In this document: positions 1-46,743 of the stretch, one piece after another | How the letters are laid out: each line of letters starts with the position of its first letter | How positions within the stretch are numbered: the stretch's first letter is position 1 | Assembly (NCBI GenBank): GCA_950059285.1 | Contig: CATLTV010000016.1 | Coordinates: 1-46,743, forward strand | Source of the DNA: an uncultured Pseudomonadota bacterium | Lineage (GTDB): Bacteria > Myxococcota_A > Bradymonadia > Bradymonadales > Bradymonadaceae | Direction of reading: 5' to 3' | DNA length: 46,743 bases | Notes under the pieces: model-generated | Databases searched by the model: none | What the model was told of the DNA's origin: nothing | What the model saw: only the letters and a program-made list of their open reading frames with translations | Made by a program: the position numbers and the translations under genes

Positions 1-27
1 CCCCTCATGGCCTCTCTCGTCGAGCCG

Positions 28-90
28 AAAAAAGAGGGACGTCGGGGCCAAATTTACTCCGTAAATTTGGCCCCGACGTCCCTCTTTTTT
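28..90. terminator. Long perfect hairpin after the BatA-like gene
   Basis: A 30-bp perfect inverted repeat (28-57 with 61-90) has a 3-nt spacer. The outer ends are A6 and T6, so the transcript ends in a U-tract in either direction. It begins at the stop codon of the minus-strand BatA-like gene (stop at 89-91). The stem is far longer than a usual intrinsic terminator. Confidence 0.8.
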
Positions 91-2278
91 AGGCTGCCTG
101 ATTATCATCCATGTCACTGTGTCCAAACACTTTTTGGGCGAGCGTGCGACGTGTGCCAAGGATCGTTTCTGCCAGAAGTAGAAGTGTAAAGAAGAACAAC
201 AACTTGGGCCAGATGTTTACGCGACGTTCCATGGTCCTGTCTGTGCCCTGGCTTGCTTCATCGCCCTGTTTGGCGTGCTCCTGATCTTGAAGCCACTTTC
301 GGAGCTCCTGCTCAGGCATTCTCTCAAGTTGAGATTCTTCAAGAGGTACGTTCACGGCAAAGTTAAGGTCTTCAAGTCTTGTGCCCTTGTCCTTTTGATC
401 GCTCTCGGCCCACACTTCATAAGCACCTGCGTGTATTGGTCTGAACTGAACAAGTCCATCCTGAGGTTCGAGGACAAAACGCTCACGTGTGTCATCGCGA
501 CCAAGAGGACCATTGATCACCACACGTTCCTTGGCCAATCCTCCAACCTCAAGTTGCAAGACCTGTCCTGTGCGGCTGTCCTTTTCCCCAAGGTTGCTGG
601 AGCGCCTTGCAAGATACTGAACTGCGCGTTGCATCAACGGCACATAAGCTGAGCGAATAGGCAATGAGGTCCACTCCATGTCTGCGCTTGTGGCAAAGAA
701 CAGCACTCGTCCTTTTTCGACCTGTTTCTCCAATAACGCAGGGGAGTTATCCTTGAAGAACAAAATCGTCCTGGAGTCAGGTGTCGCCGTCGGGTCAAAC
801 AACATCGTGCTGAAGACCTCAGCAGACTGTAATGTTTCTCCTCCAGGTAGACTAAATGCTCGAAAGATAGGGTGTTTGGGGTCGATTGTACCAAACCTTG
901 TGACCTTGACAGGCGCGTCAGGATCTTCGCGTGTGGCAAACTCTTTGACCGCGCGCAGAGGCTTTGGCAAGAAGCCTTTTAGCGTGCTGTTATACGCGTT
1001 GATGTCGATCTGATCGCCAGCAAAAAAGAGCAGCCCTCCGCCACTCTTGACGTAACGTTCAAGCTTGCTCGCGGTGCCCTGTGAGAGGCGAGGTACATTG
1101 GCGAGTATGACCGCGTCAAATTTGGCGAGGTCTTCCTTGATGAGGCGCTCCTGGGTGATGATCTGGGGGATGATACCCTCGGTTGTGGAGCGTCCTGGAT
1201 TGAGCGCCCTTGAGAGGAAGAACATCTCGTCTTCATCGGCGATGCTGCTTGTCTCACCATTGACAAGCAATGCATTGATGCGCGCTCGTGTGCGGAAGAT
1301 AAAGTGGTGTGTGTCATCCAGAGGATAGAGGTCCTGCGAGACAAGTTCGACGCGTGCTGTGGTCGTGAGCTGTGTCTCTTGTTTGTGCATGAACGTGTGC
1401 TCGGTCTCTTCGCCTGCGCCGATCGTTTCGATGCGTCCTGCTGTCAGGATATCCTCTCCAAAGAGGAGCCTTAATTCTATGTTATTAAATGGTTTTTTTG
1501 ATGTGTTTTTGACGCTTGCCGTGATCTTCCACTGTGTCGCGTCGGTGCTGTCTTGCTCGTAATGCACCTGTGTGATGGCCAGGTTTTCTGGGTGAGCGGT
1601 GGGGTTGTCACCCCCTGTCATCAGGAGCTCTGTGCGCGCACCAAGTACAGGATCGAGTGTCTTTTGTGTGTTGATTTCGCCTGCAATATGTGAGGCATCG
1701 GTGATCAGCGTGATCTTGCGTTGTGGCAACTCGGAGCTTTTTAATACAGACGCCGCGTCTTGCAACGTCTTGAGCGTGTGGCCCTGAAGCTCGGAGGCTT
1801 GAAGTTCAGCCAGGGCCTGTTCAATCGCTGTGTGCTTATCGCTCAAGCGATCGACATCAAGTGCGCGGCCTGATGTGGTGAGTAAGGCGAGCTCATCCCA
1901 TGGGCGAGCCTTGTCGATATGATCTTGTGCGGCGCTCAGTGCGTTTTTCCAGTCATTACCTTGATGCATGGATGCGCTGTCATCAAGGACAATGACATTG
2001 GCCGTGGGTAACCTCTCATCAGCAGCAATGCCTTGTTCGCTGAGCACGAAAGGTTTTGCCATGGCGAGCACCAGTAGCAATAGCCCAAGAATACGTGCTG
2101 CCATCAAAAGCCACTGTCTGACCTTGATGCTTTGTGCCGTGCGTTTGTTGCTCTCATGTAGCAGCCGCAAGGCAGGGAAGGGCACCTTGACCGCTTTTCT
2201 CCTGTTCATCAGGTGAATTAACGGAGGGACCGCGAGCGCAAGAAGCCCAACGAGAAACAGAGGTTCAAGAAAGCTCAT
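89..2278 (-). CDS. BatA-like membrane VWA protein
   Basis: A 729-residue protein of the BatA/aerotolerance type. Residues 1-80 carry two membrane helices and the BatA N-terminal signature with a NRRKAVKVPFPAL-like stretch. A VWA domain follows with the metal-site motif DDSAS near residue 98. The middle region has a glutamine-amidotransferase-like fold character (it reads like 'lytic' BatA paralogs of Myxococcota), and a last membrane helix lies near residues 697-713. The start overlaps the stop of the upstream DUF58 gene as ATGA, so the two are translationally coupled. In such clusters these proteins are membrane partners of a MoxR AAA+ ATPase, which is encoded divergently here. The exact substrate is unknown. 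Confidence 0.85.
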   Translation of the reverse strand: MSFLEPLFLVGLLALAVPPLIHLMNRRKAVKVPFPALRLLHESNKRTAQSIKVRQWLLMAARILGLLLLVLAMAKPFVLSEQGIAADERLPTANVIVLDDSASMHQGNDWKNALSAAQDHIDKARPWDELALLTTSGRALDVDRLSDKHTAIEQALAELQASELQGHTLKTLQDAASVLKSSELPQRKITLITDASHIAGEINTQKTLDPVLGARTELLMTGGDNPTAHPENLAITQVHYEQDSTDATQWKITASVKNTSKKPFNNIELRLLFGEDILTAGRIETIGAGEETEHTFMHKQETQLTTTARVELVSQDLYPLDDTHHFIFRTRARINALLVNGETSSIADEDEMFFLSRALNPGRSTTEGIIPQIITQERLIKEDLAKFDAVILANVPRLSQGTASKLERYVKSGGGLLFFAGDQIDINAYNSTLKGFLPKPLRAVKEFATREDPDAPVKVTRFGTIDPKHPIFRAFSLPGGETLQSAEVFSTMLFDPTATPDSRTILFFKDNSPALLEKQVEKGRVLFFATSADMEWTSLPIRSAYVPLMQRAVQYLARRSSNLGEKDSRTGQVLQLEVGGLAKERVVINGPLGRDDTRERFVLEPQDGLVQFRPIHAGAYEVWAESDQKDKGTRLEDLNFAVNVPLEESQLERMPEQELRKWLQDQEHAKQGDEASQGTDRTMERRVNIWPKLLFFFTLLLLAETILGTRRTLAQKVFGHSDMDDNQAA

Positions 2279-3183
2279 ATTCTGCCCCTCAAGAATTTCA
2301 ACGCAGTCTCTTCAATGGGTTCGTTGGTGGTGCAGCGCACATACTCCACATCACCACGTTCACATGCTGCACTAATGGTTCGGATGTGTTGCTGCATCAA
2401 CTCCTGATATTGGACGCGCAAATCATCAGGATCGACCAGCAGGCCATCTTCTCCCTCAAGACCTTCAAATTGTGTGAGCCCTTCAAAGGGAAGATCAAGC
2501 TCGGCCTGATCCATAATATGAAAGAGCGCAACCTCAAATTTCCGACTTCGCAAGACACTGATAAAGTTCAGGATTTCATCGTTTGCGTCGAGCATGTCGC
2601 TGAATAAAATGAGCAAGCTTCGTGGCTTTGCACGCTCGGCAATCGTGCGTAACGCACTGTTCATGTTGGTCTTTTTTGAGCTTTGCAACTGATCAAACAT
2701 GAAGAACAGATCTTCAAGATGGCTGGAGCGTGTACTCGCAGGGAGGTATTGTTTGACATCCTCATCAAAGCTCAGCGCGCCGACTGCATCGCCTTGACGT
2801 AAGAACAGGTAAGCCAACGTGCTCGCAAGAAATGCGCTGTAGCGTAGCTTCGTGATGGGGGCGTCCTCGCTGATGTAGTCCATCGAGCCCGAGCCATCCA
2901 TCAGCAGATAAATACGCAGGTTGGTTTCGTCTTCAAACTGTTTGACGACCAGGCGATCGGACTTGGCAAAGACCTTCCAGTCAATGTGTCGAATGTCCTG
3001 CCCTGGTGAATACTCCTTGTATTCGGCAAACTCGACCGAGCCCCCCTTGTGTGGAGATCTGTGCAAACCTGCGATAATCCCATCAGCCAGCGCACGCGCG
3101 CGAATTTGCATCGAACCAAGCGCTTCAAGCGTGCTCGGGTCAAGGTAGTGCTGATGATTTTGCGTGGACGCTTCAGATGACAT
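2275..3183 (-). CDS. DUF58 / VWA domain protein
   Basis: About 302 residues. The DUF58 hallmark DIRHIDWKVFAKSDRL lies at residues 63-78 and is followed by a VWA segment with MIDAS motif DGSGS (96-100). DUF58 proteins are cytosolic partners of MoxR ATPases. An ATG at 3207 would add eight residues, but it has no ribosome-binding site. The ATG at 3183 has a weak AAAGAA upstream and gives the more typical N-terminus, so I prefer it. The gene is coupled by a 4-nt overlap to the BatA-like gene and diverges from the MoxR gene. Confidence 0.88.
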   Translation of the reverse strand: MSSEASTQNHQHYLDPSTLEALGSMQIRARALADGIIAGLHRSPHKGGSVEFAEYKEYSPGQDIRHIDWKVFAKSDRLVVKQFEDETNLRIYLLMDGSGSMDYISEDAPITKLRYSAFLASTLAYLFLRQGDAVGALSFDEDVKQYLPASTRSSHLEDLFFMFDQLQSSKKTNMNSALRTIAERAKPRSLLILFSDMLDANDEILNFISVLRSRKFEVALFHIMDQAELDLPFEGLTQFEGLEGEDGLLVDPDDLRVQYQELMQQHIRTISAACERGDVEYVRCTTNEPIEETALKFLRGRI

Positions 3184-3468
3184 GATGTGTTCTTTGTGGT
3201 GATCCATGAGGTTTGAGAGCTACGACACGCTCACAACCTCGTTTTCAGGCGCATTCCCTTCTCTCACAGAGAGCTTGGCTTCTACCATAATGGAGCCATC
3301 AAGAGCCAGAGATTATTCCTGTTTGGCGCTGTGATTGGCTGTGTGTGCCCGTGGAATTGCTAATCTCCACACTCCGTGCTGGACTTCACACGGTCTTTCC
3401 TTATGATCATCAAGAAATCAGCAGATGCTCGTGCGTCGAGGTTCTCCGCAGGGTGAGCTGAAACGAAA

Positions 3469-4533
3469 ATGAAAAATCCTGAGTTGGGACAACATGATAT
3501 GGTAGATGAATTGGAACAGAATAAAGAGGCAAATCACAGCAGCGATGGACTCTCTGCCGAGGCTGGTGAGGAGCTGCTTGAGCAAATCGCATCGGCACGT
3601 GAAGCGATCTTGACGGAGGTTCGCAAGCGCATCTTCGGTCAGGAAGAGCTTGTTGAACATATGCTTATTGCCCTCTTCGCGCGTGGTCACTCCCTCCTGA
3701 TGGGTGTGCCTGGCCTTGCCAAAACCAAGCTCATCTCGACGATGGCCGAGGTCCTCTCGCTGGACTTCAACCGCATTCAGTTCACCCCCGACCTCATGCC
3801 TTCTGACATCACTGGCACCGACATTCTTGAGGAGGATCACGCCACAGGAAAACGCTTCTTCAAGTTCATCAAGGGCCCTGTCTTTACCAACCTCTTGCTC
3901 GCTGATGAGATCAACCGTACACCACCCAAAACCCAGGCGGCCTTGCTCCAGTCAATGCAGGAGTACAAGGTCAGCGCAGGTGGAACCACCTACGATCTCG
4001 AGCTTCCATTCCTCGTGTTCGCCACCCAAAACCCTATTGAGCAGGAAGGTACATACCCACTCCCCGAGGCGCAGCTTGACCGCTTTATGTTCAACCTCCT
4101 CGTGGACTATCCCAGCGAAGAAGACGAAATCCTCATCGCGCAGCACAGCATCTCTTCCAAAGAGGAGCCGCTTAAAAAGGTGCTCTCGGCAGAACAGATC
4201 CTGAAACTCCAACAGCTTGTCTTGCAGGTCCCCATTGAGGAAGATGTCGTGCGCTATGCTGTGCGTTTGACTCGATCCACACGCCCCAATACCGATGATG
4301 CTCCTGACTTCGTAAAACAGTACCTCTCATGGGGAGCAGGTCCACGTGCAAGCCAGTATCTCATCGTCGCAGCCAAGGCGCGCGCGCTGCTTAGAGGAAA
4401 CCTCGCGGTCGCTCATGAAGACATTCGCGCGCTGGCACACCCCATCTTGCGACACCGTATTATCACGAACTTCCAGGCCGACGCGCAACGCATCACTCGT
4501 GATGATGTGATTGATCGTTTGATTAAGGGTTGA
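3469..4533 (+). CDS. MoxR-family AAA+ ATPase
   Basis: 354 residues. The Walker A motif GVPGLAKTK lies near residues 79-87, Walker B plus the following helix reads LLADEINRTPPKTQ, and the sensor-1 region reads ATQNPIEQEGTYPLPEAQLDRF-like. All are diagnostic of MoxR proteins. The acidic N-terminal 30 residues are an extra low-complexity extension. MoxR ATPases act as chaperone-like remodelling factors together with DUF58 and VWA proteins, whose genes start 285 bp away in the opposite direction. It heads a plus-strand run of five genes. Confidence 0.92.
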   Translation: MKNPELGQHDMVDELEQNKEANHSSDGLSAEAGEELLEQIASAREAILTEVRKRIFGQEELVEHMLIALFARGHSLLMGVPGLAKTKLISTMAEVLSLDFNRIQFTPDLMPSDITGTDILEEDHATGKRFFKFIKGPVFTNLLLADEINRTPPKTQAALLQSMQEYKVSAGGTTYDLELPFLVFATQNPIEQEGTYPLPEAQLDRFMFNLLVDYPSEEDEILIAQHSISSKEEPLKKVLSAEQILKLQQLVLQVPIEEDVVRYAVRLTRSTRPNTDDAPDFVKQYLSWGAGPRASQYLIVAAKARALLRGNLAVAHEDIRALAHPILRHRIITNFQADAQRITRDDVIDRLIKG

Positions 4534-4541
4534 TTCTCATC

Positions 4542-5756
4542 ATGCTGAAAAATATCGGTTTTTCTTGTTGTCTTGGCGTCGTGCTGTTCCTTTGCTCCAC
4601 CTCCGTGCTCAGCGCACAACAGGTGTGTGAGCGCTACGCACAAAGCACCGCGTGTATGCTTGAGGATGAGGGAATCACCGAGGCAAGTGGCCTCGCAGCC
4701 TCCCATCAGCACAATGGAGCGTTTTGGGTTCACAACGACTCTGGTGATGCTCCTCGTCTGTTCGCCTTTGATATTCAAACGGGCGCCACACTTGCCATTT
4801 TGGACATCACGGGCATCGATGCTGTGGACTGGGAAGACATGGCCATTGCACCATGTTCACAGGATCGTCAAACCGAGTGCATTTATATTGCAGACATCGG
4901 AAACAACGCTGAAAATCGACAGAATCTGGTGATTCATCAGGTCAGAGAGCCTGAGATGTTGGGCGATGGCGTTACTCCTCTGATCCTCTCGGCGACGCCT
5001 GTCAGCTCATTTCCTGTGACCTATCCCTTTACCGATGCCGCTACCGAAGCACCTCTGATTCCAGATGCCGAGGCATTTGCTGTGGATCGCTCCACGCTCA
5101 AGCTCTTTCTCTGGACCAAGGAAGAGCGTCGCTCACGACTCCTTGTTAAAGAAGCCTGGAATGAGCAAAACCCAACACCATTTACCTACTTGACCGAGTT
5201 TCCTTTCGGTTTTGCAACTGCCGCAGACATCAGCCCCTCGGGAGATCGTTTTGCGGTGCGTGTCTATGGCTCATTTTATGAGTTCGCTACAAACCTTGTA
5301 GAGGTTGAAGATGGCGCTTCGATTGTGACGGAGCCCACGGTCAAAAAAGTAGTCGCAGGTGAGTTTCAGGGTGAGGCGATCGCATACGCTGTGGATGGTC
5401 TGAGGTTATATACCGTGTCAGAAGGGTTTACCCAGCCTGTCAGTGAGTTTGTATGTTCCCCAAACACACCTGAAAATCCTGACATGACCCCCACGTCACC
5501 ACCCGATATGGGCACACCGCTTGATATGAATGCTGGATTTGGTCAGGATATGCACATGCCCACGTCTGATATGATGGCGATGGATATGGGGCCTCCTGAA
5601 GAGATGGCGCCCATGCCTGACTCGGGCTGTCAGGTTGCCTCTTTGAAGAGTGGGCAGGTTTTCGGGCTTAAGTTTTTGATTTTATTTGGTTTTGTTCTGT
5701 GTGGTGTGCGTGTTGTTCGACGTCGAACCTCTCAGAACAGACATCATCAGTCATAG
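4542..5756 (+). CDS. Secreted beta-propeller-like protein with Asp-Met linker and MYXO-CTERM-like tail
   Basis: About 404 residues. The ATG at 4542 gives a clean signal peptide (residues 1-26, ending VLSAQQ); a TTG at 4530 would overlap moxR and is less likely. The central domain has the motifs SGLAAS, VHNDSGD and DWEDMA, seen in actinobacterial and myxobacterial six-bladed propeller or esterase-like secreted proteins of unknown role. Residues ~310-360 form a Pro/Asp/Met-rich linker with repeated DMG/PDM units. The tail has SGC, a hydrophobic helix and RRR, resembling the MYXO-CTERM surface-anchoring signal. Function unknown. Confidence 0.75.
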   Translation: MLKNIGFSCCLGVVLFLCSTSVLSAQQVCERYAQSTACMLEDEGITEASGLAASHQHNGAFWVHNDSGDAPRLFAFDIQTGATLAILDITGIDAVDWEDMAIAPCSQDRQTECIYIADIGNNAENRQNLVIHQVREPEMLGDGVTPLILSATPVSSFPVTYPFTDAATEAPLIPDAEAFAVDRSTLKLFLWTKEERRSRLLVKEAWNEQNPTPFTYLTEFPFGFATAADISPSGDRFAVRVYGSFYEFATNLVEVEDGASIVTEPTVKKVVAGEFQGEAIAYAVDGLRLYTVSEGFTQPVSEFVCSPNTPENPDMTPTSPPDMGTPLDMNAGFGQDMHMPTSDMMAMDMGPPEEMAPMPDSGCQVASLKSGQVFGLKFLILFGFVLCGVRVVRRRTSQNRHHQS

Positions 5757-5765
5757 GTTTCATAT

Positions 5766-8054
5766 ATGTCGGTTGAGGGTTTTTTGGGTCAACGTCATCA
5801 TACGGGGGCCGTGGTCCTGGCGTGCGTGAGCGTGCTTGGCACACTTGGTCTGGGAGGTTGTCGCGAGGATGACTCTCCATTTCTTGTGGACGATCCTGAT
5901 CTCCCCGTGGTGCTCTGTACACATATGGGAGAGCCCGATGAACCCGATGACGATGGTGATGGCTGGAGCAATCGCTGTGATACATGCCCTCGCGTAGCAA
6001 ACCCCGATCAGCTTGATCACGATCACGACGCATTTGGTGATGTGTGTGATGATGATGATGACGACGATGGCATCAAGGATGCCGAGGATAACTGCCCGTT
6101 TGTCTTGCAACATGATCAGCGCGATACGGATGAGGATGGCATGGGTGATGCCTGTGATCGTTGTCCAAATGGTGAGGATGAAAAGGATTCCGATAATGAC
6201 GGGATCAATGATTGTGATGACCTGTGTCCTGTCTTTGCGTCCTCCAATAATGAAGATACCGATGGCGATGGTGTGGGCGATGCTTGCGACATCTGTGTGA
6301 ACGTGCCTGATGCCAATCAGCTTGATGAAGATGGTGATGGGATTGGGGACGCCTGCGATGAGCATGTGGATACGTTTTCTCTTCACACCACAAGCGCAAG
6401 CGACATCCAGCGCCGCATTCTTGCTGGCGAGCTAACCTGTCAGGAAGTGGTGGAAAAACATATTGAAGCCATATGGTTATATGACCTTGATGTGAGTGAT
6501 GGTCCGCCGATTAATGCGTTTGTTGCGCTCAATCACAAGGTGCTTGAGCAGGCCGCCGAGCTGGATGCTTATGTTCAACACCATGGGGAGCTCAAGGGTG
6601 CGTTGCACTGTGCACCGCTTGTATTCAAGGATATCTACAGCACCGTGGAGATGAATGTCTCAAGTGGCTCACTCTCCATGGTTGATGTGGAGACGGACAG
6701 AGATGCCTTTGTCGTCAAGCGTTTGCGTGATGAAGGTGCGATTATTCTTGGCACCACAACGATGGACGAGTTCTCCAAGGGGATCAATGGCATCTCCAGC
6801 AGGAGTGGCAGGACTGGAAATGCCTACAACCCTGCGCGCTCTCCAGGGGGATCATCCTCGGGCACAGGGGCTGCTGTGGGTGCAGGTTTTGCTGTGGGTG
6901 GTACTGGTACGGACAACTGCGCCTCGTTGACTGTGCCTGCGTCTTACAACGGGCTAGTGACGCTCAGGCCCACGCTTGGTTTGATCAGCATGCATGGCAT
7001 TTTTCCGAGCAATGTGCTCGATGCGACAGCAGGGCCAATGGCGAGGAATTTTGAGGATCTGGCCAGAATGCTTGACGCGATGGTGGCAGAGGATGATTTT
7101 GACCGACGCACGAAAAATCTAGTGCGTCCAGAGAGTTACATGGACTCTCTTGTGAGCAACGGTCTGCAAGGAAAGCGCATCGGGGTGCTGAGGCGCTATG
7201 GTGCAAACTTCCAGGATGAGCCCACCTATGTGTACAGTGGGGCAGGGCGTCATGCGATGCATGTGTTCTCTTCCACGTTGCGCGAGCTTGAGGCGCAGGG
7301 TGCGGAAGTGGTGGACAACATTCACCTTGATGACCTTGACACCTCACGCGATGGCGCTGGGTTTTCGGATGAGGTCGCCGAGTTCTTCAGCGCCTATGTG
7401 TCAGGAGGGCCACACAACAGCTTTAATGATGTGTGTAAAGATGGTCGATTCTCAAACTTTGCCTACGAGAACTCCACGCAGTGTTCCTTGTATTTGAGCT
7501 GGCTTGACGAGTTTGCGACGTGGGGCTCGGCGTATACCAAGCGTCATCAGGAGCGTTACATCAAGAACAGCAACTACCTGGAGGCGGTGTTAGACGAGCT
7601 TGAGCTGGACGCGTTGATTGTGCCTGTGGACCCGATCGGTGGCGTGGGCACGTCGTATTTTTCACTGACGCATTGTGTGCTTACGAGCGTGACAGGAAAC
7701 CCTGCGATGGTGAGTCTGTCGGGGTACTCCAATGAGCGTGCTCCGATGCCCATTGGGATGATGTGGATCGGTCGAAAATATGATGAACCTGAGCTGCTTG
7801 AGCTTGCATATGCTTATGAGCAGGCGACCAACAAGAGACGGCCCGCAAACCTCACCACAGCAATCTCGCCAGAGAACCTGCCCGCGTCATTGGACATGGA
7901 TGAGTTTTATGAGATAAGAAAGGCGCTGGGCCAAAAATCGTTTGAGCGTTACCTTCGCGATGGTGGTAAGTTTTCTCTGACAGCTTCTGCATTTACGGCG
8001 ATTGTCACAGAAGAGCTTGAACAACGTGGCCTCGATTGGATGTTGCCGGAATGA
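5766..8054 (+). CDS. Lipoprotein amidase with thrombospondin type-3 repeats
   Basis: 762 residues. A lipobox LGLGGC near residue 35 follows a hydrophobic segment, so this should be an exported lipoprotein. Residues ~55-200 are TSP3-type calcium-binding repeats (DxDxDG units such as DDDGDGW and [12 protein letters not shown]). From ~210 to the end is an amidase-signature domain. The Ser-cisSer-Lys triad is visible as Lys288, Ser363 (GGSSSG) and Ser387 (NCASLTVP), spaced 75 and 24 residues as in characterised amidases. The usual GGS around the nucleophile is changed to CAS. The substrate is not predictable. It starts 9 bp after the preceding gene, so it is probably co-transcribed. Confidence 0.85.
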
Positions 8055-8124
8055 TACGCCACATCACAGGGTTTAACCTCTGGGTATAACACCTGGATGA
8101 TTTTACATTAGAGATACACACAAC

Positions 8125-11100
8125 TTGGATCAGGAAACACACCACAACAAGAATGAGCGGTTAGAGCGCGACTTGCGCACGATCGAGACGATCTTGCGCA
8201 AGACCATCACGCACACCCAGCGTCCGCGCGTGGTGGATGTGTTGCTCTGGGCGACCATTGCGTATTTGTCCGTCACGCTTGGTATTTTGTTGCTCGCGGC
8301 GATTGTGCCCTCGGCCACCGTGGCTGCGCCATGGCTGCTTGCTGCGGGGCTCTCGGGTGTGACGGTAGGTTTGTTGGTTGCTCTCTATCGTGTGTTCTGG
8401 AAAGGTCCAGATCTCTATGAAATTGCTGCTGTTTTGCAACGTGAAGATGCAGCGCTTCGACACGATCTTGTCAGCGCCCTGAGATTTGGTCACGCCTTGC
8501 GCGACGGTGGTTTTGACAGTCAACGCTCAAGCCCTGCGCTTGCGTCCTTGCATGTGCATCGCGTTGCCAACAAGTTGATGGAGCTTCAATCCGAAGGTCA
8601 CCTTGCTGAACTTCTCCCCACACATGATATACGTCCTGCGCTCTGGGGGCTGGTGGGGTTGGGCGGTTGTGTGATGATGCCATTTGTCTTTGCAACCGAG
8701 TGGACCACGGCCACATTGACAGGAGGCGTCAAGGACGCGCTTGTGCAGATGGCAGGTGCCAATGCACCTGAACAACGCCCTGTCATGGGTAACCTCTCCC
8801 TCAGGATGCGTCCACCAGAGTACACAGGCCTTGCAGAGCAGATGGAGCTCTTCACCACGGGCAACGCCACGGTCATTGAGGCGACATACATTGGCTTTGA
8901 TGGCTTTGTGCTCCCTGTACGAGCCAAAAAAGTTGAGCTTGTAACCGAGTTTATTGACCCTCCAAAGGATGAAGGCCAACCTCAGAAGAGCGTGCGTAGC
9001 GTGGAAGTCTATGGTGGTGGTCGTGGTCGTGGCGGGTTTGTTGCGCGTCAAAGTCTGCGGTACTGGTTCAGAGCAGAGCTTGATGATGGCACCCTCGTGG
9101 AAGAGGGCATCCGTCGCGAAATTACTGTCAAACCTGATGATGCGCCACAGGTTAATATCCTCTCGCATGAAGGTCAGATCGAAGTCAGCACGGACGATGT
9201 GCTTGAGCTTGAATTTAATATCAAGGACGACTTTGGCCTCACTGAATTTGCACGAGTCACTGTGTTTGAGGGCAGCGAGGACGAAAAACGTAAGCCTCTT
9301 GACAACCCCGCGCTTGAGTCCACGCCGCTTGAGTTAATGGGTGCAGTCACGCTGGATCTGTCAGAGATTAATCTTCAGCCGCGCGATCGACTTGTGGTGT
9401 ACATCGAGGCGGTGGACAACAACACGCTCAGCGGTCCTGGTGTGGGACGAAGTGAACCGATTGTGTTGTATGTCTCCAGTCCTGATGACAAGCACATGAA
9501 AAATATAGAGGCCCAGCAAGAGCTTGTAGAGGCGCTCTTCCTTGTGCTGGCCGATTATCTGGAGACACCGCTTGGCACCCGCGTTGTGGACAAAAATGGT
9601 AACTGGTCACAGGTTATCGAACCTGAGCTTGAGGCTGAAGAACGTACAAATCGTTTTAAAACCTTGGGATTATCGCATCAGGGAGCAGGCGAAGTTTACA
9701 AGCAAATGGGCGAACTGGTTGAGGTGTTAAAGCAAGACCCCTTGATGGTGGAGCGCGATCTGACGCTCTTTAGCTCACTGTATGACCAGCTCATCAGGCA
9801 ACATCGTCTGGGTGGTAAATTGTTGGACCGTTACAAGCTTGCGGCCTCACAGGATCAACTCGCGGTCAGCGAACTTGGCACGCTCGCGCGCTGGAGCAGC
9901 TCGCATGAGGAAGCTCTTGAGAAGGGGATCTTGCGGCTTGAAGACCTGCTCTTTGCGCAGCAGGCCAAAAATGTTGAAGCCAGCATGAAAGAGATTCGCA
10001 AACTTCAGGAACGCTTGAAAGAGCTGCTCAAGGAGTACAAGGAGACTCAGGATCCAAAGCTCAAGGAAGCGATCATGCGTGAAGTTCAACGTCTGCGCAG
10101 CCGCATGAGAGAGCTGTCTCGTCGAATGCAATCTCAGATCAAGCAGCTCCCCGCAGAGCACGTGAACCGTGAGGCGATTGAACAAAAACAGATGGAGAAC
10201 TCTGCGAACAAGGTCGTGAACGACTTTGATTCGATCGAGGACCTCCTTGAAAAGGGTGATATTGACGGTGCGCTTGAAGCCCTGGAGCAACTTGGTGAAA
10301 ACCTTGAGGGGATGGAGCAAATGGTCTCCGATCAGTTTGGCAAGGCCGAGCCAGAGTCGCTCTCCGAGTTCGATAAAAAGATGAGCGAACTGATTGATGA
10401 TGCAAATGATCTCAATGAGTTACAGAAGGGGCTGGAGAAGGATACAGAAGATCTTCAACGCCAGATTCAGGAAGAGCAGAGTGAGCGCATGGAGCAGCAG
10501 CTCAAGCAGCTCAAGCAAGAAATCTCAAGCGAACTCAAGGCTCAGGAAAAGGCGCTCAAGGACGCAAACGACAAGGACTTACACAGGACCGTCAACGAAG
10601 AACGCGAGGCGTCACTTGATGCGTTGAAGAAGGTTCAGAAGGCGCTTGAGCAAAATGATGTGGAGCAGGCGCTTGAACAGGCCGAGAAGTCACTTGAGTC
10701 GCTCGATACCATGCGTTTTCAGGCTCAGATGCGCAAGCGCTTCAAGCGTCAAGGCAAGGAACGTCAGGCGCTTGAAGGTCTGGACAAAAAAATGCCTGCC
10801 ATGCGTAACCGCGCGGATAGTATCGCAGACCAGCTCTCCGAGATGATGGACCAGGGCACAAGTCAGGCCGAGAAGATCGATCCTCGCGCCACCAAGCTTG
10901 CCGAGCGTCAGGAGAAAATCCAGCAGCGCGCCGAGCAAATCCAGAAGAAGATTCAGGATGCATCCAAGCAATATCCAGGTCTTCAGGAGGAGCTTGATGC
11001 TCCCATGCGACAGAGTCAAAAGTCGATGGGCGAGGCAAAACAAGGGCTCAAGAAGCAGCAGATGCAGAAGGCTCTTGATGAAGAACGCCAGGCGATAGAG

Positions 11101-11325
11101 ACGCTTCGTAAGCTCAAGGAATCCATGCAGGAGTCGGTCAAAAAAGAGCGACAAAAGCAGGAGAGTGGCCAGAAGGGAACGAGTCAGGAGAAGGTCAAAC
11201 TCCCGGGCTCATCAAAGCGTAATAAACCCGTCTACAGAGAGCTCTTGCAGGACGGTATGAAAGAGGATCGTTTGCAAGAATACGAGTCTGATATCGATCG
11301 CTACTACAAGAGCCTTGGGAATTGA
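8125..11325 (+). CDS. Giant DUF4175-like membrane protein with long coiled coil
   Basis: 1066 residues with a TTG start. An in-frame stop lies just upstream (8098-8100) and no ATG occurs in the first part of the protein, so TTG 8125 is the best choice. There are two membrane helices near residues 45-95 and a third near 172-195, then a large beta-rich exported-type domain (~220-460). The second half (~470-1040) is a very Glu/Lys/Gln-rich coiled coil. Proteins of this architecture (DUF4175-like) are regularly found with MoxR/DUF58/BatA clusters in Myxococcota. They may form an envelope scaffold, but the role is unknown. Confidence 0.8.
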   Translation: MDQETHHNKNERLERDLRTIETILRKTITHTQRPRVVDVLLWATIAYLSVTLGILLLAAIVPSATVAAPWLLAAGLSGVTVGLLVALYRVFWKGPDLYEIAAVLQREDAALRHDLVSALRFGHALRDGGFDSQRSSPALASLHVHRVANKLMELQSEGHLAELLPTHDIRPALWGLVGLGGCVMMPFVFATEWTTATLTGGVKDALVQMAGANAPEQRPVMGNLSLRMRPPEYTGLAEQMELFTTGNATVIEATYIGFDGFVLPVRAKKVELVTEFIDPPKDEGQPQKSVRSVEVYGGGRGRGGFVARQSLRYWFRAELDDGTLVEEGIRREITVKPDDAPQVNILSHEGQIEVSTDDVLELEFNIKDDFGLTEFARVTVFEGSEDEKRKPLDNPALESTPLELMGAVTLDLSEINLQPRDRLVVYIEAVDNNTLSGPGVGRSEPIVLYVSSPDDKHMKNIEAQQELVEALFLVLADYLETPLGTRVVDKNGNWSQVIEPELEAEERTNRFKTLGLSHQGAGEVYKQMGELVEVLKQDPLMVERDLTLFSSLYDQLIRQHRLGGKLLDRYKLAASQDQLAVSELGTLARWSSSHEEALEKGILRLEDLLFAQQAKNVEASMKEIRKLQERLKELLKEYKETQDPKLKEAIMREVQRLRSRMRELSRRMQSQIKQLPAEHVNREAIEQKQMENSANKVVNDFDSIEDLLEKGDIDGALEALEQLGENLEGMEQMVSDQFGKAEPESLSEFDKKMSELIDDANDLNELQKGLEKDTEDLQRQIQEEQSERMEQQLKQLKQEISSELKAQEKALKDANDKDLHRTVNEEREASLDALKKVQKALEQNDVEQALEQAEKSLESLDTMRFQAQMRKRFKRQGKERQALEGLDKKMPAMRNRADSIADQLSEMMDQGTSQAEKIDPRATKLAERQEKIQQRAEQIQKKIQDASKQYPGLQEELDAPMRQSQKSMGEAKQGLKKQQMQKALDEERQAIETLRKLKESMQESVKKERQKQESGQKGTSQEKVKLPGSSKRNKPVYRELLQDGMKEDRLQEYESDIDRYYKSLGN

Positions 11326-11326
11326 T

Positions 11327-12994
11327 ATGCATATGTCTCAGCAACAACAAGCCATGAATACGCGACATAAGATGATCGGTTTGCCTCTCAAGGTGTGTGT
11401 CTTAACTGCCTGTTTTGTATCAGCTTTGTTGGTTGGTTCTGTACGTGATCTTCACGCGCAAGGTGCGCCCTCTGACCTCACACAAGCCAACGTCAGGCCG
11501 CTTGATTTTGATGCGATTGAGGATCTTGTCTATGGCTGGAAGCTTGAAGAGGCATCGCCGCTCATCAAGGCATACTCGGCCCGCTATCCACAAGACCCGC
11601 GCGGTCTGTATCTCCAATCCATGGACGCGTTTTTCCACGGTGATTACACGCTCGCCAGAGATCTGATGGATCAGGCGCTGACCATTTCAGGGAGTCATCC
11701 CTACTGGGAGCAAACCAGGCAAGTGATTGAGAACACACGTGATGTGGTCAATGGCTATGAGGCCCACCTGAGCCCCAAAAAACGGTTCAAGGTGTATATT
11801 GCGCCTGGGCGCGATCGTGTCCTGCTTCCGTATGCGTTGGATGCGCTCGATACCGCGTATGATGAGCTTGGTAAGGAGCTTGGTGTGTATCCTCCCACAC
11901 CCATTCGCGTTGAGGTTTATCCCTCTACAGCCACGCTAGCAAAGGTCTCAACGTTGACGGACGAGGATATTCGCACCTCGGGGACCATCGCGCTGTGCAA
12001 GTATAACCGTTTGATGATCACAAGCCCCAAGGCGCTGATGCGAGGTTATGGTTGGGTGGACACGTTGGTGCATGAGTACGTGCACTACGCCATTAATATC
12101 AAGGCCAAGAGTCAGGTCCCGATCTGGATGCACGAGGGGATGGCCAAGTATCTCGAGAGGCGTTGGCGAGGAACGGATGCGCAGCGTTTGCCCCCGTCAA
12201 GTGAGCACCTGTTGTCTGAACGTGTGGCCAAGGATGACTTGATCACGTTTGCACAAATGCACCCATCCATGGCCAAGCTCCCCAGTCAGGAGGACGCTGC
12301 CGTGGCGTTTGCCGAGGTGTACACGGTGATGGAGTATTTACGCAAAGAACACGGTGAGGGCGCGTTTGCAAAGGTGTTGGATAACATCAATGCTGGTCAT
12401 GAAGCGCCCGAGGCGTTTGCGATGGTGCTTGATACAACCTTCCCCAAGTTTGAAAAGACATGGAAGTCGTATTTGAAGCGCCGTCCCAAGGTGGATTTTC
12501 CTGACGAAGCGCTCTTTGAAGAAAAGCTCCGCTTTGATGATGAGGGGTCGGCTGATGTGTCAGATCTCAAGCAGATTCCAAAGCCTGCCGCGCGCGATCA
12601 TGTACACCTTGGTGAAATGTTGATGGCTCGTGAGCGCTACAAGGCTGCGGTAGTTGAGTTTGATAAGGCCGTGATTTTGATGGGCGATACACACCCGATT
12701 GTGCAGACGCGGTTGGCGCAGAGCTTGCGAAAAATTGGCGAGCCCGAGCGAGCGTATAATGCGCTCAAGAAGGTCAAGGCGGCGTATCCTTCTTATGTCA
12801 TTACGTGGCATGAAATTGGTCGTGCTGCGTTCGATATGGGTCGGCACGGCGAGGCCAGAGATGCTTTTTATGAAGCCCTCAGAATCAACCCCTTTGATCC
12901 TGCTATTCACGAGGATCTGGCCAAAGCTCTCGACGCACTGGGTGACTCCAAGGGCGCAGAAAGAGAGAGGAATCTGGCAAAGCTTGTGAGCTAG
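11327..12994 (+). CDS. Exported TPR protein with HExxH peptidase-MA-like domain
   Basis: About 555 residues. The ATG at 11327 has GGGA six bases upstream; a TTG at 11315 overlaps the previous gene and is less likely. A signal peptide ends near DLHAQG. N-terminal TPR-like helices are followed by a gluzincin-type site, VHEYVHY at about residue 248, with the downstream WMHEGMAKYLE that supplies the third zinc ligand in peptidase MA families. C-terminal TPRs cover ~425-550. It is predicted to be a periplasmic zinc peptidase. As last gene of the MoxR run it ends 20 bp from the convergent VWA lipoprotein gene. Confidence 0.8.
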   Translation: MHMSQQQQAMNTRHKMIGLPLKVCVLTACFVSALLVGSVRDLHAQGAPSDLTQANVRPLDFDAIEDLVYGWKLEEASPLIKAYSARYPQDPRGLYLQSMDAFFHGDYTLARDLMDQALTISGSHPYWEQTRQVIENTRDVVNGYEAHLSPKKRFKVYIAPGRDRVLLPYALDALDTAYDELGKELGVYPPTPIRVEVYPSTATLAKVSTLTDEDIRTSGTIALCKYNRLMITSPKALMRGYGWVDTLVHEYVHYAINIKAKSQVPIWMHEGMAKYLERRWRGTDAQRLPPSSEHLLSERVAKDDLITFAQMHPSMAKLPSQEDAAVAFAEVYTVMEYLRKEHGEGAFAKVLDNINAGHEAPEAFAMVLDTTFPKFEKTWKSYLKRRPKVDFPDEALFEEKLRFDDEGSADVSDLKQIPKPAARDHVHLGEMLMARERYKAAVVEFDKAVILMGDTHPIVQTRLAQSLRKIGEPERAYNALKKVKAAYPSYVITWHEIGRAAFDMGRHGEARDAFYEALRINPFDPAIHEDLAKALDALGDSKGAERERNLAKLVS

Positions 12995-13014
12995 TTTATC
13001 AGGGCACCTGCGCG

Positions 13015-14286
13015 TCAGTCACATCTTCCAGTGTGCGTGGGCAGGCCCTGTGAGCACGCTGTCTCCACACATGAAGTGGCGACTTTGAGCGTGATGTTTT
13101 TGGACGATTGAATCTCTTCACAACGTGTGGGGCACAGGTGAATGGAGCTGCTATTGTAGCTTGCTCTCTGTATATAAAAGTCACCCTGATCGCATTGTGA
13201 TGCGTTGGATACGCGGGTCAGCAGGTGTGGGCTTTGTCCTTCGGGCTCAAGCTGTATGCCCACATGTTCACTGGTTGAGATGTAACTTTGATCCTGTGCT
13301 GGAGGCAGTGAGAAGACACAGGGGATGTAGCCCGAGTCGATGACTGCACGTGCTGATTGTTCAAGCATGGCTCCGTAGTTTGAGCTACGACACACGGAGA
13401 ACCGTAAGCCACCAGTTTGTTTGCTAAGCCGTTGGTATTCCACGCCTGGTTTTGGGGCGGTGGCGCACGACTTGGTTTGCACAGGGGCATCAGGTTGGAG
13501 CGTCCAGTCTATTTCGTCAGACATGCCAACGATGCTGTGTACTGTGACATCCTGTAAGATACTTTGTGGCCTTGTGATTTTATGAGCGGTGTCGATTTCA
13601 TTGAGCTCATTGATGAACATCTCAGCGCTGAGTCCAGAGGCATCATCTGTGATGACTGTGAGTACAAACTGGGCCTCTTCGCGTATGAATTCTTGCCATC
13701 CAAAAGGGGCGACTCTGAAGCTGTCGGCCTGTCGAAAGGTACGGAGGACAACATTGAGCGCATCCGAACTATTAACCCTCTGATGGTAATAGAGAAAGCG
13801 GTCGCTTTGTGAGGGCAGTCCATTCTGGCACAGCTCGCCAGAGTCACCATCAAGACAGAAGCCTCCAGCAGCATCAGAATCCACAATAAGAATGACACGG
13901 AAATCAAGCTCTGGATTATTGAGTAGGGGACGGAAAAACTCCTGAAGGCCCTGTTTAATGCGCGGGAGTTCTTCACGCATACTTCCTGATGAGTCGATGA
14001 CGAAGAGAAAGTCTGCGATGGGTTTTTGGAAGGTTTCCTGAATGGAGTAGGTTTGTGAGGCGCAGGGTTCGTCAGCGGCGAGGTAATCGGTGTTGATCTG
14101 CGCTTCAAGCTCATCAAGCCAGCCATCATCGTCGCTATCCTGTCCCTCGACAGGGTCTGGCGTGGCGATGTCTTTTGTGGGGTCTGACGTGGGCGAGAAT
14201 GGGTTATCCTGAGCGTCTTCACCGCAGGCGGAGACGCTCAGGACAAGGAGCACAATGGCGAGGATATAGTTGTGTGTATGTGCCAT
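13015..14286 (-). CDS. VWA-domain lipoprotein
   Basis: 423 residues. The N-terminus ends in lipobox LSVSAC at about residue 21, then a D/P-rich spacer with one TSP3-like unit (DSDDDGWLDELE). The VWA domain opens with FVIDSSGSM, an intact MIDAS, and continues to about residue 320. The C-terminal part is rich in cysteines, suggesting disulfides outside the cytoplasm. It follows the aldolase gene by 11 bp on the same strand, so it may be co-transcribed, but nothing ties it functionally to aromatic catabolism. Ligand unknown. Confidence 0.85.
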   Translation of the reverse strand: MAHTHNYILAIVLLVLSVSACGEDAQDNPFSPTSDPTKDIATPDPVEGQDSDDDGWLDELEAQINTDYLAADEPCASQTYSIQETFQKPIADFLFVIDSSGSMREELPRIKQGLQEFFRPLLNNPELDFRVILIVDSDAAGGFCLDGDSGELCQNGLPSQSDRFLYYHQRVNSSDALNVVLRTFRQADSFRVAPFGWQEFIREEAQFVLTVITDDASGLSAEMFINELNEIDTAHKITRPQSILQDVTVHSIVGMSDEIDWTLQPDAPVQTKSCATAPKPGVEYQRLSKQTGGLRFSVCRSSNYGAMLEQSARAVIDSGYIPCVFSLPPAQDQSYISTSEHVGIQLEPEGQSPHLLTRVSNASQCDQGDFYIQRASYNSSSIHLCPTRCEEIQSSKNITLKVATSCVETACSQGLPTHTGRCD

Positions 14287-14297
14287 AAGGCTTTGGT

Positions 14298-15323
14298 TTA
14301 AGTGGTCTTTTTGCGCTTGAGGTCAAGGGCAACATCAACGATCATATCTTCCTGACCTCCGATCATGCGTCGATTTCCAAGCTCGACGAGGATATCTCTT
14401 GGGTCGACGTCATGAAGTTTGGCAGCTCGTTCGGTGTGAAGCAAGAACGATGAGTAGACGCCTGCATATCCAAGCATGAGCGCGTTTCCATCGGTTTGAA
14501 CGGGGCGTTGTTGGAGGGGGCGAACGAGTTTATCGGCGGCATCCATGAGGGGATAGAGATCCACGCCAGTATTGATGTTCATGCGTTCGGTCACAGCGAT
14601 GAGGACTTCAAGAGGGCAGTTTCCTGCGCCAGCGCCCATGCCTGCGACGGAGCCATCCACACGATGAGCGCCTGCTTCAATGGCGAGGATTGTGTTGGCT
14701 ACTCCCAGGCCAAGGTTGTGGTGGTTATGGAAGCCGATTTGCACGTCGAGGTTTTCACGCATTGCGGTGATTTTTTCGGTGGTTTCGTGCATCAGGAGCG
14801 CGCCTGCGGAGTCAGTGACATAGACGCAGTGAGCGCCATAGCTTTCCATGAGTTTGGCCTGTTCCACGAGCTGACTGGTGGGGATCATATGGGCCATCAT
14901 CAGGAATCCGACGACGTCCATATCGAGGGATCGTGCGTATTCGATATGTTGTCGTGAGATGTCAGCCTCGGTGCAGTGTGTGGCGATGCGGATGGTGTCC
15001 ACGCCGAGGTCCTTGGCCATCTTGATGTCTTCGCGCGTACCGATGCCAGGCAGGAGGAGGGCTGCAAGCTTGGAGTGTGTGAGGACGTCACGCACAGCGG
15101 TGATGTATTCTTCTTCAGTGTGCCGTGAGAATCCGTAGTTGACGGAGTTTCCGTTCAGGCCATCGCCGTGGCTGACTTCAATGAGGTCAATTTTTGCTTC
15201 ATCGAGTTTTTTGGCGATCTCAACCATCTGATCGACGGTGTACTGATGTGCGAGCGCGTGCATGCCATCACGGAGGGTGCAGTCATTGATAATGAGTTTT
15301 TGATCGGTCACGGTATGCTCCAT
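14298..15323 (-). CDS. mhpE: 4-hydroxy-2-oxovalerate aldolase
   Basis: 341 residues, the usual length for MhpE/DmpG. It carries TLRDGMHAL near the N-terminus (catalytic Arg-Asp pair), the EVSHGDGL motif, and the metal-binding HNHHNLGLG segment near residue 200. The enzyme splits 4-hydroxy-2-oxovalerate into pyruvate and acetaldehyde, and normally forms a tunnel complex with the acylating acetaldehyde dehydrogenase encoded immediately upstream (78 bp apart). It is the lower part of catechol meta-cleavage or phenylpropionate degradation. Confidence 0.93.
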
Positions 15324-15400
15324 GAGAGGATGTCTATTTAAAGGTGTAGAAAAGTATTTTTATTTCAGTGTGTTGTGTCTTTGTGGTGTGGAGCACCTGT

Positions 15401-16345
15401 TCACAGGGCTTGCAAGCGTTTGGCGATGATTTCACCGACGCGCATGGCCGCGCTGGTCATGATATCGAGGTTGCCAGCATATTTTGGGAGGTAGTCACCT
15501 GCGCCCTCAACCTCGAGGAATGTGGAGACTTTGAGGCATGTGACATGACCTGTGCCAGGGATGAAGATGCCTGGTTCATCAAAGAGTTCAAACACGGGTT
15601 CTTGAACGAGGCGGTAGCCAGGCACGTAGAGGGCGACCTCCTTGACGACGTCCTTGATTGCGGCAGCGAGCTTGTCTTGATCGGCAGGTTTGCAGAGCGC
15701 GTAGACGGTGTCACGCATGATGAGGGGAGGGTCAGCAGGGTTCAAGATGATGATGGCCTTGCCTTTTTGAGCGCCGCCGACCTGTTCAATGCCACGTGAT
15801 GTGGTGACCGTGAACTCATCGATGTTTGCGCGTGTGCCTGGTCCTGCCGATCGCGAGGAGATTGAGGCCACGATTTCACCATAGAAGACCTCGGTGAGCT
15901 GAGAGAGCGCCCAGATGATGGGGATGGTGGCCTGGCCGCCACATGTGACCATGTTGACGTTTGGCTGATCGATATGTTCCTTGAGGTTTGCGACAGGGAC
16001 GACATAGGGACCGATGGCAGCGGGAGTGAGGTCGACGATGCGCTTGCCGTGTGCGGTGAGGAGTTCATGATGGCGAGCGTGCGCGCCAGCGCTGGTGGCA
16101 TCAAAGACGATCTTGGTGCGCTCAAGCACATCGGTGTCATTGATCAGGCCATCGATGCCCTCATGAGTGGTTTTGACGCCACGTGCTCTGGCCTTGGCGA
16201 GTCCATCGGAGTCGGGGTCGATGCCTACCATCATTTCGACGTGGAGGGAGGGGCATTTTTCCTGGATTTTAATGAGGAGGTCGGTGCCGATGTTGCCAGA
16301 GCCGAGGATGGCGACGCCTGTGGTGGTGTTCTCGCTGGTGTTCAT
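15401..16345 (-). CDS. mhpF: Acetaldehyde dehydrogenase (acylating)
   Basis: 314 residues, normal for MhpF/DmpF. It has an NAD-binding GSGNIGTDL near residue 15 and the catalytic cysteine in [13 protein letters not shown] near residue 135. It converts acetaldehyde, NAD and CoA to acetyl-CoA, receiving acetaldehyde from the adjacent aldolase. A 50-bp gap separates it from the small membrane-protein gene upstream. Confidence 0.93.
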
Positions 16346-16395
16346 GGTGTGCTCTTTAAGTGTTTGTGTTGATGGTTGTTTTTGCTTTTATGGGG

Positions 16396-16734
16396 TTAGC
16401 GTGGGTTGACCTTGACGGGACCTTTCCATTCGGAGTTTTGTGAGGACTTCCATGGAGAGTTTTTTTCATCGTCATTGGCTGGGCCTAACCATTTTCCGTT
16501 GCGAGAGCCCGAACTTTCGGGCGTATCTCCTCTGAGTTTATCGGGGTCAACGCGTGTCGCACGTTGTTCAATGGAGTCCTGGTAGACGTCCTTCATTTCC
16601 TTGACAGGTTTAAGGTTTTTGACGGTGTGCTGAACCTGAGTTTGTGAGGGGAGCTTGTCCTGAAACAGGTAAAGCGCCCCGATGAGGAGGACAGGTAGAA
16701 GCACGATGATAATGAAAAAGAGGGCTTTTTTCAT
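16396..16734 (-). CDS. Small single-span membrane protein
   Basis: 112 residues that I do not recognise. Residues 5-24 form one strong membrane helix after MKK. The rest is hydrophilic, rich in Lys, Asp, Ser and Trp-containing repeats (two copies of an SxWKGP/SPWKS-like unit near the C-terminus). It lies between the hydratase and acetaldehyde dehydrogenase genes on the same strand with short gaps, so it is likely co-transcribed. No function can be assigned from sequence. Confidence 0.65.
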   Translation of the reverse strand: MKKALFFIIIVLLPVLLIGALYLFQDKLPSQTQVQHTVKNLKPVKEMKDVYQDSIEQRATRVDPDKLRGDTPESSGSRNGKWLGPANDDEKNSPWKSSQNSEWKGPVKVNPR

Positions 16735-16764
16735 GAGTCTTCGATGGTGCTTGAGAGCTGTGCT

Positions 16765-17532
16765 CTAGATGAATTTAACGGAGAGACTACCAAGGTGTGC
16801 GATTTCAGCGGAGAGGAAGTCGCCGCGCGTGACAGGAGTGACAGGACCGAGCGCGCCAGAGAGGATGATCTGGCCTGCCTTGAGGGGTTGGTCCATGTCG
16901 CGCAGGGTGTTTGCAAGCCAGGACATGGCGGTGATGGGATGGCCCATGGAGGCAGCGCCAGCGCCAGTGGAGACGACGCTTCCGTTTTTACGCAACAACA
17001 TGCCACAGCGTTCAAGGGGCACATCGTGAAGTTTGACGGGATCTTGACCGAGGACAAACAGGCCGCTTGATGCGTTGTCTGCGATGGTGTCCTGGTAGGT
17101 GATCTTCCAGTCGGCGATGCGTGAATCGATGATTTCGATCGCGGGTAAGAGGTAGGCTGTGGCGTTGATAATGTCGGCGGCGGTGATGTAATCCTTGTCG
17201 AGATCCTGACCGAGTACAAACGCGATCTCAGCCTCAGCGCGAGGTTGCATCAGGCGGTCAATTTGAACAGGTTCACCAAGGGGGACGAGCATATCAGGGA
17301 GGAGTCCGCCGAAGTCGGGGGCCGATACGCCAAGTTGTTTTTGTACTGCACGACTGGTGAGCCCGATTTTGCTCCCAATGCGAGGGAGTTGTCTGGCTTC
17401 TAGGTTGAGTTGTTGGATCGTGTATGCCTCCTCGGTGGTCAGTTCAGGGTGAAGTTGCGTGAGGGGTTGGCAGCCTGTGTGTTGCTCCTGAGCGGTGCGT
17501 AAGGTTTGAGCCAGTGAGGAGAGGTTGGTCAT
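16765..17532 (-). CDS. mhpD: 2-keto-4-pentenoate hydratase
   Basis: 255 residues. It aligns by eye with MhpD/DmpE: KIGLTSRAVQKQLGV near residue 55, QPRAEAEIAFVL near 97, IEIIDSRIADWKI near 132, DNASSGLFVLG near 152, and ILSGALGPVTPV near 222. It hydrates 2-oxopent-4-enoate to 4-hydroxy-2-oxovalerate, the substrate of the aldolase in this run. It is distinct from the second family member at 27373, which looks like the decarboxylase. Confidence 0.9.
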   Translation of the reverse strand: MTNLSSLAQTLRTAQEQHTGCQPLTQLHPELTTEEAYTIQQLNLEARQLPRIGSKIGLTSRAVQKQLGVSAPDFGGLLPDMLVPLGEPVQIDRLMQPRAEAEIAFVLGQDLDKDYITAADIINATAYLLPAIEIIDSRIADWKITYQDTIADNASSGLFVLGQDPVKLHDVPLERCGMLLRKNGSVVSTGAGAASMGHPITAMSWLANTLRDMDQPLKAGQIILSGALGPVTPVTRGDFLSAEIAHLGSLSVKFI

Positions 17533-17548
17533 GATATACTCGCTGATA

Positions 17549-17920
17549 TTATGTTGTAATCCAGATAGTTAGTGCAGTAGCCCAGTAAAGCACCGCTCCC
17601 GTTGCAGGCCACATGGCGAGTTTCATGTCCTGTCTTGCGACAAGAATGGCCATGAAGATCGCGCACATACCAAGGGGCATGCTGATAAAGGGGAAGGGGA
17701 GCCCGAGCATGGTCCCACCATAGCTTTCGGAGAGCAATTTGGCCATAAGCACTTCAAGCCCAAGTGAGCCAAGACCGATGCCCGCAGCGCCCAGCCCAAT
17801 AGCGGAGATGGTGCCATAGGAGAAGTGTCTGAACAGGCCAAGGCGCTTGGCTTTTTCATGTGCAGGACGGGGCGCTTGCTCATCCTGCGTTTGAGGGGCA
17901 TCTGGTGTGGTGTGCGTCAT
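17549..17920 (-). CDS. Small multi-span membrane protein
   Basis: 123 residues that I do not recognise. A charged N-terminal 30 residues is followed by about three hydrophobic segments (near 35-60, 70-92 and 100-122). The start overlaps the stop of the upstream GT-C-like gene by 4 nt, so it is translated with it and may be a partner subunit. Nothing suggests an enzyme site. Confidence 0.65.
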   Translation of the reverse strand: MTHTTPDAPQTQDEQAPRPAHEKAKRLGLFRHFSYGTISAIGLGAAGIGLGSLGLEVLMAKLLSESYGGTMLGLPFPFISMPLGMCAIFMAILVARQDMKLAMWPATGAVLYWATALTIWITT

Positions 17921-19458
17921 GGTAAGAACCTGTTGGCGTAGAATTGATAGAATCGCTTGAAGGTGATCGCGCCAAAGGCGTTTACAGCAGCGCCGAAGAC
18001 GATAGCGGCCTTGACGCCGCGTGAGATGGGGTGTCGTCCTGTGGCGATGAGCATCATCAGGTAGATGGTATAATCGAGGCTAAAGCGGAATCCAAACTGT
18101 TCATATCCCGTGTTCTGGTAAAAGAGTCCAGGAACAGCGCACACGGCGACGGTGAACCAGAGTGCGCGATGCCAGAAGCGATCATCTGCCCCTTCTCGCT
18201 TTGCTGGCCAGAGCAATACGACAAGAGCAGGTGTGGTGACAAGGAGGCTCATGCCATGCGTGCTGACGATGACATAGGGGTAGGTGGTCTTGAGCGTGGG
18301 CAGTAGCGTCCACATGGCGGTCAGGTTGATGGAGAGGAAGTGGTAAGCAAACAGGCCATGTTCCTTGATGCGTTGGAGCTGTCCTGCGGCGAGGTAGGTG
18401 TGTCCAAACTCGGAGAAGGAATCAAACCTGATCTTGTTCATCACCATCAGGCTGATACCCATGACAAGGCAAGGAATACAGAATGCGACAAGCTTCTTGA
18501 GTGCCCAGCCAAACTGCTCTTTTTTGAGCAGTTTGCCACCAGGGAAGAACACAAACAGAAAGAAGAACACCGAGGTAAACAGCAACGGTGTACGTGTTGA
18601 AAAGGCCAGCGCACAGAAGATCCCTGCGAGCAAAGGATGCCGTGCATCGATGGCGCTGAGCACATAAAGGAGCGTGAACGTCACCCCCATAATCAGCGCG
18701 GTGAACCACACCTGTCCAAGGACGCTGCACCAGAAGTGGGCCGTGGAGAGGGCAAAGAGCGCGACGATCCAGAAATTGTCCTTGCGACTCCTTCCAGAGC
18801 GTCCACCGAGGCTAAGTCGTTCAAGTAGAATGTAAAAGAGGGCGACATTGAATGAGGCAAACAGGAGCGTCCAGAGCACATCGTTGATCTTGTAGCCCTG
18901 GATAAGAGCGAGTGGCATCATCATGATCGCGGGGCCAGGAGGGAAGGAGACAAAGAAGTGTCGTTTGGTCTTCCTGCGGTCGATGGCCTGCGGTTCGATG
19001 TGCATCTCTTTTTTATCAAGGCGCTTGAACCTGCCCGAGCGCTTTCGGTCCATCCAGATTCCTTGAACAACCTCGCCATCTTTGAGGGTCAGTTCCCAGT
19101 AGCTAGCCCAGTCATTGCCATGAGGTGGGTTGCGATCCATCTCAAAGGGGAGGCGTCCTTCACGTCGTTTTTGAGCCTCTTCGTTGCCCAATTTGGCGAG
19201 GATCATATCGTTGTAGATGTTGGCAAGGTAGACAAAGTGGTTGTCTGCGGAGGGGGCCTTGACGCGGTTAAATGCTGTGATCCCATAGATGGTGAAGGTC
19301 ATGAAGAAGAGCGCCAGAGGGATTTTCCAGCGTCCGCTTTTCCACCATGCTTTCAGGCGAGCGAAGATGGTTGCGCCGACGAGCGCGTCGGCGACGGTTT
19401 GATCTTCATGGAGCTCCTCTTGATCGAGAGCGTAGGGGTGTCCTGGTTGATGTAACAT
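17917..19458 (-). CDS. Multi-span GT-C-like membrane protein
   Basis: 513 residues with roughly ten membrane helices starting near residue 48. A large loop after the first helix (~65-170) contains acidic residues, as in GT-C glycosyltransferases of the dolichyl-phosphate-mannose type. I cannot point to a diagnostic motif, so the family is inferred from topology. It is the first gene of the minus-strand run that continues into mhpD/F/E. The long hairpin at 19495-19559 separates it from the glutathione peroxidase gene. Confidence 0.65.
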   Translation of the reverse strand: MLHQPGHPYALDQEELHEDQTVADALVGATIFARLKAWWKSGRWKIPLALFFMTFTIYGITAFNRVKAPSADNHFVYLANIYNDMILAKLGNEEAQKRREGRLPFEMDRNPPHGNDWASYWELTLKDGEVVQGIWMDRKRSGRFKRLDKKEMHIEPQAIDRRKTKRHFFVSFPPGPAIMMMPLALIQGYKINDVLWTLLFASFNVALFYILLERLSLGGRSGRSRKDNFWIVALFALSTAHFWCSVLGQVWFTALIMGVTFTLLYVLSAIDARHPLLAGIFCALAFSTRTPLLFTSVFFFLFVFFPGGKLLKKEQFGWALKKLVAFCIPCLVMGISLMVMNKIRFDSFSEFGHTYLAAGQLQRIKEHGLFAYHFLSINLTAMWTLLPTLKTTYPYVIVSTHGMSLLVTTPALVVLLWPAKREGADDRFWHRALWFTVAVCAVPGLFYQNTGYEQFGFRFSLDYTIYLMMLIATGRHPISRGVKAAIVFGAAVNAFGAITFKRFYQFYANRFLP

Positions 19459-19494
19459 GTTCTCACAGCGATGTTTGGGTTGACGTGAACGTTG

Positions 19495-19559
19495 AGAAGG
19501 CGAACTGGAGCATTTTTGTATTTACGCAGTAAATACAAAAATGCTCCAGTTCGCCTTCT
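19495..19559. terminator. Long perfect hairpin after glutathione peroxidase gene
   Basis: A 31-bp perfect inverted repeat (19495-19525 with 19529-19559) has a 3-nt spacer. It lies 37 bp past the peroxidase stop and 37 bp before the start of the GT-C-like gene, both on the minus strand. There is no T-run at the outer end; AT-rich sequence is near the loop instead. Confidence 0.65.
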
Positions 19560-19595
19560 GGGTTTAGTCGATTTAAGAGGTTGAATCAACAGGAC

Positions 19596-20087
19596 CTAAA
19601 CGACACCGAGTGCTTTTTTGATGTCCTGTTCAAGGTCTTCGGGTTTTGTGGTGGGAGCGTAGCGGTCAAGGATCGTACCATCCTTGGCGATGAGGAACTT
19701 GGTGAAGTTCCACTTGATCTTTTGTGTGTTCAGCACGCCCTTGGCTTCTTTTTTAAGCTGGACATAGAGTGGATGTGTGCTGTCACCATTGACGTCGATC
19801 TTGGAGAACATGGGGAACGTGACACCGTAGTTGACTTCACAGAACTCTGTGATTTCGGCCTCGGAGCCAGGTTCTTGCGAGCCAAATTGGTTGCAGGGAA
19901 AGCCAAGAATGACGAGGCCCTGATCTTTATAACGCTTGTACAGGGCCTCAAGCCCTTTATACTGTGGGGTAAGTCCGCACTTTGACGCGGTGTTGACGAT
20001 AAGCAGAACCTGGTCCTTGTAGCTCTCCAGCGTGGTCTCGCTTCCTGTGATTGTGGTGACATTCACGGTATAATCTAATGTGGTCAT
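19596..20087 (-). CDS. Glutathione peroxidase family protein
   Basis: 163 residues from the ATG at 20087, which has AAGGAG eight bases upstream; an ATG at 20141 lacks a binding site. Thioredoxin-fold peroxidase with the catalytic Cys37 in [11 protein letters not shown], the glutamine-containing motif [12 protein letters not shown], and the tryptophan motif KWNFTKFL. It is a Cys enzyme, not a selenoprotein. It reduces hydroperoxides with thioredoxin or glutathione in the cytoplasm or periplasm. No signal peptide is seen from the chosen start. It is monocistronic, followed by the long hairpin at 19495. Confidence 0.92.
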
Positions 20088-20213
20088 GGCATCATCTCCT
20101 TGATGTGAGGTGTGTGTAGAAAGGATCGTGTCCTTATGCATTTCTGCGTCTTGAACATAATAAGTTGCACTGATAGTGCAATGTTTATTTTATTGCACCG
20201 TTAGGGAAAAAAC

Positions 20214-21404
20214 ATGAAGTCAACAATGTTCTCCATGCTCGTGGTTCTGGTCGGAATTTCTTTGTCTTTTCATGCTTATGCATACTCCGATGGCCCCGCT
20301 GCAATTGGGGGTGTGGATGGTACAGGCTCTCCTCGTGGTGGAGGTTCCTGCGCCCAGTGTCATGGTGCGGCAAGTGATGCGACACAGGTGTCTCTTACCC
20401 TGTATGAGAGCACAAACCAACAGGTCGTGACAGGTCCGCTTGTGGCAGGTGAGAGTTATCTTGTCGAACTTCAGGTCACAAACTCAAGTTATAGCCTCTT
20501 TGGTGGGCAGGTGACAGGTTTGAATGGTCAGAACGAACCGACATCGGGCATCTTCACCAGCAGCGCTGACAGCGCCACCCAGATCTTTGATGTCTTTGGC
20601 ACCCAGTACATGGAGAACTTTGGTCGTAGCAGTACAGGTGTCTTCAAGGGGTGGTGGCAAGCGCCCATGGATGAACCCGAGGTGACCTTCTACTTTGCGG
20701 GCGTTGCGGTCAATGGCAGCGGTCGAGGTGGCGATAAAACCGCACATCCTGGTCACAAGGCATACACGGTTGATATTCCCTGCCAAGATATTGATAACGA
20801 TGGACTCTGTTTTTATGAGGACGACGATCAGGACAATGATGGTGTACCTGACGCGGATGACACATCGCCCGAAGATCCCTCCATCTGTCAGGACTCCGAT
20901 CAGGATGGATGCGATGACTGCGCCATAGGTTCAGATGATTTTGGTCCCATGTCGGATGCGCTCCCCGAGAATGATGGCCCCGATTCCGATGGCGATGGGC
21001 TGTGTGATTCAGGCGATCGTTGTGAGGGTGATAACTCTCTTGGTGACATTGATCGCGATGGCATCTGTGGTTCACCCGAGGATATGGGCATGGTGGACAT
21101 GAGCGAGCCTGTGGATATGTCACGTCCTGATGAAGACATGGGGTTTGTACAGGACATGGGGCTTTCGCCTGGTTCCATGGATATGGGGCACTCCGCACCG
21201 CTTGATATGGACGGCACAGAGCATATGGATATGTCGTCTCCTGTGAATGAACCCGTACGTGAGAAAGTGGAGCAGAGTGAACCGCTTGATGAAGGTGGGT
21301 GTCAACAGGCATCAACCTCAGCGCCCTCAAAACATGCACTCCTCATGTTTGGGCTCATGTGCATGGCGCTCTTCTTCACACGTAGAAAACGCGACACATT
21401 TTAG
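20214..21404 (+). CDS. Surface protein with CxxCH motif, TSP3 repeats and MYXO-CTERM-like tail
   Basis: 396 residues; the start has AGGGA six bases upstream. A signal peptide ends near AYAYSDG. A CAQCHG motif follows near residue 43, a possible heme c attachment site. Residues ~60-180 form a beta-rich domain resembling the Reeler/choice-of-anchor domain often found with this motif. Then come TSP3 calcium-binding repeats (~185-285), an Asp-Met-rich linker (~290-345), and a C-terminal GGC + hydrophobic helix + RRKR tail. It is predicted to be exported and surface-anchored. Role unknown. Confidence 0.78.
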   Translation: MKSTMFSMLVVLVGISLSFHAYAYSDGPAAIGGVDGTGSPRGGGSCAQCHGAASDATQVSLTLYESTNQQVVTGPLVAGESYLVELQVTNSSYSLFGGQVTGLNGQNEPTSGIFTSSADSATQIFDVFGTQYMENFGRSSTGVFKGWWQAPMDEPEVTFYFAGVAVNGSGRGGDKTAHPGHKAYTVDIPCQDIDNDGLCFYEDDDQDNDGVPDADDTSPEDPSICQDSDQDGCDDCAIGSDDFGPMSDALPENDGPDSDGDGLCDSGDRCEGDNSLGDIDRDGICGSPEDMGMVDMSEPVDMSRPDEDMGFVQDMGLSPGSMDMGHSAPLDMDGTEHMDMSSPVNEPVREKVEQSEPLDEGGCQQASTSAPSKHALLMFGLMCMALFFTRRKRDTF

Positions 21405-21782
21405 TGTTTGGCTTTCTTGCATGGTTTTGTTTGTTACAATTAGCTCTACTGCTCTCGAACGCAGTGTATAGTCTTTATGGTATGCAAAATGTTTGTAGAG
21501 TGAGGTTTAAGGAGCACAAGAAGCTCTTTTATGCGTTGTTTTGCGATCCAAAAACCTCTGGAGTTTCACTACGCTTCGCTGCGTTCATCTCTGTAGGTTT
21601 TTGTTGCAAAACGCTCCGTTAAATTCCTCGTTTCGCCTCTTATGCATAAGGCCCGACTTGGCTTAGGTTTTAATAAGTTTTCGGATTTATTCAGGTTTAA
21701 AGGCTCCACAAAAAATTTCTCGTCGCTCGCCATGCTGGGGTGTTGTGATATGCAAAAACTAACATCCTCTTGTTTGATGTGT
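21405..21782. other. Convergent intergenic region with a long imperfect inverted repeat
   Basis: 378 bp between two convergent genes, without a convincing gene. From about 21500 to 21637 it holds an interrupted inverted repeat: GAGG/TTTAA/GGAGC on the left matches the reverse of GCTCC/TTAAATT/CCTC on the right. Inside this are GTTTTGC / GCAAAAC and CAAAAACCT / AGGTTTTTG. This could be a large hairpin RNA, a combined terminator or a decayed palindromic element. Confidence 0.5.
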
Positions 21783-23060
21783 TCAGGACACCAGTGACTG
21801 TGCCTGAAAGATCAGGTGTACCATGGCTCCTGTCATGAGTGTGGTCAGGGTGCCCGAGACAACTGCTCTGGCTGCAAGGCTCGTGATCTCGGCCTGTCTC
21901 TCGGGGACGATCGCGCCAAGTCCGCCAGAAAGAATGCCCAGTGAGCCGAGGTTGGCAAATCCACACATGGCGTAAAGCATTGTCTTTCTGGACGATTCCG
22001 AGAGTGCACCATCAGCAAGTGTGGAGAGTTGTTGATAGGCGACAAACTCATTGAGCAAGGTTTTGGTCGCCATAAGCTCACCTGCTACACCTGTCTCGGA
22101 CCATGGAATACCAATGATCCACATGACAGGTCGCATGACCTGGCCAAGCACAAGGCCAAGACTCATGGGGCGCTCCTGATCCCACGAGGGAATCCACGCC
22201 AACCCCTGGTTCACAAGGTGGACCAATGCAAAGAGCACCACCAGAATGGCGGCGATAGAGACCACCATTTTGATGCCATCATTTAGCCCTTTTAACGCCG
22301 CCTCCATCGTGTTTGATGACGATGAGGTGTAGGTCAGCGTGGCCTGCTCTTGATGATCACTCGTGGCTTCTTCGGGGTTTGGTGGCACCATAATCTGAGC
22401 GATCAGGATTGCAGCGGGTACACTCATGACGCTCGCCACCAGGATGTGTGTCAGGGCATCGGGAATGCTCGTCTCCACAAGGCTAGCATAAAGCACCATC
22501 ACTGTGCCTGCGACCGTGGACATGCCACATGTCATCAATGCAAAGAGGTCCGAAGATGAGATGCGCTTGAGGTATGGCTTGATAAGCACAGGAGACTCAA
22601 TGATGCCCATGAACACGCTTGAGGCCGCCGCAAATCCGAGCACACCAGACAGCTTTAATGTACGCTGTAACACCCATGAAAACGCCTGAATAATTCGAGG
22701 CAATATGTTCCAGTGAAAGAGCACCGCGCTCAACACGCTGATGAGTAGAATGAGCGGGAGCACTCTGAAGGCAACGACAAAGTTTGCGCTTGGATTGACG
22801 ACCTCATAGGGCGTTACACCACCAGCCAGAAATCCAAACATGAATTGTGCACCTGCATCGGATGCGCTTTGCAGCACCGAGACGCTCTGACTAAGCAGGT
22901 TGAGCAGCGCGCGTAGGGGTGGGACAAATAACATCATCACTGCGAGCACTGCTTGAAGAAGCACAGCATACAGCGAGGTTTTGATGGGGATGTGCTGACG
23001 GCGCACGCTGAGCACGAGGGCAAAACAGGGGATGAGGATGAGTCCAAGGATGGCTTGCAT
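21783..23060 (-). CDS. NupC/CNT family nucleoside transporter
   Basis: 425 residues with about ten membrane helices. CNT-family hallmarks are visible: SSVFMGIIESPVLIKPYL near residue 160 (the nucleoside-binding G-x-x-E-x-P region), MSTVAGTVMVLY near 190, and GFANLGSLGILSGGLGAIVPER near 375. It imports nucleosides with sodium or protons across the inner membrane. The start has AGGA six bases upstream. It is divergent from the aldehyde dehydrogenase gene, with a 200-bp shared promoter region. Confidence 0.9.
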   Translation of the reverse strand: MQAILGLILIPCFALVLSVRRQHIPIKTSLYAVLLQAVLAVMMLFVPPLRALLNLLSQSVSVLQSASDAGAQFMFGFLAGGVTPYEVVNPSANFVVAFRVLPLILLISVLSAVLFHWNILPRIIQAFSWVLQRTLKLSGVLGFAAASSVFMGIIESPVLIKPYLKRISSSDLFALMTCGMSTVAGTVMVLYASLVETSIPDALTHILVASVMSVPAAILIAQIMVPPNPEEATSDHQEQATLTYTSSSSNTMEAALKGLNDGIKMVVSIAAILVVLFALVHLVNQGLAWIPSWDQERPMSLGLVLGQVMRPVMWIIGIPWSETGVAGELMATKTLLNEFVAYQQLSTLADGALSESSRKTMLYAMCGFANLGSLGILSGGLGAIVPERQAEITSLAARAVVSGTLTTLMTGAMVHLIFQAQSLVS

Positions 23061-23261
23061 TGTTTTCCTATTGATGAGAGGGACTCAGGTTCAATACGTC
23101 AGGGTGAATCTGGTTTCAAACCGAATAGGTCGGTGTGAGCGCTGGTGTCTGGAAAACTTTGCTTTTGGGTTTAGGGTTTTGACGTTACTTTCTACTTGGC
23201 GACGAGTAGACTGCTGCTCGTTGAGTGTCGTTGTTGTATTGTTTTTGATGAGGTCTAAGTT

Positions 23262-24752
23262 TTGGAATATAAAGGTAATTTTATTGGTGGTCAGTGGCAG
23301 GAGGTCACGCAGGCAGAAGGTGTGTTTACGCGAGAGAATCCCTCGCGAATTGATGAGACTGTGTTTGAGTTTCCCTGGGCGGTTGCTCCCGTGGAAGATG
23401 CTGTAAGTGCAGCAAGAAAAGCGCTCCCCACCTGGGATAAGTTGGGTTTTGATGCGCGACTTTCCTACATTCAAAAGCTCGCCAAAATTTTTGCAGATCG
23501 TAAAGAGGACCTCGCCATGGCGATCTGTCATGACGCAGGAAAGCCATTGTGGGAGGCGCGTGGTGAGGCTGGCGCACTCGTCGCCAAAATCAATATTATG
23601 AGTACCACAGGGATGGAGTTTACACGTGACCTCACGCTCCCTGATGGTTCGGGCAAGGCTGTTTATCGGCCGCTTGGGGTGCTCTGTGTGTTGGGGCCAT
23701 TTAACTTCCCCCTTCACCTCCCCAATGGGCATATTATCCCCGCGCTCCTGAACGGAAATACGCTCGTTGTCAAGCCCAGCGAATTGAGTGGGGCGAGCAT
23801 GCAATTGTACTTTGAATGCCTGCAAGAGGCAGGGTTTCCTGATGGTGTGGTGAACCTTGTGCAGGGCCCTGGTCCAGTGGGCGCAGCGCTCTCCACACAT
23901 GAACGCGTGGATGGCGTCCTGTTTACGGGCTCGTACAATACAGGTTTGCGCATCAAGAAAGCCACCATTGAGCAGCCCTGGAAGTTGTTGGCGCTGGAAA
24001 TGGGCGGAAAGAACACATCCATCGTGCTTGAGGATGCCAACATCGATCAGGTCGCGCATGAGTTGATCCTTGCCTCCTTCCTCACCACTGGTCAGCGTTG
24101 CACTGCAACTAGCCGTGTGGTGGCGCACAAGTCCATCGCCTCCAGGTTACTCGATCAGTTTGTGGAGCTTGCCAAAAAAGTGACCACAGGTGACGCCGAG
24201 CATGAAGAGGTCTTTATGGGGCCGATTATCAACAAGGGCTCCTACGATCGGTTTCTTGCCATGCAGCAAGAAACCGAATCAGGCAAGCTTCAGGCCGTGC
24301 TTCAGGGAGGCAAGGCGCGTGAGGATTTGAATGGTTATTTCCTTTCTCCTGCGATCTGGAAGGCGACCGAGTTTGATCCTCATGGTGCGCACCAGTCCGA
24401 GGAGATTTTTGGGCCTGATGTGATTTTTTACGAAGCTGCCGATGAGCAAGAACTCATTCATATTGCCAATGGCACAGACTATGGTCTTGCAATGAGCGTC
24501 TTTACCTCGGATGAGGAGCGCTTTGAGCGCATGACCTATGATTTGCATTCAGGCATTGTGAATATGAACCGCACCACAGCAGGTGCTTCAAGCGCGCTTC
24601 CTTTTGGTGGCGTCAAACGTTCTGGTAACCATCGTCCTGCGGCGATTTCCGCAGGTTTGTATTGTACCTATCCTCAGTCAAGGTTGATGCAAGGTTCTGA
24701 TTTTGATGAGGAATCTGTTCTTTCTGGTCCGCTCTCTTATTTGAGCAAATAA
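23262..24752 (+). CDS. Aldehyde dehydrogenase, AstD-like
   Basis: 496 residues. TTG start with GAGG eight bases upstream; a stop codon lies two codons before, so no earlier start is possible. The catalytic pair is Cys280 (GQRCTAT) and Glu246 (LEMGGK), spaced 34 as usual. The segments GPFNFPLHLPNGHIIPALL and VKPSELS, and the EMGGKN turn, are closest to succinylglutamate-semialdehyde dehydrogenase (AstD). No other arginine-succinyltransferase gene is nearby. Alternatively it oxidises an aldehyde of the aromatic route, since pathway genes lie on both sides. Specificity is open. Confidence 0.85.
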   Translation: MEYKGNFIGGQWQEVTQAEGVFTRENPSRIDETVFEFPWAVAPVEDAVSAARKALPTWDKLGFDARLSYIQKLAKIFADRKEDLAMAICHDAGKPLWEARGEAGALVAKINIMSTTGMEFTRDLTLPDGSGKAVYRPLGVLCVLGPFNFPLHLPNGHIIPALLNGNTLVVKPSELSGASMQLYFECLQEAGFPDGVVNLVQGPGPVGAALSTHERVDGVLFTGSYNTGLRIKKATIEQPWKLLALEMGGKNTSIVLEDANIDQVAHELILASFLTTGQRCTATSRVVAHKSIASRLLDQFVELAKKVTTGDAEHEEVFMGPIINKGSYDRFLAMQQETESGKLQAVLQGGKAREDLNGYFLSPAIWKATEFDPHGAHQSEEIFGPDVIFYEAADEQELIHIANGTDYGLAMSVFTSDEERFERMTYDLHSGIVNMNRTTAGASSALPFGGVKRSGNHRPAAISAGLYCTYPQSRLMQGSDFDEESVLSGPLSYLSK

Positions 24753-24758
24753 CACACT

Positions 24759-24800
24759 TCCCCAGGGCGAGCCTTGTGAACACAAGGCTCGCCCTGGGGA
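24759..24800. terminator. Perfect GC-rich hairpin between ALDH and Phd genes
   Basis: A 20-bp perfect inverted repeat (24759-24778 with 24781-24800) with a 2-nt spacer. It starts 6 bp after the dehydrogenase stop. No T-run follows, so it is not a textbook intrinsic terminator. Confidence 0.6.
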
Positions 24801-24821
24801 GTCATCTTGGAGTGAAATAGT

Positions 24822-25052
24822 ATGAGTGTTCGTCATATGGAATTAATGGAAGTTCGTGCCAAGCTTGAAGATCTTATTTCGGAAGGCAAGGAAGTTGTGA
24901 TCACCAAACGTGGCGTGGAGCTTGCGCGCCTGACCCCCATTCACCCTGAAGCTGTGAAGCACTCTGCTCCTCCTGCGTCCCGCATTCATATTGATGATGA
25001 AGATGACAAGGACGGCTTTGATCTTCTGCTTGATGAAGCAGGAGATGATTGA
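24822..25052 (+). CDS. Phd/YefM-type antitoxin-like protein (orphan)
   Basis: 76 residues. The N-terminal half has the Phd/YefM fold pattern: an ELMEVRAKLEDLI helix, then VVITKRGVELARLTP, the typical strand pair with K-R-G. The C-terminal tail is strongly acidic (DDEDDKDG), as in toxin-wrapping segments. No toxin gene follows: the next 180 bp hold only a hairpin, and the next gene is convergent and unrelated. It may be a stand-alone DNA-binding regulator or the remnant of a toxin-antitoxin pair. Confidence 0.75.
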   Translation: MSVRHMELMEVRAKLEDLISEGKEVVITKRGVELARLTPIHPEAVKHSAPPASRIHIDDEDDKDGFDLLLDEAGDD

Positions 25053-25060
25053 AAACACAA

Positions 25061-25094
25061 TCGGCCCGTGTGAGGTTCCCCTCACACGGGCCGA
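25061..25094. terminator. Hairpin after the Phd-like gene
   Basis: A 15-bp perfect GC-rich inverted repeat (25061-25075 with 25080-25094) with a 4-nt spacer, 8 bp after the Phd-like stop. There is no T-run. It is the shortest member of the hairpin set in this window. Confidence 0.6.
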
Positions 25095-25234
25095 CTTACG
25101 TTCCATGGTGAGTGGAGCTAGAGCGTGATGGAGAAGAAGAGCGAAGGAGAAAGGATTGAAGTTCAAGGCGTGTGTTACTTTCTGTGTTTACGACACTGAT
25201 ATTCAACCTTTACACAAGCTTTTCCAGATAGAGC

Positions 25235-26134
25235 CTAGAAGACGCCTGCCTCCTCGAATAACTCTTGATTGTAATAGACAAGCTTTCCAAGCATATAGGA
25301 TATCACGTAGAGGATGTAGGACCCGAGCGGGAACACGGCAAGAATGGCCATGCCTTCGGAGTGTTCTGCCACAATGGTCATGATGCTATAGCAGCCAATG
25401 AGCCCTGCGAGCATCATCCCATACGCTGCGGAGTAGGGCACAATAAGGCGCCCGAGCAATCGAAACATGATTGGGTGTAATGCGCCCACGAGTGAGCGGT
25501 TTAGTGCAGCACCAAGCCACATGATGGGGAAGAAAAACGCGCTTATCAGGGCGATCTTCAGTCCAAGTTCAGGATGGCGATTGTAGGCAAGGTAGGGCCA
25601 GATGCCGAAACCAAGCATGAACAGGAGCGCTGATCGACCTCCAGTAATCAGGCCATCAATAATGAAGTTTTCAAACCATTGCAGCCTGGGTAACTCCTCA
25701 TCTCCCACTGCGATCGAATAGATGATGTCTCCCAGGTAGTTTGAGATGAGTCCAAGCAGGCATATCTGAGTAATCAGGACAATAGCGATGCTCCTTAGCC
25801 CATATACAGGAGCAAGTGGGAGCAAACTAAATCCTGCTGTGACAAGGAGCATGCTGATAAAGACCTTGGGTCTGAATGGGAACAGAAATGCAGAGCCAAG
25901 GCTCGCAAAAAAGGTGCCTGTAATCTCTTCATCAGGCTCCTGTATGGTGATGCCATAGCGTTCTTCTGGTTGAAGCACACGCGTTGGTGGAATCGCACGC
26001 ATCACACTGTGACACTTTGGACAGAGCGACATATTCTGGTCCTCGGGTCGCACCACACAGTCAACACACCATTGACCACGGCATCCTCCACATTCAAATC
26101 TCGCAGATACGTTATTATGCCGATAACAAGACAT
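25235..26134 (-). CDS. Zinc-ribbon / B-box-like multi-span membrane protein
   Basis: About 299 residues. The ATG at 26134 has GAGGTG six bases upstream; an ATG at 26176 lacks this. The N-terminus is a B-box-like zinc module: CYRH, then CGGC, CVDC and CPKC, giving paired cysteines for two metal sites. About six membrane helices follow (from ~80 to 285), resembling YIP1/DUF4013-type proteins. Such proteins are frequent in Myxococcota and uncharacterised. It converges on the Phd-like gene. Confidence 0.75.
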   Translation of the reverse strand: MSCYRHNNVSARFECGGCRGQWCVDCVVRPEDQNMSLCPKCHSVMRAIPPTRVLQPEERYGITIQEPDEEITGTFFASLGSAFLFPFRPKVFISMLLVTAGFSLLPLAPVYGLRSIAIVLITQICLLGLISNYLGDIIYSIAVGDEELPRLQWFENFIIDGLITGGRSALLFMLGFGIWPYLAYNRHPELGLKIALISAFFFPIMWLGAALNRSLVGALHPIMFRLLGRLIVPYSAAYGMMLAGLIGCYSIMTIVAEHSEGMAILAVFPLGSYILYVISYMLGKLVYYNQELFEEAGVF

Positions 26135-26473
26135 ACTACACCTCACACATAAAGAGTTCTTTTGGGACAAACGCATTTGGTTTCATCCCAGGTTCTCGTG
26201 TCCTCCCTGTAAGGTGTTGCGTCCCCCAAACAAGAAAGTCAGAATTGGTTCTTCAGAGTGTCTAACATATAGTAACTTCACAATTCAATATTTAAATGGC
26301 CATGCGTGCAGATGTGTTGGCGTGTTTTTGTTTGCATATGAGCTACGAGATGGCTGTGGTAGGGGATAACACAAGCTGTTACAATACCTTCAATTCCATG
26401 GTTTGAATGTGTGGAAAACCCGTTGTGATTTATAGGTTTAGTTAGGGGGTGTTATGTCAGGTGGAGAAGTTCA
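26135..26473. other. Divergent promoter region, no gene
   Basis: About 340 bp between the divergent zinc-ribbon and TPR/PEGA genes. I see no supported reading frame, hairpin or clear consensus promoter. The last part contains the ribosome-binding site GGAG for the TPR/PEGA gene. Confidence 0.4.
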
Positions 26474-27208
26474 ATGCGTGTCCGTCTAGTCAAGATAGTG
26501 AGCATGATCAGTGCTCTGGTGGTGGTGAGTTTTTCCGAGCAACTTGATGCTCAGGACGTACCAGAAGGTTTTCCTCGTTGCGAGCTTTCGGAGCGTGCAC
26601 GAGAGCGTTTTGTGGAGACGTACTCCAAGGGGCACCTCGCCATTGCATCAGGTGATTTTGACACTGCACGCACACAGTTTGAAGCATCCCTCAAGCTCTG
26701 TATGGATGATGAGGTGGTGTGGTTCCTCGCCAGAGTTCATGAACGCCTGGGTCATACAGACGTGTCCAACAACCTTGATGAGACGTGGCGCACGCAGCGT
26801 GAATTGCTTGGACTGAGCACATCTCCTCCGCGTAAACCCGCCTGGGCAACATCACCCACGACTCCCAAACAAGTGACTTCGTTGACGCTTGCATCCACCA
26901 CATCTGCCACACGTGCGCTCTCATTGCCTTCGGTATACAAGGGCGTTCACATTGGGCAAGAGAAGGCGGGTGCCTTTCAATTTGCCAGAGATCTTGCGCG
27001 GTTGAGCGTGGACCTGACCTCAAGTCAGCAAGGTGAGCTCTTTCTCTCGGATGGTACTTTCCTTGGCACCACACCTCTCAATGAGCTGATGATTCCTGCC
27101 AACAAGGATCTTGTGATCCTCCTCAAAATCGATGGGAAGCAAGTGCTTGCACGCACAGTGCACGCCAAGCCAGGTTCGCATCAAAAACTCTTCCTTGATG
27201 TGAGGTGA
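26474..27208 (+). CDS. Exported TPR/PEGA-domain protein
   Basis: 244 residues; the start has GGAG seven bases upstream. A signal peptide ends near LDAQDV (residue ~27). Residues 40-105 look like one or two TPR units (SKGHLAIASGDFDTARTQFEASL). A Ser/Thr/Pro-rich linker follows, then a C-terminal PEGA-like domain (ELFLSDGTFLGTTPLNEL). This layout is common in myxobacterial periplasmic proteins that bind envelope partners. No enzymatic motif is seen. Confidence 0.72.
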   Translation: MRVRLVKIVSMISALVVVSFSEQLDAQDVPEGFPRCELSERARERFVETYSKGHLAIASGDFDTARTQFEASLKLCMDDEVVWFLARVHERLGHTDVSNNLDETWRTQRELLGLSTSPPRKPAWATSPTTPKQVTSLTLASTTSATRALSLPSVYKGVHIGQEKAGAFQFARDLARLSVDLTSSQQGELFLSDGTFLGTTPLNELMIPANKDLVILLKIDGKQVLARTVHAKPGSHQKLFLDVR

Positions 27209-27372
27209 TTGTAAGTTTTTGAATTGTAATTGTTATTTCTGCGCGTTGTGGCGGTTTGCGTGATGGCCTGTGCGCATCCTGTTTGACGAGAGCTTCGTTC
27301 TGTCGTTATGTCCATGGGTGCATGTCATGAAGCAACCTTCAGAATACTTTTGAATTTCAGTGGAGAAGATAT

Positions 27373-28173
27373 ATGTCAGGTTTGAGTGAACAGGAGCTGT
27401 TGGCGCTCGCAAAGCGTGTGGATGATGCCGCGATGAAGTGTGAAGAAATTGTAAAGCTAAGCGCCACACTTGATGATCTTGACTGGGAAGACGCATACAC
27501 CATTCAGCGACTCTCCATGCAAAGGCGTTTTGAGCGTGGTGAAGAGCTCGTGGGCATGAAGATGGGGCTCACCAGCAAGGCCAAGATGAAGCAGGTCAAT
27601 GTGGACTCTCCTATCTATGGTCACCTTACAAGCTCCATGCAGCGCTCAAGTGGCGATGATCTGCTTATGAGTGAGCAAATTCACCCTCGTGTAGAGCCTG
27701 AGATTGCCTTTATTGTCGGTGATAAGTCCATCAAAGGCCCAATCACAGCAGCTCAGGCGTGGGATTATATTGACGGCGTATGTGCTGCGATTGAGGTCAT
27801 CGACTCTCGCTACGAGAAGTTCCAGTTTACTCTGCCTGATGTGGTGGCTGATAACGCATCTTCCACCAAGTTCTTCCTTGGCGATGTGGTCAGAAAGCCT
27901 GAAGAGGTCAAGGATGTGCTTGGCAACATTGGTATGATCATGGAAGTCGACGGAGAGACCAAGCAAGTAGGCTCAAGCGCTGCCATTTATGAGCATCCTA
28001 TTCGCTCGTTTGTTGCGCTCGTCAACATGCTCGCCGAGCTCGACGAGGAACTTGCTGCGGGCTCCATTGTGCTCGCGGGCGCGGCGACTGCCGCCGAGTT
28101 TGTGTCAGCAGGTCAGCATATCTGCCTCAAGACTGATGCGCTTGGTGATGTCTTCCTTAACGTCAAAGAATGA
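27373..28173 (+). CDS. dmpH: 4-oxalocrotonate decarboxylase
   Basis: 266 residues; GGAG lies seven bases before the start. It belongs to the hydratase/decarboxylase family. It fits the decarboxylase (DmpH/XylI) branch better than the hydratase branch: VGMKMGLTSKAKMKQVNV, IHPRVEPEIAFIV, AIEVIDSRYEKFQFTLPDVV, DNASSTKFFLG. The enzyme converts 2-oxohex-3-enedioate (4-oxalocrotonate) to 2-oxopent-4-enoate, the substrate of the hydratase at 16765. In known operons the two are adjacent and form a complex; here they lie about 10 kb apart on opposite strands. Confidence 0.85.
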   Translation: MSGLSEQELLALAKRVDDAAMKCEEIVKLSATLDDLDWEDAYTIQRLSMQRRFERGEELVGMKMGLTSKAKMKQVNVDSPIYGHLTSSMQRSSGDDLLMSEQIHPRVEPEIAFIVGDKSIKGPITAAQAWDYIDGVCAAIEVIDSRYEKFQFTLPDVVADNASSTKFFLGDVVRKPEEVKDVLGNIGMIMEVDGETKQVGSSAAIYEHPIRSFVALVNMLAELDEELAAGSIVLAGAATAAEFVSAGQHICLKTDALGDVFLNVKE

Positions 28174-28205
28174 CGACCTCTTTTTCAAATTTTTGATCTT
28201 TACCT

Positions 28206-28275
28206 CAGAATAAAGGAGTATTTTGGGGGGCGGCTAAACTAGTTTAGCCGCCCCCCAAAATACTCCTTTATTCTG
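28206..28275. terminator. 70-bp perfect palindrome after dmpH
   Basis: Positions 28206-28275 are a perfect palindrome with 35-bp arms and no spacer (centre CT|AG). It contains a G6/C6 run. It starts 32 bp after the dmpH stop and ends 15 bp before the first ATG of the RCC1 gene. No T-run of more than three is present. Confidence 0.65.
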
Positions 28276-28301
28276 CTTTGCTACCCATAATGAGCGTCTT
28301 C

Positions 28302-29969
28302 ATGAAGACCACACACCACTTCACTCGTTTTCCTCTGATCCTCCTGTTCGTTCTGGCAGGTTGTGTGACCAATGATGTCCCCAGTGCGACTGGCGATATG
28401 CAGATGAAAGATCAGGATATTCAGGAGGATATGCCATCTGATATGAGCCGCGATGATATGTTCGACCAGGAGGCATCTCCCAAAGATATGTCAGATATGC
28501 CTGCTGATATGCCTGTGTCTGACCTTGGTGATTCTGGGCAGGATATGCCCGATCTTGCGCCGCTGGACATGGGTTTGGATATGCCCGTGGATATGACGTT
28601 GCCAGAACCTTGTGATGGGCTCTGTACGCCTGGAGAAGAACTTTGCGTTGAGGGTTCATGTGTGAACGTCTGTCAGATGCAGCAAGCTGAATGTGGAGAG
28701 GTGAGCGTTGAGGGCGACTTCTTTACATGTGGTTCGTGCAGCGAACCACAGGAAGCGTGCATCGCAAATACATGCAAGGATTTGTGTGCCGAGTCCATGA
28801 GCCAATGTGGTGAGCTTGAGTGGTCTGGCCAGCAGGTCGAGTGTGGGTTGTGCACCAACCTTGATGATCTGTGCTCAGGTCAGGTGTGTCACTCGGGCGC
28901 TGCGGGGTGGCGATCTGTGACCACAGGGAGGGCGCATAGTTGTGGTCTCAAGTCTGATGGTAAGGTGTGGTGTTGGGGGAGCAACCTTGAGGGGCAAGTG
29001 GGACGTCCTGTTGCAGGTGATGGGAGTCAAGTGCCTTTAGAGACTGTGAATTTGGGCACGGTTGCGTCGATCTCCGCCAAGGATCAACATACGTGTGCTG
29101 TGGATCTGATGGGCTTTGCGTGGTGTTGGGGAGACAACTCTTTTGGGCAAATTGGCAATGGTCAGACGGTGACACGCACCACACCTTATCGCATCACCAC
29201 GCTTCAAAACGTACGCGCTGTGGACGCGGCGACATGGCACACCTGTGCGCTGCTCGATAATGGTGAGGTTCGTTGTGTGGGGTATGGGCGACAGGGGCAG
29301 ATTGGCGATGGCACCACGAGCAACAGTACGTCGTATCGTGCTGTGCATCTGTCAGAGAGTGATGCGTTTGCCATGGCTGTGGGAACTGCGCACACCTGTG
29401 CGATTTTGCGAGGAGGCCAGACGCAGTGTTGGGGCTTTAATGGTCAGGAGCAGAGCTATGGGCGTCTTGGTGCAGGAGATACGGCGTCGAGGTCTGCTCC
29501 CGTGAACGTGAGTCAGTCAGGCGAGGCATTTCATCAAATCTCGGCAGGAGAGAAGCACACCTGTGCTGTGAGTCAGCAGCACGAGGTGTGGTGTTGGGGA
29601 GACAACACTTTTGGGCAGCTTGGTGATGGCACGTCACTGGATAGCCTCGTGCCAAGAAAGGTGATGAATGTGAGTGATATAAGGCATGTGTATGCAGGTA
29701 AGGAGCACACCTGTGCTGTGAGTCATACGGGAGGATTATTTTGTTGGGGACGCAACGATGATGGTCAGCTTGGGCTTGGTAACCTGAATGTGCAGAGGAC
29801 ACCTCAACCTGTGGCTTTGAGTGATGTATTGGAGGTTGCGCCAGGGTTTTATCATACCTGCGCAGTGACCTCTGAGGGGCGTCTGTTTTGTTGGGGACGC
29901 AATGATAGTGGCCAGCTTGGTATTCATAGTTTGACGAGCAGCACTACGCCTGTAGAGGTGGTGGACTGA
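28302..29969 (+). CDS. RCC1-repeat lipoprotein with Asp-Met linker
   Basis: About 555 residues from the ATG at 28302, which gives a typical lipoprotein signal with lipobox FVLAGC. ATG 28290 and TTG 28278 are also in frame, and no site has a clear ribosome-binding sequence. After Cys comes an Asp-Met-rich linker (~25-105), then a Cys-rich spacer (~110-210). Seven RCC1-like blades follow (~212-555), each built on HTCA...CWG and GQLG/GQIG. Each blade has two conserved cysteines, probably a disulfide. It is predicted to be a cell-surface beta-propeller. Ligand unknown. Confidence 0.83.
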   Translation: MKTTHHFTRFPLILLFVLAGCVTNDVPSATGDMQMKDQDIQEDMPSDMSRDDMFDQEASPKDMSDMPADMPVSDLGDSGQDMPDLAPLDMGLDMPVDMTLPEPCDGLCTPGEELCVEGSCVNVCQMQQAECGEVSVEGDFFTCGSCSEPQEACIANTCKDLCAESMSQCGELEWSGQQVECGLCTNLDDLCSGQVCHSGAAGWRSVTTGRAHSCGLKSDGKVWCWGSNLEGQVGRPVAGDGSQVPLETVNLGTVASISAKDQHTCAVDLMGFAWCWGDNSFGQIGNGQTVTRTTPYRITTLQNVRAVDAATWHTCALLDNGEVRCVGYGRQGQIGDGTTSNSTSYRAVHLSESDAFAMAVGTAHTCAILRGGQTQCWGFNGQEQSYGRLGAGDTASRSAPVNVSQSGEAFHQISAGEKHTCAVSQQHEVWCWGDNTFGQLGDGTSLDSLVPRKVMNVSDIRHVYAGKEHTCAVSHTGGLFCWGRNDDGQLGLGNLNVQRTPQPVALSDVLEVAPGFYHTCAVTSEGRLFCWGRNDSGQLGIHSLTSSTTPVEVVD

Positions 29970-29980
29970 GCAAATAGAGC

Positions 29981-30049
29981 CAAAAAAGAGGGCGGTGGCG
30001 GGGGCAAAAAATCGAAGATTTTTTCCCCCCGCCACCGCCCTCTTTTTTG
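29981..30049. terminator. Long hairpin with A6/T6 ends after RCC1 gene
   Basis: A 33-bp inverted repeat (29981-30013 with 30017-30049) with a 3-nt spacer and a single C/C mismatch. A6 and T6 runs near the outer ends allow termination in both directions. It lies 11 bp past the RCC1 stop. The outer motif AAAAAAGAGGG is shared with the hairpin at 28-90; the interior is unrelated. Confidence 0.78.
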
Positions 30050-30154
30050 TGATGCATGGTCTTTAATGCCTTTATACGCAACTATTTGTCTGTGTGTGCG
30101 ATAACACTCATACCGTGTACGTAATCATATCATATCAAGCGATGGGAGGGTGTA

Positions 30155-30631
30155 ATGGGAGAGTCACCAGGAACAAGGCGTCAGCGTGTGTGGTGGTCAG
30201 CACAGCAGGAGCACGATGCGTTGCGTGAGCCTGCACGACGTGAGTCCATGGATGTGTTGGAGTCCATGTTGATGCTAGATTGTGTGGCCGCGCGTGCGGC
30301 GCTTGATGCGATTATAAAAGATGCGCATCGAGGTTGGATTGATATCTTGTTGGGGGCTCATGCGAATCATGTGCGTTGGGGATTGCTTACGCACTGGCAA
30401 CAGACCTGTCTTGCCTGTGTGGGTGAGGGGGGCATGGATGCCGATGTTGTTGCGCTTTTGAGGCCAGATCAACCTTGTGAAGCGAAGATACCTGTCACTA
30501 TACTCCGCGTAGACAGGTCGGCTTTAAGCCATTACGTGCGCACAAGAAGGCCTCACCATTACACGCCCCTGCAACGAGGTCTATTATGCCTATCGCCCTC
30601 TCATCGTATACACAAGAACCTCGTGAGGTGA
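30155..30631 (+). CDS. Hypothetical protein
   Basis: 158 residues that I do not recognise. A GGGAGG lies five to six bases before the ATG, supporting the start. The first 110 residues are mainly helical with a Trp-rich start (VWWSAQQ). The C-terminal third is basic and overlaps the start of the next gene by 46 bp, which is unusual, so the true end may be frameshifted or the gene decaying. No signal peptide or known motif. Confidence 0.5.
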   Translation: MGESPGTRRQRVWWSAQQEHDALREPARRESMDVLESMLMLDCVAARAALDAIIKDAHRGWIDILLGAHANHVRWGLLTHWQQTCLACVGEGGMDADVVALLRPDQPCEAKIPVTILRVDRSALSHYVRTRRPHHYTPLQRGLLCLSPSHRIHKNLVR

Positions 30632-31398
30632 GGTTTAAAAGTGTAATGTTTGCAATTGTTTGTGTGCTTTGTGTTGTGGCGATGCCCACATCTGATGCGT
30701 TTGCGCAGCAGAGCACCGTGGAGCCGATGGAGCCCGAGCTGCGGCGTAATGAGTTCATGGCGACCGCCCATGCGAGGGCTATATTTGCGCCCAAGCTGTT
30801 GCTCGACCTCTGGTTTGAGGAGCACGCTAACACGTGGTCAGGCGATCAACGCAACATCTCTTATGGCGGACATTTCACGTGGCGTCTCAAGGGCGATTAC
30901 GAGCTTGGCGTGGGGATTGATTGGGCAGACCTCTCAATGCCAGCGCAATACTGGAAGCAGAACAACGAGGAGATCGAGGACGCTGACTTCACGACGCTTG
31001 ATCTGAAGATGTTGTCGGTGGTGTTTACGACTTACTGGTACTGGGACCCTGTGGAGTGGCTATCTCCTTATGTTGGCGTGGGAATTGGTGCGGCATATCT
31101 GGCAGGTTCAGGTATTGTTGATTATCAACCTGTACGGGGGACCGCATGTGATACGCAGCGAGGTACAGGTGAGGAGTTCACGCCCGAGGCGTGTTATGGG
31201 GAGGATGGTAAGGCTGATCCCTCGCAGGTGGATCTCTCCACTGCACGACCTGCGGAGCGTATGCCTCCTGTGGTGCCTGTGGTCCATGTTGCAGGTGGGT
31301 TGAGATTTAATATTTACCGTTATGGCGTGGCAAAATTGGAGGTTGGGTTCAACGATTACACATATGTAGGGTTGAGTCTTGGGGGCCAGTGGTGGTAA
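30586..31398 (+). CDS. Outer-membrane beta-barrel-like protein
   Basis: 270 residues. The ATG at 30586 has GAGG six bases upstream. The signal peptide then has a long n-region, with its hydrophobic core at residues 21-35 and a cleavage site near DAFAQQ. A later start (ATG 30646) would shorten the n-region and remove the overlap with the previous gene. The mature part alternates aromatic and small residues (YGGHFTWRLKGDYELGVGID, VGVGIGAAYLAGSG) and ends in ...GGQWW, a terminal aromatic typical of outer-membrane barrels. A loop with two cysteines lies near 190-205. Function unknown. Confidence 0.7.
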   Translation: MPIALSSYTQEPREVRFKSVMFAIVCVLCVVAMPTSDAFAQQSTVEPMEPELRRNEFMATAHARAIFAPKLLLDLWFEEHANTWSGDQRNISYGGHFTWRLKGDYELGVGIDWADLSMPAQYWKQNNEEIEDADFTTLDLKMLSVVFTTYWYWDPVEWLSPYVGVGIGAAYLAGSGIVDYQPVRGTACDTQRGTGEEFTPEACYGEDGKADPSQVDLSTARPAERMPPVVPVVHVAGGLRFNIYRYGVAKLEVGFNDYTYVGLSLGGQWW

Positions 31399-31476
31399 GA
31401 CCTTGTCACATTGTCGTAGGAAGAAGTTCGTGTCGTCTAACTATTGTTTTTATAACAACTAAGGAGTCTTGAAACG

Positions 31477-32175
31477 ATGAATAAAGTCTATGAGTCGGCA
31501 GCAGCGGCGATCGAGGGAATCCAGGATGGAATGACCTTGATGTCGGGTGGTTTTGGCCTTTGCGGAAACCCTGAAAACCTTATCCTTGCCCTTCGAGAGC
31601 ATGGCGCAAAGGATCTCACCGTCATCAGTAACAACTGTGGCACAGATGACTACGGCCTTGGCGTATTGCTTAAAAACCGCCAGATCGCCAAGATGATCTC
31701 AAGCTATGTCGGTGAAAATAAAAACTTTGAGCAACAGTTCCTGAGCGGCGAGCTTGAGGTTGAGTTAAACCCACAAGGCACGCTCGCTGAGCGTATTCGC
31801 GCAGGTGGTGCAGGTATCCCTGCGTTTTACACGCCAACAGGATATGGTACCGAGGCTGCCAAAGGCCGTGAGACCCGCGAATTTGACGGTCAGATGTTCG
31901 TCATGGAGACTGCGTTGACCGCTGATTTTGCGTTTGTGAAAGCCTGGAAAGGCGACACGCATGGTAACCTGATTTTCTCAAAGACCGCGCGTAACTTTAA
32001 CCCCATGATGGCCATGGCAGGTAAGATTACCATCGCCGAGGTCGAAGAGCTCGTGGAGCCAGGTGAGCTTGATCCTGATCAGATTCACACACCAGGAATC
32101 TTTGTTCAGCGCATCATCAAAGGTGAGCATTACGAGAAGTGGATCGAGCAGCGTACAACCCGTCCACGCGGTTGA
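31477..32175 (+). CDS. scoA: 3-oxoacid CoA-transferase subunit A
   Basis: 232 residues; AGGAG lies upstream of the start. It matches ScoA-type alpha subunits: [15 protein letters not shown] near residue 22, [13 protein letters not shown] near 51, and the oxyanion-region [20 protein letters not shown] near 107. It pairs with the next gene to transfer CoA between succinyl-CoA and a 3-oxoacid (acetoacetate or, in aromatic degradation, 3-oxoadipate). The sequence pattern favours acetoacetate; substrate choice is not certain. Confidence 0.9.
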
Positions 32176-32294
32176 TTGCTCCCCTTCTTGAACGATATTT
32201 GCTCCTGGCTTGAATTGCCAAAAAGTTTTTTAAATCAAATTCTTATTTGTGGTGTTTGAAACGCGAACCTGCAAATAAAAGAGGAGAATATACA

Positions 32295-32951
32295 ATGGCT
32301 CTTACACGAGATCAGATGGCACAACGTGCCGCACAGGAAGTTGAGGATGGCACATACGTCAACCTTGGTATTGGTATCCCCACACTTGTTGCCAACCACA
32401 TCCCCGAGGGTGTTGAGGTTGTGCTTCACAGTGAAAACGGTCTGCTTGGCGTGGGTCCGTTCCCTTATGAAGGAGATGAGGATGCCGACCTGATTAACGC
32501 AGGCAAGCAAACCATCACCACCGTGCCTGGTAGCGTCTTTTTCTCAAGCGCGGACAGCTTCGCCATGATTCGTGGCGGTCACATCGACCTCACCATCCTT
32601 GGTGCCATGGAAGTCAGCGAAGAAGGTGACCTCGCCAACTGGATGATTCCAGGCAAAATGATCAAGGGCATGGGCGGCGCGATGGACCTCGTCAGCGGTG
32701 CAAAGCGCGTGGTCGTGCTTATGACACATGCTTCAAAATCAGGCAGCTCCAAGCTGTTGAAGAAGTGTAAGCTCCCCTTAACAGGACTAAAATGTGTCAA
32801 CCGCATCATTACGAACCTTGCATTATTTGACGTGGACGGCGATAAGCTTGTCCTGCGCGAGCTTGCGCCTGGCGTGACCCTTGAGGAGATCGAGGCTGCC
32901 ACGGAAGCAAGTTACATCGTCGCCGATGATGTGAAAGAGATGAGCTTTTGA
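32295..32951 (+). CDS. scoB: 3-oxoacid CoA-transferase subunit B
   Basis: 218 residues from the ATG at 32295, which has a strong GAGGAG eight bases upstream; an ATG 48 bp earlier lacks one. The catalytic glutamate is in SENGLLGVG near residue 48. [14 protein letters not shown] and [16 protein letters not shown] complete the beta-subunit signature. It follows scoA by about 120 bp, a wide gap for coupled subunits. The long palindrome at 33002 follows the gene. Confidence 0.92.
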
Positions 32952-33001
32952 TTCCTTGTGAGTCCAAGTGCTCACGATGATTGAGTTTTTAGATCCACAA
33001 G

Positions 33002-33057
33002 CGCAGCGTGGAGGGTGGCGAAATTGACATGTCAATTTCGCCACCCTCCACGCTGCG
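33002..33057. terminator. 56-bp perfect palindrome after scoB
   Basis: A perfect palindrome with 28-bp arms and no spacer, with centre TTGACA|TGTCAA. It begins 50 bp past the scoB stop and ends 30 bp before the YdcZ-like start. No T-run follows. Besides termination, the centre could act as a dyad operator. Confidence 0.6.
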
Positions 33058-33087
33058 TCTTGTCTGTCACTGTGAGAAGATAAGTCC

Positions 33088-33543
33088 ATGGCACTTTTTT
33101 GGTATTTGCTGGCCTTTGTGGTCGGTCTCTGTGTGGCGATTCAGCCACCTACAAACGCTATCGCCGCTCGTTATGCTGGCGTTGGCCCCATGTTGATCGT
33201 GACCAACACCCTTGTTTTACTTGGCGCGATCGTGTTGTATTTCCTCTGGCCCGAGAAGTCATCCATGCAAGATGTGGCAAACGTTCCAGTGCGTTACTGG
33301 CTTGGCGCATTGTATGGTTTGACCATTGTGGTCGGCGGTATGTTGGTGTTCCCCAAGATTGGAGCCACCACATCTCTTGGCTTGATCTTGCTTGGCCAGT
33401 TCATGCTTGGTGCAGCGATTGAGCATTATGGCTGGCTTGACATGCCCAGGACCCCGATTGATTGGACCAAGGTTGTTGGGATCGTGATCATGCTCGCAGG
33501 TTTTGCGATTACACAGGCCAAGATGTTCTTGCCTGCTGAGTAA
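33088..33543 (+). CDS. YdcZ-like DMT-superfamily membrane protein
   Basis: 151 residues with five hydrophobic helices. It matches the YdcZ (DUF606) pattern: VVGLCVAIQPPTNAIAARYAGVGP at the N-terminus, then LGLILLGQFMLGAAIEHYGWL near residue 95 and VVGIVIMLAGF near 132. Members are one half of small DMT transporters; only one such gene is here, so it may work as a homodimer. Substrate unknown. Confidence 0.85.
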   Translation: MALFWYLLAFVVGLCVAIQPPTNAIAARYAGVGPMLIVTNTLVLLGAIVLYFLWPEKSSMQDVANVPVRYWLGALYGLTIVVGGMLVFPKIGATTSLGLILLGQFMLGAAIEHYGWLDMPRTPIDWTKVVGIVIMLAGFAITQAKMFLPAE

Positions 33544-33594
33544 TTTTTTAAGGCCATCCAGACGCCTTGATAGGCTATCTGGGTGGCCAAAAAA
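33544..33594. other. Hairpin with T6 on the left and A6 on the right
   Basis: GGCCATCCAGA (552-562) pairs with TCTGGGTGGCC (578-588) with one T/G wobble, and the flanking T6 (544-549) pairs with A6 (589-594) across a 2-nt bulge. This is the reverse of the usual terminator polarity, so no U-tract follows the stem on either strand. It starts right after the YdcZ-like stop and abuts a promoter for the RNB gene. Confidence 0.55.
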
Positions 33595-33595
33595 G

Positions 33596-33624
33596 ATGAT
33601 AGAGTAATATAGCTTAAGTATAAT
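33596..33624 (+). promoter_or_regulatory. Candidate sigma-70 promoter of the RNB gene
   Basis: A perfect TATAAT at 33619-33624 with ATGATA 17 bases upstream (33596-33601, 4 of 6 to TTGACA). The start of transcription would fall near 33631, 16 bases before the ATG of the ribonuclease gene. Confidence 0.5.
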
Positions 33625-33646
33625 ACAAGGTTTGGTTTTTGGGATT

Positions 33647-35752
33647 ATGGATATTGGAAAAGTCATTGAGTTTTCGGCATCAGATGAACACCGCCTCGGC
33701 GTAATCACAGGTTCTCTGGGAAAGAAGAAACTGATCATCAAGACGATCGATGGCGTTGAGATGAGGACATCCCCCAAGAGCGTAAGCTTTGAAGTGCCTG
33801 GCAAGAAGATCGATCCAAGCGTACCTGGAGAGGTCGAGAAGGCGCTTGGCAAGCTTGAGTCAGCGCTCGCAGAAGCCAAGGAGATGATCGATCTTGAGCT
33901 GACCTGGGAAATGGTCAGTGAACTTGGCGAGTCGATGAGCGCCAATGAACTCGCAGATCTCATCTTTGGTTCTGATGAACCCGCGCAAGTGCTTGCCGTG
34001 ATGCAGGTCTTGCGCGACGACGTGCTCTACTTTAAGAGCAAAAAAGAGGTCTATGAGCCTCGTCCTGTGGAGATCATTGAACAGCTTCGTTCTCAGCTTG
34101 AGGCAGCTCAGCGCCGTGAACAGGAGCAACGTCAGTTCCTTGAGACCATCGCCGAGGCACAACAGCTGCCAGAGCGTGCGGACCGCGCCGCACTCATCAA
34201 GGTGCGCGCCAGCGAAGACGATAACCTGCGCAACAAGCTTGCTTTGCTTCAGGAGTACGGCGCGAGTGATGACTTCTTTGAGCACAAGGATCAGGCCAAT
34301 GATCTGCTTGATGAACTCAATGATTTTCCTGGCGTCAAGGTCTACGGCAGCGGCTCCTTGCGCGCGTTCAACTTGATGCGTGAACTTGGACTCTGGTCAA
34401 AGCATGAGAACACCTGGCTGTACCGCTTTCGCATTAATACAGAGGTTCCAGATCACTTGCTTGAGGAGGCCAGGGCGTTGGCTGCAAAGGGTTGGGAACC
34501 TGAGCCATGGCGCAAGGATCTGACCAGGTTGCTTTGTTTTAGTATCGATGATGCGTCCACGCTCGACATTGATGATGCGCTCTCCTGTGTGCCTCGTGAG
34601 GATGGCGGCTGGGATCTTGGTGTGCACATCGCAGATCCTTCGGCATTTGTGAAGGCAGGCAGTGAGCTTGACCTTGCTGCACGTCAACGAGGCACGAGTA
34701 TTTACCTGCCGATTGGCACCTTGCCGATGTTCCCTCGTGAGTTGTCCGAGGAGGCGATGAGCCTTGTTGCTGGAGAGCTTCGCCCTGCCATGACCACACT
34801 TGTCCAGATTGATAAGGACTTGAACGTGGTTGATGTGGAGGTCTTCGCCTCAACGATTTGTGTAGATCACAGGTTGACTTACGATAGCGTGGATGAGGTG
34901 CTTGAGCGTGATCCTGCAACACCGATGGAGGTGGCGCTGCATGATCTTGCGTTCCTGACCAACGAGTTGTTCCACAAACGCCAGGAAGATGGTGCGGTGA
35001 GCTTCGACATTCCCGAGGCAAAGATTGTGGTGACAGGTCTTGAAGGCGCAGAAACAGCCGACGACGATGATGTCGAACCCGAGGTCAAGGTGGAGCTTCT
35101 CGACAACGAGTCGCCCGCAAGACTGCTTGTGGCCGAGAGCATGATCTTCGCGAGCGCTAACATGGCCAAGTTCTGTGCTCGTCGCGAGATTCCTGTGATT
35201 TATCGTGGTCAGGAAGCGCCTGAAGATGAGCTTTTTGATGAAGAAGTGATGGCGATGCCAGAAGGATTGCCACGTTTCTTTGCGATGCGCAGGAAGATGA
35301 AGCCAGGCAACATCACCACACATCCCGAGCGTCACTTTGGGTTGGGTCTTGATATGTACGTTCAGGCGACGAGCCCGATCAGGCGTTATTCGGACTTGAT
35401 TTGCCAGCGTCAGGTCAAGGCTTTCCTCACCGATGAGGAACTTCCGTATTCTCCTGACGAGATTCTTCAGATCGCAGCAGACGTGGAGATCGCGACTCGT
35501 GAGGCGATCAAGGCATCACGTGGCACAGATCAGTATTGGGCTTATTATTACCTTGGTCAGATGAAGGGCGAGGTGATGCGAGGCACGGTGTTAAACCACA
35601 GAGATGATCGTATTGCGTTTGTGTTCCTTCATGATGTGGCGTTGAGGGTCAAGTGCATGATGCAAAAACGTCATGAGCCAGGTGATGAGATTGATGTATT
35701 GATCGAGCGCGCTGATCCTCGCCGCGAGATGTTGCGCGTCAAAGAAAACTAA
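33647..35752 (+). CDS. RNase II-family (RNB) exoribonuclease
   Basis: 701 residues from the ATG at 33647; a TTG at 33632 would add five residues. N-terminal cold-shock/S1-like and linker regions with long helices (~60-180) precede the RNB catalytic domain. Its core is SIDDASTLDIDDALS near residue 300, holding the four metal-binding aspartates, and ATSPIRRYSDLICQRQV near 570. A short C-terminal S1-like domain completes it. It degrades RNA 3' to 5'. Compared with E. coli RNase II, the N-terminal part is longer and unusual. A normal intrinsic terminator follows. Confidence 0.88.
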   Translation: MDIGKVIEFSASDEHRLGVITGSLGKKKLIIKTIDGVEMRTSPKSVSFEVPGKKIDPSVPGEVEKALGKLESALAEAKEMIDLELTWEMVSELGESMSANELADLIFGSDEPAQVLAVMQVLRDDVLYFKSKKEVYEPRPVEIIEQLRSQLEAAQRREQEQRQFLETIAEAQQLPERADRAALIKVRASEDDNLRNKLALLQEYGASDDFFEHKDQANDLLDELNDFPGVKVYGSGSLRAFNLMRELGLWSKHENTWLYRFRINTEVPDHLLEEARALAAKGWEPEPWRKDLTRLLCFSIDDASTLDIDDALSCVPREDGGWDLGVHIADPSAFVKAGSELDLAARQRGTSIYLPIGTLPMFPRELSEEAMSLVAGELRPAMTTLVQIDKDLNVVDVEVFASTICVDHRLTYDSVDEVLERDPATPMEVALHDLAFLTNELFHKRQEDGAVSFDIPEAKIVVTGLEGAETADDDDVEPEVKVELLDNESPARLLVAESMIFASANMAKFCARREIPVIYRGQEAPEDELFDEEVMAMPEGLPRFFAMRRKMKPGNITTHPERHFGLGLDMYVQATSPIRRYSDLICQRQVKAFLTDEELPYSPDEILQIAADVEIATREAIKASRGTDQYWAYYYLGQMKGEVMRGTVLNHRDDRIAFVFLHDVALRVKCMMQKRHEPGDEIDVLIERADPRREMLRVKEN

Positions 35753-35770
35753 CCGCTTTAAATATGGAAG

Positions 35771-35806
35771 AAAAGGGTAGTGCTCGCCAGGGCGCTACCT
35801 TTTTTT
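35771..35806 (+). terminator. Intrinsic terminator of the RNB gene
   Basis: A 10-bp stem (35776-35785 with 35790-35799) with two G.T pairs, a 4-nt loop and a T7 tract to 35806. It is a conventional terminator and contrasts with the very long hairpins elsewhere. Confidence 0.85.
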
Positions 35807-36082
35807 GTGTATGGGGTGAATCTCTTATATTCAGGGGAGATAGCATATGTGTTGCGTTGTCGGTGTATGTGGTAATGTTTTGATATGATTACATTTTACG
35901 CCGCGCCTGTATGTGATTTTCAACAGTATGCTTTCGCGTCATGAGTGGTGGTTTTTTCTTGACAATTTCCCAAAAGCTACTTCTAGCAAGAGATATACCA
36001 AAATCCGTTCATCGCTTGAAAAAAGTGATTTCAATGTGTACCATGCAAGGGACAAGAGGAGAGTTCTGAGTATGTAGGGAGT
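35807..36082. other. AT-rich upstream region of the small protein-rpoN operon
   Basis: No gene in this stretch. Possible promoters: TTGACA at 35959-35964 with no good -10, and TTGAAA (36016-36021), 17 bases, then TACCAT (36039-36044). The second would start transcription about 30 bases before the ATG at 36083. Confidence 0.35.
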
Positions 36083-36547
36083 ATGAGTAAAGGAGAGCAA
36101 ATAGGCAGTATGGTCGCGATCATTTTGGCGAGCATTTTTTTGGGTGAGCCAGCAGTGGACGCGAGTGTAGGAGGGGGTGTTGAGCGTGCTCAGGAGAGAG
36201 TGTCGCGAGCGTTAAAAGAGGCGCAATCGCGGGACGATACGCCCTGGAAGATGGATACGCGTGGTCGGTATGTATTGGGTGTGAATGGTGGTGAGTTAAG
36301 CGCACGTATGTGTGAAGAGAATGGATCGCGTGTGGTGTGCGAGCGTGTGGAGTTTGTGTTGGCAGGGGTCACAGGCGTGAGTGAGCATGCGGAGATTAAA
36401 GAGGATGAGTCTCAAGTTACGATGTCTGGGCTGGAGGTTCAGTTCAGGTGGGGGAGAGCACGTGTAAAGCAAGCGAGTTTTACACAGGGGGAGTGGGGAG
36501 AATTCAAGGACGTGAAAGTGAAGAATCTGGAGATTGGACGAGAGTAG
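36083..36547 (+). CDS. Small exported protein of the rpoN operon, LptC/LptA-like position
   Basis: 154 residues that I do not firmly recognise. It has a signal-peptide-like start (MVAIILASIFLGEPAVDAS within the first 28 residues), then a beta-rich body with repeated strands (GVNGGELSARMCEE, VTMSGLEVQF, ASFTQGEWGEFKDVKV). This resembles small periplasmic beta-jellyroll proteins. It ends 12 bp before rpoN. In many Proteobacteria the LPS-transport genes lptC/lptA/lptB stand just before rpoN, so a very diverged LptC/LptA-type protein is one option, but I cannot show it. Confidence 0.6.
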   Translation: MSKGEQIGSMVAIILASIFLGEPAVDASVGGGVERAQERVSRALKEAQSRDDTPWKMDTRGRYVLGVNGGELSARMCEENGSRVVCERVEFVLAGVTGVSEHAEIKEDESQVTMSGLEVQFRWGRARVKQASFTQGEWGEFKDVKVKNLEIGRE

Positions 36548-36559
36548 GAGGAAAGCCCG

Positions 36560-38053
36560 ATGGCGATGCAGCAATACATGGTAGCGCGACAGCAGATGTC
36601 GCAACAATTGCGCATGACACCGCAGTTGCAACAGGCGATCAAGCTCCTTCAGCTCTCACGCATGGAATTGATCTCAAAGGTTCAGCAGGAGATGGTCGAG
36701 AACCCTGTCCTGGAGGAGGTCGTGGACTCCTACGAGGTGGAGAGCCTCAAGCAGCAGGAATCCAATGTTGGCGAGGGCAAGGTTCGGGAGAAGAGCTCTG
36801 AAGAGTCTGTGGCAGAGGTCAAGGCGGATGAGCGCGACATGACCAGCGTGGACTGGGAGAACTATATTGATAGCTTCAGTTCTCCGATGCCGACATCAAG
36901 TTACAAGGGATTGTCTACAGAAGACATGCCTGGGTTGGAGCAGACGCTGTCGACCTCGGAGAGCCTTGTGGACTTTTTGCTTGAGCAATTGCGCGAGGTA
37001 GACTTTGATGAGCAGCAACAGTATATCGCCTTGATTCTTATCGGGAATTTGACGCAGCAGGGGTATCTTAAAGGGCAGACCGTGGAGGAGATCGCGCTGG
37101 ATGTAGGCGCGGAGCTTGAGACGGTTGAGATCGTACTGGATGTGCTCCAGAGCTTTGAGCCGATTGGTGTATTTGCGCGTGATTTACAGGAGTGTTTGCT
37201 GATTCAGCTTGAGCGGCTGCACCCCAAAAACCGCATCGCTCGTAAGATTGTGGAAGAGCATATTCCAAACCTTGAGCGCAAGAGTTATGGCAAGATCGCT
37301 CGCGCATTATCGATTACACAGGCCGAGGTGCTTGATGCTGCACGTGTCATTGCAAGCCTTGAGCCTCGTCCTGGCCGTACTTACGAAGAGGACGAGACGC
37401 GTTACATCACTCCCGACATCTACATTCGTCAGATGGGCAATGAATATGCCGTGGTGTTGAACGAGGATGGTCTCCCCAAGCTCAAGATCTCAAGCTATTA
37501 CAAGCGAGAGCTCTCCAAGGGCAAGAATGGTACGACCAATGGCGACAAGAGCAAAAACGAGGCGCAAGACTATATCCAAGACAAGTTACGCGATGCAAAG
37601 TGGCTGATCAGGAGCATTTATCAGCGCCAGAACACGATCATGAAGGTCACCGAGAGCATCCTCAAGTTCCAGCGTGACTTCTTTGATTATGGCGTGGAGC
37701 ACCTCAAGCCACTGGTGCTTCGCGATGTCGCTGATGACATCGAAATGCACGAGTCCACAGTCAGTCGTGTCACCACCAATAAATACGTGCACACACCACG
37801 TGGGATCTTTGAGTTGAAGTTCTTTTTCAACTCCTCCATCACCAAACATGGTGGTGAAGATCTCGCGAGCGAAGCGGTGAAAGCAAAAATTCGTGAAATT
37901 ATTTCTAACGAAAATCCCAAGAAACCACTGTCCGATTCCAAGATCGTAAAGATCCTCTCCGAGGAGAACATCGACATCGCTCGACGTACTGTAGCCAAGT
38001 ACAGAGAGATGATGGGAATTCTGTCCAGCTCAAAGCGCAAACAGCTGCTCTGA
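36560..38053 (+). CDS. rpoN: RNA polymerase sigma-54 factor
   Basis: 497 residues; GGAGG lies eight bases before the ATG. The Gln/Leu-rich activator-interacting region I (MTPQLQQAIKLLQLSRMEL) is at residues 18-40 and an acidic region II at ~55-110. The core-binding domain follows, and the RpoN box ARRTVAKYRE is near residues 474-483. It directs transcription from -24/-12 promoters with AAA+ activators, which are plentiful in Myxococcota. It is followed by hpf, as in many bacteria. Confidence 0.97.
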   Translation: MAMQQYMVARQQMSQQLRMTPQLQQAIKLLQLSRMELISKVQQEMVENPVLEEVVDSYEVESLKQQESNVGEGKVREKSSEESVAEVKADERDMTSVDWENYIDSFSSPMPTSSYKGLSTEDMPGLEQTLSTSESLVDFLLEQLREVDFDEQQQYIALILIGNLTQQGYLKGQTVEEIALDVGAELETVEIVLDVLQSFEPIGVFARDLQECLLIQLERLHPKNRIARKIVEEHIPNLERKSYGKIARALSITQAEVLDAARVIASLEPRPGRTYEEDETRYITPDIYIRQMGNEYAVVLNEDGLPKLKISSYYKRELSKGKNGTTNGDKSKNEAQDYIQDKLRDAKWLIRSIYQRQNTIMKVTESILKFQRDFFDYGVEHLKPLVLRDVADDIEMHESTVSRVTTNKYVHTPRGIFELKFFFNSSITKHGGEDLASEAVKAKIREIISNENPKKPLSDSKIVKILSEENIDIARRTVAKYREMMGILSSSKRKQLL

Positions 38054-38058
38054 GGCGG

Positions 38059-38156
38059 GTGATATCAGGGCCATGTTATTTGGTCGTTGTGCCAAGAAAC
38101 TGCTTTGCAGCGACCCTCCACAGGCGTTATGCTGAAGGATACAGGGCCTTGATATC
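38059..38156. other. Structured rpoN-hpf intergenic element
   Basis: TGATATCAGGGCC (38059-38071) pairs with GGCCTTGATATCA (38144-38156) with one G.T position. Inside, GGTCGTTG (38081-38088) pairs with CAGCGACC (38107-38114). Together they could form an about 100-nt closed structure directly after the rpoN stop, acting as a processing site, leader or small RNA. Confidence 0.4.
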
Positions 38157-38250
38157 AAGAGGACGGTACTTAGTGTCGATACTGTTCACTGCCTCACTAT
38201 CTTTGGGGCCCATCGTTTACCCATAAAACTGTACTAACGCGGAGTCGTCT

Positions 38251-38925
38251 ATGAACACAACAGTCTCCTTTCGTCATATGGATTCATCTCCAGCTCTTCG
38301 AGACTATGCCACTCGTAAATTGGAAAAAGTGGTAGATAAGTATGTACACGGTCGAGTGGATTCGACCGTCGTCATGAGCGTGGAAAAATTCCGTCACATT
38401 GCCAAATTCACTGTGCAAATCAAGAACCTCACAGTGAAGGGAGACTCCAGCAGCGAGGATATGTACAGCTCAGTTGACCTCGCCCTCGACAAGATCGAGC
38501 GCCAGCTGCGCCGTCACAAGGATCGTCTGCGCGATCACAAGCCCCACCACTCTGGAGATTCTGGTAAGTCCTTCAGAATGAGCGTCGTGACACCTCCTGG
38601 TGCTGACGATGCTTCCTACGATGAGGACTTTGAAGAAGATTACAAAAACTACCCCGCCGAGTCCGATGAGGCTGCTCCTGAGGCAGAAGCTGCTCCTGAA
38701 GCCGCTGCATCTGAGGACACTGTGGAGGTGACCACAAAGAGTGGCACTGTCGCTGTTCAGCGTCAGCGCGACTACGAAGCCAAGGTACTCTCTGTTGAAG
38801 AGGCTGCGCTTCAGCTTGAACTTCTCAGCGATCGTGAATTCTTCGTCTTCACAAACGCCGAGTCCAAAGAGATCAACATCATCCACCGTCGTGCGGATGG
38901 CACATTCGGTTTGATTGAGACCTGA
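38251..38925 (+). CDS. hpf: Ribosome hibernation promoting factor, long form
   Basis: 224 residues; GGAG lies six bases upstream. The N-terminal HPF/YfiA domain (1-100) has the basic surface helix KIERQLRRHKDRLRDHKP. An acidic Ala/Glu-rich linker (~115-165) leads to the C-terminal dimerisation domain (~168-224: SVEEAALQLELLSDREFFVF, INIIHRRADGTFGLIE). The long form makes 100S ribosome dimers on its own. It is preceded by rpoN and followed by a 25-bp-arm hairpin. Confidence 0.95.
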   Translation: MNTTVSFRHMDSSPALRDYATRKLEKVVDKYVHGRVDSTVVMSVEKFRHIAKFTVQIKNLTVKGDSSSEDMYSSVDLALDKIERQLRRHKDRLRDHKPHHSGDSGKSFRMSVVTPPGADDASYDEDFEEDYKNYPAESDEAAPEAEAAPEAAASEDTVEVTTKSGTVAVQRQRDYEAKVLSVEEAALQLELLSDREFFVFTNAESKEINIIHRRADGTFGLIET

Positions 38926-38948
38926 TTGTCGAAATCATCGTTCTGATG

Positions 38949-39000
38949 TAAAGAGAGAGGCAGTGTTTTTGCTCAAGCAAAAACACTGCCTCTCTCTTTA
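38949..39000. terminator. Long perfect hairpin after hpf
   Basis: A 25-bp perfect inverted repeat (38949-38973 with 38976-39000) with a 2-nt spacer. It starts 23 bp after the hpf stop. T5 lies inside the arm near the loop; the outer end is CTCTCTTTA, giving only a short T-run. Confidence 0.68.
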
Positions 39001-39027
39001 TTTATCTTGTTCAAGGAGCGTTGAGAT

Positions 39028-40908
39028 ATGTCAGTAAATCGCCTTAAAAGCAAACCTTTTGGCCTCTGGTCAAGCCCAATCAGTCCCAGAGACCTCGCAG
39101 GACAGATGCGTCTGATGGACGCCCTCGCGCTTGAGCAAGGCGTGATCTGGGCTGAAGGTCGCGGAAAACAGGGCATGGTCGTCTACCAACAAGGTGTGGA
39201 TGCTCCTCGTGACCTGTTCACCGAGCAGAGCGCGCGCGGTGGCGTGGGTTATGGTGGCGGTGAGATCGCTGTACATGGCTCGGACTACTACTTCTCGGGT
39301 GGAGATGGTCGCCTCTGGAAAGGAAGCCTCACACATGGTGCTCCCGCTCCTCTTACACCCAAATTCGGCAGCATTGCGTCTCCTACACCTTCTCCCGATG
39401 GCACGCATGTCGCTTATGTGCACACCGCAGGTGGACAGGACTCCATCGCGCTTGTGGATGCACATGGCAAGAAATGGCCCCTCAAGCTTGTTGAAGGCGC
39501 GGATTTCTACATGCAACCTGCCTGGCACCCCGAACAAACTCACCTCGCCTGGATTAGCTGGGACCAACCCCAGATGCCCTGGGATGGAACACGTCTTGAG
39601 CTTGCTCGCGTACACATTGGGGCACATGGCGTCAGGCTTGATGAGCCTGTGGTAATTGCTGGTTCCGCGGATGTCTCTGTGCAACAACCTTGCTTCTCTC
39701 CTGATGGTCGATTCCTCGCGTATGTGAGCGATGAGTCTGGCTGGCATCAGGTCTATGTGCGCGATATCAAGGGGAATACTGTCCTTCAGTTGTCCGACGT
39801 TGAGGCAGATCATAGCACGCCAGGTTGGATTCAGGGACTGCGCCATATCGCGTGGTTGCCTGATGGTTCGGGCGTCCTTGCGTTGCGCCATTCAAAAGGT
39901 TTCTCGGAGCTGTGGTGTTACACGCTTGCTGGTGAGTCCTACAAGGTTCCTGGTCTGGAGGAGTACACGTCTCTGGCTCAGATCAGTGTCAATGAGGCTC
40001 AGGAAGTTGTGTTGTTGGCGTCCTCTTCTTCAATTCCATCAAGGGTTGTGGTCCTTGATCAAAACGGTGATGTGCGCGTTGTGCGTCGCGCCAGCGCAGA
40101 GCTTGTTGAGCCCGATGCGCTTGCCGACGTGCAGCCCATTAGCTGGGAGTCGCTCGATGGCAGCATTGTGCATGGAAACTACTACGCGCCAACGTCCACA
40201 CGTTTCTGTGGAGAAGGCAAACCTCCCGTGATGGTGATGATTCACGGTGGTCCTACATCTCAGGCGGTGGCAGGCTGGAATAGCAAGGTTCAGTTCTTTG
40301 CGACTCGAGGTTATGCTGTGGTGGAGGTGAACTATCGCGGCTCCACAGGCTATGGTCGTGATTACATGACGGCGCTGCGTGGAAACTGGGGCGTATATGA
40401 CATGGAAGATGCTGTGTCTGCGGTGAAGTATCTTGGCGAGGAAGGGCTCGCTGATCCTGAGCGTGCTGTGATTATGGGCGGAAGTGCTGGTGGTTATACC
40501 GTGCTGCACGCGCTGGTGAAACATCCTGGTGTGTTTGCCGCAGGTATCTCGATGTATGGCATCTCCAACCTGTTTGCGCTCGCTGCCGGGACACACAAGT
40601 TTGAAGCTGCATACAACGATTCTCTCATTGGTCCTCTGCCTGCCGCATCCAAGGAGTACAACGAGCGCTCACCCATTTTCTTTGTGGATAATCTGAGCGA
40701 TCCTGTCGCCATTTATCAGGGCGACGAAGATGGTGTGGTCCCTCCTGATCAGGCCGAAGAGATTGTGGCGAGCTTAAAAGAGCGTGGCGTGCCTCATACC
40801 TACCATCTCTATGCGGGTGAAGGACATGGCTGGCGCAAGCCCGAAACGATTGAGCATTTTTACAGCTCAGTGATTGAGTTCTTGAATCAATATGTTGTGT
40901 ATAAGTGA
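39028..40908 (+). CDS. S9-family prolyl oligopeptidase-like peptidase
   Basis: 626 residues; AAGGAG lies nine bases before the ATG. The N-terminal half is a beta-propeller (~60-350, WD40-like TolB motifs such as SPDGTHVAYV and SPDGRFLAYVSD). The alpha/beta-hydrolase domain follows, with oxyanion motif MIHGGPTSQ, nucleophile Ser486 in GGSAGG, the likely acid Asp568, and His600 in GEGHGW. It cleaves short peptides after the propeller filter. No signal peptide is seen, so it is probably cytoplasmic. Confidence 0.93.
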   Translation: MSVNRLKSKPFGLWSSPISPRDLAGQMRLMDALALEQGVIWAEGRGKQGMVVYQQGVDAPRDLFTEQSARGGVGYGGGEIAVHGSDYYFSGGDGRLWKGSLTHGAPAPLTPKFGSIASPTPSPDGTHVAYVHTAGGQDSIALVDAHGKKWPLKLVEGADFYMQPAWHPEQTHLAWISWDQPQMPWDGTRLELARVHIGAHGVRLDEPVVIAGSADVSVQQPCFSPDGRFLAYVSDESGWHQVYVRDIKGNTVLQLSDVEADHSTPGWIQGLRHIAWLPDGSGVLALRHSKGFSELWCYTLAGESYKVPGLEEYTSLAQISVNEAQEVVLLASSSSIPSRVVVLDQNGDVRVVRRASAELVEPDALADVQPISWESLDGSIVHGNYYAPTSTRFCGEGKPPVMVMIHGGPTSQAVAGWNSKVQFFATRGYAVVEVNYRGSTGYGRDYMTALRGNWGVYDMEDAVSAVKYLGEEGLADPERAVIMGGSAGGYTVLHALVKHPGVFAAGISMYGISNLFALAAGTHKFEAAYNDSLIGPLPAASKEYNERSPIFFVDNLSDPVAIYQGDEDGVVPPDQAEEIVASLKERGVPHTYHLYAGEGHGWRKPETIEHFYSSVIEFLNQYVVYK

Positions 40909-40913
40909 CTGAT

Positions 40914-40987
40914 TTGAAACAAAAAACCAAAGGGTCGGGGTGAGTTGTTTAAACGACTCACCCCGACCCTTTGGTTTTTTGTTTCAA
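40914..40987. terminator. 74-bp near-perfect palindrome after S9 peptidase
   Basis: 37-bp arms with no spacer and a single T/G mismatch (centre GTTT|AAAC). A6 and T6 runs lie inside the outer third, so both directions end in a U-rich stretch. It starts 5 bp after the stop codon and is the longest palindrome in the window. Confidence 0.75.
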
Positions 40988-41066
40988 TTGTTTGCACAAT
41001 GTGACCTGACGCTTACGACAGAGTGTGTGTGGAAGATACAATGTTGATGTGTGGTGGAGACAGGTC

Positions 41067-42542
41067 ATGCGAACAGTAAAGAGTCAAAAACGTGATAGAG
41101 TCTACGGGTGGTGTGTGGGTGCATGTCTTGTGGCGCTGGGGCTTGGCTGTGTCATTGACAACAGTGAGGAGTTAGAGCCGCTGGAGATTCAGTGCATTGC
41201 AGGTGAGTCGGACAGGCAGTGCAGTGGCGGCGAGACGACAGTATTTGACGCCAGCCCACTGGCGTTCAACTCGGCGGTTGCAAACCTGGATGACGATGAC
41301 ATCGATAAGTTTGAGCTTGGACAACATGTGTTCACAGTCTCTTTTCAGACAGGCAACGGTTTTGGGGGTGATTTCAAAGGTGTTGGTCCCCGTTTCAATG
41401 ATAGCTCGTGTGGTGGGTGTCACCTGGGCAATGGTCGCGCCAATCCTTATGACAATCGTGGACAACCTACACCTGCGTTGTTGGTACGTGTCAGCAAGCT
41501 TGATGCACAAGGTGTGGCACATCCTCTTGATGCCTATGGTTCGCAGTTACAGCCTCAGGGGGTGAGCGATCGTTTTGAGGACATTGGCGGAGAGGTCGAT
41601 ATTTTTGTGCGTTGGGAGACGACCACAGGAGCCTTTGATGATGGTACTCCATACGAGCTGGTGAGGCCTGACTTTTCCTTCTCAAACCCTGCGCATGGTC
41701 GTTTTGAGCAGGGCTTTGTGTATTCCCCACGCGCCACATCATCCATGATTGGACTTGGGCTGCTTGAGGCGATTCCTTCCTCTCAGATTCTTGCTCAGGC
41801 AGATCCTGATGATGAGGATCAGGATGGCATTTCGGGTCGTCCTAACATTCATAGAGATGAGGTTACAGGTGCGCGCAAGGTAGGGCGATTTGGCTGGAAG
41901 TCTTCTCATGCGACCTTACAGGATCAGAACGCGGCGGCGATGCTTGGTGATATCGGTGTGGTTTCACGCCATGTGCGCACCAAGGATTGCAATGTGGCGA
42001 TGCCTTCTTCTCCATGCACTGATGTCGACGGGGTATTGCAAGGTGAGGTCGAGATCGAGGATCATTTCATGGATGCGCTTGATTTCTACACGCGTCACAT
42101 TGCGCCACCTGCGTCAAGATTTGGCCATTTTGAAGAAGGGGGGCTTCATCAGGAAGGGTTGGAATTATTTGAGGAATTGGGTTGTGATGCTTGCCATACG
42201 CCATCGTGGACCACAGCCTCTGGACACCCCAACAAAGCGCTTGCTGGTCAGGTGATCTTCCCATACACCGACTTGCTTTTGCATGACATGGGTGAGGGGC
42301 TTGCAGATGGTCGTCCTGATGGCGAAGCCAATGGTCATGAGTGGAGGACTGCACCGTTGTGGGGTCTTGGCCTTGTGGACACGGTGAATGATCATCAGCG
42401 CTTCTTGCATGATGGAAGGGCTCGCAACGTGAGCGAAGCGATCTTGTGGCATGGTGGAGAGGCTGCTGCTAGCCGAGATCTGTACAAGGCGCTGGATTCC
42501 TCCGAGCGCCGCAAGCTCATTGCATTTTTAAATGCGCTTTGA
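41067..42542 (+). CDS. Di-heme oxidoreductase-like lipoprotein (DUF1111)
   Basis: About 491 residues from the ATG at 41067, with GGAG seven bases upstream; an earlier ATG at 41025 is unsupported. A hydrophobic signal ends in lipobox LGLGC. Two CxxCH heme sites are visible, CGGCH near residue 113 and CDACH near 373, and the spacing between them fits the DUF1111 di-heme family, once called thiol oxidoreductases. It is predicted to be a periplasmic or outer-membrane lipoprotein in electron transfer. The mature N-terminus is acidic. Confidence 0.88.
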   Translation: MRTVKSQKRDRVYGWCVGACLVALGLGCVIDNSEELEPLEIQCIAGESDRQCSGGETTVFDASPLAFNSAVANLDDDDIDKFELGQHVFTVSFQTGNGFGGDFKGVGPRFNDSSCGGCHLGNGRANPYDNRGQPTPALLVRVSKLDAQGVAHPLDAYGSQLQPQGVSDRFEDIGGEVDIFVRWETTTGAFDDGTPYELVRPDFSFSNPAHGRFEQGFVYSPRATSSMIGLGLLEAIPSSQILAQADPDDEDQDGISGRPNIHRDEVTGARKVGRFGWKSSHATLQDQNAAAMLGDIGVVSRHVRTKDCNVAMPSSPCTDVDGVLQGEVEIEDHFMDALDFYTRHIAPPASRFGHFEEGGLHQEGLELFEELGCDACHTPSWTTASGHPNKALAGQVIFPYTDLLLHDMGEGLADGRPDGEANGHEWRTAPLWGLGLVDTVNDHQRFLHDGRARNVSEAILWHGGEAAASRDLYKALDSSERRKLIAFLNAL

Positions 42543-42559
42543 TTGAGCACAGGAGCACC

Positions 42560-42631
42560 AAGCAAAGAGATAGCAAGAGGGCGACTGGAGGATTACAATC
42601 CTCCAGTCGCCCTCTTGCTATCTCTTTGCTT
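42560..42631. terminator. Long perfect hairpin between convergent genes
   Basis: A 35-bp perfect inverted repeat (42560-42594 with 42597-42631) with a 2-nt spacer, lying between the convergent di-heme and TonB-receptor genes. It is placed 17 bp and 13 bp from the two stop codons, so it probably serves both. T4 follows only on the plus-strand side. Confidence 0.75.
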
Positions 42632-42644
42632 TTATTGGCGTATT

Positions 42645-44999
42645 TTAGAATTTTGCTTCAGCACCAGCGATAAACTCACGTGCGCCTGTGATGAAGACGC
42701 CATTGGTGGAGCGCGTTGAGATCACGCGTTGATCGAGCAAGTTTTTCCCAAGCATGTAGAAGGTTGTGTTCCACGGGATGTGTGCGTAGGTGAGTCGCGC
42801 ATCGATGCTTGTTCTTGCTGGGATGGGACCACGAATGCCATTTGCGCTGGGTGTGGTGATGTTCTCGATCTCGGAGAAGCTTTCGCTGGTGTAACGCGCA
42901 GCGAGCATGGCAGCAAACCCGAGTGGATGTTCTGCACCAATTTGTGCGCTGGCGCGGTGTTTTGGCACGTAAGGAACGGAGTTTCCAACCAGAGGAGTTC
43001 GCCACTGATCGCCGAGCGTGGCGTGTGTGTAGGAATAGTTCAACAACACGGGGAAGCGCAGGATCGTACGGAAGTACTGGAATGGGTCGGCTTGAAGGGA
43101 AGTTTCAACACCAAGATGGCGTGTGTTTCCTGCCTCAAAAGCCGCATTGTTCTGTGCTGTCAATGATGTGATAGGGAGCGTCAGGTTTTTTGTTTCAATC
43201 CAGAATCCCGAGACATCAAGAGAGAGCTGATTTTTGTCATAAAGTCGTGAGCCAAGCTCGAAGTTCCACGCGTATTCAGGGACGAGGTTGACTTCATCGT
43301 CAATCAGGGAGCTTGCAAGGCGTTCTTCAGGAATCGCCATGCTTCGGTGAGCGCTGGCAAAGATCGTGACATGCTTGCCAAGATCAAGCGAGGAGCCAAC
43401 ACCAGGAAGCAATGAGGTTGATGTATCACCACCATCACGCGGCGGGTTAAAGTCGACAGGCTCCCCATCAAAGGTATCTCGCCAGACACGTCGTTCCGAT
43501 CGCAAGAACTCAAGGCGAACGCCTGGTTCTACGCGAAGCTTGTCTTTAAGGAAGAAGAAGCGCCCAAGAGAATAGGCGGCAAGTGTGCGGCCTGTGCGTT
43601 CTTCATCAAGCAGAGAGGTGCCTGATGGAGAACCTCCATGTTGACCACGTTGTTGTTCGCGATCGATGTCCTCCTGAGAGCCGCGCAGGCCCATAATAAT
43701 TTCAGAGCGTCCAAGTTTTCCAAGATCAAGGTCGAGTGTCAGCCTGCTCTCGGCGCCAAGTGTGCTGTAGCGCTCGTTGATGATGTCTGTGGAGTCAAGG
43801 AAGTACAGTGAGCCATTGTCCTGGGTAGACGAGGTGTTGCCACCAAGAATAACACGCTCGTAGCCATCCAGAGAGCGCTCCTGTCGGTCAAAGCGCTGTT
43901 GCTGGACGTGTCTACTCATGGTGTTTGCCCAGAGGCTAGTCTGGAGCATTCCTACATCGCCAACCACATATGTGTGTTGGATGCTTGCAGCGAGTCGATC
44001 CAACTCATTGCGATCGTAAGGCGCGACCACGGTGTTGGGGTCTTGCTCATAGATGTTTTGTGTCAGGCCAGTTCTTGATGCGCGTGAGAACTCATCATAA
44101 ATGGAGAGTTTTGCGCCAAACCAGGAGCGTTCCGAGGGCTGAAGTCGAAACTTGGCCGAGAGATCTGTGGCGACGAGATCCAGTGATTGAGGGCCTTCAA
44201 AGCGTCTGTGGTGAGCCTCAAAGAGGTAGCCCACCACCCCCTTGGTATCGCCAATGGATGCACCAATGTTCATGCGGCCAAACGAGCCGCCTTGAAAATA
44301 GCCCGATGTGGTGAACGCGCGTGGAGGCGCGTGTGTAATGAGGTTGATCGCACCACCCATATTTTGTGGTCCGTAGAGGATTGAACTTGACCCTGTAAGT
44401 TGCTCGACTTTCTCGATTTTCTCAACGGGTGTGGTGTAAAGAATTGAGCCGTCGAGGTAGGGCGCAGCCGCGATGGCGATGCCATCTTCAAGCACAAGTG
44501 TGTAGGTGCTTTGTGTGGGGGGGAAGCCGCGCATGCCAAGGTTTAATCGCAGGCCCATGGGGTCGACATTGGCGATTGTGACATTGGGCAGGTACTCCAG
44601 AAGTTCAGCGGTGGAGCGTGGCGCGATGCGGTCGATTTGTTTCTGTGTCAGCGTATGAGCGCTGCCTGCGGTGTCACGACGGTCACGTTCATTGGGGCCA
44701 ATAAGCTCAATGTCGAGTGGAAGCGTTGACCAGATATCGAGGTTCACAAACTCGATCAGGGGTGCTTCTTCTGCGATGAATTCGCCTTCAACCTCGCCTT
44801 CAACGAACGTATCGTCCTCTTCAAACTCTTCTTCAGGTTCGATGGTGTCATCGTCACCTTCGGAGGCCACCTCTGTGGAGGGAGCGCTCTCGGCGGCGTC
44901 CGGGGTGTCTTCTGGTTGTGGCGTATCCTGAGCGAACAGGGGGCTAGATGCGCCAAAGATAAGGATAGAGCAAAGCGAGGCGATATGGCTTCTTTTCAC
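42645..44999 (-). CDS. TonB-dependent outer-membrane receptor
   Basis: 784 residues. GTG start, with GAGG seven bases upstream. A signal peptide ends near PLFAQD, and an acidic extension (~25-80) follows. The plug domain has TAELLEYLPNVTIANVD, LNLGMRGFPP and YGPQNMGGAINLITHAPP. The 22-strand barrel ends in ...GAEAKF with a terminal aromatic. It is closest in style to FecA-like ferric-chelate receptors, but the ligand cannot be told. It is downstream of tonB in one iron-controlled unit. Confidence 0.92.
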   Translation of the reverse strand: MKRSHIASLCSILIFGASSPLFAQDTPQPEDTPDAAESAPSTEVASEGDDDTIEPEEEFEEDDTFVEGEVEGEFIAEEAPLIEFVNLDIWSTLPLDIELIGPNERDRRDTAGSAHTLTQKQIDRIAPRSTAELLEYLPNVTIANVDPMGLRLNLGMRGFPPTQSTYTLVLEDGIAIAAAPYLDGSILYTTPVEKIEKVEQLTGSSSILYGPQNMGGAINLITHAPPRAFTTSGYFQGGSFGRMNIGASIGDTKGVVGYLFEAHHRRFEGPQSLDLVATDLSAKFRLQPSERSWFGAKLSIYDEFSRASRTGLTQNIYEQDPNTVVAPYDRNELDRLAASIQHTYVVGDVGMLQTSLWANTMSRHVQQQRFDRQERSLDGYERVILGGNTSSTQDNGSLYFLDSTDIINERYSTLGAESRLTLDLDLGKLGRSEIIMGLRGSQEDIDREQQRGQHGGSPSGTSLLDEERTGRTLAAYSLGRFFFLKDKLRVEPGVRLEFLRSERRVWRDTFDGEPVDFNPPRDGGDTSTSLLPGVGSSLDLGKHVTIFASAHRSMAIPEERLASSLIDDEVNLVPEYAWNFELGSRLYDKNQLSLDVSGFWIETKNLTLPITSLTAQNNAAFEAGNTRHLGVETSLQADPFQYFRTILRFPVLLNYSYTHATLGDQWRTPLVGNSVPYVPKHRASAQIGAEHPLGFAAMLAARYTSESFSEIENITTPSANGIRGPIPARTSIDARLTYAHIPWNTTFYMLGKNLLDQRVISTRSTNGVFITGAREFIAGAEAKF

Positions 45000-45111
45000 A
45001 ACGAGACCTCAAGCAAGAAGGGGTATGCATCACGATGTGTGAATGTGATGTAGTTAAAATACAACGAGAGGTTGTATCAGGGAGGGCTTGAGGATGGCAA
45101 TAAGAGTTGGG

Positions 45112-45131
45112 CAAGATCTGATCAGATCTTG
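45112..45131. repeat. 20-bp perfect palindrome across the tonB stop codon
   Basis: CAAGATCTGATCAGATCTTG, a perfect palindrome with 10-bp arms, includes the tonB stop codon. As RNA it gives a 7-bp stem with a 6-nt loop. It could be an operator or a site tuning tonB and receptor expression. Confidence 0.5.
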
Positions 45132-45991
45132 TAGCGAATCGGGATGGTGAGGCTTTTGGTGTTCCAGCCAAGTTCCTGAGGAGGGGCAGGGAGTTTTTTC
45201 AGCGAGCGAATCGTCTGAATAGCGCCTTCATCCAGGGCTTTATGTCCCGAGGATTTGCGTACTTTGACGGCAATGATTTCGCCATTTTTATCAAATTTGA
45301 CAAGGAGATACACTGTGCCCTGAAGGCGAGCGCGACGAGCGGCTCTGGGCACGAACTTATTCTTGTCGATGGTGGAGAAGAGGAGGCGTTTGTAGGCACG
45401 CAGAGCTCCCTTACGATCGACATTTCCTGCGGGCGCAGAGGGGATATGTTCGGTGACGGCAGCCGTGTCGGATGTCACGGGCGAATCGTGTGTGGTGCTG
45501 TTTCCCTGAGATGCAATGGAGACGCCCTGAGAGATGCTCTTTGCAGGGGCGATGTTTTCAGCAAGCGCGGCAGGTGAGGTAGGCGCCTCGGGGTTTTGTG
45601 TAGCAGCGGCGATGATTTTGAGTTTTTGAGTCTCTTCTGGCTCCTCGGGCTGAGGAGGTTTTGGCTGCTCTTTTTTGGGGGGCTTGGGGTCCTTTTTGAC
45701 GAGCTTCTTTCTGGGAGGTTTGGGTGCAACAGGAGGCGTTTGTGGCACTTCTTCTTTGGGTTGCGTGGTGCTCGCCAGGGGCTCATCTTCCTGGGCGGGC
45801 TCAACCTCGGTGGGTTGAGGAATGATGACAGGTTCGGGGAGTTTGATCGCGACAGGTCTGGCTGGTTTTACCGAGGCATCTACATAATGTGCAGGAGAGA
45901 GCGTATCCATGCCCCAATTCCCAAGCATGGCCCAGGTCACAAACGAGACCTGAAGCAGCGCTGATATAAGGATGGAGGATGGGAGTTGCAT
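45122..45991 (-). CDS. tonB: TonB family energy transducer
   Basis: 289 residues. The N-terminal membrane anchor is residues 5-27. A long Pro/Lys/Glu-rich periplasmic spacer follows (~45-130, with KPPKKEQPKPP), then the C-terminal TonB domain (~205-289: GTVYLLVKFDKNGEIIAVKV, SSGHKALDEGAIQTI, ending in IPIRYKI). It couples the proton motive force (with ExbB/ExbD, not in this window) to the receptor encoded 122 bp downstream. The ATG has no strong ribosome-binding site. Confidence 0.9.
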   Translation of the reverse strand: MQLPSSILISALLQVSFVTWAMLGNWGMDTLSPAHYVDASVKPARPVAIKLPEPVIIPQPTEVEPAQEDEPLASTTQPKEEVPQTPPVAPKPPRKKLVKKDPKPPKKEQPKPPQPEEPEETQKLKIIAAATQNPEAPTSPAALAENIAPAKSISQGVSIASQGNSTTHDSPVTSDTAAVTEHIPSAPAGNVDRKGALRAYKRLLFSTIDKNKFVPRAARRARLQGTVYLLVKFDKNGEIIAVKVRKSSGHKALDEGAIQTIRSLKKLPAPPQELGWNTKSLTIPIRYKI

Positions 45992-46073
45992 AGTTTATGT
46001 AAGTGTCCATGTCATCAGGGATTCGAGCCAACCGACCTCACTACTCATAGGATCAAGCGTAGCGTGTGTCAAT

Positions 46074-46092
46074 GATAATGAAAACAAGTATC
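46074..46092 (-). promoter_or_regulatory. Fur box upstream of tonB
   Basis: 19 bases matching the classical Fur consensus GATAATGATAATCATTATC at 15 positions, 83 bp before the tonB ATG. It covers the -10 and most of the spacer of the minus-strand promoter, the arrangement expected for iron-dependent repression. Confidence 0.7.
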
Positions 46093-46103
46093 AAAATCGT
46101 CAA
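46075..46103 (-). promoter_or_regulatory. Promoter of the tonB-receptor unit
   Basis: Read on the minus strand: TTGACG (46103-46098), 17 bases, CATTAT (46080-46075). Transcription would start near 46068, giving a leader of about 77 nt. Confidence 0.55.
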
Positions 46104-46222
46104 ACCAAGAACGTACATCGAGCCAAAAAAATGAAGTTTAAGGGAAGAAAATGCGCCGATGTGCTGTTTTGAAACAAGAGATGTGAGTGGTGACACCGCA
46201 TAAATTTTTTGAAAATCAAAGA

Positions 46223-46250
46223 TTGACAGAAAGTGCGGCGGTGTTATTAT
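46223..46250 (+). promoter_or_regulatory. Sigma-70 promoter of the ncRNA candidate
   Basis: Consensus TTGACA at 46223-46228, a 16-base spacer, and TATTAT at 46245-46250 (5 of 6). The expected start of transcription is about 46257. It is the best promoter match in the window. Confidence 0.65.
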
Positions 46251-46441
46251 TTATATCGAAAGAGCTACTCTAATAGGGGTAGCCACCCAGGTTAACACCA
46301 TCTGGGTGCGGGGAGCTTGCTGGGTGGGCCAGCAGGTGACTCACATGGGAGTAGGGTTGTGCGCGGCACGCTTCAATACATCCCACTGCAGGCTTGGGAG
46401 CTTGCAACGAAAAGAATTTGCCGACCAAAGGAGGTGATCTG

Positions 46442-46486
46442 GTGATAGACAGTATTAAAACGGCCGGTGAGGTGGTGCCATCCTGA
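46442..46486 (+). CDS. Possible 14-codon leader peptide within the ncRNA
   Basis: A GTG start seven bases after GGAGG in AAAGGAGGTGATC (46427-46439), which is perfectly complementary to the conserved 3' end of 16S rRNA. The peptide would be VIDSIKTAGEVVPS. If translated it could act as a leader or sensor. The same 13 bases might instead bind 16S rRNA for another purpose. GGAGG could also pair with CCTCC at 46627-46631, hiding the site. Confidence 0.3.
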   Translation: MIDSIKTAGEVVPS

Positions 46487-46658
46487 ACAGGCCAGTATTG
46501 GCGTTGTGGTCATATGTTGCTCGGGGCAACATTGCATATGACCTGTTAAGCGATACTGCTTCGCGTCAGGAAATCCCAGACACTACCGGCTCCTTGTGGT
46601 TCTTACCTGGTCGAGTAAGACAAAGTCCTCCGAGCGATCATAGGGAGTAAAAACTTTT

Positions 46659-46708
46659 AAAGAAGAAGGGCGATATTGTGGTGAACCACAATGTCGCCCT
46701 TCTTCTTT
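46659..46708 (+). terminator. Terminator of the ncRNA candidate
   Basis: A 23-bp stem (46659-46681 with 46686-46708) with one T/G wobble and a 4-nt TGAA loop. The run TTCTTCTTTTTTC follows, giving a U-tract. It has the same long-arm style as the other hairpins in the window. Confidence 0.8.
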
Positions 46709-46743
46709 TTTCTACCTCGTAAAGCAAAGCGTCCACGGGGCGA

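Follow-up and report, generated by a model that had tools for sequence, protein, structure and literature searches.

A structured RNA with a conserved mini-ORF in Myxococcota, probably related to the actinobacterial Ms_IGR-5

The locus and its transcription unit

Close to the end of the window, i.e., the whole 46,743-nt stretch of DNA analyzed here, lies a stand-alone transcription unit, the features of which are collected in Table 1. Its promoter, TTGACA-16 nt-TATTAT, retains 11 of the 12 consensus letters and carries TG ahead of the -10 hexamer; in nine of 11 relatives TATAGT or TATACT is found at the position corresponding to the latter. The unit is closed by a terminator with a stem of at least 20 pairs followed by a T-run, and the contig ends 30 nt further on. 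With these signals placed around a predicted transcript of about 455 nt, the initial annotation was right in describing the unit as complete and its product as a large structured RNA. The numerous helices noted there were also borne out, and the RNA folds strongly: the region 46250-46715 folds at -192 kcal/mol (z -7.5) and the region 46256-46652, i.e., without the terminator, at -150 kcal/mol (z -3.1), and in both cases none of 100 dinucleotide shuffles was as stable. No ORF of at least 60 aa was found inside the unit on either strand, in agreement with the earlier statement that long ORFs are absent. The RNA had been called unrecognised, and it stays so in Rfam, since the scan of the window gave no match at the gathering threshold, and those admitted at E ≤ 10 were irrelevant. 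The best Rfam matches in the window (Plastid-psbA-2, MIR6288, and rliH) were rejected as sub-cut-off chance matches to the terminator stem.

Two observations concern the end of the contig. The long-stem terminator (46660-46708) is nearly self-complementary and shows 83% identity over 52 bases with a copy on contig G000:C174, so it is possibly a dispersed bidirectional terminator element. The final 23 bases (46721-46743) have an inverted copy near the start of contig C299, which makes them a short repeat at contig ends.

The upstream neighbor of the RNA in the window is a divergent tonB-like gene, which together with a TonB-dependent receptor gene occupies 42645-46095 of the minus strand, and near 46073 lies ATGATAATGAAAAC, which is similar to a Fur box. 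The suggestion that the position of the RNA next to a Fur-controlled promoter may be fortuitous was borne out, as the neighboring genes vary from genus to genus. At loci L005, L007, L009, L010, L048, L054, L055, and L056 the RNA is adjoined by a gene for a lipoprotein of about 330-350 aa, which has an N-terminal motif around CDxRAxQEG; this gene was considered as a conserved neighbor and rejected, as it is confined to close relatives, is absent from other genera and does not adjoin the RNA in the window.

Table 1. Features of the RNA locus, in coordinates of the window.
Feature	Coordinates	Strand	Basis and remarks
Sigma-70-type promoter	46223..46250	+	start of transcription expected at ~46256; TG before -10
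Predicted transcript, ~455 nt	46256..46713	+	promoter, terminator, fold
5' domain, five hairpins	46264..46418	+	predicted fold; absent in the actinobacterial form
Extended Shine-Dalgarno element AAAGGAGGTGATC	46427..46439	+	13 nt, exact complement of 16S rRNA 3' tail
Mini-ORF GTG ATA GAC AGT ATT AAA ACG GCC GGT GAG GTG GTG CCA TCC TGA	46442..46486	+	14 codons, MIDSIKTAGEVVPS; start/frame/stop conserved in relatives
PK2 5' strand CGGCCGG (ORF codons 7-9 in the window; 6-9 across the set)	46461..46467	+	covariation
P_b 5' strand GGTGGTG (ORF codons 10-12)	46471..46477	+	covariation
Stop-codon helix, 5' strand TCCTGA (TCTAG in relatives)	46481..46486	+	sequence
Long hairpin GGTCATATG...CATATGACC, bearing the PK1 loop	46508..46543	+	fold; covarying stem in relatives
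PK1 loop strand GCTCGGGG, pattern GCTC(G)GGG	46519..46526	+	alignment of 11 relatives
Stop-codon helix, 3' strand TCAGGA	46566..46571	+	sequence
P_b 3' strand CACTACC	46581..46587	+	covariation; CNCCACC in general, just ahead of the 3' hairpin
3' hairpin, counterpart of the terminator hairpin of relatives	46590..46647	+	7/10 pairs changed on both sides
PK2 3' strand CTGGTCG, apical loop of the 3' hairpin	46607..46613	+	covariation
PK1 3' strand CCTCcGAGC, on the 3' side of the 3' hairpin	46627..46635	+	alignment of 11 relatives
Extra long-stem intrinsic terminator	46660..46713	+	absent from relatives; similar copy on G000:C174

Relatives and distribution

When 58 related genomes were searched with BLASTN, nine others belonging to the window's family proved to carry the core of the RNA (window 46419-46486), and a copy (L021) is present in a cultured relative, Lujinxingia vulgaris TMQ2; outside the core, sequence identity was weak overall, and the 5' domain aligned poorly among relatives (53% identity). 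A sequence profile of the core (R1), applied to the family, then to the class and then to the phylum, gave one copy in 18 of the 21 family genomes (two fragmented genomes being excluded and the window's own genome included), so the homologues in Bradymonadales that the initial annotation had proposed to look for do exist, and it also matched other families of the class and of the phylum. A broader profile built of 50 sequences (R3) matched 83 of 373 Myxococcota genomes, distributed over 60 of 228 genera, with a single copy per genome except for G314, which has two (G314:C135 and G314:C70). The R3-negative genomes may reflect divergence or true loss. Such a distribution, together with the kinship to an actinobacterial RNA presented below, contradicts the former view of the RNA as a lineage-specific one. 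The weak identity outside the core might suggest that unrelated intergenic sequences, Shine-Dalgarno-like and rich in hairpins, were gathered by chance, but the profile matches (E from 1e-12 to 1e-26), their almost invariable occurrence once per genome and the covariation described in the next section already refute this explanation, and its probability is negligible.

Fold and covariation

Covariation was analyzed in a MAFFT alignment of 11 close relatives, which was not fitted to any structure. In this alignment, 93.6% of the pairs in the 58-pair model are standard, and the value collapses to about 38-47% when the partners are slid by 1-3 columns. Covarying base pairs, named in the initial annotation as a further check, were found in abundance: 30 pairs were changed on both sides, compared with 11.6 ± 2.2 in shuffles (0 of 500). 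RNAalifold alone proposed 55 pairs, 29 of them with double changes.

Two long-range elements, P_b and PK2, both with one strand inside a mini-ORF, recur throughout the phylum. Besides the form present in the window, P_b occurs as GGTGGCG/CGCCACC, GGTGACG/CGTCACC, GGTGGTC/GACCACC, GGTGTTA/TAACACC and others, and its position 6 is occupied by TA in 31 and by CG in 29 members of the set of 67 sequences. PK2 is found elsewhere as CTACGGCG/CGCCGTAG, GACGGTGA/TCACCGTC, CCCGACTG/CAGTCGGG, TGACCAG/CTGGTCA, and ACGTGCAT/ATGCACGT, its core positions being paired in 65 of the 67 sequences with exchanges CG/TA/GC and GC/AT/GU/CG. In that larger set the partners of both helices were selected by their ability to pair, which was not the case in the 11-sequence test. 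As the changes that PK2 shows among the 11 close relatives are all one-sided, the evidence for its covariation comes from the wider set, and a swap test served as the guard against a register chosen for pairing: a sequence's own partner scored better than a partner swapped from other species (18.9 vs 12.3; 64 of 67). In the window, PK2 comprises 7 bp with at least one G-U pair (shuffle p 0.04) and is weaker than in relatives.

The remaining elements are more local or more restricted. In the stop-codon helix of relatives TGA/TCA is replaced by TAG/CTA, i.e., both strands change, and PK1 is seen in the longer forms of the RNA. The 3' hairpin of the window lacks a T-run, and the additional terminator follows it. 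A helix closing the loop with the Shine-Dalgarno element (TGCCG with CGGC) was also tried and rejected, as it competes with PK2 and is lost in several members, e.g., L033-L035.

Shine-Dalgarno element and mini-ORF

The two pseudoknots and the mini-ORF, which runs from GTG at 46442 to TGA at 46486 behind AAAGGAGGTGATC, had been missed in the initial annotation, and its designation of the locus as an ncRNA therefore holds as far as a structured RNA is meant, but not in the sense of a plainly non-coding one. The 16S tail pattern was not found in the window's own genome, the assembly of which is probably devoid of an rRNA operon, and the 16S tail was consequently taken from relatives. The complementarity of 13 nt seen in the window extends to as much as 18 nt in relatives, and 28 of 68 members have 13-18 nt. 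In close relatives the Shine-Dalgarno element is a 15-nt exact complement of the 16S tail. G005, a complete genome of 5.8 Mb, contains the 15-mer TGGATCACCTCCTTT at two places only, namely one 16S 3' end and the strand antisense to the RNA. The element is present in every copy inspected, although in three of them (L076, L091, and L124) in a weaker variant with GGGGG for GGAGG.

Among 67 non-redundant copies, the start codon is GTG in 51, TTG in 13 and ATG in three; it is located 5-11 nt (mostly 7 nt) from the Shine-Dalgarno element and opens an ORF of 12-24 codons. In 56 of the 67 copies a stop codon (TAG 33, TGA 19, TAA 4) stands exactly five codons past a conserved GAG; TGG would be expected at this place in about one fifth of the cases if the second and third letters were independent, and it was observed in none of these 56 copies, which are not independent of one another. 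The distance from the start to GAG varies in multiples of three. Start, frame and stop are thus conserved with two exceptions, L037 and L038, which represent one genus; L039 and L040 are apparent frame exceptions only, produced by the motif pattern used. Both L037 and L038 keep a covarying P_b (GGTCGCG/CGCGACC, GGTCGTA/TACGACC), though the GAGGT motif is out of frame there; as judged from these sequences, the RNA constraint outlives the peptide in this genus.

It is possible to read such an ORF as a tiny mRNA within a dual-function RNA, in which a 14-residue peptide (...[ST]-x-T-[AV]-x-E-V-x-x-[SFL]) would be the product and the folds would regulate its translation. The conserved start, frame and stop, as well as the C-terminal E-V-x-x-x-stop common to the Nocardia peptide MDSSRTREVAVR and the RF02471 consensus (...TCEVAAR), both discussed below, agree with this reading. 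Nevertheless, when codon positions 1, 2 and 3 were compared over 39 ORFs equal in length, their mean variability amounted to 0.415, 0.332 and 0.345, i.e., the positions are about equally variable, with no third-position excess that would indicate amino-acid selection on the peptide. Moreover, there is free variation at codons 2-5, conservation is confined to the codons that take part in PK2, P_b or the GUGA linker between the two helices, and the motif is lost in two members. We therefore regard a functional peptide as unlikely. Given the lack of third-position excess, it is the start, frame and stop that are conserved rather than an ordinary peptide, and it looks as if the act of translation, not the peptide, were maintained.

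Kinship with Ms_IGR-5

The relationship with the actinobacterial Ms_IGR-5 RNA (RF02471) emerged from searches in both directions. In cmscan with a relaxed threshold, RF02471 was matched over its full length by eight of 20 homologues from the phylum at E ≤ 1 (best 35.7 bits), and a genome search with RF02471 only yielded eight matches at E ≤ 0.001, six of them at R1 sites, so that RF02471 and our own profile match the same Myxococcota sites. The 45-bit cut-off of RF02471 was reached by no Myxococcota match (best relative 37.9 bits) and the window gave no match to this model at E ≤ 10; because it fails the cut-off, the window is not filed under RF02471.

The combination of Shine-Dalgarno element, mini-ORF, P_b and PK2 was found in turn in an actinobacterial copy, L109 of Nocardia farcinica (one genome only), which reads AAGGAGG-11 nt-ATG GAT AGT TCT AGG ACA CGT GAG GTG GCT GTC CGC TAG. 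The 12-codon ORF ends with E-V-A-V-R-stop, P_b is formed by GGTGGCT/AGTCACC and PK2 by GGACA/TGTCC, and the upstream gene ends just ahead of the Shine-Dalgarno element. The consensus line of RF02471 in Rfam contains TTG ATT GAT TTA TGG ACA TGT GAG GTG GCT GCC CGC TAG. The structure printed in that entry includes neither P_b nor PK2, and the entry may deserve revision. Taken together, the sequence comparisons make common descent of the Myxococcota RNA and Ms_IGR-5 probable. The two differ in that the Myxococcota forms add a 5' domain of about 150 nt, while the window's group additionally has the long hairpin with PK1.

Transcripts of Ms_IGR-5 have been detected in S. lividans (PMC8079986) and S. 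avermitilis (PMC8780764), and in M. smegmatis it overlaps ncMSMEG15794c (PMC10454040). In M. abscessus and M. smegmatis its homologues show ribosome footprints, with the warning of the authors that many other non-coding RNAs were also footprinted (PMC4974804). The literature on Ms_IGR-5 that we found describes neither an ORF nor a function. The Ms_IGR-5 pattern was absent from viral contigs, and in phages only a 21-nt chance match was obtained.

If the kinship holds, an orphan actinobacterial sRNA gains a large and far more divergent branch in another phylum, and the comparison reveals that its Rfam entry lacks two long-range helices as well as a mini-ORF with its ribosome-binding site. Laboratory mycobacteria and Streptomyces would thereby allow a direct test of what Ms_IGR-5-like RNAs do.

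A putative ribosome-docked RNA switch

Counted from the first base of the start codon, PK2 begins after 13-22 nt in most copies (median 16; 12-22 in 63 of 67). Toeprinting places the leading edge of an initiating ribosome about 15-17 nt from the start codon. Accordingly, an initiation complex docked there would abut the intact pseudoknot, which elongation would have to open. The stretch from codon 2 to PK2 has 65% A+T, compared with 35% in the 200 nt past the stop.

Together with the transcription signals, the covarying fold, the conserved start, frame and stop, the stand-alone setting and the footprints on Ms_IGR-5 homologues, this geometry leads us to favor, with a little less than even confidence, a trans-acting, ribosome-docked RNA switch that is opened by translation of the mini-ORF. 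The out-of-frame motif of L037 and L038, the GGGGG variants and the weaker PK2 of the window speak against it. The Shine-Dalgarno element and the start codon would be displayed in an A+T-rich, largely unpaired stretch, and the 30S subunit would dock there via a very long Shine-Dalgarno duplex. As PK2 and P_b would begin right where the docked ribosome has its leading edge, docking would be compatible with the closed fold, and only translation of the 12-24-codon ORF to its stop would melt both helices and give the open form. The output may be an action of the freed 3' strands on other RNAs or on proteins, or else the docked ribosome itself. A bolder generalization, which we put forward rather tentatively and from sequence comparison, is that these RNAs constitute a class of RNA switches across Myxococcota and Actinomycetota with the ribosome as ligand, in which the mini-ORF is kept solely to let initiation, transit and termination unlock the terminator-loop pseudoknot. 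If true, such a switch would be uncommon among regulatory RNAs.

The length of the Shine-Dalgarno duplex, the uniqueness of this complementarity, 16S rRNA apart, in the complete genome and the location of PK2 at the entry edge of the ribosome would also suit a 30S decoy, i.e., an abundant RNA that sequesters initiating ribosomes under stress or in the stationary phase, with PK2 acting as a roadblock. An in-frame stop at a fixed place, with three stop codons in rotation, would however be superfluous for a decoy, and the gene is single-copy; we consider this explanation improbable, somewhat more so than a functional peptide.

Regulation in cis was weighed as well. A short ORF and, behind it, a terminator-like hairpin pairing with the ORF recall a leader-peptide attenuator of the next gene, and at some loci that gene is indeed co-directional (EamA-like, L042 and L047). 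Nonetheless, the downstream gene is convergent in at least nine of 16 loci (gene calls being mechanical ORFs) and differs between genera, which argues against a cis-acting leader; a conserved co-directional downstream gene was not found among these loci, and the ORF contains no codon run for one amino acid. An attenuator is thus very improbable, and the ribosome-docked switch acting in trans remains the reading that we prefer.

Comparison with other known systems

The window matches none of the Rfam models of RNase P, SRP and 6S RNA, which, together with the lack of a tmRNA (RF00023) match, is in line with the initial annotation, where all four had been set aside. The likeness to 6S RNA and Ms1 consists in the large, structured character of the RNA, Ms1 being moreover actinobacterial; 6S RNA differs in giving no Rfam match in the window, and Ms1 and IGR-5 are listed as separate sRNAs in one paper (PMC10454040).

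As a pseudoknotted RNA of about 400 nt with a short internal reading frame, tmRNA is similar in outline. In contrast to it, the RNA described here has its own Shine-Dalgarno element and start codon and no tRNA-like ends, and the genome encodes a separate, canonical tmRNA at G000:C9.

Dual-function sRNAs include SgrS and RNAIII of S. aureus. SR1 of B. subtilis is likewise described as a dual-function sRNA (PMC8501984). To these three molecules we liken the RNA in part, without claiming homology: each is a stand-alone, terminator-ended structured RNA with a small ORF, whereas in the RNA presented here the ORF, of only 12-24 codons and showing no ordinary coding selection, is itself a strand of the pseudoknot.

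Follow-up and report, generated by a model that had tools for sequence, protein, structure and literature searches.

A probable Ms_IGR-5-like small RNA in Bradymonadales with an extended Shine–Dalgarno sequence and an embedded micro-ORF

The RNA gene and its neighbourhood

The window, that is, the whole stretch of 46,743 nucleotides analysed here from an uncultured member of the Bradymonadaceae, carries close to its end a structured RNA gene with its own promoter and terminator. Its principal features, with their basis in brackets, are as follows.

46223..46250, + strand: sigma-70-type promoter, TTGACA-16-TATTAT with TG before the -10 element (11 of 12 matches)
46257..46711, + strand: stand-alone structured RNA gene of ~455 nt with a putative 5' end (fold z-score, promoter, terminator, conserved core)
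46427..46442, + strand: extended Shine–Dalgarno (SD) sequence with 13 perfect pairs to the 16S 3' tail, or 16 with two G-U pairs (16S of relatives)
46442..46486, + strand: micro-ORF, GTG...TGA, 14 codons, VIDSIKTAGEVVPS (sequence, frame conservation and a match of model R1, described below, to 46427-46486)
46660..46711, + strand: intrinsic terminator, 20-bp stem followed by a T-run (sequence)

Transcription presumably starts near 46257, and relatives carry a similar -10 element (TTATAGT/TTATACT) at the same location. The RNA as a whole is predicted to fold stably (z-score -6.2). The terminator of relatives is a GC stem placed immediately after the long-range helix A described below. The long near-perfect terminator hairpin of the window (46660-46711) is missing from relatives, and a copy with 83% similarity lies elsewhere in the genome (L003, G000:C174:11154-11205), so that this terminator may be repeated and possibly acts in two directions.

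The genes flanking the RNA vary among relatives in identity and strand. The divergent upstream gene in the window encodes TonB (45122-45991, minus strand, Pfam), and a TonB-dependent receptor (42645-44999, minus strand, Pfam) also adjoins the RNA. One relative has Rho-like and threonine synthase-like genes as neighbours, named by eye from their translations; in the complete genome G008 (L033) a rho-like gene lies ~300 nt upstream of the RNA, and an ORF related to that gene is found ~2 kb upstream in G010. A lipoprotein-like gene (RARQEGEEGNxxFFYxPADxSxxFDRPLAVGS) occurs near the RNA in several genera with changing orientation, convergent in several of them: it lies 309-544 nt downstream at L034, L036, L037 and L040-L042, ~3 kb away in G011, and upstream in G007. 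The actinobacterial loci L224, L234 and L235 share a neighbourhood, with a divergent gene for a Fur-family-like regulator on one side of the RNA and a nitrobindin-like gene on the other (both named by eye).

Given the RNA's own promoter and terminator and the lack of conserved neighbours, the locus is best described as a stand-alone RNA gene rather than the leader of another gene. The original prediction had offered a leader peptide as one reading, which is not supported, as the RNA ends at its own terminator beside genes that differ in identity and strand. The combination of ORF and terminator does resemble attenuator anatomy, and G004 and G005 have in common a co-directional, transporter-like downstream gene. 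However, the genes downstream are mostly encoded on the other strand or vary from genus to genus, and the actinobacterial nitrobindin-like neighbour is also on the opposite strand, which is not a cis-leader orientation. A cis-acting role, in which translating the micro-ORF would attenuate transcription of a gene further downstream, is thus very improbable. In the same vein, rnTrpL/peTrpL and other leader-peptide attenuators are, like the window RNA, small and terminated and contain a tiny ORF (PMC10117765, PMC7298713), but they stand ahead of a regulated operon and are either leaderless or responsive to amino acids, whereas the window RNA has no regulated operon.

An extended Shine–Dalgarno sequence

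The 13-nt perfect match to the anti-SD originally predicted at 46427-46439 is present (AAAGGAGGTGATC), with its GGAGG core at 46430-46434, and so is the GTG at 46442, 7 nt from GGAGG, which opens the predicted 14-codon frame (46442-46486). The source genome's own 16S gene is absent from the assembly, and pairing was judged on relatives in the same family; their 16S 3' end reads GCGGCTGGATCACCTCCTTTA, so that 13 contiguous Watson–Crick pairs are possible. Allowing two G-U wobbles extends the pairing to 16 (46427-46442). The perfect 13-mer occurs once in the window, and with up to two mismatches it is observed 2 times against 1.2 expected. The prediction that this site goes far beyond the SDs of protein genes stood, but the range of 4-6 nt given for the latter had to be widened: the 33 protein ORFs of the window, taken from a rough scan for non-overlapping ORFs with a minimum of 150 aa, reach only 4-8 nt. 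Extended SDs in S. aureus are described as aiding weak start codons (PMC13009471), with which the GTG start found here is consistent.

The stretch GGAGGTGATC is unchanged across 24 aligned Myxococcota relatives, and actinobacterial members of the group introduced below retain it with one G-U. This invariance, together with a complement that spans the entire free 16S tail, would also suit an RNA that uses its 16 complementary nucleotides to titrate 30S subunits or to aid the 3' end of the 16S rRNA, with the ORF serving only to let ribosomes run off. Such a titrating or tail-binding role is nevertheless unlikely, since it leaves unexplained why the helix keeps to one phase of the frame and why, in most members, the in-frame stop lies at a constant distance from the helix.

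Recurrence in Myxococcota

When 46230-46720 was used as a DNA query, the other genomes of the family aligned only near query positions 190-264, corresponding to 46419-46493 of the window, that is, the SD and the frame. A pattern of the SD plus GGTGAGGTGGT was found in 9 of 57 genomes (reversed control 0), and a looser SD-start pattern gave candidates in almost every genome of the family as well as in other families of the class. Across the phylum, AAGGAGGTGATCNNGTG occurred in 31 of 377 genomes (control 0); a match in G050, which sits in apparently ordinary coding sequence, was left out. The 13-mer with its short frame recurs across Bradymonadales and other Myxococcota. The original prediction had named loss of both from an otherwise retained RNA as the outcome that would count against it; homologs were instead found to keep both.

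Model R1, which uses sequence alone and was trained on 24 Myxococcota sequences with the window excluded, matched exactly 46427-46486 (42.1 bits, E 2.4e-11) as a single copy in the genome. Its matches extended to actinobacterial loci, with a best E of 2e-6. Scores for the window and for the strongest of these loci lie well above the controls, and those for the weaker actinobacterial loci do not; the control scores, near E 0.005, are biased upward because the controls were fetched with a related pattern. All of this support is comparative and comes from a sample that includes several fragmented MAGs. By comparison of sequences, the SD and frame at this locus are neither a chance occurrence nor specific to one lineage.

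The frame and its peptide

The micro-ORF reads GTG ATA GAC AGT ATT AAA ACG GCC GGT GAG GTG GTG CCA TCC TGA and ends at 46486. All 46 RNAs of the frame set (33 from Myxococcota and 13 from Actinobacteria) have a start codon after the SD and then a stop after 12-24 codons. The two alternative frames give this length in 9 of 92 cases and stop before codon 12 in 73 of 92. Frame length differs among relatives in steps of three. Every Myxococcota member of the set starts with GTG, a uniformity partly due to search patterns that demanded GTG (A/GTG in the looser one).

Selection on the peptide itself looks weak. Outside the helix, Actinobacteria show no excess of differences at the third codon position (113, 98 and 103 at positions 1, 2 and 3), and the excess in the window's family is mild (44, 42 and 66). 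In genus g4, the peptide frame is shifted relative to the helix, while the RNA retains SD, ORF and helix. These observations weigh against a plain small mRNA, in which the peptide would be the product and the helix and terminator would merely stabilise the message. That reading draws on the conserved optimal SD spacing, start and stop and on a recurrent C-terminal motif (E/Q/K-V-V/M/A, with REVAVR in Actinobacteria), and retains a modest share of the probability. What is conserved appears, from these comparisons, to be the act of translation and the frame more than the sequence of the peptide.

A helix built on the tail of the ORF

The frame is linked to the remainder of the RNA by pairing of its last codons with a region further 3'. 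The elements concerned are listed below.

46471..46477, + strand: 5' strand of helix A, GGTGGTG, inside the ORF (duplex search, phase, covariation)
46481..46486, + strand: 5' strand of helix A2, TCCTGA, including the stop codon (duplex search and minimum-energy fold)
46519..46524, + strand: 5' strand of candidate pseudoknot helix B, GCTCGG (support confined to the family)
46566..46571, + strand: 3' strand of helix A2, TCAGGA (duplex search and minimum-energy fold)
46572..46580, + strand: 3'-side bulge between A2 and A, AATCCCAGA (comparison of relatives)
46581..46587, + strand: 3' strand of helix A, CACTACC (duplex search, phase, covariation)
46630..46635, + strand: 3' strand of candidate pseudoknot helix B, CCGAGC, overlapping CCTCC (support confined to the family)

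Helix A is a long-range helix, one strand of which consists of the final codons of the ORF. In a hand-anchored alignment, 92.7% of helix A cells were paired (76.4% after shuffling), 65 cells had changed on both sides (23 +/- 3.3 after shuffling and 3-8 in slid versions), and the covariation score was 0.570 against 0.260. As anchoring by hand might favour pairing, independent support comes from an unanchored duplex search of the ORF tail against the 3' region, in which the RNAs' own partners beat swapped ones (z -5.1, with 0 of 20,000 permutations as good). In the same search, the stop-codon region paired just upstream of the 3' strand of helix A, giving helix A2, which the minimum-energy fold of the window RNA also includes. 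The bulge between the two, (A)ATCCC, is kept in many Myxococcota relatives and is looser in Actinobacteria.

Helix A keeps step with the reading frame. It begins 23, 26, 29, 32, 35, 38 or 59 nt after the start codon, yet 40 of the 42 RNAs place it in codon phase 2, both exceptions belonging to one genus. The stop codon falls 13 nt past the first base of helix A in most members; the ORF runs well beyond A2 in some lineages (G004, G005, G008 and G030), so the position of the stop is not strictly tied to the helix. Although helix A by itself accounts for the conservation of GGTGGTG, a structure alone has no need of the frame lengths, the helix phase, the start codon or the SD, and the chance that the frame is a by-product of selection for RNA structure is very slim.

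The CCTCC segment had been predicted to mask the SD. It lies at 46627-46631 as described, but masking is not supported, given that the segment varies in relatives. There it reads CCTNNGAGC, and only its GAGC part has a conserved partner, GCTC, with which it forms candidate helix B (p 0.002 in the window's family, 0.07 in all Myxococcota and 0.16 in Actinobacteria).

Translation-gated folding as a working model

Comparison shows that the RNA combines an extended SD, a GTG micro-ORF and a helix on the ORF tail that often includes the stop codon. The idea, contained in the original prediction, that a ribosome-binding RNA with a coupled structure carries a short translated frame is well supported by comparison, through the kept 13-mer and frame, the lengths in threes and the covarying helix. 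Of the two activities that define a dual-function sRNA, a translated peptide and base pairing or protein binding by the RNA itself, translation is the one with comparative support. The window RNA is probably a small RNA of the Ms_IGR-5 kind in Myxococcota (Bradymonadales), with a fold linked to the loading of ribosomes and to translation of the micro-ORF. Helix A would have to open when a ribosome occupies the last codons, so the RNA would have a translated and an untranslated fold. We infer that 30S subunits load very efficiently on the extended SD, and that a ribosome in the course of translating the micro-ORF, or terminating there, would hold the 5' strand of helix A and open the helix, which would close without translation. 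The RNA could thereby signal the availability of ribosomes to its 3' domain, whose downstream activity may be stability, protein binding or antisense pairing.

Relation to known RNA families

Ms_IGR-5 (RF02471) and the window RNA have in common an extended SD (AAAGGAGGTGGTCC in Ms_IGR-5), an ORF, helix A and a terminator-like 3' stem. The family is present in 18 of 24 actinobacterial genomes, and the 13 members analysed carry the extended SD, a frame of 12-13 codons mostly ending in EVAVR or EVAAR, and helix A. Unlike the window RNA, these members have an apparent 5' start ~12 nt before the SD, lack its 150-nt 5' domain and use ATG, TTG or GTG starts; Rfam lists no ORF for the family. The covariance model did not match the window RNA even at E 10, and three relatives, two of them from further families, matched over the full model length with 36.8 bits (E 2e-5), 33.4 and 29.1, all below the gathering cut-off of 45 bits. 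In architecture, the window RNA's group has the extended SD, short ORF and ORF-tail helix of the actinobacterial RF02471 members.

The Caulobacter sRNA CC2171 (RF01867) has alphaproteobacterial members with an identical AAAGGAGGTGATCCAGTG followed by a frame of 21-39 codons and a terminator. It differs from the window RNA in its peptide (VSHCH...TWIVAS) and longer frame. The model (gathering cut-off 75 bits) did not match the window, and matched the G030 locus weakly (28.3 bits, E 0.03), partly through the shared SD. Among alphaproteobacteria, 34 of 385 contain exact AAGGAGGTGATCCNGTG, against 0 in the control; among planctomycetes the figure is 8 of 294, against 1 in the control. A terminator-like hairpin accompanies a short frame at most of the loci examined; the frame of L265 runs to 57 codons and may be an ordinary gene. 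Many of the alphaproteobacterial loci match RF01867 strongly (up to 99.5 bits), and some planctomycete loci do so weakly (37.2 bits, partly via the SD).

Other known RNAs were considered as well. Like tmRNA, the window RNA is structured, of similar length and carries an internal short frame; this identity was rejected, as the locus has no tRNA-like domain or Rfam match and the genome's true tmRNA lies at G000:C9:6722-7129. No Rfam-level match to the 6S type (6S or the RNAP-binding Ms1 RNA) was found at the locus or in the relatives' RNAs scanned. Equating Ms_IGR-5 with Ms1 was dropped, since PMC10454040 gives IGR-5 as a different transcript, ncMSMEG15794c. Sinorhizobium SEP1 (PMC10117765) was rejected as a translated homolog on account of its acidic composition.

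Ms_IGR-5 has been reported in Streptomyces lividans (PMC8079986), S. avermitilis (PMC8780764) and M. smegmatis (PMC10454040), and the accessible portions of these reports state no function. No description of an ORF in Ms_IGR-5 or CC2171 was found in the open-access literature searched. Two earlier Caulobacter ncRNAs are reported as translated (PMC4117421) and a third of the new translated small ORFs of S. meliloti are reported to lie on annotated sRNAs (PMC10117765), the RNAs being unnamed in the accessible portions of both. RNAs catalogued as non-coding appear, on present comparisons, to be built around being translated, and labels of this kind may conceal other translated RNAs. A nearly maximal docking site for ribosomes and a short frame within the RNA turn out to be common to two Rfam sRNA families without known function and to unannotated RNAs of other phyla. 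Translation-gated folding is offered as a concrete mechanism for RNAs found in tractable Mycolicibacterium, Streptomyces and Caulobacter relatives. A more tentative possibility is that Ms_IGR-5, CC2171 and the unannotated Myxococcota and planctomycete RNAs form one ancient multi-phylum class, in which a maximal SD and a micro-ORF would tie the folding of the RNA to translation capacity and make it a trans-acting sensor of ribosome availability. A locus in Gemmatimonas (L242, G418:C60:3827-3889), with AGGAGGTGATCCATTG followed by a 21-codon frame containing GGTGGTCGCC and a downstream AACCACC, is a possible member in Gemmatimonadota.
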